Below, piece after piece: positions 1 through 64,000 of a stretch of DNA of 64,000 bases (position 1 is the first letter of the stretch; every line of letters starts with the position of its first letter). The notes beneath the pieces are model-generated. The model ran no database searches. It saw nothing but the letters and a program-made list of their open reading frames with translations, and was not told where the DNA came from. Where the stretch lies: NCBI GenBank assembly GCA_907165065.1, contig OU015525.1, positions 52,461,537 through 52,525,536 of the forward strand, in the 5' to 3' direction. The stretch comes from Caprimulgus europaeus (lineage: Eukaryota; Chordata; Aves; Caprimulgiformes; Caprimulgidae). Made by a program: the position numbers and the translations under genes.

Positions 1-3000
1 GCTAGTATTTTGTTTTTAGCATATGCTTATTCATATCACTTTTAACACTTAATTAACTGGTTTTATCATTCTCTTCAGAGACCACTTTGGCATCTAAACT
101 GTCATTTAGATAATCAAACCTAAACTGTTTTTACAAGTATTCAAAGAGAATTGTTTCATTGTAATCACTGAAAAAAATAGGGATACAAAACCTAGAACCT
201 GTATTCCCCCTTCTCAACAAATATCCCAGCTAGTTCCCCAGATTGCTTCTTTTCTCCTCCCTTTCTCGAGATTTGCATTCTTGATTGTACAGTGACCCTG
301 TAAGCTCAGCAGAGGGAATGGGAAGTGCAGGGCAGTTGGGGTATTCAGAGTGGGCCTAAGGGAAGTCCAGAATCTGGGTGTTGTACCTCCTAGGTGAGTA
401 TTCAAATGAGGCTACTAGGCAAAAACTTCTATCACCACCCAAAACATCACCATTATCTTCTTTATTTTATCAGAAAATTGAAAACATTTGTAAGTTTACC
501 TACATATTGAAATGTATTAATTTAAAGACAAGGTTTCCAATGATTCATGTCACAGATATGAATTTTTCATTCATATGCGGTTATAATTCACAGTTCACAG
601 GTAATAATAATTTCATGTTGAAATACTGCTGCAACAGGACTCAGCATTGCAAAACATATTCCTAAAAAAGTGTGACAAGTTTTTATCCTCATCAAAGAAT
701 TAACTCATAATTAAATCTATGTACAAGTGAATCAGATACATTTTAATGTGCAATCAGGAAAATAATAATAGTTGGAAAGATTAAAAATTACTATTTCAGT
801 GTGAATTCCCTATCTTGCTACCTTTCAGGGTTCTATTAAAGAAATTTTTAAAGCAGAAAGACTATTCTTAGAGATGCAGTAGAAGTGTAATTGTAATACT
901 CCTCTTCCTGGGACACTTGAAAAGCCATAGGTTGCAAAACTGCCTACTTGGAGACTAAATTGTATTGTCCACTAAAGTGACAAAAAGTATAATTACAGAG
1001 TTAAGATGGTATGGAGTTTATTAGGAGAAATTAGAAAGTTTTCAATTCTTCCAAAGGCTGATCTAACCCTTACTCTTGTACTGCTAGAATCTACTTGGAA
1101 GCTCACCTAACACTAATAGCATTGTTTTGAATGTGGAAAATTGCACAGGACAGAGAGAACAGATCTTTGAAGTACCACAGCAACCACACCAAAAGAACAC
1201 TGTAACCATAGAAGTTTTGGTAAGCTTGCACCTCCTGGGCCAGGTACGTTTCAATACTGAAATACTTTGTGCAGATGGAAATCTTACTGTCATTTTCTAG
1301 TTTCCTATCAGCTGCTAAACTGTCTTAGGGTCTTTAAATTAGAGACATAACTGATCAAGCCATTTGCTTGAAGCAAGCTGCAAGTAAGTATATATTCACT
1401 GTCCAGAGCATACACTTTTGTCTCAATGCTTGCAGCTGCATTAGTCCTCAAACAAGCTTTTGCTATACTCTAATAAGATATACAAAGGAAAATACTGCAA
1501 TCTGTTAAGCATTAGAAATTAAAGCACCGGCATAGTGAAAAACCTTAAGCGACATTATTTTTGCCACAACGATATGAGCAATGACTTAAGAGTCTGGATC
1601 TTCATTGAGACAGTGCCTGCTGCAAATGGGATGAGCCTTCAGCTGAACTGTCTTCATGCTGCAAAGAAGCAAACAGCTCCAAAAGGAGCTGCTTTACTAT
1701 TTCCATTAAAGTTATGACTGTAAAAGTGGTCTGATCCACTCTGCTACTTTTGCAATCCCAGCAAGGCCACCTATCCACAGTACAACATTCTCTACTACAT
1801 CCTCTCCAGTTCCCACTACAGATTTGCTCAAAGGAAGACTCCTGTCTTCAAAAGTTGAATATTATTTCAAGTTTTGCAAGAAAGGGGCTCGTCGCTTGAA
1901 TCTCGAATAAAATACACTCGGGCAAAAAACACTGCATTGCTGGCATGAAACCACAGTATTTCACTGTTTTGCTACTTTTTGGAACTATTCATTGTACTCT
2001 GCAAGGTCTGCAGTTTTGATAAGACAGGTGAAAAATGCTAATGAAGTATCCTGAGAAGTCAGTTGTTATGAACCGAACAGATGTTAGTGTTCTATACACC
2101 CTGAGGTCAAATAAACTATTTACTTATAGAATGTAAGACTTAAATTGACAAGTATCGCAATTTGAGACTTTGAAAAATCACAGATCTTGTTTTACCACTG
2201 TATGTACTGCACTAAGGAAAGGGCAAACCTGTTTAGATTGAAATACAGGTGGAAATTTCACTTTTAATTTGAAACCAGGACTTTCTCATGGTGCATGTAA
2301 AGAATGAAAATCTGGCCTTATGGTCAGCTTCACGTAAGCCTCAGAAGCTTCCAGCTGAACCAGTCATCATAACAGGAGAAACGAGGTGACTTGGATCTGC
2401 ACTTTTTTACTGAAGTAACTCAAGTTATACTTGAAAACCCATCCGGTTAATTCTGCTGTTTTGTCTCTTGAACTCAAAGGACATTTTGCTGGCAACTTCA
2501 ATGGGATCAGATAATCTATCAAGTGTTTAGCTTGATGATATATTGCATCATTAAAATGGGTTTTGAAAAACTTTTTCAGTGGAGTTGGAAAGAGACACTC
2601 ATCAACACGTGAGACATGCAAAACACCTCTGTGTTTTGATTCCAAAAGTCCAATTTTCTTGTTTTGGCAGAAGAGATTTCATAAATAATTTAAGCAAAAA
2701 TATGCACAAGATGATAAACATCTCATAATCTAAATTCATATTTCTTTGCCTAAAAAGTGACCACTTTGAAAAATACCACACATGAATTTGAGTAATGCTT
2801 TTGACACTGTCCAGTGCATTCAAAAAGCAAAAAGAAAGGCATCTTCTGCATATTTAAAATTTTTGTTAAGGATTCAGGAAAAGTCAAGATTCTTGGACAA
2901 AAACATTTATTCTGTCTCTGCCTTATACATGGTAGATTTGTATCAAAGATGCATTTTATTTGAAAATAATTTATTTTCTTTCTTGGCATGAACTTTTGAG

Positions 3001-3948
3001 CATATCATCTGGAGTTTTATGCAAATCCAGAATGTGACATAAAGTCTAGTTATTTTCCCCAAGATATATGGTTGTTTGAAATCACACATTTAGAAACATT
3101 GTATTTAATTAAATTTCAGTGGAGAATAAGGGTTTGGGTTTTTTTTTTAAAATTATTTATTTTTTTGCAAATTAGTTTTTAGGACGAATACAAGGAATAA
3201 AGTTAAAGGTCTTTTCAAAGCCAGGCTCTGCCCAGCCCATTATGAATAGCAAAACTGAACGTTAGAGTCTTCCCTATGCTTTTGTACATAATACAGGTTG
3301 CATCAGAATAACTGGAGACTGGGTCTCATTATACTTCCTGTGGCATCCTGGGCCATGAATTTAATGGATACATGTATTTATAAGCTAATCGCACCATCAG
3401 CTGTGGCTTGAAACTATTTGCCCTCTGTGACCTATGTGGTAGATACATACACAAAGGTAAGACACAATAAAAGACTAACTTAAAAATGTTTACCTATGAA
3501 GTGCCTTTAAAAGAGACCCCTGGAAAAAAGAATGAAAAAAATGAACCCTACTCAGTAATAATTTTTTAAAAGTTAAGAGGTGACAGATAAGGAATTAGAA
3601 CAAAAGTATCCACCAAATCTTTCTTTAAGAGGTGCCTGAGCTGACTCCAGGGAAGATCTATAGGTGTGTTCTAGAGAAAGGTGAGCTGGTTGGGATAAAT
3701 GAGAAATAGAAAAAAAAAATCACAAAAATATAAGAGATAAATTTGAAAGTTTAAAATGCTTGGATTTCTTACCTGTTTTTGAACAAAATAATACATAACA
3801 ATTCCAAAAATAGGCCTCTGTTATTTGAGCAAGATAAAGAAATATCAATTGGAATAATTTACGAGGCAAAATATGCTCACACAATCTAAATTTACAAGGT
3901 CACCAGAGCTATTATTATTATTTCAAAATTTTGAAAGATCACATAATC
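1..3948. other. Unique AT-rich non-coding DNA
   Basis: I see no supported gene or recognisable mobile element here. Open frames are under 100 codons, lie on both strands and have no recognisable homology. Composition is AT-rich with short A and T runs (for example 3141-3168). It could be intergenic or intronic. Confidence 0.6.
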
Positions 3949-4414
3949 AGAGAGTCACAGAATGGTTTCCATCAGAAGGGACTTTCAAAGATCACCAAGT
4001 TCCAACCCCCCTGCCATGGGCAGGATCATCTTCCACTAGATCAGGTTGCTCAAAATTCTGTCCAAACTGACCTTGAACACATCCAGTGATGGGGCATCCA
4101 CAATTTCTTTAGGTAACCTGTTCCAGGGTCTAACCACTCACATTGTGAAAAATTTCTTTCTTATATCCAATCTAAATCTACCCTCTTTCAGTTTAAAACC
4201 ATTGCCCCTTGTCCTGTTACTAAAGACCCTGCTAAAAAGTTGGTCCCCATCTTTCTTATAGGCCCTCTTTAAGTACTTGAAAGGCCACAATAAGGTCTCC
4301 CCAGAGCCTTCTCTGTTCCGGGATGAACAACCCTGTCTCAGCCTCTCTTCATAGGAGAGATGTTCCAGTCCCCTCATCATTTTTGTGGACTCCTCTGGAC
4401 CCACTCCAGCAGGT
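3949..4414 (-). mobile_element. CR1 LINE, type C, 3' part (left half, split by an LTR)
   Basis: This is a minus-strand CR1 non-LTR retrotransposon. Reading the minus strand, it encodes the ORF2 C-terminus after the reverse transcriptase: [10 protein letters not shown] (4138-4404 frame), then a charged stretch, then [19 protein letters not shown], typical of CR1. The 3' untranslated tail follows, including the complement of 'ccatgggcaggatcatcttcc', and ends near 3949 in a degenerate 'cacagaatgg' end. The frame is interrupted and the copy is dead. The element continues beyond the inserted LTR at 5077-5261. It is 5'-truncated, as is usual for CR1. Confidence 0.93.
4410..4414. repeat. Target-site duplication, left copy (CAGGT)
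   Basis: The five bases CAGGT directly precede the TG of the LTR and are repeated at 5077-5081 directly after its terminal CA. The single pre-insertion copy fits the CR1 consensus 'ccagcaggtccatg' reading across the gap, which supports a clean insertion. Confidence 0.85.
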
Positions 4415-5076
4415 TGTCATGGTTTTTAGTTGGGACAGAGCTAGGTTTCTTTTTAGTAGCACAGAATAGTACTGTGTTTTGGTTTCAGCATGAGATTTGT
4501 TATAGGAAAAATGTTGATAATATACCAATGTTTTCAGTTGTCACTTGAAGTCAAAGGATTTAATGTTTTGCTAGCCCACAAGTGTACGGTCTGGGGGGTG
4601 AGGTGAGGAATATTTCAATAAATTAGATTGTCATTCGGATATGCCAATAGGATATTCCATATCATATAATGTCATGTTCAGTATATTAATGAGGGTCTCT
4701 CTCTTGTGGGGGTTCTCTCTCTCTGACTTTCCCTTAGGCTCTCAGTCTTCTGGGATGGTGGTTTTTGTTTCTTTATTGTCACTCCTCTAGGATTGTTATT
4801 GGAGAACAAGCCAGGCTTGGTCAGTGGGTGGTGAGCAACTGTAATGTGTATCACTCATTTGTATATTTTATTACTATTATTATTGTCATTATTATTCTAA
4901 TTATTATTAAGTTTTATTTTATTTGAATTATTAAATTGTTCTTATATCAACCTACAAGTCTCCTTAACCTTACCCCTCCAGTCCTCTCCCCTATCCCCTG
5001 GGTGGGGGCAGGCAGGGAGTGAGCGAGTGGCTGTGTTTGGCTGCTAGCAAAGTGCTAGCCAAGCGAAAGTACCACA
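4415..5076 (+). mobile_element. Solo LTR of an endogenous retrovirus (fossil), inserted in CR1
   Basis: This is a 662-bp long terminal repeat that starts TGTCATGGTTT and ends ACCACA, so it has the TG...CA termini of retroviral LTRs. It is bounded by a perfect 5-bp direct repeat, CAGGT, at 4410-4414 and 5077-5081. The CR1 sequence resumes exactly on the far side, so both ends are well defined. The interior has an AT-rich block with ATTATT runs (4860-4940) followed by a C-rich 3' part (4975-5005), as in the LTR family I recall from neoavian genomes. A 5-bp duplication fits ERVL-like (class III) elements, but that assignment is inference. No internal viral region is attached. It is a decayed fossil, younger than the CR1 it interrupts. 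Confidence 0.88.
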
Positions 5077-5081
5077 CAGGT
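5077..5081. repeat. Target-site duplication, right copy (CAGGT)
   Basis: Second copy of the 5-bp direct repeat flanking the solo LTR. CR1 sequence continues from here. Confidence 0.85.
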
Positions 5082-5261
5082 CCATGCCTTCTGCTGAGGA
5101 TTCCAGAGCTGAATGCAGTACTCCAGGTAGGGTGTCACACAGGGGCAGAATCACCCTCCCTTGACCTGCTGGTCACACTGCAGCCCAGGATATGCTTGGC
5201 ATTCTGGACTGCAAGCGCACATTACTGGCTCATATCTGAATTTTCATCTACCAGTGTTAGT
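5077..5261 (-). mobile_element. CR1 LINE, right half of the LTR-split copy
   Basis: This continues the minus-strand CR1 interrupted at 4414. On the minus strand it carries the region upstream of the [13 protein letters not shown] block, recognisable from 'gagctgaatgcagtactccagg' and 'ctgcagcccaggatatgc', with 'gcaagcgcacattactggctcat' matching the AQQCALA region of ORF2. It ends near 5261, where a plus-strand CR1 begins with no visible spacer. That junction is the 5' truncation point of this copy or a later rearrangement. Confidence 0.88.
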
Positions 5262-6368
5262 GGATGTTACAACAGGACTCCTTTCAATTATCTACCAAGT
5301 ATCTTGGGAGTTTGAGGAGATCGTTGCTGACTGGAAGCTAGGCAATTTTATTCCAGTCTACAGAAGGGACATGAGGTAAGAGCCAGGAACCTATAGACCT
5401 GTTGTTCTATCCACAGTTCCTGGAAAAATTATGAAGATCATACTGGGTGCTATTGGAAGGCATTTAAAGGACAATGCTATCATCAGGCAGTTAACATGGG
5501 TTCACAAAGGCAAAGTCCTGTGTAACTAATTTGATATCCTTCTGTGATAAGGTCACTCATCTAGTGGATGAATGGAAGGTGGTGGATATAGTTTTTCTGG
5601 ATTTTTAGTACGGCTTTTCAAAACTGTCTGTCACAGCATCCTTCTGGACAAGCTGTTCAGCTGTGGGATAAGCAGGTTCATGGGGTGCTGAGTGAAGAAC
5701 TGGCTGAAAAGCAGGGCTCAAATGGTTGTGGTGAATGGAGCAACAGCTGGCTGGTGGCCAGTCACTAGTAGTGTTCCTCAGTGCTCACTCCCAGGGCCAG
5801 TTCTCCTCAATATTTTTATAACTGAGCTGGATGCAGGAGTTGAATGCATCATTATCAGGTTTGCTGATGATACCAAACTGGGAGGTGCTGTTGACTCTCC
5901 TGAGGGACAAGAGGCCCTGAGGGATCTGGATAGATTGGGAAACTGGGTGATGATTAATGTGGTAAAATTTAACAAGAACAAATGATAGATTCTGCACCTA
6001 GGACAGAGTAACACTGGGCACAAGTATAAATTGTGAGAGGAGTGGCTGGAGAGCTGCCCTGCAGAAAGGGATCTGGGGGTGCTGGTCGGCAACAGGCTCA
6101 GTGTGAGTCAGCAGTGTGTCCTGGCAGCCAGGAGCACAAACAGCATCCTGGGATACATAAAACACAGCAAACCAGCTGGTCAAGAGAGGTGCTTATCCTG
6201 CTGAGTTCAGCCTTGGTGCAGCCTCACCTGGAGTGCTGTGTGCAGTTCTGGGCCCCACAACTTAAGAAGGATGTGAAGGTCCTGGAATGCATCCAGAGGA
6301 AGGCAACAAAGCTGGTGCAAGGACTGGAAGGCCTGTCCCGTGAGGATAAGTGGCTGAGGACACTGTCA
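5262..6368 (+). mobile_element. CR1 LINE fragment with reverse transcriptase core, 3'-truncated
   Basis: This is a plus-strand CR1 ORF2 segment. Broken frames encode, in order: GLLSIIYQVSWEFEEIVADW near 5273-5335; a match to the PVYRKD..GNYRPV motif with the Y-R-P region near 5385; a degenerate YLDF-KAFD region near 5590-5620; NWL..RAQMVVVNG near 5700-5735; PGPVLLNIFI (5795-5820); the catalytic FADDTKLGG near 5858-5885; and the tail [16 protein letters not shown] near 6215-6260. Homology stops at about 6368 inside the 'WLREL' region, so the terminal ORF and 3' UTR are absent. This is odd because CR1 copies normally keep their 3' end. Multiple frame breaks show it is inactive. Confidence 0.92.
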
Positions 6369-7058
6369 TCAAAACAGACACCATTTTGATCTTAACTGCT
6401 CTGGCTTAAAGAAACATTCAGAACTGTTTACAGAAAAAAAGTATTTTGAAGAAACTTATACCTACTTTGAATTTGACACCAGTTAATTTACTGAGATAAA
6501 CAACAGCAAAAAATTAATACATATTATCTATGCAAATGAACACACCTCTATACAGAAAGAAGCACAACAAGAAAAGATAACTGCAGCAAAACTGGCCAGA
6601 GTTCACTTTAGAGTTCATTTTAAAAGGTCAGATAACTATCCATGCATTGGACTGTTCTGCAGCTAACTGAAAGAAACTTGGCTTGCTGAAGAGACAAGGA
6701 GTACAGCACCAAGGAAGACAAATTATGTCCTGGCTAGACTGAGGTAAGAGTTGGCTCCTGCTGGCTTCTCTGTGATGTGCTCATGCTTTAATGAGCTTAT
6801 GTCCCCTTCCACCAAAAATGCAGTAAAAGTTCCTTCTGGGAATAGGGCATAAGGAAAAACAGACCACCAGTATTTGTGTTTATTTCATCAAGATTAAGTT
6901 TTATTCTATTGAGATTTAGCATTTTCACTGATGTTTACATGCTTCCCAATCTACCATCTATGTTTCAGGGACTAGGAAAATTTTTTTTCTCTGCCAAACT
7001 TGTGGCCTCGTAAGTGTGAGTTTTAACCTTATGAAGAAGACACGGCTAGACTGGGTTG
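6369..7058. other. Unique non-coding DNA between CR1 copies
   Basis: No gene or repeat recognised. The left edge is the abrupt loss of CR1 homology, which may mark a deletion breakpoint. Confidence 0.5.
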
Positions 7059-7619
7059 CAGAATCACAGATTTACCTAGGTTGGAAAAGACCATTAAGAT
7101 CATCAAGTCAAATCAAGTCCCTGACTAAACCATGTCCCTAAGCACTATGTCTACACAAGTCTGAAACACCTTCAGGGATAGGGACTTGACCACCACCCTG
7201 GGCAACCCGTTCCAATGACTGACAACCCTTTCAGTAAAGAAGTTCTTCCTAATATCCAATCTAAACTTCCCTTGGCACAACTTAAGTTCATTTCCTCTTG
7301 TCCTATCACCTGTTACTTGGTTGAATAAACTGATCCCCACCTCTCTACACCCTCTTTTTAGGTAGTTGTAGAGATTGAGGAGGTCTCCCCTGAGCTTCCT
7401 TTTCTGCAGGCTAAACAACCCCCATTCCCTCAGCTTTGTCTCATAAGACTTGTGCTCCAGACCCTTCACCAGCTGCGATGCCCTTATCTGGACATGCTCC
7501 AGCACCTCCATGTTCTTGTAGTGAGGGGTCCAAAACTGAACACAGTACTCGAGGTGTGGCCTCAACAGTGCTGAATACAAGGGTAAAATAACTTCCCTGG
7601 TCCCGCTGGCCACACTATT
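7059..7619 (-). mobile_element. CR1 LINE, type A, 5'-truncated, with a 162-codon open ORF2 remnant
   Basis: This minus-strand CR1 keeps its 3' end ('cagaatcacag' complement at 7059). An uninterrupted frame at 7125-7613 encodes the ORF2 C-terminus: [23 protein letters not shown], then [37 protein letters not shown]-like ([17 protein letters not shown]), [29 protein letters not shown], and a final VDIVLRDMV with stop. The domain lies downstream of the reverse transcriptase and has no known catalytic residues. The frame has survived by relative youth or chance. No start codon context or promoter suggests a functional gene. Confidence 0.94.
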
Positions 7620-9448
7620 GGGGAGAATTTATCTGATTTCTTTTCCTGCCTTTCTCAGATAGATAATGATTTTTTCCAGGTTTAAAGTGATTATTCACTG
7701 CTTGACTAGGATTTGCACTCAACTTGCTCTTCTGAGTTGAGAGTGTGGGCAGTTGCCTCACTGTACCTCTTAAACTCTGCTTGCACTATGGATTATATAA
7801 ATTGTGTTTTGCTCCAGTTGTGTAAGCTGTGTTTTACCCTCAGCAGTGCTTGGGCTATTTCTAGTGTTCACTCCTATGAGAGTTCTGACTAAAATGAAAT
7901 TTCTGTTACTTTCACATGGAAAAAAACCCCTTTTTCCTAAAAGGAAAACAGAAATTCTCAGGTAATACTAATGTTATTGTGGAAAAACAAGTGGATGTTA
8001 AAAAAGATTTACCAGCCACCATGTTCTAAACCACTGAGCATTCCAGCTATATGGGAAGTTGACATTCTCCCTTTAGAAACAACTGTTAACCTTTCTGACA
8101 TATATTAAATGTGACATATGGTGACAAAAGTATAACCAGCAAGAGCAGTACCTGAATAATTCAACAATGGAGTCATGGCCAAAGAAGCTGAAACAACTCA
8201 TATTTAAAGGAGACTTTAAGGATGTGTTCTTGGAGTTTTTCCTACAGTGATGTCACCTGACACTATGCCACTTGCTTTCTGACAGCGTAAATAAAAATAA
8301 GAAGGTAAACTACTGGTTTGATTTTAGTGATAAATAAGGTTACTTCTCCACAAAGCACATTCTAATCATATCAGATGTTATCCATGTCAGTATGTGATAG
8401 ATACCTAAAAACTAATCTGTCTGTGGAAATCAAACCTTCTGGGAATGGCTTTGTTTTTTTTTTCTTGGTGAAGGTGCAGGGACTAGTGCAGCTCTTGACA
8501 TCCCTGCTGGGTCTTGGAAGGATGCTTCCAAATGACAAACATAATCAGGCACTTACCTTTGAACTGGAATAAATGTTTTCTTTAAATTAATTTATTTTAT
8601 TGCCACCCCCCCCACCCCCCACTCCTATCCCGTGGGGATTTAATTTCTAGAATAGAGATTTAGCAGATATAAATCTTTGAGGATCTCAGCTACAAATATA
8701 GATTTGAAATAATTAAAACAGATTACAGTCACAAAATTCTGGAGGACCTGAAAGCCCATGACAAAACAGCCTATTGGCCTGTAGCATGATGTCCTAAATG
8801 CATCCATTTATTGGTTTAGAGTGAGCTGGCAGTTTGCCCATCAACAGAAACACTTTCCTGTATATAGCCTTTGCATGACACATGACTACTTACACATAGG
8901 CTTATACTCCCTCCCACATAAATTATATTTTTCTTTTTGCAAAGCAGTACTGGTGATCATTAAACATATAATAACATACATTCACAATACGTGACAAACA
9001 CAGAATCCAAGTGTAGTCATGTCCTAAGGTCCCTATTTAGCTGAAAATAGTAGCGACCTTTTAGGCTGATAGATCCTGGCTCAGTGTGAATCCACCCTAT
9101 TCAGTAGAAAGGTCACGAACTCATTTCTCACCCTCACCAAGGCTTAGGTTCAAGACTCTTTTAGTCCTCCTTCCCACTGTTTTCTCCTGAACAAAAAGGA
9201 ATTAATCACTTCATAAGGTCTAATGCTTGCTGAAAGAATTATCCTCTACAGTCCTATATGCATGACCAAGGCAGGTATTGCCTACTTCTGACAGTCTGCA
9301 AAATAATTTAGTTTCTCAGGGTGACACTTCAGTTACTGTAGATGTACAAAGGGAAAAAAAAAAAAAAAAAAACCTAGATAAAACTAAAGTTTATTCAGCA
9401 AGAGATTGCAAAACTGTGACTATTTTAAAAGGAGGAACATGAGTTTAT
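7620..9448. other. Unique DNA with C-rich tract and A run
   Basis: No gene is seen. It holds a C8-A-C6 tract at 8606-8620, which is G-rich on the minus strand, and a 19-base A run at 9354-9372. Confidence 0.5.
9354..9372. repeat. Poly-A tract (A19)
   Basis: Run of 19 adenines. No upstream retrocopied gene could be recognised, so I treat it as simple sequence. Confidence 0.8.
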
Positions 9449-9489
9449 TCATAGAATCATGGAATAATTTAGGTTGTAAAAGACCTGCA
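9449..9489 (-). mobile_element. CR1 3'-tail scrap
   Basis: About 40 bases match the reversed 3' terminus of type A CR1: 'tcatagaatcatgg' followed by 'ttaggttgtaaaagacctg', which fits the 'ggttggaaaagacctt' block of other copies here (compare 7076-7092 and 61716-61732). Sequence beyond 9489 does not match. It is either an extremely 5'-truncated insertion or a decayed one. Confidence 0.6.
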
Positions 9490-12400
9490 GAAGTACACAA
9501 TGAATACCTACAGCAAAGTTCCACAGAACTCACATGCTTTTCCTATCATAAGTGCAAAGAAAGATGGTATGGAAAATTTTCCATTTGAAGAACATGGAGC
9601 AGAGTCAAAGAGGAAAAAATAATCCACTCAGTTACCATTAGAGTCATGGGGATGAGACACATGTATCCCTGCCTCACTTTAACAACTCACCAAAAATATT
9701 TTTTATGGAGATTTACCAGGTAAAACTATCACTCATGCACTTAGGCTAAAGTAAATAATGCAGTTTTGCTGGAACATTGGCCAATAGCTTGAAACTGTGT
9801 TAAATAATTTATTCCCTAGAATTACTTTGTAGATCCATCAACAAAAAGTAAATGAAACTCTTACTATCATGCGTTTCCCTCAGTTTCTCCAAGTAGACAG
9901 CAAGAGGCAATATTACCACTTCTCCCGAAGCTTTTCTCGGGGAAGAGCCATTTGAGGTTATCGCAGACTTTCCAAGTAGCCACATGTGGCAGAGGTACTG
10001 AAAGGAAACACTGAGTGGCAGCCCCAGCTCCACTGGTTTCTGGCAATACAACAGTTTCTCCGTGATGCTTAGCTGGTGGCTCTCCAGAGTCTCTCTCTCT
10101 TTCAGTGAAGTGGAACTGCACCTGCTTTCCATTGCAAATAACCACAAGAGCAAAGCTTCTCTGTTGTCAAACCCTTAAACCTGTGTATGTTCTCTAGCTA
10201 AGTGTAGCACTGTCTATATAACAGGAGCAATTTCTGTTGGTAATTAGCACTGTTCAAGTTGGTTTTTAGAAAACTCTATTTTCATATGAGAAATCCTGCC
10301 ATCTATGAGCAGAAATTTGAAATATCTCCTCCACAGACTGCCTTGAGGTCTTATAGCTGTATCTAGAATTTGGACAGGAGTGATACCTGCCTATCAGCAA
10401 GCTTCTCAGTGTTTTGAGGTGGCCTGATGTAGATTGGATGCATATGCATTAAGAAAAACTTACAGCTCATTATATTGGGAATCACAGTCAAGGATATCTG
10501 TGCACTGAAATAATGCCCTCTGGTTTGTATATTGTTGTTGATTCTTTTTTACTTTAGACAGCAGATATGCAAAAAATGGTTGCCTTTTGCCTGCCTTATA
10601 CCAGCAATGGTATATTTAGCAAACCTAGTGTACAAACAACTACTGAAGTGATTAATATTTCATTTATAATAGCCTACAAATAAATAAATAAACCTCTCAG
10701 TGTCACTGCACATAGAAGAGCTACTCCTCTAATCTAGCGGTGGAAGGCTGTGTTTCTTGAAAGCAAGGATATAATGTTTGGTCTGACAGGAAGCCACTCA
10801 GCTTTCACTGCACTGCTTCTCAATTAAGCAGATTCACAAAGAAGAAAACAAGCTAGTAGGCTTCTCACGTGATCTCTGTATATTCAGTCTGGTCATTGTC
10901 CCCCATTTTTACTTGGGATTCTCTTCAGGTACTAGATGTTATTTATTTACCTCTGATATATTTGAACTCTGAATACAAGGATTCTTTTCTTCTCCATCTG
11001 ATTCTCAGCATCTATGTATGTGTAAAACATCAGAATCTATGTCTTTTGTTTGTGTTTGGATGTAAATATACTTAAATAATTTTCTTTAAAAAATGTCTAG
11101 GATACTTGCTGAGTAGATGCTTTCAGTTTGCCTCTTCAATACATGAACAACTTAATTCATATTTTTTTTTCCTATTCTAACCTACAATATCTGCAGCTTT
11201 CTACCCTTGCATGTCATGTCCACACGAGCTGCTTAGATTTAAATTCACTTTGACAAATGGTAGTGATTTATTTCAAAGGACTTGTGAGCTTAAATTCACC
11301 ACCTCAAATGTACCTTATATATTGTCCAGGGCCTTTTTATGTTGCTTGAATAAGCAAGAATATACTTTCTAGTAAAAAAAAGCAGCAATGAAGTCAGCTG
11401 CAGCACTGATCAGTAACCACTATATCTGCCACAAAAAGCCAAATATCAGAATAATTTTTCTGCTCTATAAATAATTTTTTTTTGTGCTAAACAAACTACT
11501 ACCTTGATATTATTAGATATATACAAATGGAGCAACATGTATCAACAGCTGAAAGTGCACTACTTCCAAAACTCAGTGTAGTTTTATTAATAATGCAAGT
11601 TTATCTGAGAAAGCTGTTCCCAAACACTCGACATGCTGCCAGCTCACTGAATGCACGCCTGGGCTGCTTAAAGATAGTAAATTTCAAATAAGATGGAAAA
11701 AAAATATTCCTTCCTTTCTGAAAATTTTATCATTCATCCCCCTAACAAAAAGATGAACACAAACCCTTTATTAGAAATTGTTGAGTAAAGATTATACCTT
11801 TGTGTTCCCATGGAGATGTGGCATTCCATATTAAATCTTAGAGATTTAATACTTTTCAATTAACAAATATACAGAAGTGATGTCAGCAGAATTCACTGGT
11901 CAGTATGAAGGGAGTTTGATGTTACTCCTGTTACAGATTGGCCACTACCACAAAGACACTGAGGGACTGAGTCACAACATTTACAACATTAAATGTTAGA
12001 AAAATAATACAGATTGAGACGAGCTATTAACTCATCTAATGTGCATATACAGAGGTTTACATAAGCATATTTTACCATTACACTGTGAAGATGCTTTGCT
12101 ATTTACACTACAGTTCCAGTACTACCATGAACGCTTCTCTGTCTTCCATTTAAATCACTTCTGTCTAGATATATTTTTCACACAAGTTTTGAATACTCTG
12201 TCATTCTGGACAGCATTACGGACTAGCCTCCTAGCAGAACATTCTTCTGTCTGCTAAAGATAAAAAAATATGGTTGGCTATGGTAACTCACCTAACCATA
12301 TTTCTAATATAATTTATTTTGTATTTTTCTGTTCAACTACTACTTAATTTGTAGCAATCTTCTAAGTCAATTAACATTCACAGGAATAAGAAAGTAACTA

Positions 12401-15059
12401 TGTACTAAACAAGTTCAATCTTGAATTTTACAAGAGGCTTCCATGGTTTTAAACTGATCTTTTTTAATCATCTTTTTTAAGGTTGCTGAAATCTTGCTCT
12501 GTATAGAACACATTTTATGTTTTAAATATATCACAGAATAACCATTACCACGTCTGTAAAGTCTCTCTTAGGGAAATGTTCCAAAGCTATGGAGAGGTGA
12601 AGAGTGCTGAAAAGTGAAATCTTATAATACTCTCAAGCTGGGGAGGTCGTTCTGCTTCTGAAGACTGGTAGTTTAGCTGAAGATTTTATCTTGACAATCT
12701 TTTGCTGTCTTTCTCCTCTTTATTTAGGACATTAGGATAGTAATTTTATATGCCAAGGTAATTAAATGTAACACAGTGAGTTATGATTGGGAATTTATAA
12801 AATGGGTAATAAAAAGGGTGATAGAAGGGCAACAAACTTCCAATTCTATTGCATAAATCTAGGCTTTACATGCTTTTCCATTCTATCTTGGTACACCTCC
12901 TGTTTCCAAACTGTACTGAAATATATTTTTCTAGATTACTCACAGAGAGTACTGTGACAAAGCATGGTAAAACAGTGTCAATTTATATAGGGTTGGACAG
13001 ACTGGTTACAACTCCTTGATGGTTACTACTGACTACCCAATGGGCAGCAAATCTAGCTTAAAATAATTTTTGTTGAATAAAATAAACTACAGATGAATCC
13101 TGCTGTCCATTAATCCATAGTCACAAAACACCTCTGCTTCCTCTTTAAAGATGTAATCATTATTTAAGAGAGTACCTACCCTACAATGATTCTATTCTCC
13201 TTCTTAAAGAGTATTTCTAAGATTTTAAACCACATTCTGGTTAACACAAAGGACATGCCCTTTCTCTTTGTCCCAGGTAAAACAACAACAAAACCTAAAC
13301 TCTGATTTTGTGGTAGAATGCACATATGCCACTTCAGAGAGACAGATTTCCCTCATTACATGAGAAAGAAGACTAAGTCCTTTCAAAATAACCAAAACCT
13401 CTCCATTTAAACCAAGTGCTTTTATAGAAACAGTCTCAGAAAAAAATGAAAGCAGGATGCAGGAGTACAACAAAGGAAGAAAGAAAAAGTAACTATCCAC
13501 CTGCCTAATCCACTCAACAATGCTATAGAACTGCATACTCAGAACTCAGTACAGTCTCAGAAGTCTTAAATTAGCAGCTGGCATTACCCAGTTTTAAAAG
13601 AAAAAGGGAATGAGGGGAACACAGAAAATGTCCTCTTTTATGCTTTCTCTTTGTTGAGAACAGATTTTGTATTGTACCTGAGCTATGGTTGAGTGACCTG
13701 GGAATCTAGAAGAGCATGCACTAAAGCAGGCAGACGAGAAACAAGAAGAACTGTGGAAGAATACTCGATAGCAGGAGAGACAGCAGAGAAATGCCAGGCA
13801 AATTAAAGCAGAGGAGAGAAAAACCCAACCCATTCTCAAAACACCAAGGTGATGTCTTCAGTTCTGAGATGACCAGCTCATGGGGAGAAGCACGGGCACA
13901 AGGTAGTCTTCCCAGGGAAGGCCCTAAGTATGCAAGTTCAAAAGCTAAAGTCTGTAACATTATAAAATCCTAAAGCCAACCAAAGGAAATACTGTAGGTA
14001 TTTTGCTTTGCTGTAGTAATGCTATTTTAAAATGGAATCTATATGATGTTTATGGGGACTGATATTTTTGATTTGTAGTTGAACTATTGTACATAATTGT
14101 TTTGTAATATAAAGCAAAAAAACCCAAATTGGCTTTAGCCAAATTGCAAAGTCCTGTACTCTAAGTGTTGATTTAGCCTATGCATATCATAAACTTTGAG
14201 GCCTTTTTACGTGATGTCTGATCATTCATTTTACATATTCAGCTCACACAAATACTGGAAATAAAGTATTTTGGATATTTGCTTTATAATGCCATCTCAT
14301 TAATTTTGGAAGAGATTAGTTAAAAGCTGGGGTTATCAGTTTATCACTAAGTTGTGAGAAAAATGTCATGAAATTAAAGCAGCATTCAGTTTTCACAGTA
14401 TTTTTCATGGAAGTAGAAGCATAAACATCTGCTTTGGTGCCTTTTTTTTTCAGGTTTCTCCAGGCTTGAAAAATAGTTATGCACCATAAATATCACTCTA
14501 TGAGTCATTTACTTAAGTGAACAGCTGCCTGCTAATTAGCCAAATGCTCTTCATTTTAAATCATACAGTTAAATGAACACACTGCAACAGGCACAAGAAT
14601 GCAGTACAGGAACTTTATTAAAATGATGAAATGGCAGAAACTTATTTCCATAGCAGCAAAAAACAGAGGTCATTTCCATACTCTGTATCTATGGGCCGAG
14701 ACCCATAATGATCATTTGTAATAGGCTGTGGATCTGAATATAGAAAACCAGGCAAACACCACAGAATCATGGCTAAATGTATGAAATGATACAGCTTTTA
14801 GACAACCACTGTTTTCCCCTAATTTAATAATGCCAGCTTTGTGTTTTCTCACAGAACTGCTGAACAGTGCTAACATCTGAAGAGTCAGATTAATAGGCAT
14901 TAGCAAGGATGGCTGTTCATGTTTACTGGAAAACTCTTCTGTTCTATAGTGATTTAGAAAGCTAATCAAATCTAGATAAAAGATGAAGTAAGCAGACCTT
15001 CCTGGAAGAAGCCAAAAGAAAACAAAACAAAACACCTTTTTCTAATTTCTGGGCTGCAT
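9490..15059. other. Unique AT-rich non-coding DNA
   Basis: No recognisable gene or mobile element. Frames of 60-115 codons occur on both strands (for example 9809-10153 and 14712-15035 on the minus strand) but show no family motif, codon pattern or splice context that would support a gene. Confidence 0.55.
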
Positions 15060-15501
15060 TGAGAGAAGTATGGCCTGCAGGTCAAGGGAGGTGATTCTAC
15101 CCCTCTACTCTGTTCTCCTTAGACCCCTCCTGGAGTACTGCATCCAGTTCTGGAGTCCTCAGTATAAGAAAGACATGGTAGAAAGAGTAGGTCCAGAGGA
15201 GGGCCAGGAAGATGATCAGAGGGCTGAAGCACCTCTCCTATGAAGAAAGGTTGAGATGGTTGGGGTTGTTCAGCCTGGAGAAGAGAAGGCTCCGGGAAGA
15301 CCTTATTGCTGCCTTTCAACACTTAAACAGGGTCTGTAAGAAAGATGAGGGCAAATTTCTAGAAGGGTCTTTTGCAATAAGACAAGGGGTAATGGTTTTA
15401 AACTAAAAGAGGGTAGATTTTGAGTAGATAAAGGAAGACATTTTTCACAATGAGGGTGGTGAAACAGTGGACCAGGTTGCCCAGAGAAGTGGTAGAAGCG
15501 C
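15060..15501 (+). mobile_element. CR1 LINE, type C, host copy (left part, split by a nested CR1)
   Basis: Plus-strand CR1. It begins at the 'tggcctgcaggtcaagggagg' region, passes through 'tggagtactgcatccagttctgg' (LEYCIQFW), then [36 protein letters not shown] (15218-15325) and 'aagacatttttcacaatgagg' (FFTMRVV-like). It is cut at 15501 by an opposite-strand CR1 and resumes at 15798. It is 5'-truncated and its frame is broken. Confidence 0.93.
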
Positions 15502-15507
15502 CATCAC
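15502..15507. repeat. Target-site duplication, left copy (CATCAC)
   Basis: CATCAC lies immediately left of the nested element and is repeated at 15792-15797. One copy restores the host CR1 reading 'gcgccatcactggaaac', matching the type C consensus 'ccccatccctggaaac'. The last bases are ambiguous with the inserted element's own 3' end. Confidence 0.7.
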
Positions 15508-15759
15508 AGAATCACACAATGTCAGGGATTGGAAGGGACCTCGAAAGATCATCCAGTCCAATGCCCCTGCCAGAGCAGGAACACCTAGATGAGTTCACAC
15601 AGGAAGGCGTCCAGGCGGATCTTGAATGTCTTCAGAGAAGGAGACTCCACAACCTCCCTGGGCAGCCTGTTCCAGTGCTCTGTTACTCTCACAGTAAAGA
15701 AGTTTCTTCTGATGTTTAAGTGGAACCTCCCAGTTCCTCGTGTTCCAGTTTACATCCAT
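15508..15759 (-). mobile_element. CR1 LINE, type B, nested and fused to U6 at its 5' end
   Basis: A 252-bp minus-strand CR1 3' fragment. Its sequence parallels 50136-50388 closely, including 'ggattggaagggacctcg', 'gaacacctagatgagttcac', 'ggaggttgtgg' (complement) and 'gttccagtttaca'. On the minus strand it codes the last ORF2 segment (NFFTVRV..WNRLP-like, ending near the 'gagttcac' block) and the 3' UTR. At 15759 CR1 homology ends and U6 snRNA sequence begins with no spacer, so this is the distal part of a chimeric cDNA. It interrupts the plus-strand host CR1. Confidence 0.92.
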
Positions 15760-15795
15760 AAAAATATGGAACGCTTCACGAATTTGCATGTCATC
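15760..15795 (-). pseudogene. U6: U6 snRNA 3'-end fragment fused to CR1 (chimeric retrosequence)
   Basis: On the minus strand this 36-base stretch reads GATGACATGCAAATTCG, then TGAAGCGTTCCATATTTTT. From memory of vertebrate U6 snRNA (…GGATGACACGCAAATTCGTGAAGCGTTCCATATTTTT), all but one base match; the difference is CpG to TpG type. The match starts inside U6 and runs to its terminal oligo-U, which joins directly to CR1. The first bases (GATG) overlap the target duplication, so the exact 5' limit is ambiguous by about 4 bases. No U6 promoter or 5' half is present, so it is not a functional snRNA gene. Confidence 0.88.
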
Positions 15796-15797
15796 AC
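15792..15797. repeat. Target-site duplication, right copy (CATCAC)
   Basis: Right copy of the 6-bp repeat enclosing the U6-CR1 composite. Four of its bases are also compatible with U6 sequence. Confidence 0.65.
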
Positions 15798-15941
15798 TGG
15801 AAACATTCAAGGTCAGGCTGGATGGGGATCTGAGCAACCTGATCTAGTTGAAGATGTCCCTGCTCATTGCAGGAGGATTGGAACTAGATGATCATTAAAG
15901 ATCCCTTCCAACCCAAACCATTCTTTGATTCTCAGATTCTC
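15798..15941 (+). mobile_element. CR1 LINE, type C, host copy (right part with 3' end)
   Basis: The host CR1 resumes with 'tggaaacattcaaggtcagg', then 'gaagatgtccctgctcattgc', 'cccttccaacccaaaccatt' and a degenerate 3' terminus 'ctttgattctcagattctc'. Together with 15060-15501 it makes one interrupted element. Confidence 0.93.
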
Positions 15942-16278
15942 AAATGAAACACAAGTGGATGAAACAACCCCATGTGTAAAATGACAACAAAGCATCTGAT
16001 CTATCTGACTGTACTAATGCTATGCAGGTCCACCTTTGAAGGTCACTAGGCTTTGGGCATGCTTTTGCAAAGTTATTTTAGGACAAGATTTAAAGAGTTT
16101 TTAATCTATTTGCATCTTTAACCAATCAAGAAAAGTCAGTTGACACAAGAGCTAAGAAAATCAAAACCATAGGATCCAAGAAATCAATATTTGAAATCCC
16201 TACTTCAAGAACATTTTTCATTAAATTATCAATTAAGATTAAACCTGATGTAAAAAAAAAGAAACCCAACAACCACAA

Positions 16279-16303
16279 AACAACCAACCAACCAACCAAC
16301 CAA
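16279..16303. repeat. (CAAC)n microsatellite
   Basis: About six units of CAAC/ACCA in an A- and C-rich surrounding. Confidence 0.9.
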
Positions 16304-16950
16304 GGAAAAATACTGAGGTAATATTTTTTTTCTGAGAAACTCTTCCCCCCACCCCCCTCCCAGAAATCTGATGCGGCTTAGAGAGAGGGCTCTTGTGTGT
16401 GGTTGGACACCTTATGACCTGATTTTTCACTAGGAGGAATAATGCACACATTCTTTATTGTTCTCTATTCATTAAAACTGAGTGGTATGCTTAAACAATT
16501 AACCAGGTCTACAATATCATTACAACAGTGACCTCCAGTGAAAGATAATTATAAATTTAATCACTCACTGACAGGATAGCCATGGTGACAGGCTTCAAAA
16601 ATTAAATTGCTTTACAATATTTGCTGTATTTCTGTTTTCCTTCAGAAACATTAAATAGAGATAGAAGCTATGAATTCTCTATGAACAGAGTTTCAGAAGT
16701 CCAGTATTCTACACTTTTGTTTACATTATCAAAATAATTTCTGAAATGCTGTGTGATACATTTAACATAGAATTGCGTGAGATGTGATTGTTTGCAATAG
16801 AAAAAGACTTGACTCAATAATCTCTCAAAATCCTTTAAATTCCTATATTCACAATGCTAATCAGTACAGAAAAATCCCAGGAGCTACAGGTACAAATTAC
16901 AGGTTACCAATCAAACCCTGACCTCTCATTTAAAATGACCTTTTATTTTA

Positions 16951-16966
16951 TTTTTTTTTTTTTTTT
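16951..16966. repeat. Poly-T tract (T16)
   Basis: Homopolymer run of 16 thymines; no associated element recognised. Confidence 0.8.
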
Positions 16967-17941
16967 AATTTCTCACCATTGCACCAGAGATGGGGGCTTA
17001 AAGCGAGATACAATTAAGCAGACCTACCTTCCTGATGGTTTATCAGTTTTACAGTGATCTATCCACTCATTCAGTCCCACAACCTTGTGAAATCTGTCCA
17101 GCAAACCAGGCAAAACTAAAATAAAAAAATCCACTCCCCACACATACAGGCTGCAAAAGAATGTCCACAGATCCTACTGATTTCTATGAACTTTTGAATT
17201 TTAGGTTTATAGTTGCTATTCTGTCCTTTTGTAAGATGTGAATGACTTCTTGAAGCTTGGAGCCTATAGAAGGAAATGACAAGTAGGCAAACAACTTCTA
17301 ATCTGTGCTGCTACTCAGGAATCAATTATTTTAAGGAAGGTCTTTGCAACACACTCCTTTCATTCTGCTTTCCTCTGTATTTGCAAAAAGAGTGAATACA
17401 CTGCAGTAGCTAAAAAAGATTTTATCTCAAAACAATGAATAGTCACATGTTGAAAAAGCTTTGCACAGAACCTCAATTGTTTTATCAAGGAGGTAGAGGG
17501 CAAAATTTGTTATTAAAAGATGCAAATGCCATCTGTTCATTGGGAAAATAAACTGCATCATTCACCTAGTACATCTCTCATTCTTGCCAATATGTATGAT
17601 TCAAACAGAAGTCACACATTTTTGCAAAAATTATTCATATTGCACATGGAGTCTGAACACTTACTTTTTAAGCACAGTCAACCCCTCTTCTTACCAAGAG
17701 CCTTCAAGAAGGCTCCCTGGAACAAAAAGTGACTGAATCCTCATAAATCACATCTTTCTGAATCAAGCTCTCACCCAGCCAGCAATCTTCCTGCTCTACT
17801 GACAACACCATGTGCCAAATAGGCAAATTCTTTTAGGAGTGGAACAGCCACAGGTACATCTGGGGCAGGATTTGAATACAGTTATGGAAAGATTAACTAT
17901 TTGAGCTCTATCTTATTGTGAAGGGATGAAGCCCAATGTGA

Positions 17942-17972
17942 GGAGAACAGTAACAGAAAGAACAGTAACAGA
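17942..17972 (+). repeat. Tandem duplication of a 15-bp unit
   Basis: The unit AGAACAGTAACAGAA occurs twice head-to-tail. It lies inside a 113-codon ATG frame (17926-18267) and gives the repeated peptide RTVTERTVTE. The frame itself has no recognised homology, and I do not call it a gene. Confidence 0.7.
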
Positions 17973-20900
17973 AAAGGGCGTAAGGAAAACAAGAAACTTT
18001 TCAGGAAGGGAAAGGGGACCATACATTTTGTGTTTCAAAGCCAAAAGTCCAAATGGATTTGCAGAGCAGATTACAAATGTTTGTTTTTATGAAACCCATC
18101 TTGACTGCAGGTCAGGACTCTGGGCACAGCCAAATGCCTTTTTAGCTGAGCTGCCGACAACTGTTGTGTGTACACAGAAAAGATACACCAATGTCCACAG
18201 AGACACACCAAAGCCAAAAGACTGCAGTACATTTAAAAAAAAAGTATGCAAGCATCAAAAACTGTAGCAATAACAATAAAAAACTGCAAACCATAATCAG
18301 AAGTACTTAGGTTACACAGCCAATTATTTTAAACCAACTGTTTCTCACACAGAAGAATAAATAATGACACAGGAAGTAGAAAATGGACTTTAGATGGATA
18401 GCTTCATTATTTCTACAAAGTAATGATATCTCTTTCATCTTAAATATCCTAAAAATGCAGAAATTGGTCTGAGATGCTTCTCTCCACAGGGTTTAGTGAC
18501 AGTTAAATTTTTCCTCTTTGTTCAGAACACTCAAAATGAATCAAAGTCACCTTGAACTTTTGTGCCCCAGTTAGGTGTAAGGAAGACATACAGCCCAAAG
18601 CAAATGGAAAAACAGTCAAGATGTTTGAAAATGCAGCTTCTGCAGCAGTGAAATGAAATTAATTTGTATTGCCAGATTAGGGAGCAGAAAAATCAAGAGT
18701 AACTTCCCACTCTGATTCTTTTTTTTACTCTACAACCTTATATATATAGTCTACAGCACAGGACATTTTCATATCTGCATTAAACTTACAGTGCTATTTG
18801 CCTGGAATGAGACAGCTGTGCATTTTACTGATAGCCTCAGCTGTTGGTCAAAAGTCCACACACAGCTGAAAGTCTTCCTAGCATGACCAATATATGACTC
18901 TATGCATTCTGGTCCCAGTGACAGATCAATGCTCAAAGATTTTCCATCTACCTGTACAATTACAAAGCCAAGTTCACAAACTTGCAGTCTTCAGCTTTGT
19001 ATCTCTTCAGTGTGGGTGTTTTAATATGCACACTGGGCTAGGTATGAATTACATAACAAAAGGATGTGATGAATTTGAAAGCCTTTAAGTATTGTCTTAC
19101 CAAGGCAGCTGAATTAAACTCAGATGGCAGAGAACAGTAACTATCCTCAGCTGTTTGCCTTACTTCTCTCCAACGGATTGCCATCAACACTGCATGGATG
19201 GGCAAACCACATATGAAGCATATCCTGAAAGCATCACAGTTAACAGCCTGATGCTTTCAGGCAAACCAAAATTGATTCTGGGCTGTAAATTACAGGAGAA
19301 GATGCTTAACAAAAAAGCTCAGTAGTTTATGCAGTGTGAGACTGCTCAGAGAGCTGCTTAATCAAACATCTCAAAAAACTGTCCCTGCCCAACCCTGCAA
19401 TACTCAAAATGGATCTAAACATCTTGATGCCTTGAAATCACACAAGTGCTAAACAGGTTTGGTTTTGTTTTTTTTTTTTTCAGCAACACGCTTGCATATT
19501 TACTTTTGCAGGTAATGCAGGTATTTCTGTTAATCTTCTTCTGCTTTGCAAACTCAGAAAAAATAAAAAACAAGACCAGTCTGTCAAGGTGACTTCTGTA
19601 AGAACTTACTGAGAGTGTGCAGCTCCTCCAGGGAGTGATTTATCCCTTTATAGCTGAGACATGGAATTGCTTTCTGAACTCTCATCATTCCTTGATCACA
19701 AAGCACGACTAGGTGATGCCCTCAGACAATGCATCTAACAAACATACAGTTGGATGTCTCCTATCCTGAGGAAACTACTGATCTGATTCAGGTTTCTCCT
19801 TACCACGTATTCCCTCTTTGCTCAGACAGAAAAAAAAGAAAAGAGAAAGGCATTTCAACCACTTTGTACACTAGATTACTACCTGTCTACTGAATTTTGA
19901 CATTAGAAAGATCCTTCTAATGCTCAGCCTAGATTTTTCCTCCTTTAATGCTATCATATACTCTTAATTACACTCCCACTTTCTTCTATGCTAAAGAGGT
20001 CCACTATTTATGGAATTTAGAAGAGGTATCTCCAAGTTTATGAACAGTAAAAAGAGCTTGCTCTTGCATTTGATAAATGAGTAGATACCATATCAAAAGG
20101 AAATAACATGCTTCTGAAGACACGCTTGGCTTTGCCTTGTCAAATCATCCACATGCCTCATATAAATCCCAAGTATTCTCTGTGGGACTGGCAGGATACC
20201 ATACACATCTGAGGCTGAGGTAATAGTAAAACTTTACAGATAACCTTTTCAGCCTGGGAGTTCTTACCGCTATGCATGCATTACTCATTTCCTATGGAAA
20301 CCAGTATTCATGGATTTTTATTAATAACAGCAAAAATGTGAGCATAAAATACCAGATGAGATGTCAAAACGCATTTTCTCAAGTACATTTGTACTCTAAA
20401 TCTAGCTTTACTATTTCAAAAAATTATTAGCTAAATTGTTATCTCTAAAACGAAGTATCTAATACAGTAAGTTGATTTATGTTTGGTGAGGACCCCACAC
20501 TTCCTTTGCATAGATTTTGCATTAAAATTCTTTTTCTCATGAGGTAACCTTTTTTTTTTGAAAAGAGGAAGCTGTCATTCAGCCTAAATTAGATCATTTC
20601 TAAACTCTAGCCAGACAAGGTTATTTCTCCTCACCTCAAAATATTTCAACAGATGTCAGTGTCCTAAGATCATACCCAGTATGTTACATATATTTGAGAA
20701 ACCAAAAGCTCTCCTAAGAAAGTTAAGTTTGGAATAAATCACCAGAATAAAAAGAACTTTTTTGCTGCTTCTGTTCCATAATGTTATTTTCTTTTAACAC
20801 TAAAACTTCATGGAGTCATTACCATTTGGAGAAGATATGAAGCAAAGTTTGTCTACCACAGAGTCAAAAACAATCTTCTCATGAACTTTACTATAGCAAG

Positions 20901-23900
20901 GAAAATAAATTAGAAATAAAGGTCAATGAAGAACACTAAGTAAGATTTGATATCTTATGTAAAAAAAAGTCCCAGAGTGGTTTGTGGAAATGATAGATGC
21001 ATAAAGAAAAATAACATAAAATATCTGAAAGAAAAATGGTACTTATTTCTAAAGCTAACAGAAAACTTTAACAAGTAAACTAATGATGCACGTATGTTAT
21101 GCTTATGCATTCCCTATTACTTTTAAGCACATTGTTAATTTATGCAAAATCTTGTAATTTTTAATAATGTAAATATTATTATTTTCTAAAGTCGAAGATC
21201 TTTGCAATAGAGGCATTTGTAAAGTCTTACAGTAGCTAATACAATGGAGGCCTGACTTACTAAGGTACCTGGTTATTCTAAAAAAAACAGGTATAAATAC
21301 AGTATTCTTAGAAAGGTTAAGATCTGTTAAGAGATGTACTGCATCTGGTTTTTCCTTTTTGTTGCAAATAGTGCATCTACTTTTTTTGTGAAAGGGAGAA
21401 AAAATGTAAGACACTTGTCATATTTTGCAATATTAACTCAATATGAAAGCAAATAATAGTATGTCACCACAGACATTCAAAATATTGGCAGTTACTTCAT
21501 TAAAATTCATGTGAATTCTTTAAAGTTGCATGGATTTTTTGACAGATTTTGAGAAATGAAAGTGAAAAAATCCATACTATGTATACAGAAATACATAAGG
21601 TGATTTATGAATAGACTTTCAATCTGGAAAAAGAGGGGAAAAATAAGAGGCAAGGTAAAAAATGTAATTTAATTGCACTATAAATGTACATTATTATTAT
21701 ACTTCTCAGCCTTAAAGTGAGGAAGAGAACAGTCTACTGGAAAACAGTATATACTGCAACAAATTAGGTTTTAAGTCACACAAGGAAAAAGCCTCAAACA
21801 TGCATCATTTGTAAGGGTCTCTTTTCACTTAGTTACAGCTATTTGATGTGACATTAAAAAATTAAGAGGACCAGATTGTCAGTTTTCATCAACAGACACT
21901 TAAATAAGATGACTACAAGTAGCTTTTGAAGAAATTGTCATGAGAGGGGCATCTTTACAAGAAAACCTTTGCCATTGCAACCTCAAAATTCTCTGAAATC
22001 GTTTCTAGGTCAGTAATGAAGATTAACACTTCAGTGAAATTAGAAAAATACAAAGCAAAAGGCACAAGGGGACAGATGAGCATGTCTTCAGGGAATGCAC
22101 ACGATCAGGTATTTTCAGAAGCATCTATTTTCACATCTTGATTTTGATGCCTAACCAGAGTCTGGTATCTAAGGAAACTGGAGGTGGATATTATGAAAAA
22201 CTGGGATCTAATTTTTTCCTCTGTTTCATTGTCCTGTATCAATGAGGCACTAACAGCCAAGGAGTTGTGTGAGGATCAAAGACTCAAGTGCTGGTGAAAG
22301 CCTGTTAATGACAGGTTTTTTGGTACTTCTCTGATTCACCTACTGATACAGAACAACCACCTGCAAAATCAATTCAAATATATTTGTTTGCATTAAGACT
22401 TTGTAAATATGTGTCAGTCCTACAATATATTGTGCAAGCACTCTCATGGATTTTGCTCACCATCCTCAAAGTAGTGATTCAGAATTGGTTTTGCATGAAA
22501 TGCCTTATTAATAGTTCCTCCAAAGGTAATTTTAAACTTCAGCCTTCTCAATTAAGGTGTTAAACAAGAAAAAGTATTTATTCTACTTCATGGATTAAAC
22601 GGCATACCAAATAATTTTCTAGTTAAAACTTATCATCCTTTGAAGAAGCTACAATTTCTTTTTCCATCTGCAGTGCTTCCTCTAGCTGCTTCAGTTTCCA
22701 GAATTAAAATGATCATGTGCTCAGCTTTGATCACTGTGGGTGCCTTTCAGGTTTTGATCTTGACTGGAGTATAAGCTTTAAAGTTAACGTAGATGAACTG
22801 CATTTAGACATAATACCTTGGCCATTTCTCTACCAGCTAAAATAAACAATTTAGGCTGCATGTAATATTTAAATTTTTTATGCTCACTTCACTTTTTCCA
22901 AAGGATGTCTAAGGTCTCTCTTTTGTATATTTGAGCAGCCATTTTAAACAGCACTTCCTAATAAGAAGGTTCTATGGTAGTTATCTCTGCACTATGGAGA
23001 GATGCAGTTTTAAGTAAAAATAAAAGGGATTATTTGCTGTAAGCTTTTGCTTGAGTGACAAAGAAGTTTACACATTCAAGAAAAAAAAAATAGCACAGTC
23101 CTAGCATCATTACCTGAATATCCTAGAATTATTTTTTCTTGAAATTAATTATGTATATATATTGCAGTTATGTAATGTGAATTACATGTTCTGGAGTTTC
23201 AGACTCCAGTCTTAAAAAGAAGGTGAAAAAAGGCAACCCCCCTCAAAAAAAACTAAACAAGGAGCCATTCCTTGATATTAATCTTGCAGTTTCTTAGTTC
23301 TCATCCCATTTCATAGCCCAAGCAACACACCTCATCCCCTGCTATTTACATCCTTTAAGTCCTGCATACTATGCTGACCGTTCTATAGACAGCATCATTC
23401 CTCACAAAGACTAATGAGATCAAGTTCAAAACAGCTGTGCTTTGAAGGAAACTGATGGACTGGGACACTGTCACCCAGGAAATCTCTTGTACAGCAAGAA
23501 AAGAAATCCAAAACTTTCATCTAACTTCTTGATGTCATTTTGCCAATAAAGTGCCCAAAACTAAACACAAGGAATACACAAATGGAAGACCCCATGCCCT
23601 GATGGAGCTCTGTGAAGTATGGGTTCTGTATGCTTTCTGCTCCTTTGGCCGTGGTTGGGAAGTTTTTGGTAATGCCACATGTCAGCAGCACTGAGCACAG
23701 ACTATCAGAGCAGGCAGTAAGAGTGGCAGGAGAAAGCTGAGAAACAGGACTGCTTCTAATTTGTGTAGCAGCTCCATCTACCCAAGTGGAGTTTCCTTGT
23801 AAAGATCTCCTGCCTAGAAAATGTTCTGCACAGTTTTGTAAAACAATATTCGGTGCCTGTGATGAATACTTGCAAACCAGGAGCTTGTCAGAGTCTACGG

Positions 23901-23976
23901 AAAGAGCACTGCTGAAGGTGAGCTACTGCAGCTTGATGTTATTGTGTGCATCATTATCACCCACACAAATCCTTTT

Positions 23977-23993
23977 GATGGATGGATGGATGA
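23977..23993. repeat. (GATG)n short tandem repeat
   Basis: Four GATG units. Confidence 0.8.
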
Positions 23994-25422
23994 ATAATTC
24001 CTGTGTGTGGGAAAGTAACACTAAGTGATGGATTTCACCAGCATAAATATCACCAGCAATTAGTTGGAACAGTTTAAAAAAAAAAAAAGAAAGAAAAAAT
24101 ACAGTACAGTCAACACTCCAATTTGGAAATATATAAATTTTTACATAAGTAATTCTAATTGAGACTTTTATACATCATGACATAAGAGATCCTTATGGTG
24201 GTCTACCTTTACCATGATTGCAGAAGGGATGCATAAATGATGAAACACCTTTCAAAGAAGGACTGTGAAGAATACTTTCAGTTTAGTTTTTGAGCTGTTT
24301 TGCTAATACAGAATACAAATATTCTTGTGTAATATGATCTCCATACAGACACTCCCTTACAAATAATACAATTCAATTCTCCATACCCAATATTTGGCCA
24401 GCAAGTGCTTACCATTATTACAGGTAAAATCAGTTTTAATCATAATCAGTGCAGCAGATGACAGCTATAATACAGGATGTCTCAATACCTGCCAACCACA
24501 TTCAGAAGGCCCAGAGAGCTCTTATTTCAGAAGAAAAGCCACTGATATTCCTGCCCAGGAACAAAAACGCCTATTTTTCTTAAAAATATTCTTTTCAAGA
24601 GCACTGTTGTCCACTAACTCAAGTCACTCAAACTCTCCTTCTTGGTATGTACCACACTTCGTAAGAAATATCAAATTAATATACACAGCATTTCTTAAAT
24701 TTTGCCAATATGTTCCAGGTTTCTCTGCATCCATGAAATATGACTGCAAATAGCTTGTCTCTCTACCACAAATTGCACTACTTGCAGATATTAGAAAATG
24801 ACAAAATGAGCAGCCAGAAAATGGAAGCAGAAAACTGAAATTATTGATGGAGCATCTCTGTGCCACTGAAGCACATGAGTGATTTCTAAAGACAGAACAG
24901 AGAAGGAGTTGGTAAATTATGAACAATATTGTGGGAAGTCTCCTATGGTGGATATTAAGTAGGGCCTGCAATCAAGGGCTAAATGATAAATCCTCAGAGT
25001 AGGCCAAATGGCTTGAGGAGGCCTTTAAAAGCCTTTATTTGAAGGATGGAACAGCTTTAAAGACAGACAGTTCTGTATCTGTATATACAATTATAAATGA
25101 TAGAAAGAAGAAAACAAAATAGATCTTAGCTTCTTGATGTAAAATTCAAGAAACAGATGTGCCTGAAGCACAGTTCAGCAGCTTCATGTCTTTTAAAGGT
25201 CTTATTTTCTTATGAAATCAGAGTATTGGAACAACAAATTAAATCTTAGGAACTTCATGGAGTTTAACTTATTGATGTTATATGGCATTTACTCTTAAAC
25301 AATTGTTAGAAGTTCATCAGGTCACTGTTTAGGTTGTACAAGTATAGTATGATTAAACATTCTCCATTGGCTTCATGCTCCTTCCAATGCAATCTATGTA
25401 GCATCAATGCCCTTTTTGGGGA

Positions 25423-25442
25423 AAACAAACAAACAAACAAGC
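25423..25442. repeat. (AAAC)n microsatellite
   Basis: About five AAAC units followed by an A- and C-rich stretch to about 25510. Confidence 0.85.
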
Positions 25443-28400
25443 AACTTCCCCCACCTAACCAACAAACACCAATTCCCCCAAAAAAACAACCAAAAAACCC
25501 AACAATTACACCTACTAGCCAAAAGATAAAATGGCATTAGGTATTATGAGTGTTGTGAATCCTTTAAGAGATGCACTGAAAGTTATGAACTGCATTTAGC
25601 TCAATATAGGGCTATGTTGGAGGGACTGTACATGCAGCTCCTTGGTGTGCAGATGGCTGTAACATAATGTCTTCTAGAAAATGGTGTTTGAAGGTGCTAT
25701 TTCCACAGACATTAGGTACTGACTTCCATTTTTTAACTGAAGGTTGAAATTTTTTCTTGGTTTGGTTCCTGAATGTGGCACTTTCAAATTCTTTTCACCA
25801 ATTTGAAACTCCAGCCCTACTTCACTTCTTGTTCCTTAGACACATCTCTTGCACTTATTTGCTATCCTTAAAACAGGAAGGCCCTTGAGCTCAAGATAGA
25901 CGAAAAGGTCTGTTTAGGTACCAAATGTTCTTCTGAGGAGACAAATTCAGTTAGTGAAGGGGGATTACATACAGCTAGACATAGATTCTAATAAGTTAGT
26001 GAATCCATTGAAAAATCTATTTCAAATCATACCTTATGGATGTTCATATTTTAAAAAAGTCCATTATTTGTATCTTTTCGAGCAAGGAGAGAAAAAGCAA
26101 TCTCTAACTATTATAAATATTATATATTATAAATATTACAGCTTGAATAATCTGAAATAAAGTAAATATATTCAAGAATGAGAAATCAAAGTCTCATTTT
26201 CCCATTTTGGATTAGCAAAACTTTGTTTTCTGTTGTAATTGTGCTTTTTGATGCTTCATTTATAATCCAAAATGCAGTATGGTGCTGCAGAAAATAAGTA
26301 TAAACACACACATGCTCTCTTTCTTTTTATATTGTATACTTTTATACTATATGGCAAGTGGTAGAAGGAATACAGACAGTATGTGGCACACAAATGAGGC
26401 ACAGCTTAAGACTCTGAGAATAAATAGTCCAGTCACTTGTTTTGGGATTTGTATTCTGATGATTGCTGTATTTTGTTAATTTCCTCATGACCATTATTAG
26501 GTGTCTTTCTTTCCTTCCTATTAAAGGTTCACTGCATTTGTGTTCTTTCCTTTCTCTCCTAGGTGCAGAAGCACTTTGCTTCCCCTTACATCTCTGTTTT
26601 GAGTCAGTTCCCCACAGGTATATACACTACTTATGCATTTTTAATGATCTTATCCCTACAGTATCTAAGCTCCACAATAAAACATTTATGTGCAATATAC
26701 TGTAGGTCAGAGATTCTTCCCTGTGTCTACACAACAGATTGGTTTTAAACTTAAAAGGCAGGTTGGGGTAAAGCTAGTTTTTCTGTACCTGTGGACCTGG
26801 TCATAGAAGCTGAAAAAGCAGATACCTGTACAAAACGCTTCTACTGTAGAGTTTAGGTTGTTATTTTTGGACACATGGGATGTCCTTGGTGATTCCTCAG
26901 ACCCAGCTAGACAGTATTTCAATCGCTAGGCCCCATCCCGTATATTTTTTAAACTATTATTTTAAATCTGATTAAGCTGATGGAATTGCAATCACTGTAT
27001 GAACTATCTGACTGTTGTCTGTCTTAAAGACAAAATTACCTTGGTTTCATTAGAAAGAAAATGTGTTAGTAGTAAATTAAAAAGAAGATGGAAAGCAAAA
27101 GTAGGTATCCATACACAGATTTCTTCAGTAAGTTAATGAAATTGGCTCAAAACCAATGCAAGTTAGGGCAAAAAATTATTTCCTTTGGAGACAAGATCTA
27201 AATCAAGTTCAGCATTACAGTACATAGTAACGATGGAAACATCGGTCCAACAGGTTACCACAGATGATTTCACCTTCATTTTCCACATTCTGCTCCCAAG
27301 CAAAGAGTTGTGGAAAGAAGTAAAACAAAATATAAGATTATGCATACTTATATTAAGATACATACATAAGATAGCAGTACACAATCAAAATTCCTGTCCC
27401 TCCATTGACCTTCCCTGATTGAAAATGCCCTGAAGGACAGAGAGGAAGATATTCTGGCATTATCTGCCAGTTCATTCCAGGGAAAGCACACTGACTGTGT
27501 TTCACCCTGGCTGAGCTTCCAGGTGTGACCCTGAGTTCAGCCTCTGTGAAGTCTGTGTCTCAATTCATTGACCTTTTACAAATGCAATAATGATACTCAT
27601 CCACCCATTTAAGAGTCTTTAAGGAAAATTATGTATTGTTTTTATTATTCTACAATCTGTTGAGATTTCTGGTTCCCTTTCATGCATTTCAGTATCTTAA
27701 TTTACTTCTTTTTCTTTTGAGAAGCAAATCTGACAGTTAAATTTCACATCACGTATTGACTGAATTGAAAGAGTCTTAAAAATTAATGAAGAAAATGGAA
27801 TATTACTTAAAGAAGCAGGAAAGATACAAAAGCAGGCTAAAGAAACAATTTGAATCCTGACTTCAGTGGGGTAGTTAATGATTCAAATTAGCTTGGTAAA
27901 GGAGTTTGAAATAGACAATCAATGCTTTGATGTTTTTTAATCACAGTAAATAGTAATTGTATCTCAAGCTGTATAGTTGAAAGGAAGCCTTGGGGAAATT
28001 AGACCACTGGTCCCACCAAAAGCACTTGGGCATAAGAACATTTAAAAATAACTTTAAAAGTATAATTTAAACTACATTCATGGACAGAAATAATCTCTGC
28101 TATGTACTTTACAACTGGAAAGGCTACACTGGCCTATGTTGCTGTCAGTATCTCATCTGAAAATGAAAATATATTCTGCTTTAGTACCCTTTTCTCTTGC
28201 TTTAGATGGTCACAGGCTGGTAAGTTGAGGGTCGTTGGCAATTCTACACAGGGAAATTTCTCCGCAAACAAGTCAAAATTAGCTTCCATATCTCTTCATT
28301 CCTGAATAGAGATCGACACCAATCGAGTGGCCTTCCAATACATTTCAGTGGTTTTAATAATGAAGTCATCAGAACAAAATACTGCAGCCTTCAAAAAATA

Positions 28401-28908
28401 CTTCAAGTAAATGTACTTCAAGGACCTGATCTATGTGAAGTCTCTTTCATCCTTTCAGAGGTTACTTTGTTTTTCTGAAGTAAATTGGATCTAAGTGTTG
28501 TCTCTCTTGCTCCTTCACCGACCCCCCTCCAACAAAAATTCTGTCCACTGAATTCAGTGACATTCTCACCTTAGGCTCTCTTGAGCTGCTGGCTGAAGCC
28601 CAGCTGAAATTTTCCCAGTGGGGATGTCGAATAAGCCACATGAGCATAGTGGGCTTCAAAGTGCCTTTTATTACTCTGTGGCCAGAAAGACAATCAATTT
28701 CTAGACTTCACTACAAAGAAAAAAAAATATGCAGCTGCTCAGCTCAACAAAGCACTAAGACCTACAAATATCATGCAGTACACCACATACGTTGACACAT
28801 GCAGCACAGGAAGGAGGTAGTGGCTTAGGTAGGGCTTTTTGTAATGCTGCTGATATTCTTTACTCAGTTAACTCAATGGTTCAGACCCAAGTGAGGCCTT
28901 TCAAGCCT

Positions 28909-28920
28909 ACACACACACAC
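28909..28920. repeat. (AC)n short dinucleotide repeat
   Basis: Six AC units. Confidence 0.75.
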
Positions 28921-31900
28921 GGTTGTTAAGTTGCTGCTAACTTGAGGCAAAGGAAAACTAAAGTTGGAGATCTGTCAAATGTGAAAGCTTTTCAGAGGAA
29001 CAAACACAAATCATGGCTTAACTTCAGAACACATTCTTTATCTGCATTTCCTATAAATGCTAGAAAAGTTTTCCAGAAGACATTCAGAAAGGGCTTCAAT
29101 GTGTGTCACAGAATCAATATACATAATATTATAGCTAATTTAATACTTTCTAAATAGAAAGTAATAGAAGATACTTCCTGAACTGAGCACAACTTTTAGA
29201 GATGCCAAGTATTTTTACTGAAATTCCATATAATTTTATACCACATGAAAATGAAAAGATGTAAGGGGTAGTTACTCCTCTAGAGATCTTCTTTCAATTT
29301 TAGGGAAGAAAGACTTGTTCTTCTCATTAATGTTCAATCAGTGAACATCATACTGTCTTGTTCTTTATATACCATTTCCTAGTTCATAGGAAAGAAGAGG
29401 ATGGATTAATGAAGACACAAAGGAAAGACAAAGATTGGAGAAGAAGTTCAGACAAGGGATGGCAGGTAAAGACAGGCCAACTGAACAAGGAGTTAGGACA
29501 ATAAATGGACAGTTGCACAGGGTTTATAGCATGGTATAAATTGAAAGAAAGCTACTACTTTCTGTATTTTGACTTTTTTGTTGCGTGCTTGTATTTCTTA
29601 GTGATGTTACCATCCCTGAATGCTGTTAACACTACAAATCCATATTTATGTGAGGTTTTTTGTTAAATTCCCACGCTAAGAGATGCTCAGTGGTGATTTG
29701 GTGGCAGTTGCTGTTAATGCATCTTATACACCATGCAATGATCCTGAGATTCACACCACATTTTAATTTACTAATTTCACTGTCACAGGAGCATGGCAAG
29801 AATTATCCAGTGAAAGTATTGTTTTGCCCATTTCATATACCAAATATTTACAGGTTGTATTATAAGGCACTAATATTTCAATAGATTAGTAAATTTAATA
29901 TCATTAGATGCCAAACTCTCAAATTAATTTTAAAGCCATTTTTGATTCACTGAAAAGGCAAGAAAAAACTGCTGTAGGTTTTGATAAAAGGATGTGCATG
30001 TATGTACACAGCTACACTACTCACAAGCACCACTAGTAATATATTAAAAACATTCCTATATTATTACTAACATTTCATCTCCTTTTACTGACAAAAATAT
30101 AAAGTGATGTGACTTCTTTTCAGAAGCTGAAAGAAACAATATAAAGGCAATTTGTGGTTTATCAACTTAAGTAACTCATAGGTGTAAAATTTGAATAGTA
30201 AATTATTGTAAATACAGACTACATTAGCAACACTACTATTCTTAATGAGTAAACAACAGCAAGTTACCTTCCTTTTTTGAAAGTCTTGTTTATTTGCTAC
30301 GAATCAATTTTGATGATTTAGTGATTGCACTTACTGATAGGTGTTTCAATCTCTTTAATCCTTATGTAAAGTTTGCTGAAATGAAAATGAGTCCTTCCAA
30401 TAACTTCCATTAATTTGGGAGGCTGCAAAAACTCAATGACTGATTATTTCTTTATTCATAACTTAAACAATTTATAAATAGCAAGATCTTAAATTATCCT
30501 AATATACATTGTTTTGATGGAGGTTTTTGAACATTGAATTTATCAGCAGCTGTCTAGCCTGCAGTTGCTGATGGTCAGATACAAAATTCAAAACGTGCTC
30601 TCACTGGAGGCATTTAAAAAAAAGGTGTTAATGCCCTGCTCCGGGACTTGACACGCAAGACCAATTTACATTGAACTTTTTTTTTTCTGACAAACTGAGC
30701 AGCAAGTTCAGAATGCATCTTGTGTCTTTTAAGGTAACTCTCACATCACAAAACTCCTTTCCAAGTGTTCTGACCACCCTAGAGGTGCATATTCAAGTTA
30801 ATAATTTTTCATTTTTTCAAGCTGAATATCTGATATTTTATCTAGACTGAGAAACACATTTAAGTCTGTTTGTTTCTCCTTGAGGTGCTTGCAACATCTT
30901 TCTAATTAGTAAAATATGAATACTTCAGCATACACTTTATTTTCTTTCCTCAACACTCATGCAAATGTTAATGAAATTTAATCTAACCCTGTCTCTGGGT
31001 TTTCTCTTTAAGATATCTCCTACACATTGACTGTTGCAATTTACCAATTTGGTTTCAGTTTCAGGACAGAACAGTATTTCATTCAATATACTGTAGGTAA
31101 TTACAGTAAATATCATATGTCCTATTCTAAAACAGGAATTTTGCACTGAACTTTCTATTGATTTCAGTTCCCTTCCCTACCAGCGTCTATGAATCACTGG
31201 AGATGCAGATCACAGTTGAGTCATTCAGTGAAGAAACTGTCCTGGCTATTGGTATTTAAACCAGAGCATTTTATATCACTGAAAACTGATCCCAAATGTG
31301 GGAGTGTTGTCAGCTCTGGGCATAATTTGGCATACATTTATCCTAATATAGAATATCCTTAGGGATTTTCTTCCACTACTTTATATACTGGAGTTGTAAT
31401 TACATCCTGCTAATATCACAGCATACAAACCTTCCAAGCAAGAGCCTGTAATTACAACATTGTGAAACTTCTGCTGTTTGGTAGTGCAAATTACCATTGA
31501 ACATTTTGGTGTAAATCAGTAGACAGAATCACTGGTACAGCCAAAGTAAGGAGAAACAAAGGCAGCTCTACATCACCCTTACACTTTACTCTCACTGTGT
31601 GGCAGATATCCAGTTGCTCTACATTATTACATTATGACGGCCGCAATAAGCCCATGCAGAAGTTATCAGCCAGAGTGAGTATGAAGAAGCAATTACAGCA
31701 ATTAATTTTATGATAAATCTATGTCACACACAGTTTTGTCAATATTAAGCTTCCTTTGCTGCAAGGTCTCCAAAACAGAGTTCAAGGTACTCCCTAGCCT
31801 AACAACAGCAAGACTACGCTTCATTTTAGCAATAGCATTTTGACAGCAGAGAACATACTAAGGAAGTTCAAGCAACTAGAAAAAACATAATGAAGGCACA

Positions 31901-32539
31901 ACACAAAACGGAAAAAAACCCCACCACTGATAAATAGAGAAGCTTTGGGTGGGCAAAGTAAGAACCAAAACAAAACCATGCGGCTGTAGCCAAGTTTAGA
32001 CTTGATTAAGTTCCAGACAATAGCTCCAGAATGGGGATACAGATCAGGCATTGTATCAAAAGCTGACTGCAACTGACCTGAATTGAATTCAAAAAACATC
32101 CTAGCTTGAAAATAAACTGGCTGTATACAGAAGACTTTCATGGTGGGCAGAGCCCTGCCTTCCTAACCAAATACACAAGTTGTATTTTTCAGTCCTGAAG
32201 GACTTGCAACTGCAAGTTGAGCTTGTAAGGGGTATTACATCCAGACAATATTTTAATAGCCCGCACTAGTTGATGTTTTAATTAAAAGTGACAGTATGTT
32301 TAGAACTGTCTTCTCAATGTTCTCTAACCAGAGAACACATAGACTCAATTAAATTTCAGAACAGTCTGAAAAGACAACACTGGACAAATTTTAGATGGGT
32401 GACAGTGTTTCGTATCCCTTACAGATCTTTCCACAGTGTGCTCTCTTCCTTGTGAGTGTCATGGAAATAGAATGGTATACACATAATTTTCATGTACTGA
32501 AGTCACACATAATTTCCCAACGCTAATACAATCTTCAGT

Positions 32540-32992
32540 CTGGTGTGAGTGAGAGGAGTGAGAAAAATGTGCGAAAAAAACTCCTGCAGACACCAAAGTC
32601 AGTGAATAAGGAGGAGAAGAAGGTGCTCCAGCTGCCAGAGTAAAGATTCCCCTGCAGCCCATGGAGAAGGCCATGGTGACACAGGTTGTCCCGCTGTGAC
32701 CCATGGAGGACCACAGTGGAGCAGATATCCACGCTGCAGCCTGTGAAGGACCCCACACTGGAGCAGGTGGACATTCCCTGAAAGAAGATGAGGCCTATGG
32801 AGAGCCCATGCTAGAGCAGGTTCCTGGCAGAAGCAGCAGCCCATGGAAAGGAGCCCACACAGAAGCAGGTTTCCTTTCAGGACCTGCAGCCCGTGGAGGA
32901 CCCACGCTGAAGCAGTCTGTTCCTGAAGGACTGTACTTGTCGAACTGCAGCCTGTGGGAATGACCTATGTTGGAGCAGTTCAAGAAGGACTG
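32540..32992. repeat. Quasi-repetitive block, probably an old LTR-element part (fossil)
   Basis: An unusually GC-rich block in which a loose unit recurs: 'tgcagcc(c/t)gtgg(a)', then 'gga(cc)ccac', then '(a)ctggagcag' (for example near 32656, 32699, 32740, 32805, 32835, 32890 and 32948). Units vary in length, so it is not a simple satellite. I recall this pattern as a dispersed avian repeat usually filed with ERVL-like LTR elements, and minus-strand frames across it (32459-32983) look like the hypothetical peptides often predicted from it. The assignment is from memory. It ends where a CR1 scrap begins. Confidence 0.5.
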
Positions 32993-33199
32993 TATATTAA
33001 AAGGCTATGGTAAGATCTCCCCAGAACCTTCTCTTCTCCAGGCTGAACAACCCCAACTCTCTCAGCCTTTCTTCATAGGAGAGTTGTCCCAGCCCCCTGA
33101 TCATCTTCCTGGCCCTTCTTTGGACCTGCTCTAACAAGCCCATATCTGTCTTGTGCTGGAGGCCCCAGAGCTGGGTACAGTACTCCAGGTGGTGTCTTA
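32993..33199 (-). mobile_element. CR1 LINE scrap, lacking both ends
   Basis: Minus-strand CR1 identified by 'ccttctcttctccaggctg', 'aacaaccccaactctctcagcc', 'cttcataggagag' and 'gctgggtacagtactccagg', which complement the [20 protein letters not shown] region of ORF2. The CR1 3' end is missing, because homology begins at the boundary with the quasi-repetitive block. The 5' side stops near 33199. Confidence 0.85.
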
Positions 33200-35551
33200 C
33201 ATTAAATACAACACAGATATAATTTGAAAAAAAATAAAACCAAAATCAGCAGAACAACCCCAACCAAAAACTCTCTGAGAGAAACAATAAAGAGGTACAT
33301 TAGATTTTTAAAAGTCCATTTGTGCAGACAGGGATTCTGCCTTTTTATTAGAACAGCTGACAGAGTGGAAGGAAACCAGGGAAGCTCTCAAGCACAAAAG
33401 CTCCTTTTCAGCTCTAAATTGTTAAATGCCTTTGTGTGCCTACTCTAGTCAAAATGCACTTTCACCTTTCCCAAGCCAAAAAAAGTAAGATTAAAAAGTT
33501 AATTATTCTTCAACAGTACCACTACAGAAGTGCATGTCGTCACAAAAGAGACCAAAAGGTCTAAGTATGCGAGACTGAATTAGTTATGATTTCCAACTGT
33601 GCTGTTTTCAAACACTTTCATGAAGAACGATTTATTTAAATATGATAATTACTCTGACAGCTGCAGATGAAAAAGCATTATCACAGAATATTCAACATAT
33701 TCATACCTAAATGATTGTAAGTCTTCACTCTATGAAAATTGGTTTGGGTTAAGCTGGGTGAAGGAGACTGCACAGCTATAGGACTTGCATTCCAGTGATT
33801 CTTTGTCAATAATGCAACCAAAGAACATAATACATAGCAGCACTCTGGCCTCAGCCAAGATCTAGAGAGGTTAAGAAAATTCATTTAAAGCTATTTCTGC
33901 ATCTTTTAGCCTAAATATAATTTAGGAGAAAATAAATGGAAGGTCTAATCAAATTGGCTAGTACAGATACCACTGAAAGTACACATTTGAAGAAAATACT
34001 GAAGAGTGAGAAACAAATAGTCTAGCTTGAATTTTAGATGCCTAATAGATCTGACAGACCTGGAATCTGAAATACATCATTTTATGAAGGACAGCAAGGA
34101 ACATGAATGGTGAAATGCCTACACAGGTTTCTTTAGAGATCTATTTTCTTCAGACCAGAATAACATTGTGCACTACTTTAAATTGCTGAAATACTATCTT
34201 TGAAAAAGCTAGCAAGCCATTTCCAAATTTTTGAAGACAGAACGGAATTCAAAATGCAAGAATAACATACTATAATTTATAAACTACTTTACTGCTTTAA
34301 GCTGTGTTATGATTTAAATTATATTTTAATAATATCCTTTTGCATATAAGAAGGTGGAGTCCCATTGCATATCTCAGAAAAAGAAAGAAAAAAAAAAGTC
34401 AGGCCAATGACACTAGAAAAACCACACAATTATTTTCCATAATCAGTTACTCTCAGAAGTAATAACTTGATCAAATTCCTAAGAAGTTCTGTGCTGTGGT
34501 CTTAATAGCCATCAGGCTAGTTCTTCCCTGCCTTAAAAATGGAAAAATCATCCTTGAAAAGCCACAACATTTATTGGTGTACATGAGAAAAGCCCTCAGT
34601 CTGGCGGGAAGGCCCAGACAATTACATTCACCATTTGTGACACTATAGCTAATGCCACCTGCAGGGTGTATGCTTCTGTTAATCATCTGCAACATGCCTC
34701 TTCACTGTCTCAGGTATGTGAACCAGCTGGTCACAGCTCCCCTCATGGCAGAGTTTAGTGGTCGCCCAAGTATCCCACCTTTGCTGGTCCTGCTCACGAT
34801 ACCAAGTACAATATCAGTATCCCATTCATACATTACTGCCAAGTTTGTCTCCTTCTGCTGACTGATGTCTTATCTCATTTCATTTGCAACTTTCCAATAT
34901 GCTGTTCTTGCCTAGACAGATAGAGAAGGCTTCAGATATTTAATTTGAAAAAGCTACTGTCATAACAAAATTACTCTTTTGACAAGTTTTAGCTGAAAAA
35001 AAAAAACCAAACAAATGTAGGATCACTCCACTTTCTTTCAGCTGCATCACTAGGCTTCTGGAACTGAATTTCATCCATTCAATTAAATAAATTTTTAAAT
35101 GTAAAAATAATATTTACTGCAAAAGGGCTGAAGGCTTTCCTTGTTTATCTTGTTTTAGCATTTCTCAATCTTTGGGATAAGAGTAATGAGATTCCTCTGA
35201 ATTAAAAATGCAAATTTGCTTAACCCAGAAAGACAAAAACTGTATTTGTGGGTGCTGTGTAATTGGGATACTGATAGTTTATGGTAATCTAGACAGCTCA
35301 GGAACTGCTTGTCATCCGAGGATACCTACACTGTACCACCTAGGATGAAATACTCTACCAAACACTATGTTCCACCATTCATGCATTAACCTTAATTCCA
35401 GCATTCCCATATACCATCCTACTGCACTGTGGGCTAAAGACACTTTCACAGCTTGTCACATTGCTGTCACACCACTGACTTACTTGACACTATAAAAGAT
35501 GCTAATGGCTATGTCTAGGGATTTGATGTTTTCTCTCCTTAATTATTAAAG
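33200..35551. other. Unique non-coding DNA
   Basis: No recognised element or gene. Confidence 0.5.
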
Positions 35552-35781
35552 GACCAGTTAAGTTTGTCTGTCGGCTCTGTGAAAAGTTGGAGGAGGCAGA
35601 CACTCTCTCTTGGTCACGGGATGGCAGCCACAATTACAGCATTCAGAGTGCAGACACTGCACGCCTGCCTGGGAGACGCTGCAGCAGCTCTTGCTCAGCT
35701 AAAGTGTCTTCATCCACACCTGCCTTCACTGATCTCAACCCATATGCAGCTCCAGATGTAACAAGCCTTCCACTGAGCTGA
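35552..35781 (+). CDS. Candidate terminal exon, unidentified (weak)
   Basis: A plus-strand frame follows an acceptor-like site: the pyrimidine stretch 'ttttctctcctt' (35529-35540) then 'aattattaaag'. From 35552 it reads (x)GA-PVKFVCRLCEKLEEAD, then TLSWSRDGSHNYSIQSAD, and ends with TDLNPYAAPDVTSLPLS and TGA at 35779-35781. Composition is richer in GC and in Ser, Cys and Asp than the flanks. Two AATAAA signals and an A-rich stretch follow at 35851-35880, about 70-85 bases after the stop. I do not recognise the protein. The branch point is poor, no partner exon was found, and overlapping frames on both strands (35564-35761 plus, 35643-35849 minus) weaken the case. It could be a real 3'-terminal exon, an old retrocopy end, or chance. 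Confidence 0.25.
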
Positions 35782-35850
35782 GAACCACAAAGTTCAAGGC
35801 CCGATGTCCTGAATCCTCTGATTTCTAACGTAGGGATCATAGTTGCCATT

Positions 35851-35879
35851 AAAAATAAAATAAAATAAAAAAAAAAAAA
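35851..35879. repeat. A-rich (TAAAA)n stretch
   Basis: AAAATAAAATAAAAT-type repeat passing into a run of A. It contains AATAAA hexamers just downstream of the candidate terminal exon. Confidence 0.8.
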
Positions 35880-35881
35880 TT

Positions 35882-38534
35882 TGGATTTGTCTCTTTATGA
35901 TGCAACTAGGAAGTTTACCCTATTCAGGGATCTCTATTTTTCAGGGCAAAGCCTACCAGAAGGAAGATGTTCAGAAGGGAGGTTGTCTTGTACAAACAGG
36001 GCTGCTGTAGCTGAAACTGGTTGCTTGGTGACTCCAGTGGGAAGGGCTAACCATTTTATGTAGCTAACTCCTGGAGGTTTAAATGGAAGGCTTCCTTCTC
36101 ACAGCTCCTGACAGAAAAGCTTTTTAGCAATCTGTCCAAATAATGAACCACTTCCTTCAGCAATTTTAAATTAATATGACAGTCTTCTGCAGCAAGGAAA
36201 CAGACAACTTACATATTGCTAAAAATAGTTTATTTAGTAAATGATACCCTTACTAGTGAAGGGATCTACAATTAGACTTTTTCACATTTTTTAAAAGGAT
36301 TTTTTTTTTCTCCTCTCCCTTTGAAGAATGGAGGAAGAAACATCATTTCTATAATTAAACTGCTAAGTTGCCATGGTCTTTGGAAAAAAAAAACCAACAG
36401 AGATTATCTCCCACCAGCTCTGTGAGCTATCGGTACGGGAGGCAGGCCAAGGATGTGGTGTGCTGTAAGGAACACAGCATGCCATCAGTGCAGCCACCCT
36501 TACAGAGCAAGACAGGATCAAACACAAGGCAGGTGCACACCGAGCATTCAGGATTTGTACTAGAAAGCCTTCAGGCTCCTTTGGGAAGCCATAGTGCATT
36601 ATTATTTATTAGGACAAACACACCCACCAGTTTCTGCCTCCTGTTACCTACACTTAAAACAACAGGAGGGTTCTGTACTGCCCTGCTATGTGCTACAGGA
36701 ACAGCCTGTGCAATCCTTTCAGAGGTGGGAAGAAGATTAGTTTTAATCCATCTTTCTGTGGGATTAATTCTGTTTGGGATCTGTCCCAAAACCTTAAATG
36801 GTCTTTAGCCTGTGTTAAGCATACACTTGATCTTGCACAGTCCCCTAGAAATGCTCTTGTCTCATGTCAGGTCTCCTTCTCTTTCACTCAAATACTGCCT
36901 GAGACATCCCCAACATCTGGTTTTACAAAGAAATTGACAGAGGACAACACTGTGGCTGTCTTTCCCTACCACAGGGAGAAGCTCCAACACGAATTGTTTT
37001 AACTGATCTATCAGTCAGTTCTGGACAGCAACAGTGATTTCTCCTTAGTAAACAAGCAAACACTAATTTGCAAATAAGAATTTGAAATTAAGGAAATGCC
37101 AAAGTATTCTTCTGAATTTGGATTTTAATATCTTATATAATAAACATTTTTCAAAGGATATCAGAATGTCTACATTAGTGAGAAAAAAATATTTTAGAAT
37201 CTGAAACATTATTTAGGAGTGAATGCTAATTTAAATAGTACTTCATACATTAACAAAACCTGAGTTTATATTTTATATTAATGAAATACTATCAAATGTA
37301 ATCTAAACAATTTAATGGTTGGCTGGGTTAATTAGCATTTTTCAAAACTGATAATTAGTATTTTTTTTAACCTCAAGGTCACAGCTTAGACCCAAGTTCT
37401 TACTAATTAGCACTGACAATAATTAGGAGAACAAATATAGCATTTTCATCTGAGGATCTTAACATGTTTTATTTCTGCACATATTCCCTCAAAGCACCTA
37501 CAAGTTAAGTGACGATTTTAAGGCTTGTGTTACAAAGAAGTAGGCTAAGACATTGACAGAAAATATTTTCTTCAATCATCATAGCAGAATGCAGGCAAAA
37601 AAGATTTTGCACATAGGCTGGTAAACTGTCTTGACAACTTTGCAAGGCTGATAAAAATATATGTCCCTTTTCATCCTCTTCCAAAATGGAAGCATCACTG
37701 TTGAGCTGACATAGTATCACAAATACAAAAAAAGTGCTTTTAGTGAAGATAGCAAGAGTCAAAAAATACTCAGAATCACTAAGATCACTGAGCATTTCCT
37801 TTATTTAATATAAACTTCCCTTTCCATACAAAAGGAATTGATTTACCATTCCTAACACCATTAATACTAATTATCACACACAACTCCTACTTAGGGTGTA
37901 TTGACATTTATGGTTTAGGGCAGTTTAAGTCCCAAGAACTTCATCTACAAATAGCAGCACAAAGAGCTCCTTTTCCAAACTGTTCATCAGCTTTTTACTT
38001 CATTTACTATTATTTGTATTACTTAGGCACAAAAGACACCCACTAGAAATCACAGTTAAGCTTTGGTAAGTGCTAACCCAAGATCTTGCCTCTGGAACCT
38101 TCCAGCTGATACAGTCAAGAGAGGTGAACAGCAGGAACAAGGAAATATTAGGTCCTTTTATAGAACTGGAGCAAAGCCACAAATACATTGGAAGAAATCT
38201 GCCAGAAGTGAAAACTCAGTTTGGTGCCTTTGCAAGAAGACTCTCCAAGTGGTACATTAAGAGGCAGGATTCCAGTACCTAAACATAGGCAGCTTGTGCC
38301 ATTTTGGATGCCCTAAGCACCTGCAATTTCTGAGACATTTTTGTGGGGCTGGTACTCCTACTTACAAACTAGGAGTGAGACCAGAGCTGTGCCCACTTGG
38401 AGCAACAGCTTCAAGCCAGGCAATATAACTTAAAACATCTAAAATAGCAATAGATGCTCATTGCCTAAACCTGAGTCCAAGCTCTATTTGGTTCATGCCT
38501 GAGACAGAAAACAGTCTCCAGTATTTTAAAGAGG
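35882..38534. other. Unique DNA, no supported gene
   Basis: It includes a 146-codon frame opened by TTG at 36368-36808 (plus) that has no recognised motif and overlaps similar-sized minus-strand frames, so I do not call it. The rest is AT-rich. Confidence 0.5.
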
Positions 38535-38701
38535 TGTGGTGATTTCAACTCATCTGGCAGCTTAACACTATACAGCCGCTTGCTCCTCCCCTCCCGGGAA
38601 ATGGGGGAGAGAATCAGAAGGGTAAAAGTGAGAAAACCTGTGGGTTGAGATAAAAAAAAATATAATTTAAATGAAATTAAAAATTAAAATAATAATGGCA
38701 A
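38535..38701 (-). mobile_element. LTR fossil, 3'-end part, split by a CR1
   Basis: The complement of an LTR of the same family as 4415-5076. It begins TGTGGTGATTT (the LTR's 3' terminus reversed), with 'cagccgcttgctcctcccct' and 'gggttgagataaa' matching the C-rich 3' part and the AT-rich block. It is interrupted at about 38702 by a CR1 and resumes at 39900. It is a decayed retroviral fossil with no coding part. Confidence 0.8.
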
Positions 38702-38708
38702 CAATCAT
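38702..38708. repeat. Probable target duplication, left copy (CAATCAT)
   Basis: Matches CAATGAT at 39900-39906 at six of seven bases and lies at the edge of the CR1 inserted in the LTR. It is partly ambiguous with the CR1 3' end (ATCATAGAATC). Confidence 0.45.
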
Positions 38709-39899
38709 AGAATCATTTGGTTGGAAGAGACCCTTCAGATCATTAAGTCCAACCATACCTGTGCAGTACTAAACCATATCTCTGAGCTCCTCATCTAGCC
38801 GTCTTTTAAATACCTCCAGGGATGGTGATTCAACCACTTCCCAAGGTAGCCCATTCCAGTGCCTGGTAACTCTTACAGTGAAGAAATTTTTCCTGATACC
38901 AAATCTGAACCACCCTTGGCACAACTTGAAGCCATTGCTTCTTGTTCTCTCACTAGTTACCTGGGAGAAAAGACACACACCTGCCTCACTACAACCTCCT
39001 TTCAGGTAGTTGTAGACAGTGATAAGGTCTCCCCTCAGCCTCCTTTTGTCCAGGCTAAACAACCCCAGTTCCCTCAGCCGCTCCTCATAAGACTTGTTCT
39101 CCAGCCCCTTCACCAGCTTTGTTGCCCTTCTCTGGACATGCTCCAGTGCCTCAATGTCCTTCTTGTAAAAACTGAACTCAGTACTCAAAGTGCAGCCACA
39201 CAAAGGCTGAATACAGGTGAAGGATTACTTCCCTGGTCCTGCTGGCCACACTATTTCTGATACAGGCCAGGACGCCATTGGCCTTCTTGGCCACCTGTGC
39301 ACACTGCTGGCTCATATTCAGCCAGCTGTCATCCAACACGCCCAAGTCCTTTTCTGACAGGCAGCTTTCCAGACACTCCTCCCCAAGCCTGTAGCGTTGC
39401 ATGGGGTTGTTGTGATCCAAGTGCAGGAGCTGGCACTTGGTCTTGTTGAACATCATCCAGTTGGTTGCAGCTCATTGATCCAACCTGCCCAGGTGCCTCT
39501 GTAGAGCCTTCCTACCCTCAAGCAAATCAACACTTCCACCCAGCTTAGTGTCATCTGCAAATTTCGCAATGGTGCACTCAATCCCTTCATCCAGATCATT
39601 GATAAAGATGTTAAACAGGACTGGCCCCAACACTGAGCCCTGAGGAATACCACTTGTGACTGGCCTCCAACTGGATTTGACTCCATTCCCCACCACCCTT
39701 TGGGCAGGGCCATCCAACCAGTTTTTAACCCAGCAGAGAATATGCCTGTCCAGGCCATCGGCAGCCAGTTTCTCAAGCAGAATGCTGTAGGAAATGGTGT
39801 CAAAGGCTTTACTGAAGTCCAGGTACACCATATCCACAGCCTTTCCCTCATCCACTAAGTGGGTAACCTTGTCATAGAAGCAGATCAGGTTAGTCAGGC
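38709..39899 (-). mobile_element. CR1 LINE, type A, 1.2 kb, with reverse transcriptase C-half
   Basis: Minus-strand CR1, the longest uninterrupted copy here. On the minus strand, 39472-39899 encodes [29 protein letters not shown], then [36 protein letters not shown] and the catalytic [12 protein letters not shown]. After a frame change 39178-39456 carries [35 protein letters not shown], and 38769-39203 ends with [63 protein letters not shown] and LDEELRDMV. The YLDFSKAFD (motif A) and FADD (motif C) metal-binding aspartates are present. Frame changes make it inactive. It sits inside an LTR, and its 5' end is truncated within the reverse transcriptase. Confidence 0.96.
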
Positions 39900-40075
39900 C
39901 AATGATAATAACAATAATAATGGAATATACAAATGAGTGATACACAGTGCAGCTGTTCATCATCTACCAACCAATGCCCATCCTGTTCCCACCTAGCAAT
40001 CCTAGAGGAGAGAAAATCCCCAAACCCTGATCCCAGAAGAGCAAGAGAGAGAATTTTCTGCATGAATGTGTATCT
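39900..40075 (-). mobile_element. LTR fossil, upstream part, resuming after the CR1
   Basis: The complement of the same LTR: 'aatatacaaatgagtgatac' and 'gctgttcatcatctaccaacc' match the reverse of 4831-4880 in the first LTR. 'aatcctagaggag', 'atcccagaag' and 'agagagagaa' are shared with the complement of 4735-4797. Similarity fades beyond about 40060-40075, so the far end of this fossil is uncertain. Confidence 0.75.
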
Positions 40076-41422
40076 GTCCCTGTCAGTTTCAGAACGCTCA
40101 TCGGATCAGAAAAAATATTTGCAGTGGAGCTCAAATCCAAATCTACCTGTTTGATGCTGCAAGGTGTTTGGAGTGGAAAACAAAGACTGCACCACTTTAG
40201 AAAGCCAAAGTGACCTGTGATGTGTCAAGCACACAGGCCCTGCTTTTCTGGGCAAGGGCCTTAAATCATCCTTCTGCTGACAGGTGTGCTCAGGGAGAAA
40301 GAAGAGTTGTTTATCTTAATGTCTTCATGTATTTTCTGCAGCCTATTCACAGTAAATGCAACAAAGCATCTTGGAAAACATGCTACTGACGTAATTCTGT
40401 TCTGTGGCTGAATAACATTAAACAAAATGTATCTAGCCTTTGAAGTGGAACCTTTATATTCTCTATCCTAAATAGTAAAATAAGTGAAAATTGAGGCTTT
40501 CATGTTAGCTGTCCCATCCTTATCTCCCTTTTCTTCTGCAGACACAAAGCAAACACAATGAAAGCTGGACTAGTGAGTGGACAGTAACATATAATAGAGA
40601 ACTAAACATCTGTTGCAAAATGTGGTGGCATAATAGAAAAATAAATCAGAACCTCACACAACTGTTTATATAAGTTTTACCTACATTTGCATGTTATTTC
40701 TTCATGAAGACTGTGCCAAATTCTGTAGCCATTTATACTCAAGCTATGGCAGCCCAGAAGACAGAGTCCTGCTTCTCAATGCAATTAATAGTTTGACACC
40801 AGATGTCCATGCTTGAACACTGGAAGCCTATTCATTTTTCTACAATTTTTTACGCCCTTATCTGTATTGACATAAGTACGTTGCCATGTCACATTTGAAT
40901 ACAACAAAGCATTCTTTGTAAACATGTTGAATATTCCTGATTAACATCTCCATAACACAGTACAAACCAGATCTGTAATAGCCTAACAGATTAACACAAA
41001 TTACTCATTTTTTAATTAATATATGCATTTTAAAAGTGCCTAAACACTCACTTGCTTCCAGACTGAGCTATTTTTGTCAGGTGTTTAAGAAGAAGTTGTC
41101 AAAGTATTATCAAACAGAAAGATCAAAGTTCCTATGATGAATTAAAAGGCATTGACTCTCCATATTCAGTTCTCTGTTGCACAGGGAGCCAAATAATAAT
41201 GCCTATACCACAGAGCTGATCACATCACAGAAGCAGCAGAAGGATGCTGTTGCTTAACTGACGTGTGCTCTTCCTATCCACAGTTAGCAAAAATCTTGAG
41301 AGCCCAGCATGAGGCAGTGGCCCAGGGTGGGCAAGGCAGGGATCTGCTGTTCAACAGCAGCTCCTTTTTGGCTGCTGCACTGCTATGCTCTGCCAAACCA
41401 GGCAGCTTCAGGGGACAGAGTG
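40076..41422. other. Unique non-coding DNA
   Basis: No gene or repeat recognised; the left limit is approximate because the LTR fades gradually. Confidence 0.5.
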
Positions 41423-41515
41423 ATAAAATAATCTAGGCTGGCAGGGACCTCTGAAAGTCATCTGGTCCAACACCTTGGTCAAAGCAAGGCCAACTTCAAA
41501 GTTAAAGCTAACCTC
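41423..41515 (-). mobile_element. CR1 LINE, type D, 3' part (split by a nested CR1)
   Basis: A minus-strand CR1 tail of a different 3' type: 'ggctggcagggacctctg', 'catctggtccaacacctt' and 'caacttcaaagtt'. The element continues at 41694. The exact insertion point is blurred between about 41505 and 41523. Confidence 0.75.
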
Positions 41516-41693
41516 AAAGAAAGATCTGCCCAGAGAGCCGGTAGATACCTCATCTCTGGAAACATTCGAGGTCAGGTTGGATGGGGCTCTGAGCAATCTG
41601 ATCTAGCTGAAGATGTCCCTGGTCACTGCAGGGGGGGTTGGACTAGATGACCTTTAAAGGTGTCTTCCAACCCAAACCATTCTATGATTCTAT
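41516..41693 (+). mobile_element. CR1 LINE, type C, short 3' fragment nested in type D CR1
   Basis: Plus-strand CR1 3' end: 'tctgcccagagagccgg', 'ctggaaacattcgaggtcagg', 'gaagatgtccctggtcactgc', 'ggttggactagatgaccttt' and the canonical terminus 'attctatgattctatg'. It is strongly 5'-truncated. It aligns with 15798-15941. Confidence 0.92.
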
Positions 41694-41937
41694 GTCCAGT
41701 CAAGTTCTGAGTATCTCCAAGGATGGGGATGCCACAGTCTTTCTCAGAGATCTACTCCAGTGCTTGACCACCCTAACCATAAATGATTTTCCCTAATATT
41801 GAACTGGAATTTTTGTCAACTGGTATAGTTGAAGACAGTAATATAGTCCCACTATTTTCTGAGCAGCACTGAGCAAATCCAGCTCTCAGCCTCCCTATTT
41901 TACAACACCCTAATCATCTTGATGGCCCTCCTCACTG
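41694..41937 (-). mobile_element. CR1 LINE, type D, remainder
   Basis: Continues the type D element: 'gtccagtcaagttctgag', 'atctccaaggatgggg', 'cttgaccaccctaaccataaa' and 'gagcaaatccagctctcagcc'. It ends in 'gatggccctcctcactgc', complementing the ORF2 C-terminal region. Strongly diverged, it looks among the oldest CR1 copies here. Confidence 0.82.
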
Positions 41938-44900
41938 CATGATGCCCATTTTACTCCTCTCCTGTTTTGTAGCTTCCTATCTGCAGTGTGAAGGGCTCTT
42001 GGGAAAGCAGAAGAATTATTGTGTAATGAGCAATGGCCTGGGCCTCAGGGTATTTGAGTTCTGCCTCTCTTCCTTCTATTTTTCTTGTGTGAATATAGGA
42101 AAGTCATCTCTACAGCTTGAATTAAAGCTACTTAAATTTAGTTATTTAGTATGCAAAACCAATGTTTGTCTATATTGATTACATGAAAAAGAGAGGGTAG
42201 TATAGCCCTTGGAATAGTCAGTTCAGTTAATTGCCAGAAGTAATTCGAAAGATGGATTATGGCCTAATGTAATACAAAAAAGGAATGATATCAGATTGGA
42301 TAACTGTAGTGTAACAAATGCCTATGTTATCAACAGAATCAACTTTGAACTTGGTCACTTTTTGTGTGTGCTTTTTTAACAGAAGAGAATGGCCAAGGCA
42401 GAGTTATTAAATTGTAAGTCAGACCCTAAAATCAAGAGTTGGGGCAAAAAAAATTATGAAGGCTTTAAAGAAGGTCAAGCCAGATCTATCTTCTAATTCT
42501 CCACCTCATTTCAGGTCTTGGTATGGTAATAATCATTTTGCCACTCTGCAAATGTGCAGTCTGTTTAATGTGCCTCCAAGGGCACAAGCTCTTACTACAA
42601 AATCAGGATCCTTTTGTGCTGGGCCATGAACCCAACAAATGCTTAGGGATGCTGCTGCACGGAAGAGCTAACAAAACTCCTTGGACAGTTAACCGGAACA
42701 CAAATTCACCAAAAACTTATTGCATAGAGATGCCAAATATCTTAGATGGAAATGACGCTTAAAACCCACTGAGCTGTGCAGGATTCAAACTGGATCTGTA
42801 AGGGAATGGCTTTATGCATGACTAGAAATAGCTTGAGACATCCCATGTCCTTAAAGAACTCAGGTTACATCTTTCAGAATGAGCTCAAAGACAAGCTTAT
42901 TAACTCAAATGTTAACATTTTTGTAGTTTACATCAGCAGATGTCCTGCTTATAAGAAATGGGCAAAATACCCCATAACAGGCTGTGAGTATATACATTTA
43001 GATGAACACAAAACTGTTGTCAGAGGAACAGTTTTTCTTAGTTGAAAATATAAAAATGAACATAATTACACTATCCAAATTCACTTCTAAGTGCAAATGT
43101 TTTGCCATATAAAAATTATTTTCCATAATCCTACTGAAAGACTGGCAAAGCAGATGAGTGTTGATGCCAGTGTAACAGAAACCTGAAGCCTGTTCCCAGC
43201 TCTGCTTAAAGTGACCTTGAAGAAGATGTCCAATATTTTATTTGTGAAAATGAACTACTGAAAGATACTGTCAAAGTTAGAAATATGAACCATGTGTAAT
43301 GTGAAGGAAATAGAAATATTAACAGCAATTAGGAGGAGAGCTGGAACTGAAATTTATGGTTTCTGGGCTTACTATCAAATCTATCTTTGAACATAATAAC
43401 AGGGATAACAACAGGGACTGTCTGTGTCTCTTCCGCAGTTGTTCTGGTTCAGATAAAATCACTGCTCTGGCTGTTGTGTTTATCTTAATGCTGTATAGGA
43501 AATAAATGTGAGTGAGTCACTGTGAATATTAAATGATGGAAATCTGAAGGTCCAAGCTAGAATCAGTGGCACATAGATTATTACTACTTCTCCCTAAAGC
43601 AGGATGCTTTGATTTTCCCTTTTGCACCCATGAAATACTTTCAAGAAGGGAGACTCAAAATCCATTTCTTCAGTTTAAAAGTAAATCAGATTATAGTTTT
43701 GCTGAAGACACTTTTCTAATCTTCTCAAATAAGCAAAAAAACTTAAAGAAAAAGATATAATCTTTCCTATAGCAATACAAGCCTCTCCCTTCTCCTAGAA
43801 GGGATCTCACTAGAAAAAGGATAAATAGGAGGCTTCCGTTTCCTAAATGAGCCATTATTTGTGCTGCAAAACTCAATCAATCATGATAATAACTGGAAAT
43901 AAAATAAATCACACTTGACTCTCAGGAAACAAAATGAGGTTGCAGCACTCAATTTTTTTTAACTTGCAAAATGAAGACTTGAGACACTGTCACATGGGCC
44001 AACACAAAGCTACTTTCACTGCTAAAAGTGAGGGTAAAGACCTGGAAATACTGGTGTAGACTTTCCATAGTATTTGAATAATGACAGACAAAAAGTGTTT
44101 AGATTTTGTTTCCACTAGAATATGGAAACATGACAATTGTCAAGTCATCCACAGTTTTTTTCAGACATCTAAAATATGTACTTTATATCAGCTTAATATT
44201 TCATTATACGATGTGACTTTAAGTCTTATGATACTGAAATTGTTTAAAATTTTTATATGGAACTAAATCTATTGATAGTGAATTTTATGTCAGTATCATA
44301 CTGATTCTATAATCAGCAATAATATGTTTAAGATCATGTCCTACAAGACTGAACAGTGATTTTTAGTTAAAAGGAACCACAAGCATTGAGAGTATTAAAT
44401 TGGACTTTGAATTGTCATTTTCTGAGGGTAGTTTAAAGAAAGCTAATACTCATCAAAGTGAACAATCATGTCAGCTCTTGAGTGGAATTCTCCGGGCCTC
44501 CTTTTTCTGTCAACTTTGTGTGCCTTAAGAGTATCATCAGACATGACGGCCTATTCTCTCACTTGCAGGCAGTTAAGTCAGAAGCAGCTTGCAGGACTGA
44601 CAGGAACAACTTTGATATAAAGCAAAGAAAAAAAGAAAACTGGATCCAATATTTGTAAAATTCCCTTACAGTGTAATTGTTTGCTTGCTTATCTTGACAG
44701 AGAAGTACAGAGATCCTAGCACTGGACTAATATGTTCAAAGAGACTGGAGAAACTGCAAAAAAGGGACTACTCTCTAACTGTAAGAGACAGTAGCTCTGT
44801 TTTTCAGACCCTTCTCCTGATTTCAAGTCAGGAATCTAATATTTTCAATTTTCCTTTTCATCAATAACTATTTTCTTCCTGTGATATGAAAGGTTCATGC

Positions 44901-45216
44901 TGCTGTTTCACGATATATCAAGTCCTCCATTTCTGCCTGCAGAAGTGTACTATATATGCACCACTCCATCTATTCAAATGTTGTATCTGCTATATTTATA
45001 GATGTGGCCTGGAGTGAAGAAACTTCTCCCTAAACAATTCATAAATTTTGAGTTTTTTTCTTCCTTTTCAGGAATTAATTATTCCCCTGCCCATTCCTCA
45101 ATACCAGGTTTCAATGTTTTCTGCTGGACAAATTTGGAATATATTGGTTTGTCTGGATTTCTACTGTTACCTCTTTTTTAATTGAGAAGGTGGACTTGTA
45201 AAAATTCTTAAAACAC

Positions 45217-45218
45217 AT

Positions 45219-45253
<35 letters not shown>

Positions 45254-45255
45254 TT
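45217..45255. repeat. (TTTA)n microsatellite
   Basis: Nearly perfect array of about ten ATTT/TTTA units; a likely length-polymorphic locus. Confidence 0.95.
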
Positions 45256-46578
45256 AGTTTAGAAGTAAAATATATGTAGTCTCTCAACTTTATGAAGGAC
45301 TTCTTTTCCTGAAGAGCTTTACAAAAACTCTCTACAAAGGGGGAGTAATTAATTTACCTTTTTAAGAGAAACAGCATCCTACATTTATTGCTACCGCATT
45401 TGTCATCCTCTTTCATGAGTCAAACCATTAGTTGCAAGATACCTTTGGATGAACTATAAATTAACTGTACTACATGATCATATTTCATTTACCAGACACA
45501 TATAGATTCTTCAAGCAGTAACATCTCAGTACATCAAGAAAAAACTCCAGCTTGCATGATCAGTACAGTTATAGTTTATGGTATGTGACAAAGAATGTGA
45601 GAAACTCACTCCTTGCATTAAAAATAAAGTAAGTTTCCAATCCTCAGCTGTGTAAAAACAAGATCCAAGGGAGTCCTAAAACTTAGAAACTAGCATATGA
45701 ATAAAAAGAAACATAAGTCAAGGATTTCTGGAATTTGATGGATGTTTTTGAACATCCGGAGTTGACATTGCTGACTTCATTACACTTTTAAACTATGACA
45801 CATCCACTGTAACTATCTTGTGTTGTATCTAAAGCTTACGCAGTTGCTTGGAAAAATCTTGTGTTATGCCTAGGAGTTACTAGCAATAACATACATTTCT
45901 TCTTTGAGTGGGCAAAACTAATTGAAGGTATATTTTACTTCCTCTTTTTTTTTTTTTGTAGTAAAAGAACTGATGTTTTTCTTGCTCAAATACACTGAAA
46001 AGACTTTTATCTTTATTATTTTTTTCTTAATTTTTCTGGTATTTTTAACAATCTGCATATTCAGAATGTATAATAGTGCAATTGTTGTCAAGTAAGCAGT
46101 AAGTAGTTGTAGTGGTAGGGATTTTTTAAAAAAACACTGCTACTTTGCTGTATTATGCATTCATAATTATCATGATCCAACAGAAATTAAGGAGGAAGTC
46201 TAGCAGATGAGTTCAGGGAATTGGAGACTTCCTACTAACACCATTTACTGCTGTGTCGCCCTCTGTGACTTGCTCTCAAGCATCCCATTCAGGCTTGAGA
46301 TGAATCTATAGGATGCAAAATGGTGCATGGGAAATTAATTTTGCAATTGTCCTCAGATTCCAGCGTCTTCTGAAAGGGTACAAAATTATGCAAACACTTG
46401 CCCTTGTCCTTTTTGCTTTCTTATAGCACATCCAGAATGTTAGCTACCACGAAACAGTAATGCAACATTCAAAATCACTGGAAAAAAACTATATGGAGAC
46501 TTTCAAGGAGTGTCCTTTGGTGCCCTAAAAGGATGGGCAAAACACTAGATTTTTTTTTAGTCTTCTGTAAAATGAGGA

Positions 46579-46590
46579 CCCCCCCCCCCC
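46579..46590. repeat. Poly-C tract (C12)
   Basis: Homopolymer run of 12 cytosines. Confidence 0.85.
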
Positions 46591-47745
46591 AACCATAGCA
46601 TCATGGAAATGTCTATAAATACTGTTGCATACTGAAAATATTGAAAGTTACCCATTTTTACAGATAGGGGTGAGATACTTTTGTAAAGAATCAGTACCAG
46701 TAAAGACTTATTTTTTTGTATTACATGTTCAAATGAAAGTTTCTATAAAATCAGATGGGCATTGAAAGCAAGTTACACTAAATGTTACAATTTATTAATG
46801 CGTGGTGTTCAGAGAAGCTTGTAACACTTAGTTCTACTGCTATAAATACCCACAGACAATAAAATTGAAATTCTTCATATCCCAGTGTGCACAGAACTTT
46901 TATCTAGATTAGAACACAATTGCTCTTACTGTTAGCACTCAGTAGGCCTCATCTCTTTCTCCCTGAGGAAAAAAAACAATGTCTGGAGAATGCCATATCT
47001 AGTGTAGCATCTTTCAGTAATTATCACGGAAATTTGTACTAGTAGGTGCATTTATTTCCTAACTTTGTGGGAACACAATCTATTTTTGAAAACCCTGCTG
47101 CGTCAGCATTATTTGTATTCTAATATTTTCTAACAGCCTTTCTTAGGTATAAATGAGATGTCAAATCTAAATTAACACTGGAAGTATGACCTGCTTTTTT
47201 GCTGCAAACTGACAGCTAAGCCACATATGTCAAATGTGAATCACTCTCCCAGATAACTGGAGACTCAGGATTGGCATATTGCTGAACTGCAAAACTTACT
47301 AACAAAACATCACCATAAAGAATAATGAATGCCAAACAATTCCATCAACTCTATTTTTAACTTTTTTTTTTTTTAAATAATTTTACAGTGTTAATCCTCA
47401 AAAAATAAATTTACAGTCTTCCTGCTTAGCAAAAACATGGCATTTAAAGAAAACTCTTCTCCAGAGAATTATCTGCTTTTCCCAGTTCACTTTCCCAGTT
47501 CACACCCAGTTCTTACACGATATGGTTCGGATTCTGCTTTGCCCCTTCCTTATGATCATAGGGGAAAAAAAAACCTGGGATAAACTGCAGATGTCATTTT
47601 ATCAACTCTCCATCCTTTCTGAAAATCAAATCTGTTAATCTGTTAGCTTTTGTCATATCCTTTACAGAATGGAAAAATAAATTCCCTTCGTGTTTGTAGC
47701 AGCTTCCTGGTTAAGTAAAGGTTATAGTATCTCCTCTTCATTTTC

Positions 47746-47765
47746 TTTTTTTTTTTTTTTTTTTT
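47746..47765. repeat. Poly-T tract (T20)
   Basis: Homopolymer run of about 20 thymines following a pyrimidine-rich lead-in. Confidence 0.85.
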
Positions 47766-48844
47766 AAGCAACTGTTGTTAATGAAGCTTTTCCCCTCAAT
47801 TACCAGTTTCCTAGACTTATATAATTTCAATTGCTCTCTCCTTAACTTTATCTTACAAGTTCTAATCTTTCCTGAAGTACAGGGCCTAGAAGCAGAAACA
47901 GCACTTCAGCTGAAAACCTCCAATGCCACCTCTTTGCATCCTGTTAAAAATTCTACGAAAACTCCTTCCAAATCAGCAAATAAATAGAAACAATTAATAT
48001 AAAAATAGATAATACTAGCAGAAGACAGACATTCTGAAACCTGTGTGTCTTCATTTACCAAACTTTGCTTATCTTCAGATCACCAAAAAAGAGGTTTCTA
48101 GTACACATTGATGAAAAAAGATCTGAGAAACTTGGAAGACTTGTAAAAACTTAATATTTTATGTCAGATAAAAGTAGAGATAAAAAACTTCTATTCCTTT
48201 TTATGCAAATAATAAAACCATATTCTCCATGGACCCCAAAAAGAACAGGAAGAAGGAAAACATTTTGGAAAATCATGCTATCAAATCTATAGAAAATAGA
48301 TGATAATAAAAAATATTAAAGACTGGCAAGAAAATAAGACATAGTATTTTATCATGATGATTTTCATCACCACATCTTCCAATACTGACTCATCAGTCAT
48401 GGCTAAACATAGTTTGTGTAATTGCATTGAAACACCTTTTATCTCTTAAGTGTGAGAGATTCATCTGAAGTCTTTCTCATTTGGCAAATGAATACTTGCT
48501 CAGCGCCTCAGATTTCCATACATTTCCAGTTCAGTGGCCAGCCTTTTCTTTTCCTCTGCTATTTTACCTTACCTCTCTGCTTTTCAAAATAAGACTTCTG
48601 ACTACACATACCACTGCAATTTTCTGCTGATCCACTTTATCAATAGCATCCTTAATTCACACAGGCAAGGTAACACCACTACTGGTTTTCATCCAAAAGG
48701 GTTTATTTGCCATAGCTTTTGCAAGACATCGGTGCTGGGTCCTGAACTAAAGTTGAGGGCAAGAAAGAGGAGTAGAAAGGGTGGATGGAAATATTCGTAA
48801 TCCACAGCATGGGAGAATTTCAGCCTGCTCCTTCTTCCACAGTG

Positions 48845-49660
48845 CTTCTGGACAGGCTGGATCGATGGGCTGAGGGCAACTGTATGAGGTTTAACACGGC
48901 CAAGTGCCAGGTCCTGCACTTCAGTCACAACAACCCCATGCAACACTACAGGCTTGGGGAGAGTGTCTGGAAAGCTGCCTGGTGGAAAAGCACCTGAGGA
49001 CACTGACCTCAGTGAGGACACACTGAGGTCAACAGCTGGCTGAACATCAGCAGTGTGTCCAGGTGGCCAAGAAGGCCAACAGCATCCTGGTCTGTGTCAG
49101 AAATAATGTGGCCAGCAGGAGTAGGGAAGTGATTGTCCCCTTGTATTCAGTACTGGTGAGGCTGCACCTCGAGTACTGTGTCCAGTTTTGGGCTCCTCAT
49201 TACAAGAAGGCCATTGAGTTGCTGAAGCTAGTGAAAAGCCTGGAGAACAAGTCTTACGAGGAACAGCTGAGGAAACTGGGGTTGTTTAGTCTGGAGAAGA
49301 GGAGGCTGAGGGGAGACCTTATTACTCTCTAGAACTACCTGAAAGGAGGGTGTAGTGAGGTCTCTTCCAAATAACAAGTGATAGGACAAGAGGGAACTGC
49401 CTTAAGTTGCCCCAGGGGAGGTTTAAATTGGATATTAAGAAAAAATTCTTCACTGAAAGGGTTGTCAAGTATTGGAACAGGCTGCCCAGGGTCACCATCC
49501 CTGGAGGTATTTAAAGGACATGTAGATGTGGTACTTGGGGATGTGGTATTTGAGGACATGCTTTAGTGGTGAACTTGGCAATGCTAGGTTTACAGTTGGA
49601 CTAGATGATCATCTTTTCCAATGGTCTTTTCCATCCAAACTATTCTATGATTCTATGATA
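48845..49660 (+). mobile_element. CR1 LINE, type A, with intact 3' terminus
   Basis: Plus-strand CR1, 5'-truncated after the reverse transcriptase. Peptides in order: [37 protein letters not shown] (48851-48961), [38 protein letters not shown] (49066-49180), [29 protein letters not shown] (49246-49332), then a frame break and a tail including 'gatattaagaaaaaattctt'. The 3' end 'actattctatgattctatgat' is well preserved. A local hairpin insertion sits at 49004-49031 where other copies read smoothly from 'gacctggg' to 'agctggctgaac'. It is inactive. Confidence 0.95.
49004..49031. repeat. Perfect 11-bp inverted repeat inside a CR1 copy
   Basis: TGACCTCAGTG (49004-49014), loop AGGACA, then CACTGAGGTCA (49021-49031) form a perfect hairpin. 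This interval is extra relative to the other type A copies here, which go directly from the 'gcctggtggaaaag..cctg' region into 'agctggctgaacat'. Confidence 0.8.
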
Positions 49661-50135
49661 AGGCTGCTCTATGAGCTGCCAAAGCTGCCCTGGTGGCAGT
49701 GGGAGTAGTAGTACATTGGCACAGGGTTACACAACAGGTATGTATAGGAGTGAATACTATTTCTAGGTGAAGTGGAGGATTCAGTATTAAATCAACTGTG
49801 TTCCACCTCAGGAATTAATATAGATGACAGCTATGTAGGAAGCAGCCACTTCCTGAGCAGCTAATTAGAACAGTCCTCCGAATAAACAAGAATAACAACT
49901 AGTCATTATTGTAATTATTAATTTCTGTTCCAGCCACTTTGCCTTCTCAGTGTACATTAATCTACTTTAGATATGGCAAGCCCAGTGAACAAACATCATA
50001 TTGCACCTGAAATTACTGAAGCACAAAAAATCAAGATACTATATTGATGGTTCTGGGATAGCAATACAAAGTAATTACTGTAAGACCACAAAACTAGATG
50101 TTGTCATATGTCAAAGTCTGTCATCCTTTGGAAAG
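49661..50135. other. Unique spacer between two CR1 copies
   Basis: AT-rich; nothing recognised. Confidence 0.5.
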
Positions 50136-50940
50136 ATCACAGAATCACAGAACCACAGAATGTTAGGGATTGGAAGGGACCTCGAAAGATCATCTGGTCC
50201 AATCCCCCTGCCGGAGCAGGAACACCTAGATGAGTTCACACAGGAAGGCGTCCAGGCAGGTTTTGAATGTCTCCAAAGAAGGAGACTCCACAACCTCCCT
50301 GGGCAGCCTGTTCCAGTGCTCTGTCACCCTCACAGTAAAGAAGTTTCTTCTGAAGTTTAAGCGGAACTTCCTGTGTTCCAGTTTACACCCATTGCCCCTT
50401 GTCCTATCACTGGACATCACTGAGAAGAGCCTGGCTCCGTCCTCCTGACATTTGCCCTTTACATATTTATAAACATTAATAAGGTCACCCCTCAGTCTCC
50501 TCTTCTCCAAGCTAAATAGACCCAGCTCTCAGCCTTTCCTCATAAGGGAGATGCTCCACTCCCTTAATCATCTTGGTGGCTCTGTGCTGGACTCTCTCAA
50601 GCAGCTCCCTGTCCTTCTTGAACTGTGGGGCCCAGAACTGGATACAATATTCCAGATGTGGCCTCACCAGGGCAGAGTAGAGGGGGAGGAGAACCTCTCT
50701 GGACCTACTAACCACACCCCTTTTATGCACCCCAGGATGCCATTGGCCTTCCTGGCTACAAGGGCACAATGCTGGCTCACGATCATCCTGCTGTCCACCA
50801 GGACTCCCAGATCCTTTTCCCCTACACTGCTCCCTAGTAGATCATTCACCAACCTATACTGGAGTCTGGAGTTGTTCCTGCCAGGATGCAACACCCTACA
50901 CTTGCCCTTATTATATTTCATTAAGTTTTTCCCTGCCCAA
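50136..50940 (-). mobile_element. CR1 LINE, type B, 5'-truncated
   Basis: Minus-strand CR1 with a preserved 3' end ('atcacagaatcacagaacc' complement). Minus-strand peptides in order: MKYNKGKCRVLHPGRNNSRLQYRL and [33 protein letters not shown] (50664-50921); [57 protein letters not shown] (50512-50735); [81 protein letters not shown] (50226-50507). Only the region after the reverse transcriptase remains, with a few frame breaks. It is the best local match to the CR1 portion of the U6 chimera. The 215-codon plus frame at 50551-51198 is antisense to it and not a gene. Confidence 0.96.
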
Positions 50941-53900
50941 GATACGCATACTGTATATACAAGCTGCAGTTATATGCTGGATAATAAATGTATTGGACAT
51001 GTAGGTTCAAACATGGTCCATGTGCAAATAGGTGAATGCCCAACAACTGATTACATATATATTCTAGCCAGAACAGAGGTATACATGTTTGAACTTTTTC
51101 AAGTGTTCACAGTTGCAATACTTAATTTGCATTTCATATTTCTGGTATGTGTAAGGCTTATTAACAAATACAGAAATGAAAGTTATCTCTGTGTTTAGAG
51201 TTCTAGAATTCAGCACCTCAGCAGTGTGGGAAAACCCATTCACTGCACTACACATTCATTGCACTACTCCAAGAACAGCTTTCGAGTATCTGAGTGACTA
51301 GATATTTTTACCACAGCTGCCCATTCCTCTATGAAAAGCATATTTTGCTTTAACTCCCCCCAGCCAAGTATAATTCATGAAGGGAATTCCACCAATAAAC
51401 TATCTATCACAAATTTTGGGGTTTTTTTGTGCATGGAAAGTCAACATTACAAATTTAACATTTCTTACTATTGCAATATTGATGATTTTACAGCCATTCA
51501 CATTACAAGTGAAACCATATACTGCACTACCTGTAAAAACATGCTAACTGCAAATCTAAGTTTATCTAGTATTTGAACACAGCGATAGAGGCAAAAATGC
51601 ACCTGCATTCTAGGAGGTAAAATGTGACATGATTCCACAAAATCATTGCAGAACAAGAAAGAAAAGCAAAAGAAACAATTTTATGATAAAGAAATGATCA
51701 TAATAAATAGTTCTCACAAGTGTTTTATCACTTCTCCTTTGACAATGTAATTGCCAAACAGTTGCCAAATATCAGCAGACCCATATAAAACAAACACGCC
51801 ATGTCAACAAATGACAGCCACCCACCAGCAAGCACTGTAATAGATCAGAAATAATACAAGAGTAGGATGAATCCCTGATCCCTGTGGCAATCACAAATTA
51901 AAATCACAAAATATTGACTAGAAGCAATTTGGAACAACCACTTGGCCTCAAAATTAGTATTTCAAAATCTGATCATAACTGATCTGAATCAGTGCAATAA
52001 CTGTTTTGCAGGTGTAGCCATATTCCATAAATAAACTTGAAAGAGATATAGTAATATGTAATGGGAGGTTTTGTGGCATTGGAAAAAATGTCAGTAAAAC
52101 TAGTAAATGTATTTGAAAATATCCATCTCACCTTCTTTTCTGATAAGATTTTTAATATATTCTTATTTTCATTTAAGATGAAAATTCATTGTCCAATATG
52201 TCATGACAGAGTACACATTTTAACATTAGACAAAAGATAGCAGAATATGAGCTCAATGTGACTTCAGTTTCTAAAATTTCTCAGACTCATCTGGAAAGGT
52301 TTCCTGTAACTTAATTAACTGAAGCCTCTTAAACTTACTTGTACTGAAGGTAGTACATGTGATTTGATCTAAATAATAATGAAAAAGAGAGAAGAAGGAA
52401 GGAAATAATATTTTCCACTTAAAACTACTAGGCACTATTTGTTGATCCTTAATCATACAACTAAAAAATAAAGGGCTATCTTTTACTTCAAGAACTGAAG
52501 TCCTAATTTGGCCTGTCTTGAAAGCCCCATTAGCTTCTCAGGTCCCATGTAGGAGATGGACCCAGTATCTCTTTACCTGAACAAGATGCTGGCTGAAAAA
52601 CATGACAATATTTGACAACTTTACACCCTCTTTGAACAAGGCATACATTTGCCCTTACCCATACCAAGCCCCAGTGGCAGTCCTCTGAGATGTTTTAAGA
52701 AGGAGACAGAAAAGCACTCTGGGCATCTTTTTACACTCGTATGGCAAGGAAGGCCACTCCATTCAGCTCCCTACAAACCATGAAGCACATTTCCCCCTAA
52801 ACGTGCCAGCTGTAAGATGAAGAGGGCGGTCCCTACCAGCAATAATGACTATTTCTCACAAGGCTTTTAAGGCATAAGGGAACAAATTTCCAACAGCAAG
52901 AAACTGGGAGGACAAAATGGCACTCAGCATCTTCCCCATCTGACTCTTTCACAGCCTGGGAAGAGGAGAATGGGATAAAGGGCAGGAAAGAGGGTCACTG
53001 GCTCTCACTGGCCAAGCCAAAATAGGTGACAATGTCAACAATGTTGTATCTCAAAAGCAGCACGCTGTATTATTTCACTTTACAGAGAAATGCTGCATTT
53101 AAACCGAAATCCACAAAAGGATTCTTGAGAAGGAGGCAGTTGGTTAAACTGTTGGTTAATACTTGTAATTTTTCTGAAGTTTTTATTTAGTTGCTTAAAA
53201 TAAACTCCTCCATATATCCTGGCCAAGCTGCCCTATCCATGAGGAGCGAGTATGCCATCAGGTTTTCCCTGCCAGTCATGAAATTGCTCTGTCAGAGGAA
53301 GAAGAGCCTGCTCCCAAGTCTCTGAGAGCAGGCTCTCTGCTCTGTCCTTGCTGTCACAAGCCTTTAAGCTGACACTGTTTTTTCCCTTTGGAGGTGAAAG
53401 CTTTCCTGCACCATGTGAAAGGCTACTAAGTTCCCCTGGGGTGTTGTGAGGAGCTGACAGAGTCAAGCTTATCAACTGGTTATATTTCCTCTTTCCCACT
53501 AAATTTGCTCTGAATTCACACATCAAACTCCATCTGAAAAGCAGAGAATGTGAAAATCTGCAAAAGTTCACAGGAAAGAGACTTGAACCCTAGAAATCAA
53601 TGTACAGACAGCCACAAAATGCACTTTTAACAATAAAACTCTCAACCTTATGTCAAGTCCTCCCATTAGCAATCCAGTGAAGAATTATTACAGCAGTTGC
53701 ACTTAATCAAAATTAATATCTAATTCCATAAATTTTCAGTTTAGACATTTTTAAGTGCAAAAGCTAGAGACATTTTATGAGTGGGCATGCCTTTTGACAC
53801 TGACACTTCTGTTTCATCTCTACAAAACAGCATCCTGTAGCCTGTAATGGTTTTCTGCCTTTTCTATCTCCCAGTGATTGTTTCTAGCCCATCAACCATA

Positions 53901-56754
53901 TTTCAAGATGAGCCATTGCATATTCTGCTTGAATCAACATTAACTTATTTCTTCTTTTGTTAGGCACTGTCAACTCCAAAATGGAGTATTCAGAAGCACC
54001 TCTTATGCATTAGCTATTTATGTTGATTGCAACATGGCCAAACCATCTCATGTATTTATCACTACACATTGCTAAACTAATAGAATTCCATAATTTCCTG
54101 TTTTATTTGGACTAAACTTTGATGTTGAATGCTGGTCTTCCAGATATTTGCCATGAATTAACATCTTCAAAGCATTTAAATTTGTTTTGTTCACAGATAC
54201 TTTCTAAATCTGCCTGAATACAGTGAGACTTCATAAGGATAAGCTTAGTCATGTGCATAGGAAAAGAATTATAAAAATACAATGTACAATTTCTCTCCTG
54301 ATTTCAAATTTAGATGCATAGAAGATACAAGAGAGAGATTTTTTTCATCAGAATATGACACTGGATCAATAAATGGTTGTCATCTGTTTAAGCCAGAAGA
54401 AGGCAATCTAGAGCTACTGAATAAGGACTACTTATTCTAAATGATACTAGACTTTCTCACAAAAGTTTATATCTTTTGTGTAGTAAGCTATATATGATTT
54501 GTACTTTTTAATTATTGCAATTTCCTTCTCTTAAATGAACATTTATTTCATTGTTTTGATACTAGCAGTAATCATGAAACACCAGTTCAGTAAACAAAGT
54601 CTATAATTTTATTATCATAAATTTCACAAGACCTAGTTTTGACAGCATTGTATCCTACCAAAATATCTATCATGCTAAAATCTGTTACTTGATTAAAAAT
54701 GTTTTGTAGCTTCTAGTCAAACAGCATAGCATCTTGCTTATCAGAAACGTGACATCAGTTAATAAGCTTTGTTCAGCTCAAATTTAGAACTCTGTTTTAA
54801 GCCTCTAAAATAACCAAAATACTGTACTATCTTATCTGGTTAAATTTAAAACCAATAATTCATAAGAGATAATTCTAAGATCTTTTTTGATATTCTGTAT
54901 CATTAAGCTGGGCAGTACAAGAGTCTAAAACACTGAGAACTGACTACAGATATTATCAAAGATCATATTTGGTAAAACTGAAAGAGAAGATCCTTTTGAT
55001 TTGCTAAGCAGCTCATTCACTAAATCCAGACATTTATCAAACCACTGTCTGCAAGTTGTTGAAAAAACTGTATTCTGAGAACACTTTTTGACCTATGGTT
55101 TGTATCAATAGCTATTATAAACACATTTATAAAATCCTGGACAGAAGTCTATTTACTATGTTGCAATCAAGAAAATCTCTATTAAAAATGTATGGGGAAA
55201 AAAGGAAACATAGCTTCCTGCATGAAATCCACTTTGGCTGCAGTCACTTGATATTTGTTTGTTCTCCTCATGCTGTACAAAATTACTGAAGCACACAGAA
55301 ATGACACTTTGCCCTTGGGTGCAATGGAATGACAAAATAAATGAGTAAAGAGTTGGAGATTCTTCCAAAGGGAAAAAATAAGCTACTTAAATACTTTCAA
55401 AGCTTTTTCTAGTTTCAGCTTTTTTTTAAAATCGAGTAATTATTTAGTGAAACAACTCAAGTCCCTTAAAAAAGTAGGGAGCATGAGGGAAACAGGTGGG
55501 ACATGGAACTTGATTAGTTCACCCACAGCTATGGCTGTCGTTATTAACACCTGATTTTGACCTAAAGCTACACAGTGTCTTGGTTGTGTAGGGAAAGAAG
55601 TTGCATCATCAGCTCATGCATCAGAATGTTTCTTTCTGTTGCATCACAGTGGAAACCACTAACTGTGCTTCACCTCCAGAAACTAAATATATTTTATAAT
55701 ATATTTTGACCCTTCACCTTAACTAAAGGGACCTTTATAAAGCACAGTAAAAGAAGAGTCAAATTTCAATTAAATCAGACTGCAGACTCATACCAATTTA
55801 CAGTTGTTATAGGAATTAAAGTCAAATTGCAATAGCTCAATACTAATACAGGGTTTTGTTGCAGTCAAATACCCACCTAATATTCACTAGCAATGGCACA
55901 GAGCAGAGAATCAATCTCTTATCAATGAATTAAAGAGCCTCCTTTGAGCAAGTTTAACATTTCACAAGCGATCCTTTACAACATCTGAGTGGTTTTGACT
56001 TTCAATTATATATTTTTTTTCTGTTTTCTCTTAGGTTACATTTTATAGATTTGTTACTGAAGAGGAATATTTTGTTCTCTTTTCAATTTATATATTACAC
56101 ACCTTTCATCAAAACAAAGCCAAATTTAAACCCTTATCTCTGAGAATAAAGTGACAAAGTCAAACTTAGGATGGATCAGAAATACTGATCTATTGAGTTC
56201 CCTAATCAAATGAGCAAATTAAAGAAATAGGTAAGCACCAGTAGGATTGAAATCTTCTGGTCTCATTTTGAGCAGCTATTTTGAAATGGAAGCAGATGAC
56301 AAGGTCAACAAGACTTATATAAGAACTGAAAGAAAGTACATATATATCTTTTGTATAGCACAAGAAAATTAAGAAATGGTCTCATTTAGTTGCCAGAAAT
56401 TTTTCAGGGAGTAGAAAGCAAAGGTGTTGTAGCACTGGAAGCAAAAGGTGAAAAAAAGCAGCTTCAACTGAAGATAGAGAATAGCAGAAAAAAAATCTTA
56501 AGACACTTCACATAACTGATGGTCCACACTTAAAATGGAGTTTCACTGGAAAAACTATCATGAAACAACACTCCCACAGCACTTACGAGATAATAACAAC
56601 AGCTCGGTCTTCCTAGACAAAAGTGAGAAGGAGCTCTGAGGACAGTTGCGGGTATATATTAGGATATACTTCTAATTCCCATGCATTGAAAAATGCTGAT
56701 GTGTTAAGGACAAACTATAGTGAATCGCAGACTTTCCTGAAGAAGACAGGTTTG
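50941..56754. other. Unique non-coding DNA
   Basis: About 5.8 kb with no recognised mobile element or gene. A 112-codon minus frame at 53233-53571, in slightly GC-richer surroundings, has no family motif that I recognise. Confidence 0.5.
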
Positions 56755-57077
56755 ACCTCCCCTATGAAGAATGTCTGAGAGAACTGGGGTTGTTCAGCAG
56801 GGTCTGTAGTGACAGAACAAGGGGCAACCATTTTAAACTGAAAAAGGGTAGATTTCAGTTGGACATAAGGAAGACATTTTTCACGATGAGGGTGGTGAGA
56901 TTGTGGAACAGGTTGCCCAGAGAAGCTGTTGATTATCCATCCCTGGAAGTATTCAAGGTCACATTGGGCAAGGTTTTGATGTAGTAAAAGATGTCCCTGC
57001 CCACGGCACTGGGGGGATGGCCTAGATGACTTTTAAAGGTCCCTTCTGACTAAAACCATTCTAGGAGCCTATGACTG
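56755..57077 (+). mobile_element. CR1 LINE, type C, with internal deletion
   Basis: Plus-strand CR1: [15 protein letters not shown] (56755-56800), then [60 protein letters not shown] (56799-56981), then 'aagatgtccctgcccacggc' and a degenerate terminus 'ccattctaggagcctatg'. About 90-100 bp between the 'ttgttcagc' and 'agggtctgt' blocks present at 15268-15331 and beyond is missing. The short 'cagc/agg' overlap at the joint suggests a microhomology deletion, which here happens to keep a readable frame. Confidence 0.93.
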
Positions 57078-60000
57078 TATGAAAGTTCTTCTACGTTGAG
57101 ACTAAATGGATGCCTCACTGAAGTTTTGGTATGAAGTTAACAGGTGCTGATTGCTGAGGCACCAACACAACTGGGTTCCTGGGGGCTGAGGTGTTTTTTG
57201 GGGAGTGGTGATGATACAGGATTGCTAAACTGCTTGCAGCTTGGATGTTATGGAGGTTTATCGAATCTAAAATAGCATAAAGGGGATCAACACATAATGA
57301 CTGATCACTGTCTTTTCTGAATAATGTGGGGCATCAGATTAAAGGAGCCAATAGTAGTTACAAGACTGAAGTACTCTTGCACAATGTTCAAGATACTAAA
57401 AGCCTATATTGCTTCAATTGGTAACAAGGTCTGCAGAAGAAAGATCTGTTATAGGCTAGTCAAAACAAATATTAAACTCTGGGCTCACCAAGTCCCTGAT
57501 CCTTAAACTGTTAAGAGGATGGGAAAAGATTTTAGAGCAGTATCTCTCACTGTATGCTTTGCCCTAGTCCTATATTTTTCCCATGGTAGCTGCTACTCCT
57601 CATTGCTGAAGAGAGGATACCACATATGCAGCCAAATGGACTTTTAACCTGATATGGTTGTCATTATATTCTTAGCAATGTCAAGCCACAGTTCCATCAG
57701 ATTGAACTGTTCAGTGTCAAACCCAGCTTAAGGACTACCCAACCATACCACCCTATTCCTCTCAGGCTGTATCACGGTGGAGTGAACTTTTTGTTGCAAT
57801 AAAACAACTGGGTCTGCATGATGAAGTAGGCAGAAATTCCTTTAACTACCCCATTATAGAACACTTTATATTCTGAATCCATACCTTCAGAATTCACCAA
57901 CAACCAAAAGCCAAGGGTCAGACAGCAGGAAACTAGAGAAGTTCTGAGTATGTGTCCTTATACAGAGGTTATAAAATAAACCCACGGCACATAGGCTGAA
58001 AAGGCAGCAATGGCATTTCAGGCAAGGAAATTGCCTGCTGTTTGTTCTTGCTGAATTCAGAAAAATATGCTTTCTGTATCTTCTTTGTTAACAAAAGGAA
58101 GCTCATTAAAAAGATAGTTGACTCCCATAATCCATTTTACCACCAAGCAGAAGCAGCATGGCAAGGGTCCAAATACTGGCCTAAGTAATTTTGCCGTAAG
58201 GCAGCAGAACTTTCCAGAACATGAACAATGATCAGATGTGATTTTCCATTAGAAGCAAGGCATTAAAAAAAAGTTTATAATAATACAGTGATGCAAATAA
58301 ATAAAAACAACTAAATAATCAGAATCTTTTAAATTTTCTGGTTATTCTCCTTATTTTCAGACCTGCAGTTTTCAGTAGTTCTCAGTGCTTCAAATCTTTC
58401 TCGGGAGAGTACAGTCCTGCATATAGTAAATAGCCTGCTGACAAGAAGCTTATTTTTCTTAGTGTTCTTTCCTAAACTTCCTTGGAGTTGTCTATTGAGT
58501 GTGAGAATCAAAGGATCATAGGTTCAAAAGGTCTTGGAAAACAGAAGACTGGTTGATTGATTTCAATCAGGCAGTGAATAATCAGAGATAGAAAAACAGC
58601 TAATACTACACAATTTATCTCTATTTTGCTAAGATTTGATTCTGTCATTTTTTCAGATTTGTTATTCAACTGCTGATAGAAAAGCCCATAGGCAAAGCAG
58701 AAGACACAGTTCTGGCAGTCTTGTTTCATCACAATTATCTAATCAAATCTTTGCTCATTCATTCATCGATATTTTTCATCTTATTATGAAGACACTGCTA
58801 AAATAATATACCCAGAAGCTTCCTCATTCTACCTGCTATAAAAAAAATAAGATTGAGTAACTAGTCTATAAAATATCTATTTTTAAGAAAAGCTTTACTA
58901 GCAAAGATTTCAAGCTTCACAATATCAATATTTTTTGTCAGATATGCAAAATATATCCTGCTTATAAATACAATTTGTGCACATTAGAATACCCTTAGAA
59001 ATAATAAACTCATGCATTTCCATCCATAACAGAAGTACATAACACTCATGAGCATGTCTACTGTTACAAGCTTCTGAAAGAGACTTGCAGATTCAGAACC
59101 GTTACATGGGTGAAAAATTAAGAATGCTTCCCACCTCCAAGCAGCAGCCCTAACTGGGACACTAAAGTCTGGATTTTGAAATGACAAAAAATGAACACTG
59201 TGGGAGGGTTATGATGCACTGCTTGAAGAGAATAAAAACCATATTAGCTACCACAAGAAAAAAATTAAGAATGAAAGATAATGGCTTATCTTTGACAATC
59301 TTTGTAGGATGTTCTGTTATAAGCTTGCTACAAATGCATAACCACAGAGATACATCTGCTTATCATGAAAATGACACTAACACAGGTAACATAGAATTTT
59401 CTCCCATTCACATCAACACCAACGTATGGGGTCAGGTACAATTCACTAGAAGTACAGGATCAATCTGACTCTAAGAAATTTATTGCATCAATCAGAACAA
59501 AAGCATTTTACTTTGATGTTCCCATAGGTCGGAATATGTTATAGACACATGCATTCTAGGATCTAAATTTTTGGTAAAAGCTTAATTCTAATATCACAGA
59601 GGATGCTTCCAGTGAATATATGGGTCTCCTAATTCTAACTTAGAGTAGCTGAGAGGCTTAACCATACAAAAAATTTATTTTATGTCTTTTGGTGGACTCT
59701 GATAGTCTCTCTTTACTGTATTGATTAATTTGTGTTAATTTCAATTTTGTGTTTTGAAACCATAACTAAAAATTTTTTTTTTTTTAAATTTCTGTTCTAT
59801 ATCATTTCTGACAGATGTACTGTTTAAGCATCTCAACAAACCCACTCATAATATTTAAAAGATTTTCATGAGTATTTCTCAAAGTGTTTCTCATTGCAGT
59901 TTAAATGTATGTCATTAATGCCAAGTCAACACTATGACTGAATGGACAAGAAGGGTAACTACTATCCACTGTTTTTTTTTTGTTTGGTTGGTTTTTTTGT

Positions 60001-61693
60001 TGTTTTTTTTTTTTTTTTTTTTTTTTTTTGTTTTGTTTTTTGGGGTTTTTTTTGGTGCAATGCAACATTTAAATCCTATTATACTAAAGAATAGGCAGTA
60101 TGAACAGACATAAGATTTAACCTGTAAAGACCTTTTAAAATAAAGTATAAGATCACAAGGAAGACCTAACTCAGGCTCCGATGGATAGGTACTGAACAGC
60201 TTTCACTGCCATTCCCTAAGCCAGTTTGCCTTACAAAAAAAAGACTATGTCTGAGGGATTTGTCCAAAAAGTTTCTTCTAAAGTTTGCACAGCCTTCCAT
60301 CTTGATACACAACAATTAAATGTGTCTCAAAAAATCTTTGTATAAGTGAGAATGACCACTGAATTGGCAATTTGCTCTGTCTAGAACTTTTCCAAAATTC
60401 TGCAATACACCAGAGAAGAGAGGAATCAGTGACTGCTTGCATATAGGAGGTTTTTTTCCACATTTGTAGCAGCAGCTGCCTATAGAGTGCTCAAGGGAAC
60501 TAAACTCATCTGACCCCCTGCCTTTCAACATCTTCACTGGACCTACATTGCCTCAACTCCCTAGTCAAAGCCCCATTCCTGAGACTTAAATCAAATGAGT
60601 AGTCAAAGGATCTGTGCTGTTTGAAAAATAGTGAGAGTGCACCTCAAGTTAGTGAATGTTTAAACTGAAGGAAATGGTAGACAGTATAATAGCACAAAAA
60701 GGAACAGAAAGTGAAGAAATTATTGTGTAAAAATACTCAATACTAAATATACAAGATTCTGAGAGCACTGCCCCAGTCCTTCCCCATACTGTCAAAACTC
60801 CCAACCTGGAGCAACTGAACAAGATGCTCCAGGAAACACAAAACACAACCTGGACTAATACTGGTATTACTGACAAGTAAGTTCAGTCACTTCTGGATCC
60901 AAGTATGATAAGGCAAAGAAGAAAAGATCATATATGACTGCCCTTAAAAACTACAGATTTAATAAGAGCACAAGACAATGTAATAAGGGAAAAAATAAGA
61001 GTTTATTAAGTTTCTTAATACAGGTTTAGGGCATATATAGTGCTTTGCTGACTATCAGTGATAATCTAGCAACTGTCTAAGTTTTATGTGATAGAAGTTA
61101 CATACCTATTTTATGACAGAGGTAACTTTTGAGCAGAGACGTGAAGAAGGCTAAGATGCTTGGATGAAACATAGCACTCCAAACATTATATAGCTACATC
61201 ATCTAACAGCAGCTCCTCTTCTAAATTGCAGTATAAAACACAGTGTAAGATAATACAAGAAACCCCTTAAATCAGTGTCAATGAACATTCACTGAAGCAT
61301 ATATAGAAGGCACAGAGAAATTAGACGATCCTTGTCTTCAGTTATGGCAGCAACAAATAAGATGATCAGAAAAAACTAAAGAGCTGGAATGAGAAATTAA
61401 GACAAAACTGCCATGTACTGAAGGGAGCAAATGATCCTCACAGATGATAAACAACAGATTTGTTTGCCTTCTAAAATTTATATATTAATAAGTGATATGT
61501 TTTGACCTCATATATAATAAAGGATTTGAAATATGTAACATCTGTTTGCATTATACAGATAAAGAATATTTTATGTTAATAAAGATAGAAGAAGGGTTCT
61601 GCTCTGAGACATTGCTCTCCCTACACTGTTAATGTAGATTACCACTTACATATGGGAGGAGTTATTTTTTGGAACACAGTTTCCAAAAATTAT
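57078..61693. other. Unique AT-rich DNA with a long T-rich tract
   Basis: No recognised gene or transposon. The main landmark is the T-rich tract at 59971-60053. Confidence 0.5.
59971..60053. repeat. Long T-rich low-complexity tract
   Basis: About 80 bases made almost only of T and G, including an uninterrupted run of 27 or more T around 60003-60029 and TTG/TTTG interruptions. No retrocopied body is recognised on either side. Confidence 0.9.
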
Positions 61694-61905
61694 AGAAACA
61701 TAAAATCATTTAGATTGGAAAAGACCTTTAAGATTATCAAGCCCAACCATAAACCTAGCACTGCCAAGCCCATCAGTAGACCATGTCCCTAAGCACCATA
61801 TCTACACATCTTTTAAATACTACCAGGGATGGTAATGCAACCACTTTGTTGCTCTTCACTGGACATGCTCCAGCATCTCAGTGTCTCCTTATGTAGGATG
61901 TAAGA
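61694..61905 (-). mobile_element. CR1 LINE, type A, with large internal deletion
   Basis: Minus-strand CR1 tail: 'aaatcatttagattggaaaa', 'caagcccaaccataaacct', 'ccatgtccctaagcaccat' and 'accagggatggtaatgcaacc', after which it jumps at 61841-61846 to 'tttgttgctcttcactgg' and 'acatgctccagcatctcag'. Compared with 38829-39118, about 285 bp of ORF2 C-terminal coding sequence is missing. Confidence 0.9.
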
Positions 61906-64000
61906 CTTCCCAATAGCTGGGCAACCAGATGACAATCCTCAGTGTTCAAATTTGAGGTCCTGAGTACAAATATAACTATTAAAACCAAAATAAATAATGT
62001 ATAGATTTATAATTCATACTGCTACCATTATATCAGTCTTTTTCAAATAGAAAAGATGCAAATATCCGATTTGCATTATTCTTCAATAATTTTTCTGCAT
62101 GTTTAATATCAAACCAAATTTCTTTTTATATAATTCTGTAAGAAAATGTGGGATTTTTTCTGGGGCAGACTCCTTAAAATTCCCAAGTTTCCAGATTGAG
62201 CCTGGAAGTTAATACAGATGACATCTATAAGTACACTAATTTTATGTAAATCTCATATGATAAAAATGCATTTAATTATGGTAAATTTATAAACTGTTTT
62301 TTTTCATTTTCTTCCTTTCCTTGCTAGCCTCTCAGTCAGAAACAAAGTGAGTATCTGTACTGTGTGATTCATGGATCCTAGTGTCACAAGGATTCTTTTT
62401 AAGAAACAATGCAAAAATGTTAAGATTTATAAAATGCCCAGAATTTCTTAAATGTTTAGTCCCTCTGTTCCTTCTTTCTGACACACATTTATTTTCCTCC
62501 CAAGAAATATCAAAGTTGCACTAAATTTATCATGGCCTTCACTTACTCTGAGTTGAAGCCATCCAAGTATGGGGAAAAAAAAAAAAAAAGTACTGACATG
62601 GAACGACATTCTGCTTTAGCAGAATGTCATTCTGCTTTAGCAGAATGTCAGCACAGGGCTTTAATAATGCCTAAGAAAAAGGGATTGCTACTTAAGAACA
62701 AATTTGCTTCATTCAGTGGCAACGAAAGTACTAAACCATGGAGACTTGACTATTTTAATAAACATTCCTGACAAGGGCTTGTGTCAATCAATGTTCAGAC
62801 CACTTACTACATTTGCTGTGATCCCCCCATTCTCTTTTTACATGAGAATCAGGGGTTTTCTCATTATTCAGATCCTAGGATCCTATAACCTCTGATTTTC
62901 TTTAGGAAATGGGCTCTCCCAATCTGTTTTCAGTTTGCAAAAATGAATTACCAAGGAACAAACACCGTATTGAATAACTGTCACCTGAGTTGTATTAACA
63001 TGAACATTTAAACTAACCTTACTTATTTCACCCTTACAGATTTACTGACTCCAAACAATTTGCTCTGTCCCTATGTTAGTATGATCCAACTTGTTAAACA
63101 AGGCGCTTTTCACAGAAATGGAAGCTGAGTGCCTCCTGAGGACAAAAAGTTGTAAGACAAATTGTTAATGAGGCAAGAAGTTTTATTTTCTCTTTTTTCA
63201 GCTTTCCTACCTCTCCAGGGCTTTCCTTATTCTCAGTCTATGGTAGTGTGGTATCACTCCCTCAATTCTATTTTCACTGACTGTGTGTTTCAGATTATGT
63301 TTTCTCATGCATAGTAATTTGAAGTTGCAGAGCAACAGTATTAATTAATAATTACCCATCTTAGAAGTTATTATCTAATACTCTCATAATTGATTAACAA
63401 CAACAGAAGTTCTACTGTGTAGTGGAAACAAAATAGCTACACTTTGAAAAAGCTCTCTGATTACATCCCTATAAAATAATAGTCTTTGCTCATCTAAACT
63501 TTCTTGCTTATTAACTTGCATGATACATGCACAAACATTCTTGCCCTGCATCATTCAGTGACTCTAAATTTTAATAGTCCCTTTAGGTAGAACCACTGTA
63601 GAGAAACTGATTTAAGCAAAACAAAAATCAGTGAACAGCGGTAGAACTCGAGGAATTACAGCTAATACTTTGATTGAAGGATTTTGTCAGAAATATGCAA
63701 TATATCAAGATCGTATTTGTTCAGTTCATGTATTCTTGATGTGAAGCCTACAAAACATCTCCCAAAATTTAAAAAAGTTATAAAATAACTTTTAAAGTAT
63801 TTGTGACTTTTGAAGAACACTGACAAAACAATCGCAATTTACTTAGAATTTACATTTGCAGTTAAAAGGCTTTATCCTGCAAGCAAATGTTATCAAGCTG
63901 TTCAATTAATTTCTTAAAGACTATCAAAGAGTATTATTAACTGCATGAAGCAGTTAAAAGTAGATTCTTATCTTCACTGGAAATGGAGAAGCCAAACAAT
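61906..64000. other. Unique AT-rich DNA to the window end
   Basis: No gene recognised. It contains an A15 run (62575-62589) and a palindromic duplication (62605-62649). Confidence 0.5.
62605..62649. repeat. Tandem duplication of a 21-bp palindromic unit
   Basis: The unit ATTCTGCTTTAGCAGAATGTC is present twice without change at 62608-62628 and 62629-62649. The first copy sits in a perfect hairpin, GACATTCTGC / TTTA / GCAGAATGTC (62605-62628). The second forms CATTCTGC / TTTA / GCAGAATG (62628-62647). In one frame it encodes HSALAEC twice, but that frame (62532-62771) has no other support as a gene. An A15 run lies 15 bases upstream. Confidence 0.9.

Follow-up and report, generated by a model that had tools for sequence, protein, structure and literature searches.

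How did a piece of U6 snRNA come to be joined to a CR1 retrotransposon inside another CR1? The composite lies at 15502-15797 of the window, the 64,000-nucleotide stretch of DNA analysed here. Its structure, its recurrence in the genome and the ways in which it may have formed are taken up in turn.

Structure of the composite and its insertion site

The U6 segment occupies 15795-15760 of the minus strand and matches nucleotides 72-107 of U6, including the terminal U5, at 35 of 36 positions (BLAST E = 3.5e-13 within the window and 3.4e-8 genome-wide), in agreement with the 36-base U6 3' end with one difference described by the first-pass annotation. Human U6 served as the reference for all U6 comparisons, because an intact U6 gene of the species itself was not found. 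The sole mismatch is a C to T change within a CpG. In an Rfam scan of 3,501 bases, the best family for the segment is U6 (RF00026; 22.7 bits, E 0.016). Over the window, Rfam gives no match above threshold, the segment scoring 22.7 bits versus a gathering score of 44, and its E value in the whole-genome scan is 1.22. The score is low because just 36 nt, the last third of the RNA, are present.

The U-tail meets the CR1 at 15759 with a spacer of zero, and the sequence is CR1 from the next base on. Alignment thus bears out the spacerless join of the U5 tail to a 5'-truncated CR1 that had been read from the sequence. Specifically, the minus strand of 15502-15797 consists of GTGATG, U6 nt 76-107, about 250 nt of CR1, and GTGATG. 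U6 nt 72-75 overlap the flanking repeat, and 32 of the 36 bases are unambiguously U6. The architecture is that of a U6/LINE chimera: U6 lies directly upstream of the CR1 with both in sense orientation, the join falls without spacer at the natural 3' end of U6, and the LINE keeps its 3' end and is truncated at its 5' end. A U6/L1 chimera in the strict sense has L1 as its LINE; the LINE here is CR1.

The nested CR1 (15508-15759, minus strand) is a 5'-truncated 3' end; its final GTGAT is shared with the repeat copy at 15502-15507. It resembles other CR1 copies and carries a ATTCTGTG-type terminal repeat, which is typical of the 3' end of amniote CR1 (PMC5729268). At least 39 other matches in the genome show 91-96% identity to it (among the best 40 of 3372 candidates scored), and 29 of the 39 listed were retrieved for comparison at the join. 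All 29 have ordinary CR1 sequence at the join position, mostly GGACAAGGGGCA, with U6 absent; U6 is therefore foreign to CR1 and not part of a CR1 subfamily consensus; the opposite outcome had been named by the first-pass annotation as fatal to its reading. Because the bases preceding the join point in these relatives are mostly GGGGCA, no base is common to CR1 and the U6 tail. A longer sister in the window (50760 to 50144 or 50080, minus strand) aligns in the same way, with CR1 continuing upstream of the join and U6 absent.

At 11 of 244 positions, the nested CR1 departs from the majority of the 29 sisters. Compared with these copies, it also has a private 8-base insertion at 15732-15739 (minus strand). 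Elsewhere in the window, an open stretch at 39472-39963 (minus strand) contains a reverse-transcriptase-like FADDTKL motif and is apparently CR1.

The host CR1 lies on the plus strand, and matches to other CR1 copies in the window define its left part (15049-15501, start approximate) and its right part (15798-15932, end approximate). The sequence CATCAC, a putative target-site duplication, flanks the composite at 15502-15507 next to the CR1 3' end and at 15792-15797 on the U6 side (plus strand), and the sequence between the two copies is U6 and CR1 and nothing else. Aligned to three further CR1 copies of the window, the host CR1 is continuous once the insert and one CATCAC are removed. At the insertion point, one of these copies (3929-4412, minus strand) reads CATCACTGGA, as an empty site would, while the others read CATCTC and CATCCC. 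Both the enclosing repeat and the continuity of the host after excision had been noted from the sequence, and both are seen in the alignments. Four of the six bases of CATCAC also belong to U6 (GATG) and five to the CR1 tail (GTGAT), and the length of the duplication is therefore ambiguous. Of 200 shuffled flanks, 12 had a repeat at least as good, and CATCAC overlaps both ends of the composite. Taken alone, the 6-bp CATCAC duplication is weak and not significant.

U6 and U1 copies joined to CR1 in the genome

The window's own genome (1,177,730,439 bases or 1.18 Gb, 121 contigs) was searched for further U6 copies. BLAST with a 107-nt U6 query returned 12 matches at 9 loci. The Rfam U6 scan returned at least 37 hits, at least 8 of them above the cut-off (among the best 48 of 137,395 candidates scored), and added one locus, L049. 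A 24-nt pattern of the U6 3' end with up to 3 mismatches was found at 7 places, versus 1 for the reversed control, and added L091 and L092. Together, the BLAST, Rfam and pattern searches identified 12 U6-derived loci, which is a lower bound.

Eight of the 12 loci run into sense CR1, and at six of these eight at most one base lies between. The search for U6 3' ends joined directly to CR1 that had been suggested for bird genomes shows, in this one genome, that the class recurs. Besides the window locus (U6 nt 72-107, no spacer), the close joins are those of L033 (nt 1-107), L037 (nt 1-106), L038 (nt about 15-106), L040 (nt 1-35, 34/35 by BLAST) and L091 (nt 72-107), each with at most one base before sense CR1. 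The U6 part of L040 was not called by Rfam at E 0.5, the segment being too short. The two remaining chimeras are decayed: in L092 (U6 nt about 75-107), CR1 similarity is 61% and begins in the T-run, and in L039 (U6 nt 1-71), it begins 22-30 nt after U6. The U6 3' end is kept at 7 places, 6 of which are CR1 chimeras.

The chance of finding sense CR1 within 1 nt at 5 or more of 12 loci is about 1e-15. The test takes its CR1 density from the window alone (17 CR1-like segments in 64 kb). This density may be a slight overestimate, as one seed probably covers part of another repeat; an overestimated density makes the test conservative.

Both the U6 extent and the CR1 break point vary among the chimeras. 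Differences from human U6 number 1/36 in the window locus, 6/107 in L033, 14/106 in L037, 12/86 plus gaps in L038, 11/64 in L039, 1/35 in L040 and 4/36 in L091. This range of divergence, about 3 to 17%, suggests that such events took place repeatedly and at different times. The flanking repeat of L040 is comparable to that of the window locus (11 of 200 shuffles) but lies 5 nt off, and the flanks of L092 contain a candidate repeat that matches at 8 of 10 bases. At L037, L038 and L039, no duplication stands out from those in shuffled flanks (152, 120 and 72 of 200, respectively), no clear target-site duplication is seen at L091, and the CR1 3' end of L033 was not found.

The composite was also considered as a propagated repeat and rejected: with up to 3 mismatches, the 36-nt U6 end is present at just 2 places in the genome, the second of which is joined to a different CR1. 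The many copies of one composite that characterise an snRNA-headed SINE are thus not seen.

Weaker matches to U6 added little. Among the Rfam U6 hits below the cut-off, 22 of 29 were retrieved, the window locus included, and comparison with CR1 references gave no new sense CR1 join. The same Rfam search on control prokaryote genomes returned hits in 10 of 14, none above the cut-off, so that weak Rfam U6 hits mean little. Searching with a 22-nt U6 pattern yielded 22 hits versus 14 for the reversed control; eight of them are loci already retrieved, and the matches of this pattern are mostly chance. An exact 27-nt U6 pattern had 0 matches in viral contigs.

Four of the 12 U6 loci are not chimeras with CR1. 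L034 and L036 adjoin LTR-like repeats, L035 is flanked by U6 pieces, and no CR1 was seen at L049. The U6 copy of L035 (G000:C5:29412582-29412746) has additional fragments of U6 nt 1-36 on either side, one of which is inverted, so that the whole resembles a palindrome. The U6 of L036 follows an apparent extended antisense copy of tRNA(Lys). No intact U6 gene turned up in the genome, where the window chimera alone matches the 24-nt U6 3' end exactly; the gene may fall in an assembly gap or be masked. High-scoring U1 copies, in contrast to U6, number ten.

These ten U1 copies, at 160-163 bits on contig C2, are among 28 hits of an Rfam U1 scan of the genome and are taken to be genes. The 18 others were all retrieved, and roughly 250-300 bases of each were checked for sense CR1. 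Five of the 18 have sense CR1 within about 45 nt, the U1 ends being read by eye. In L080, U1 runs to about nt 96 and sense CR1 follows with no base between; in L089, it runs to about nt 72 and CR1 follows within about 7 nt. The distance is about 20 nt in L076 and 35-45 nt in L075, A-rich in part in both, and within about 10 nt in L078. Eleven of the 18 show no sense CR1 inside the bases retrieved. CR1 thus has partners other than U6, since some U1 copies lead into it as well. The first-pass annotation spoke of U6 alone, and U1 has to be added.

Between U1 and CR1, L075 and L076 have in common an A-rich stretch that ends in AAAAAAATTAATT, although they differ in where U1 and CR1 break off. Two further U1 copies, L073 and L081, were examined as U1-CR1 joins and rejected, since they match solely an LTR-like stretch of the window and give no match to CR1-only references. 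LTR-like repeat lies at or near 2 of the 12 U6 loci (L034, 1608-1869; L036, 1050-2290) and these 2 of the 18 U1 copies, and the repeat near snRNA copies is also present at about 4413-5076 of the window. L034, L036, L073 and L081 are possible chimeras of snRNAs with LTR elements.

Formation of the composite

Judged from sequence comparison, the segment at 15502-15797 is very probably a U6-CR1 chimera made in a single event by the CR1 reverse transcriptase, a reading to which we give a probability of about 0.93. A single event is favoured because the U6 3' end and the truncated CR1 follow in this order on one strand, without spacer and within one interruption of the host, and because the same arrangement occurs at other loci in the genome.

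Template switching during CR1 reverse transcription is the likeliest joining step, and we regard it as probable. Target-primed reverse transcription would start at the ATTCTGTG-type repeat at the 3' end of a CR1 RNA, and the enzyme would copy about 250 nt of this RNA. It would then shift to a U6 RNA close by, entering at the U-tail, and copy about 32-36 nt. Finally, the end of the cDNA would be joined to the target, perhaps aided by the common bases GATG.

Alternatively, the two RNAs may have been joined beforehand. RtcB would ligate mature U6 to a broken CR1 RNA, and the CR1 machinery would copy the fusion through the CR1 3' end. This order of events is possible, at clearly less than even odds. 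The U6 3' tail is kept at the join in 6 of the 8 U6-CR1 loci, no base is common to U6 and CR1 at the window join, and Law and Burns 2026 name ligation alongside switching as alternatives for U6/L1 (PMC13174262). Exact joins at the U-tail are predicted by template switching and RNA ligation alike, and the window junction does not discriminate between the two. Other loci have internal joins, namely at U6 nt 35 (L040) and nt 71 (L039) and at about nt 96 (L080) and about nt 72 (L089) of U1, the two closest U1 joins; ligation would require RNA fragments at all four, and a switching enzyme could make such joins more readily than could the ligation of mature U6 ends, which favours template switching. 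The jump of the CR1 enzyme onto U6 RNA proposed in the first-pass annotation is thus retained as one CR1 event involving U6, but template switching is not established as its step, ligation being a published alternative for U6/L1.

Two sequential insertions, a U6 fragment first and later a CR1 exactly at its end, are very unlikely at the window locus. A case of this kind may exist in L078, where the CR1 has apparent 8-bp flanks of its own, AATTATTT, one of which sits between U1 and CR1 by eye, so that this CR1 may be a later insertion. At the window locus, by contrast, the CATCAC copies enclose only U6 and CR1, and six of the 12 U6 loci have a sense join with one intervening base or none, far more than chance would give. 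Still less probable is that a DNA break within the host CR1 was repaired with captured pieces of CR1 and U6 cDNA: the short ambiguous repeats at the edges of the composite would suit it, but the complete CR1 3' end, the sense order and the recurrence of the same architecture argue against it. That the U6 piece is part of a CR1 subfamily or of a U6-headed SINE, for which the existence of U1-headed SINEs (SINEU) in crocodilians may be counted, is already contradicted by the 29 relatives, by the two places of the U6 end and by U6 extents and CR1 break points that differ between chimeras, and is hardly tenable.

Six chimeras retain the 3' end of U6, and in three of them U6 starts at nt 72-75 (window, 72; L091, 72; L092, about 75). 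Their CR1 break points differ, and L039 contains the complementary piece, U6 nt 1-71. For starts distributed uniformly over 83 positions, the probability of at least three in one given 4-nt bin is 0.002, with the bin picked post hoc and uncorrected. It is conceivable, though doubtful, that CR1 captures a discrete U6 piece whose edge is set at nt 71/72 by breakage or by a stop. If so, the boundary would reflect a specific U6 cleavage product, a reverse-transcriptase stop near the modified G72 of U6, or joining guided by common bases, GATG for example, which resemble the CR1 3' repeat. Joining at short identities offers a simple explanation of these starts. U6 and flank share GATG in the window locus, and GACATGC compares with GATATGC in L092; L091 has no clear repeat.

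Comparison with known U6-LINE chimeras and proposed CR1 template switching

Chimeras of U6 with L1, L2 and RTE were described by Doucet et al. 2015 (PMC4476161). That LINEs other than L1 capture U6, as the first-pass annotation suggested, was thus already published, for L2 and RTE. A close parallel is the platypus U6-L2 group (PMC4476161), in which a 5'-truncated U6 likewise precedes a short 3' part of the LINE and the LINE is primed from a 3' simple repeat, as proposed here. Duplications of 1-9 bp were reported for 72.5% of 40 platypus cases (PMC4476161); the putative CATCAC duplication would be of this size. The present chimeras differ in that the LINE is CR1, the host is a bird and U1 is also joined. 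Mammalian U6/L1 chimeras resemble the window locus in the 5' position of U6, the sense orientation and the often 5'-truncated LINE (PMC4476161; PMC13174262). Their U6 is typically full length (PMC13174262) and their LINE is L1, whereas the window locus has 36 nt of U6 and CR1.

For birds, Doucet et al. describe in turkey one 5'-truncated U6 with a CR1-like element; an unsequenced gap kept the authors from settling its structure (PMC4476161). The window locus likewise combines U6 and a CR1-like element in a bird, and here the joins and the insertion site are readable. Our search of the open-licence literature, outside which most subscription papers lie, found no resolved U6-CR1 chimera.

The reverse transcriptase of CR1 is believed to require the CR1 3' end (PMC5729268), and a template switch of the CR1 reverse transcriptase to a tRNA has been proposed for PittSINE (PMC5729268). 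The likeness lies in the CR1 enzyme and a small RNA; PittSINE became an active SINE (PMC5729268), whereas the window chimera is a single copy.

The finding is a resolved and recurrent CR1 version of the known kind of U6-LINE fusion. In one genome, six U6-CR1 joins with no more than one intervening base can be read, along with some between U1 and CR1, which extends the rule to the CR1 clade and opens the question of switching or ligation to testing in such genomes. The recurrence of the U6-CR1 joins implies that CR1 makes U6 fusions repeatedly, as other LINE families are already known to do (PMC4476161).
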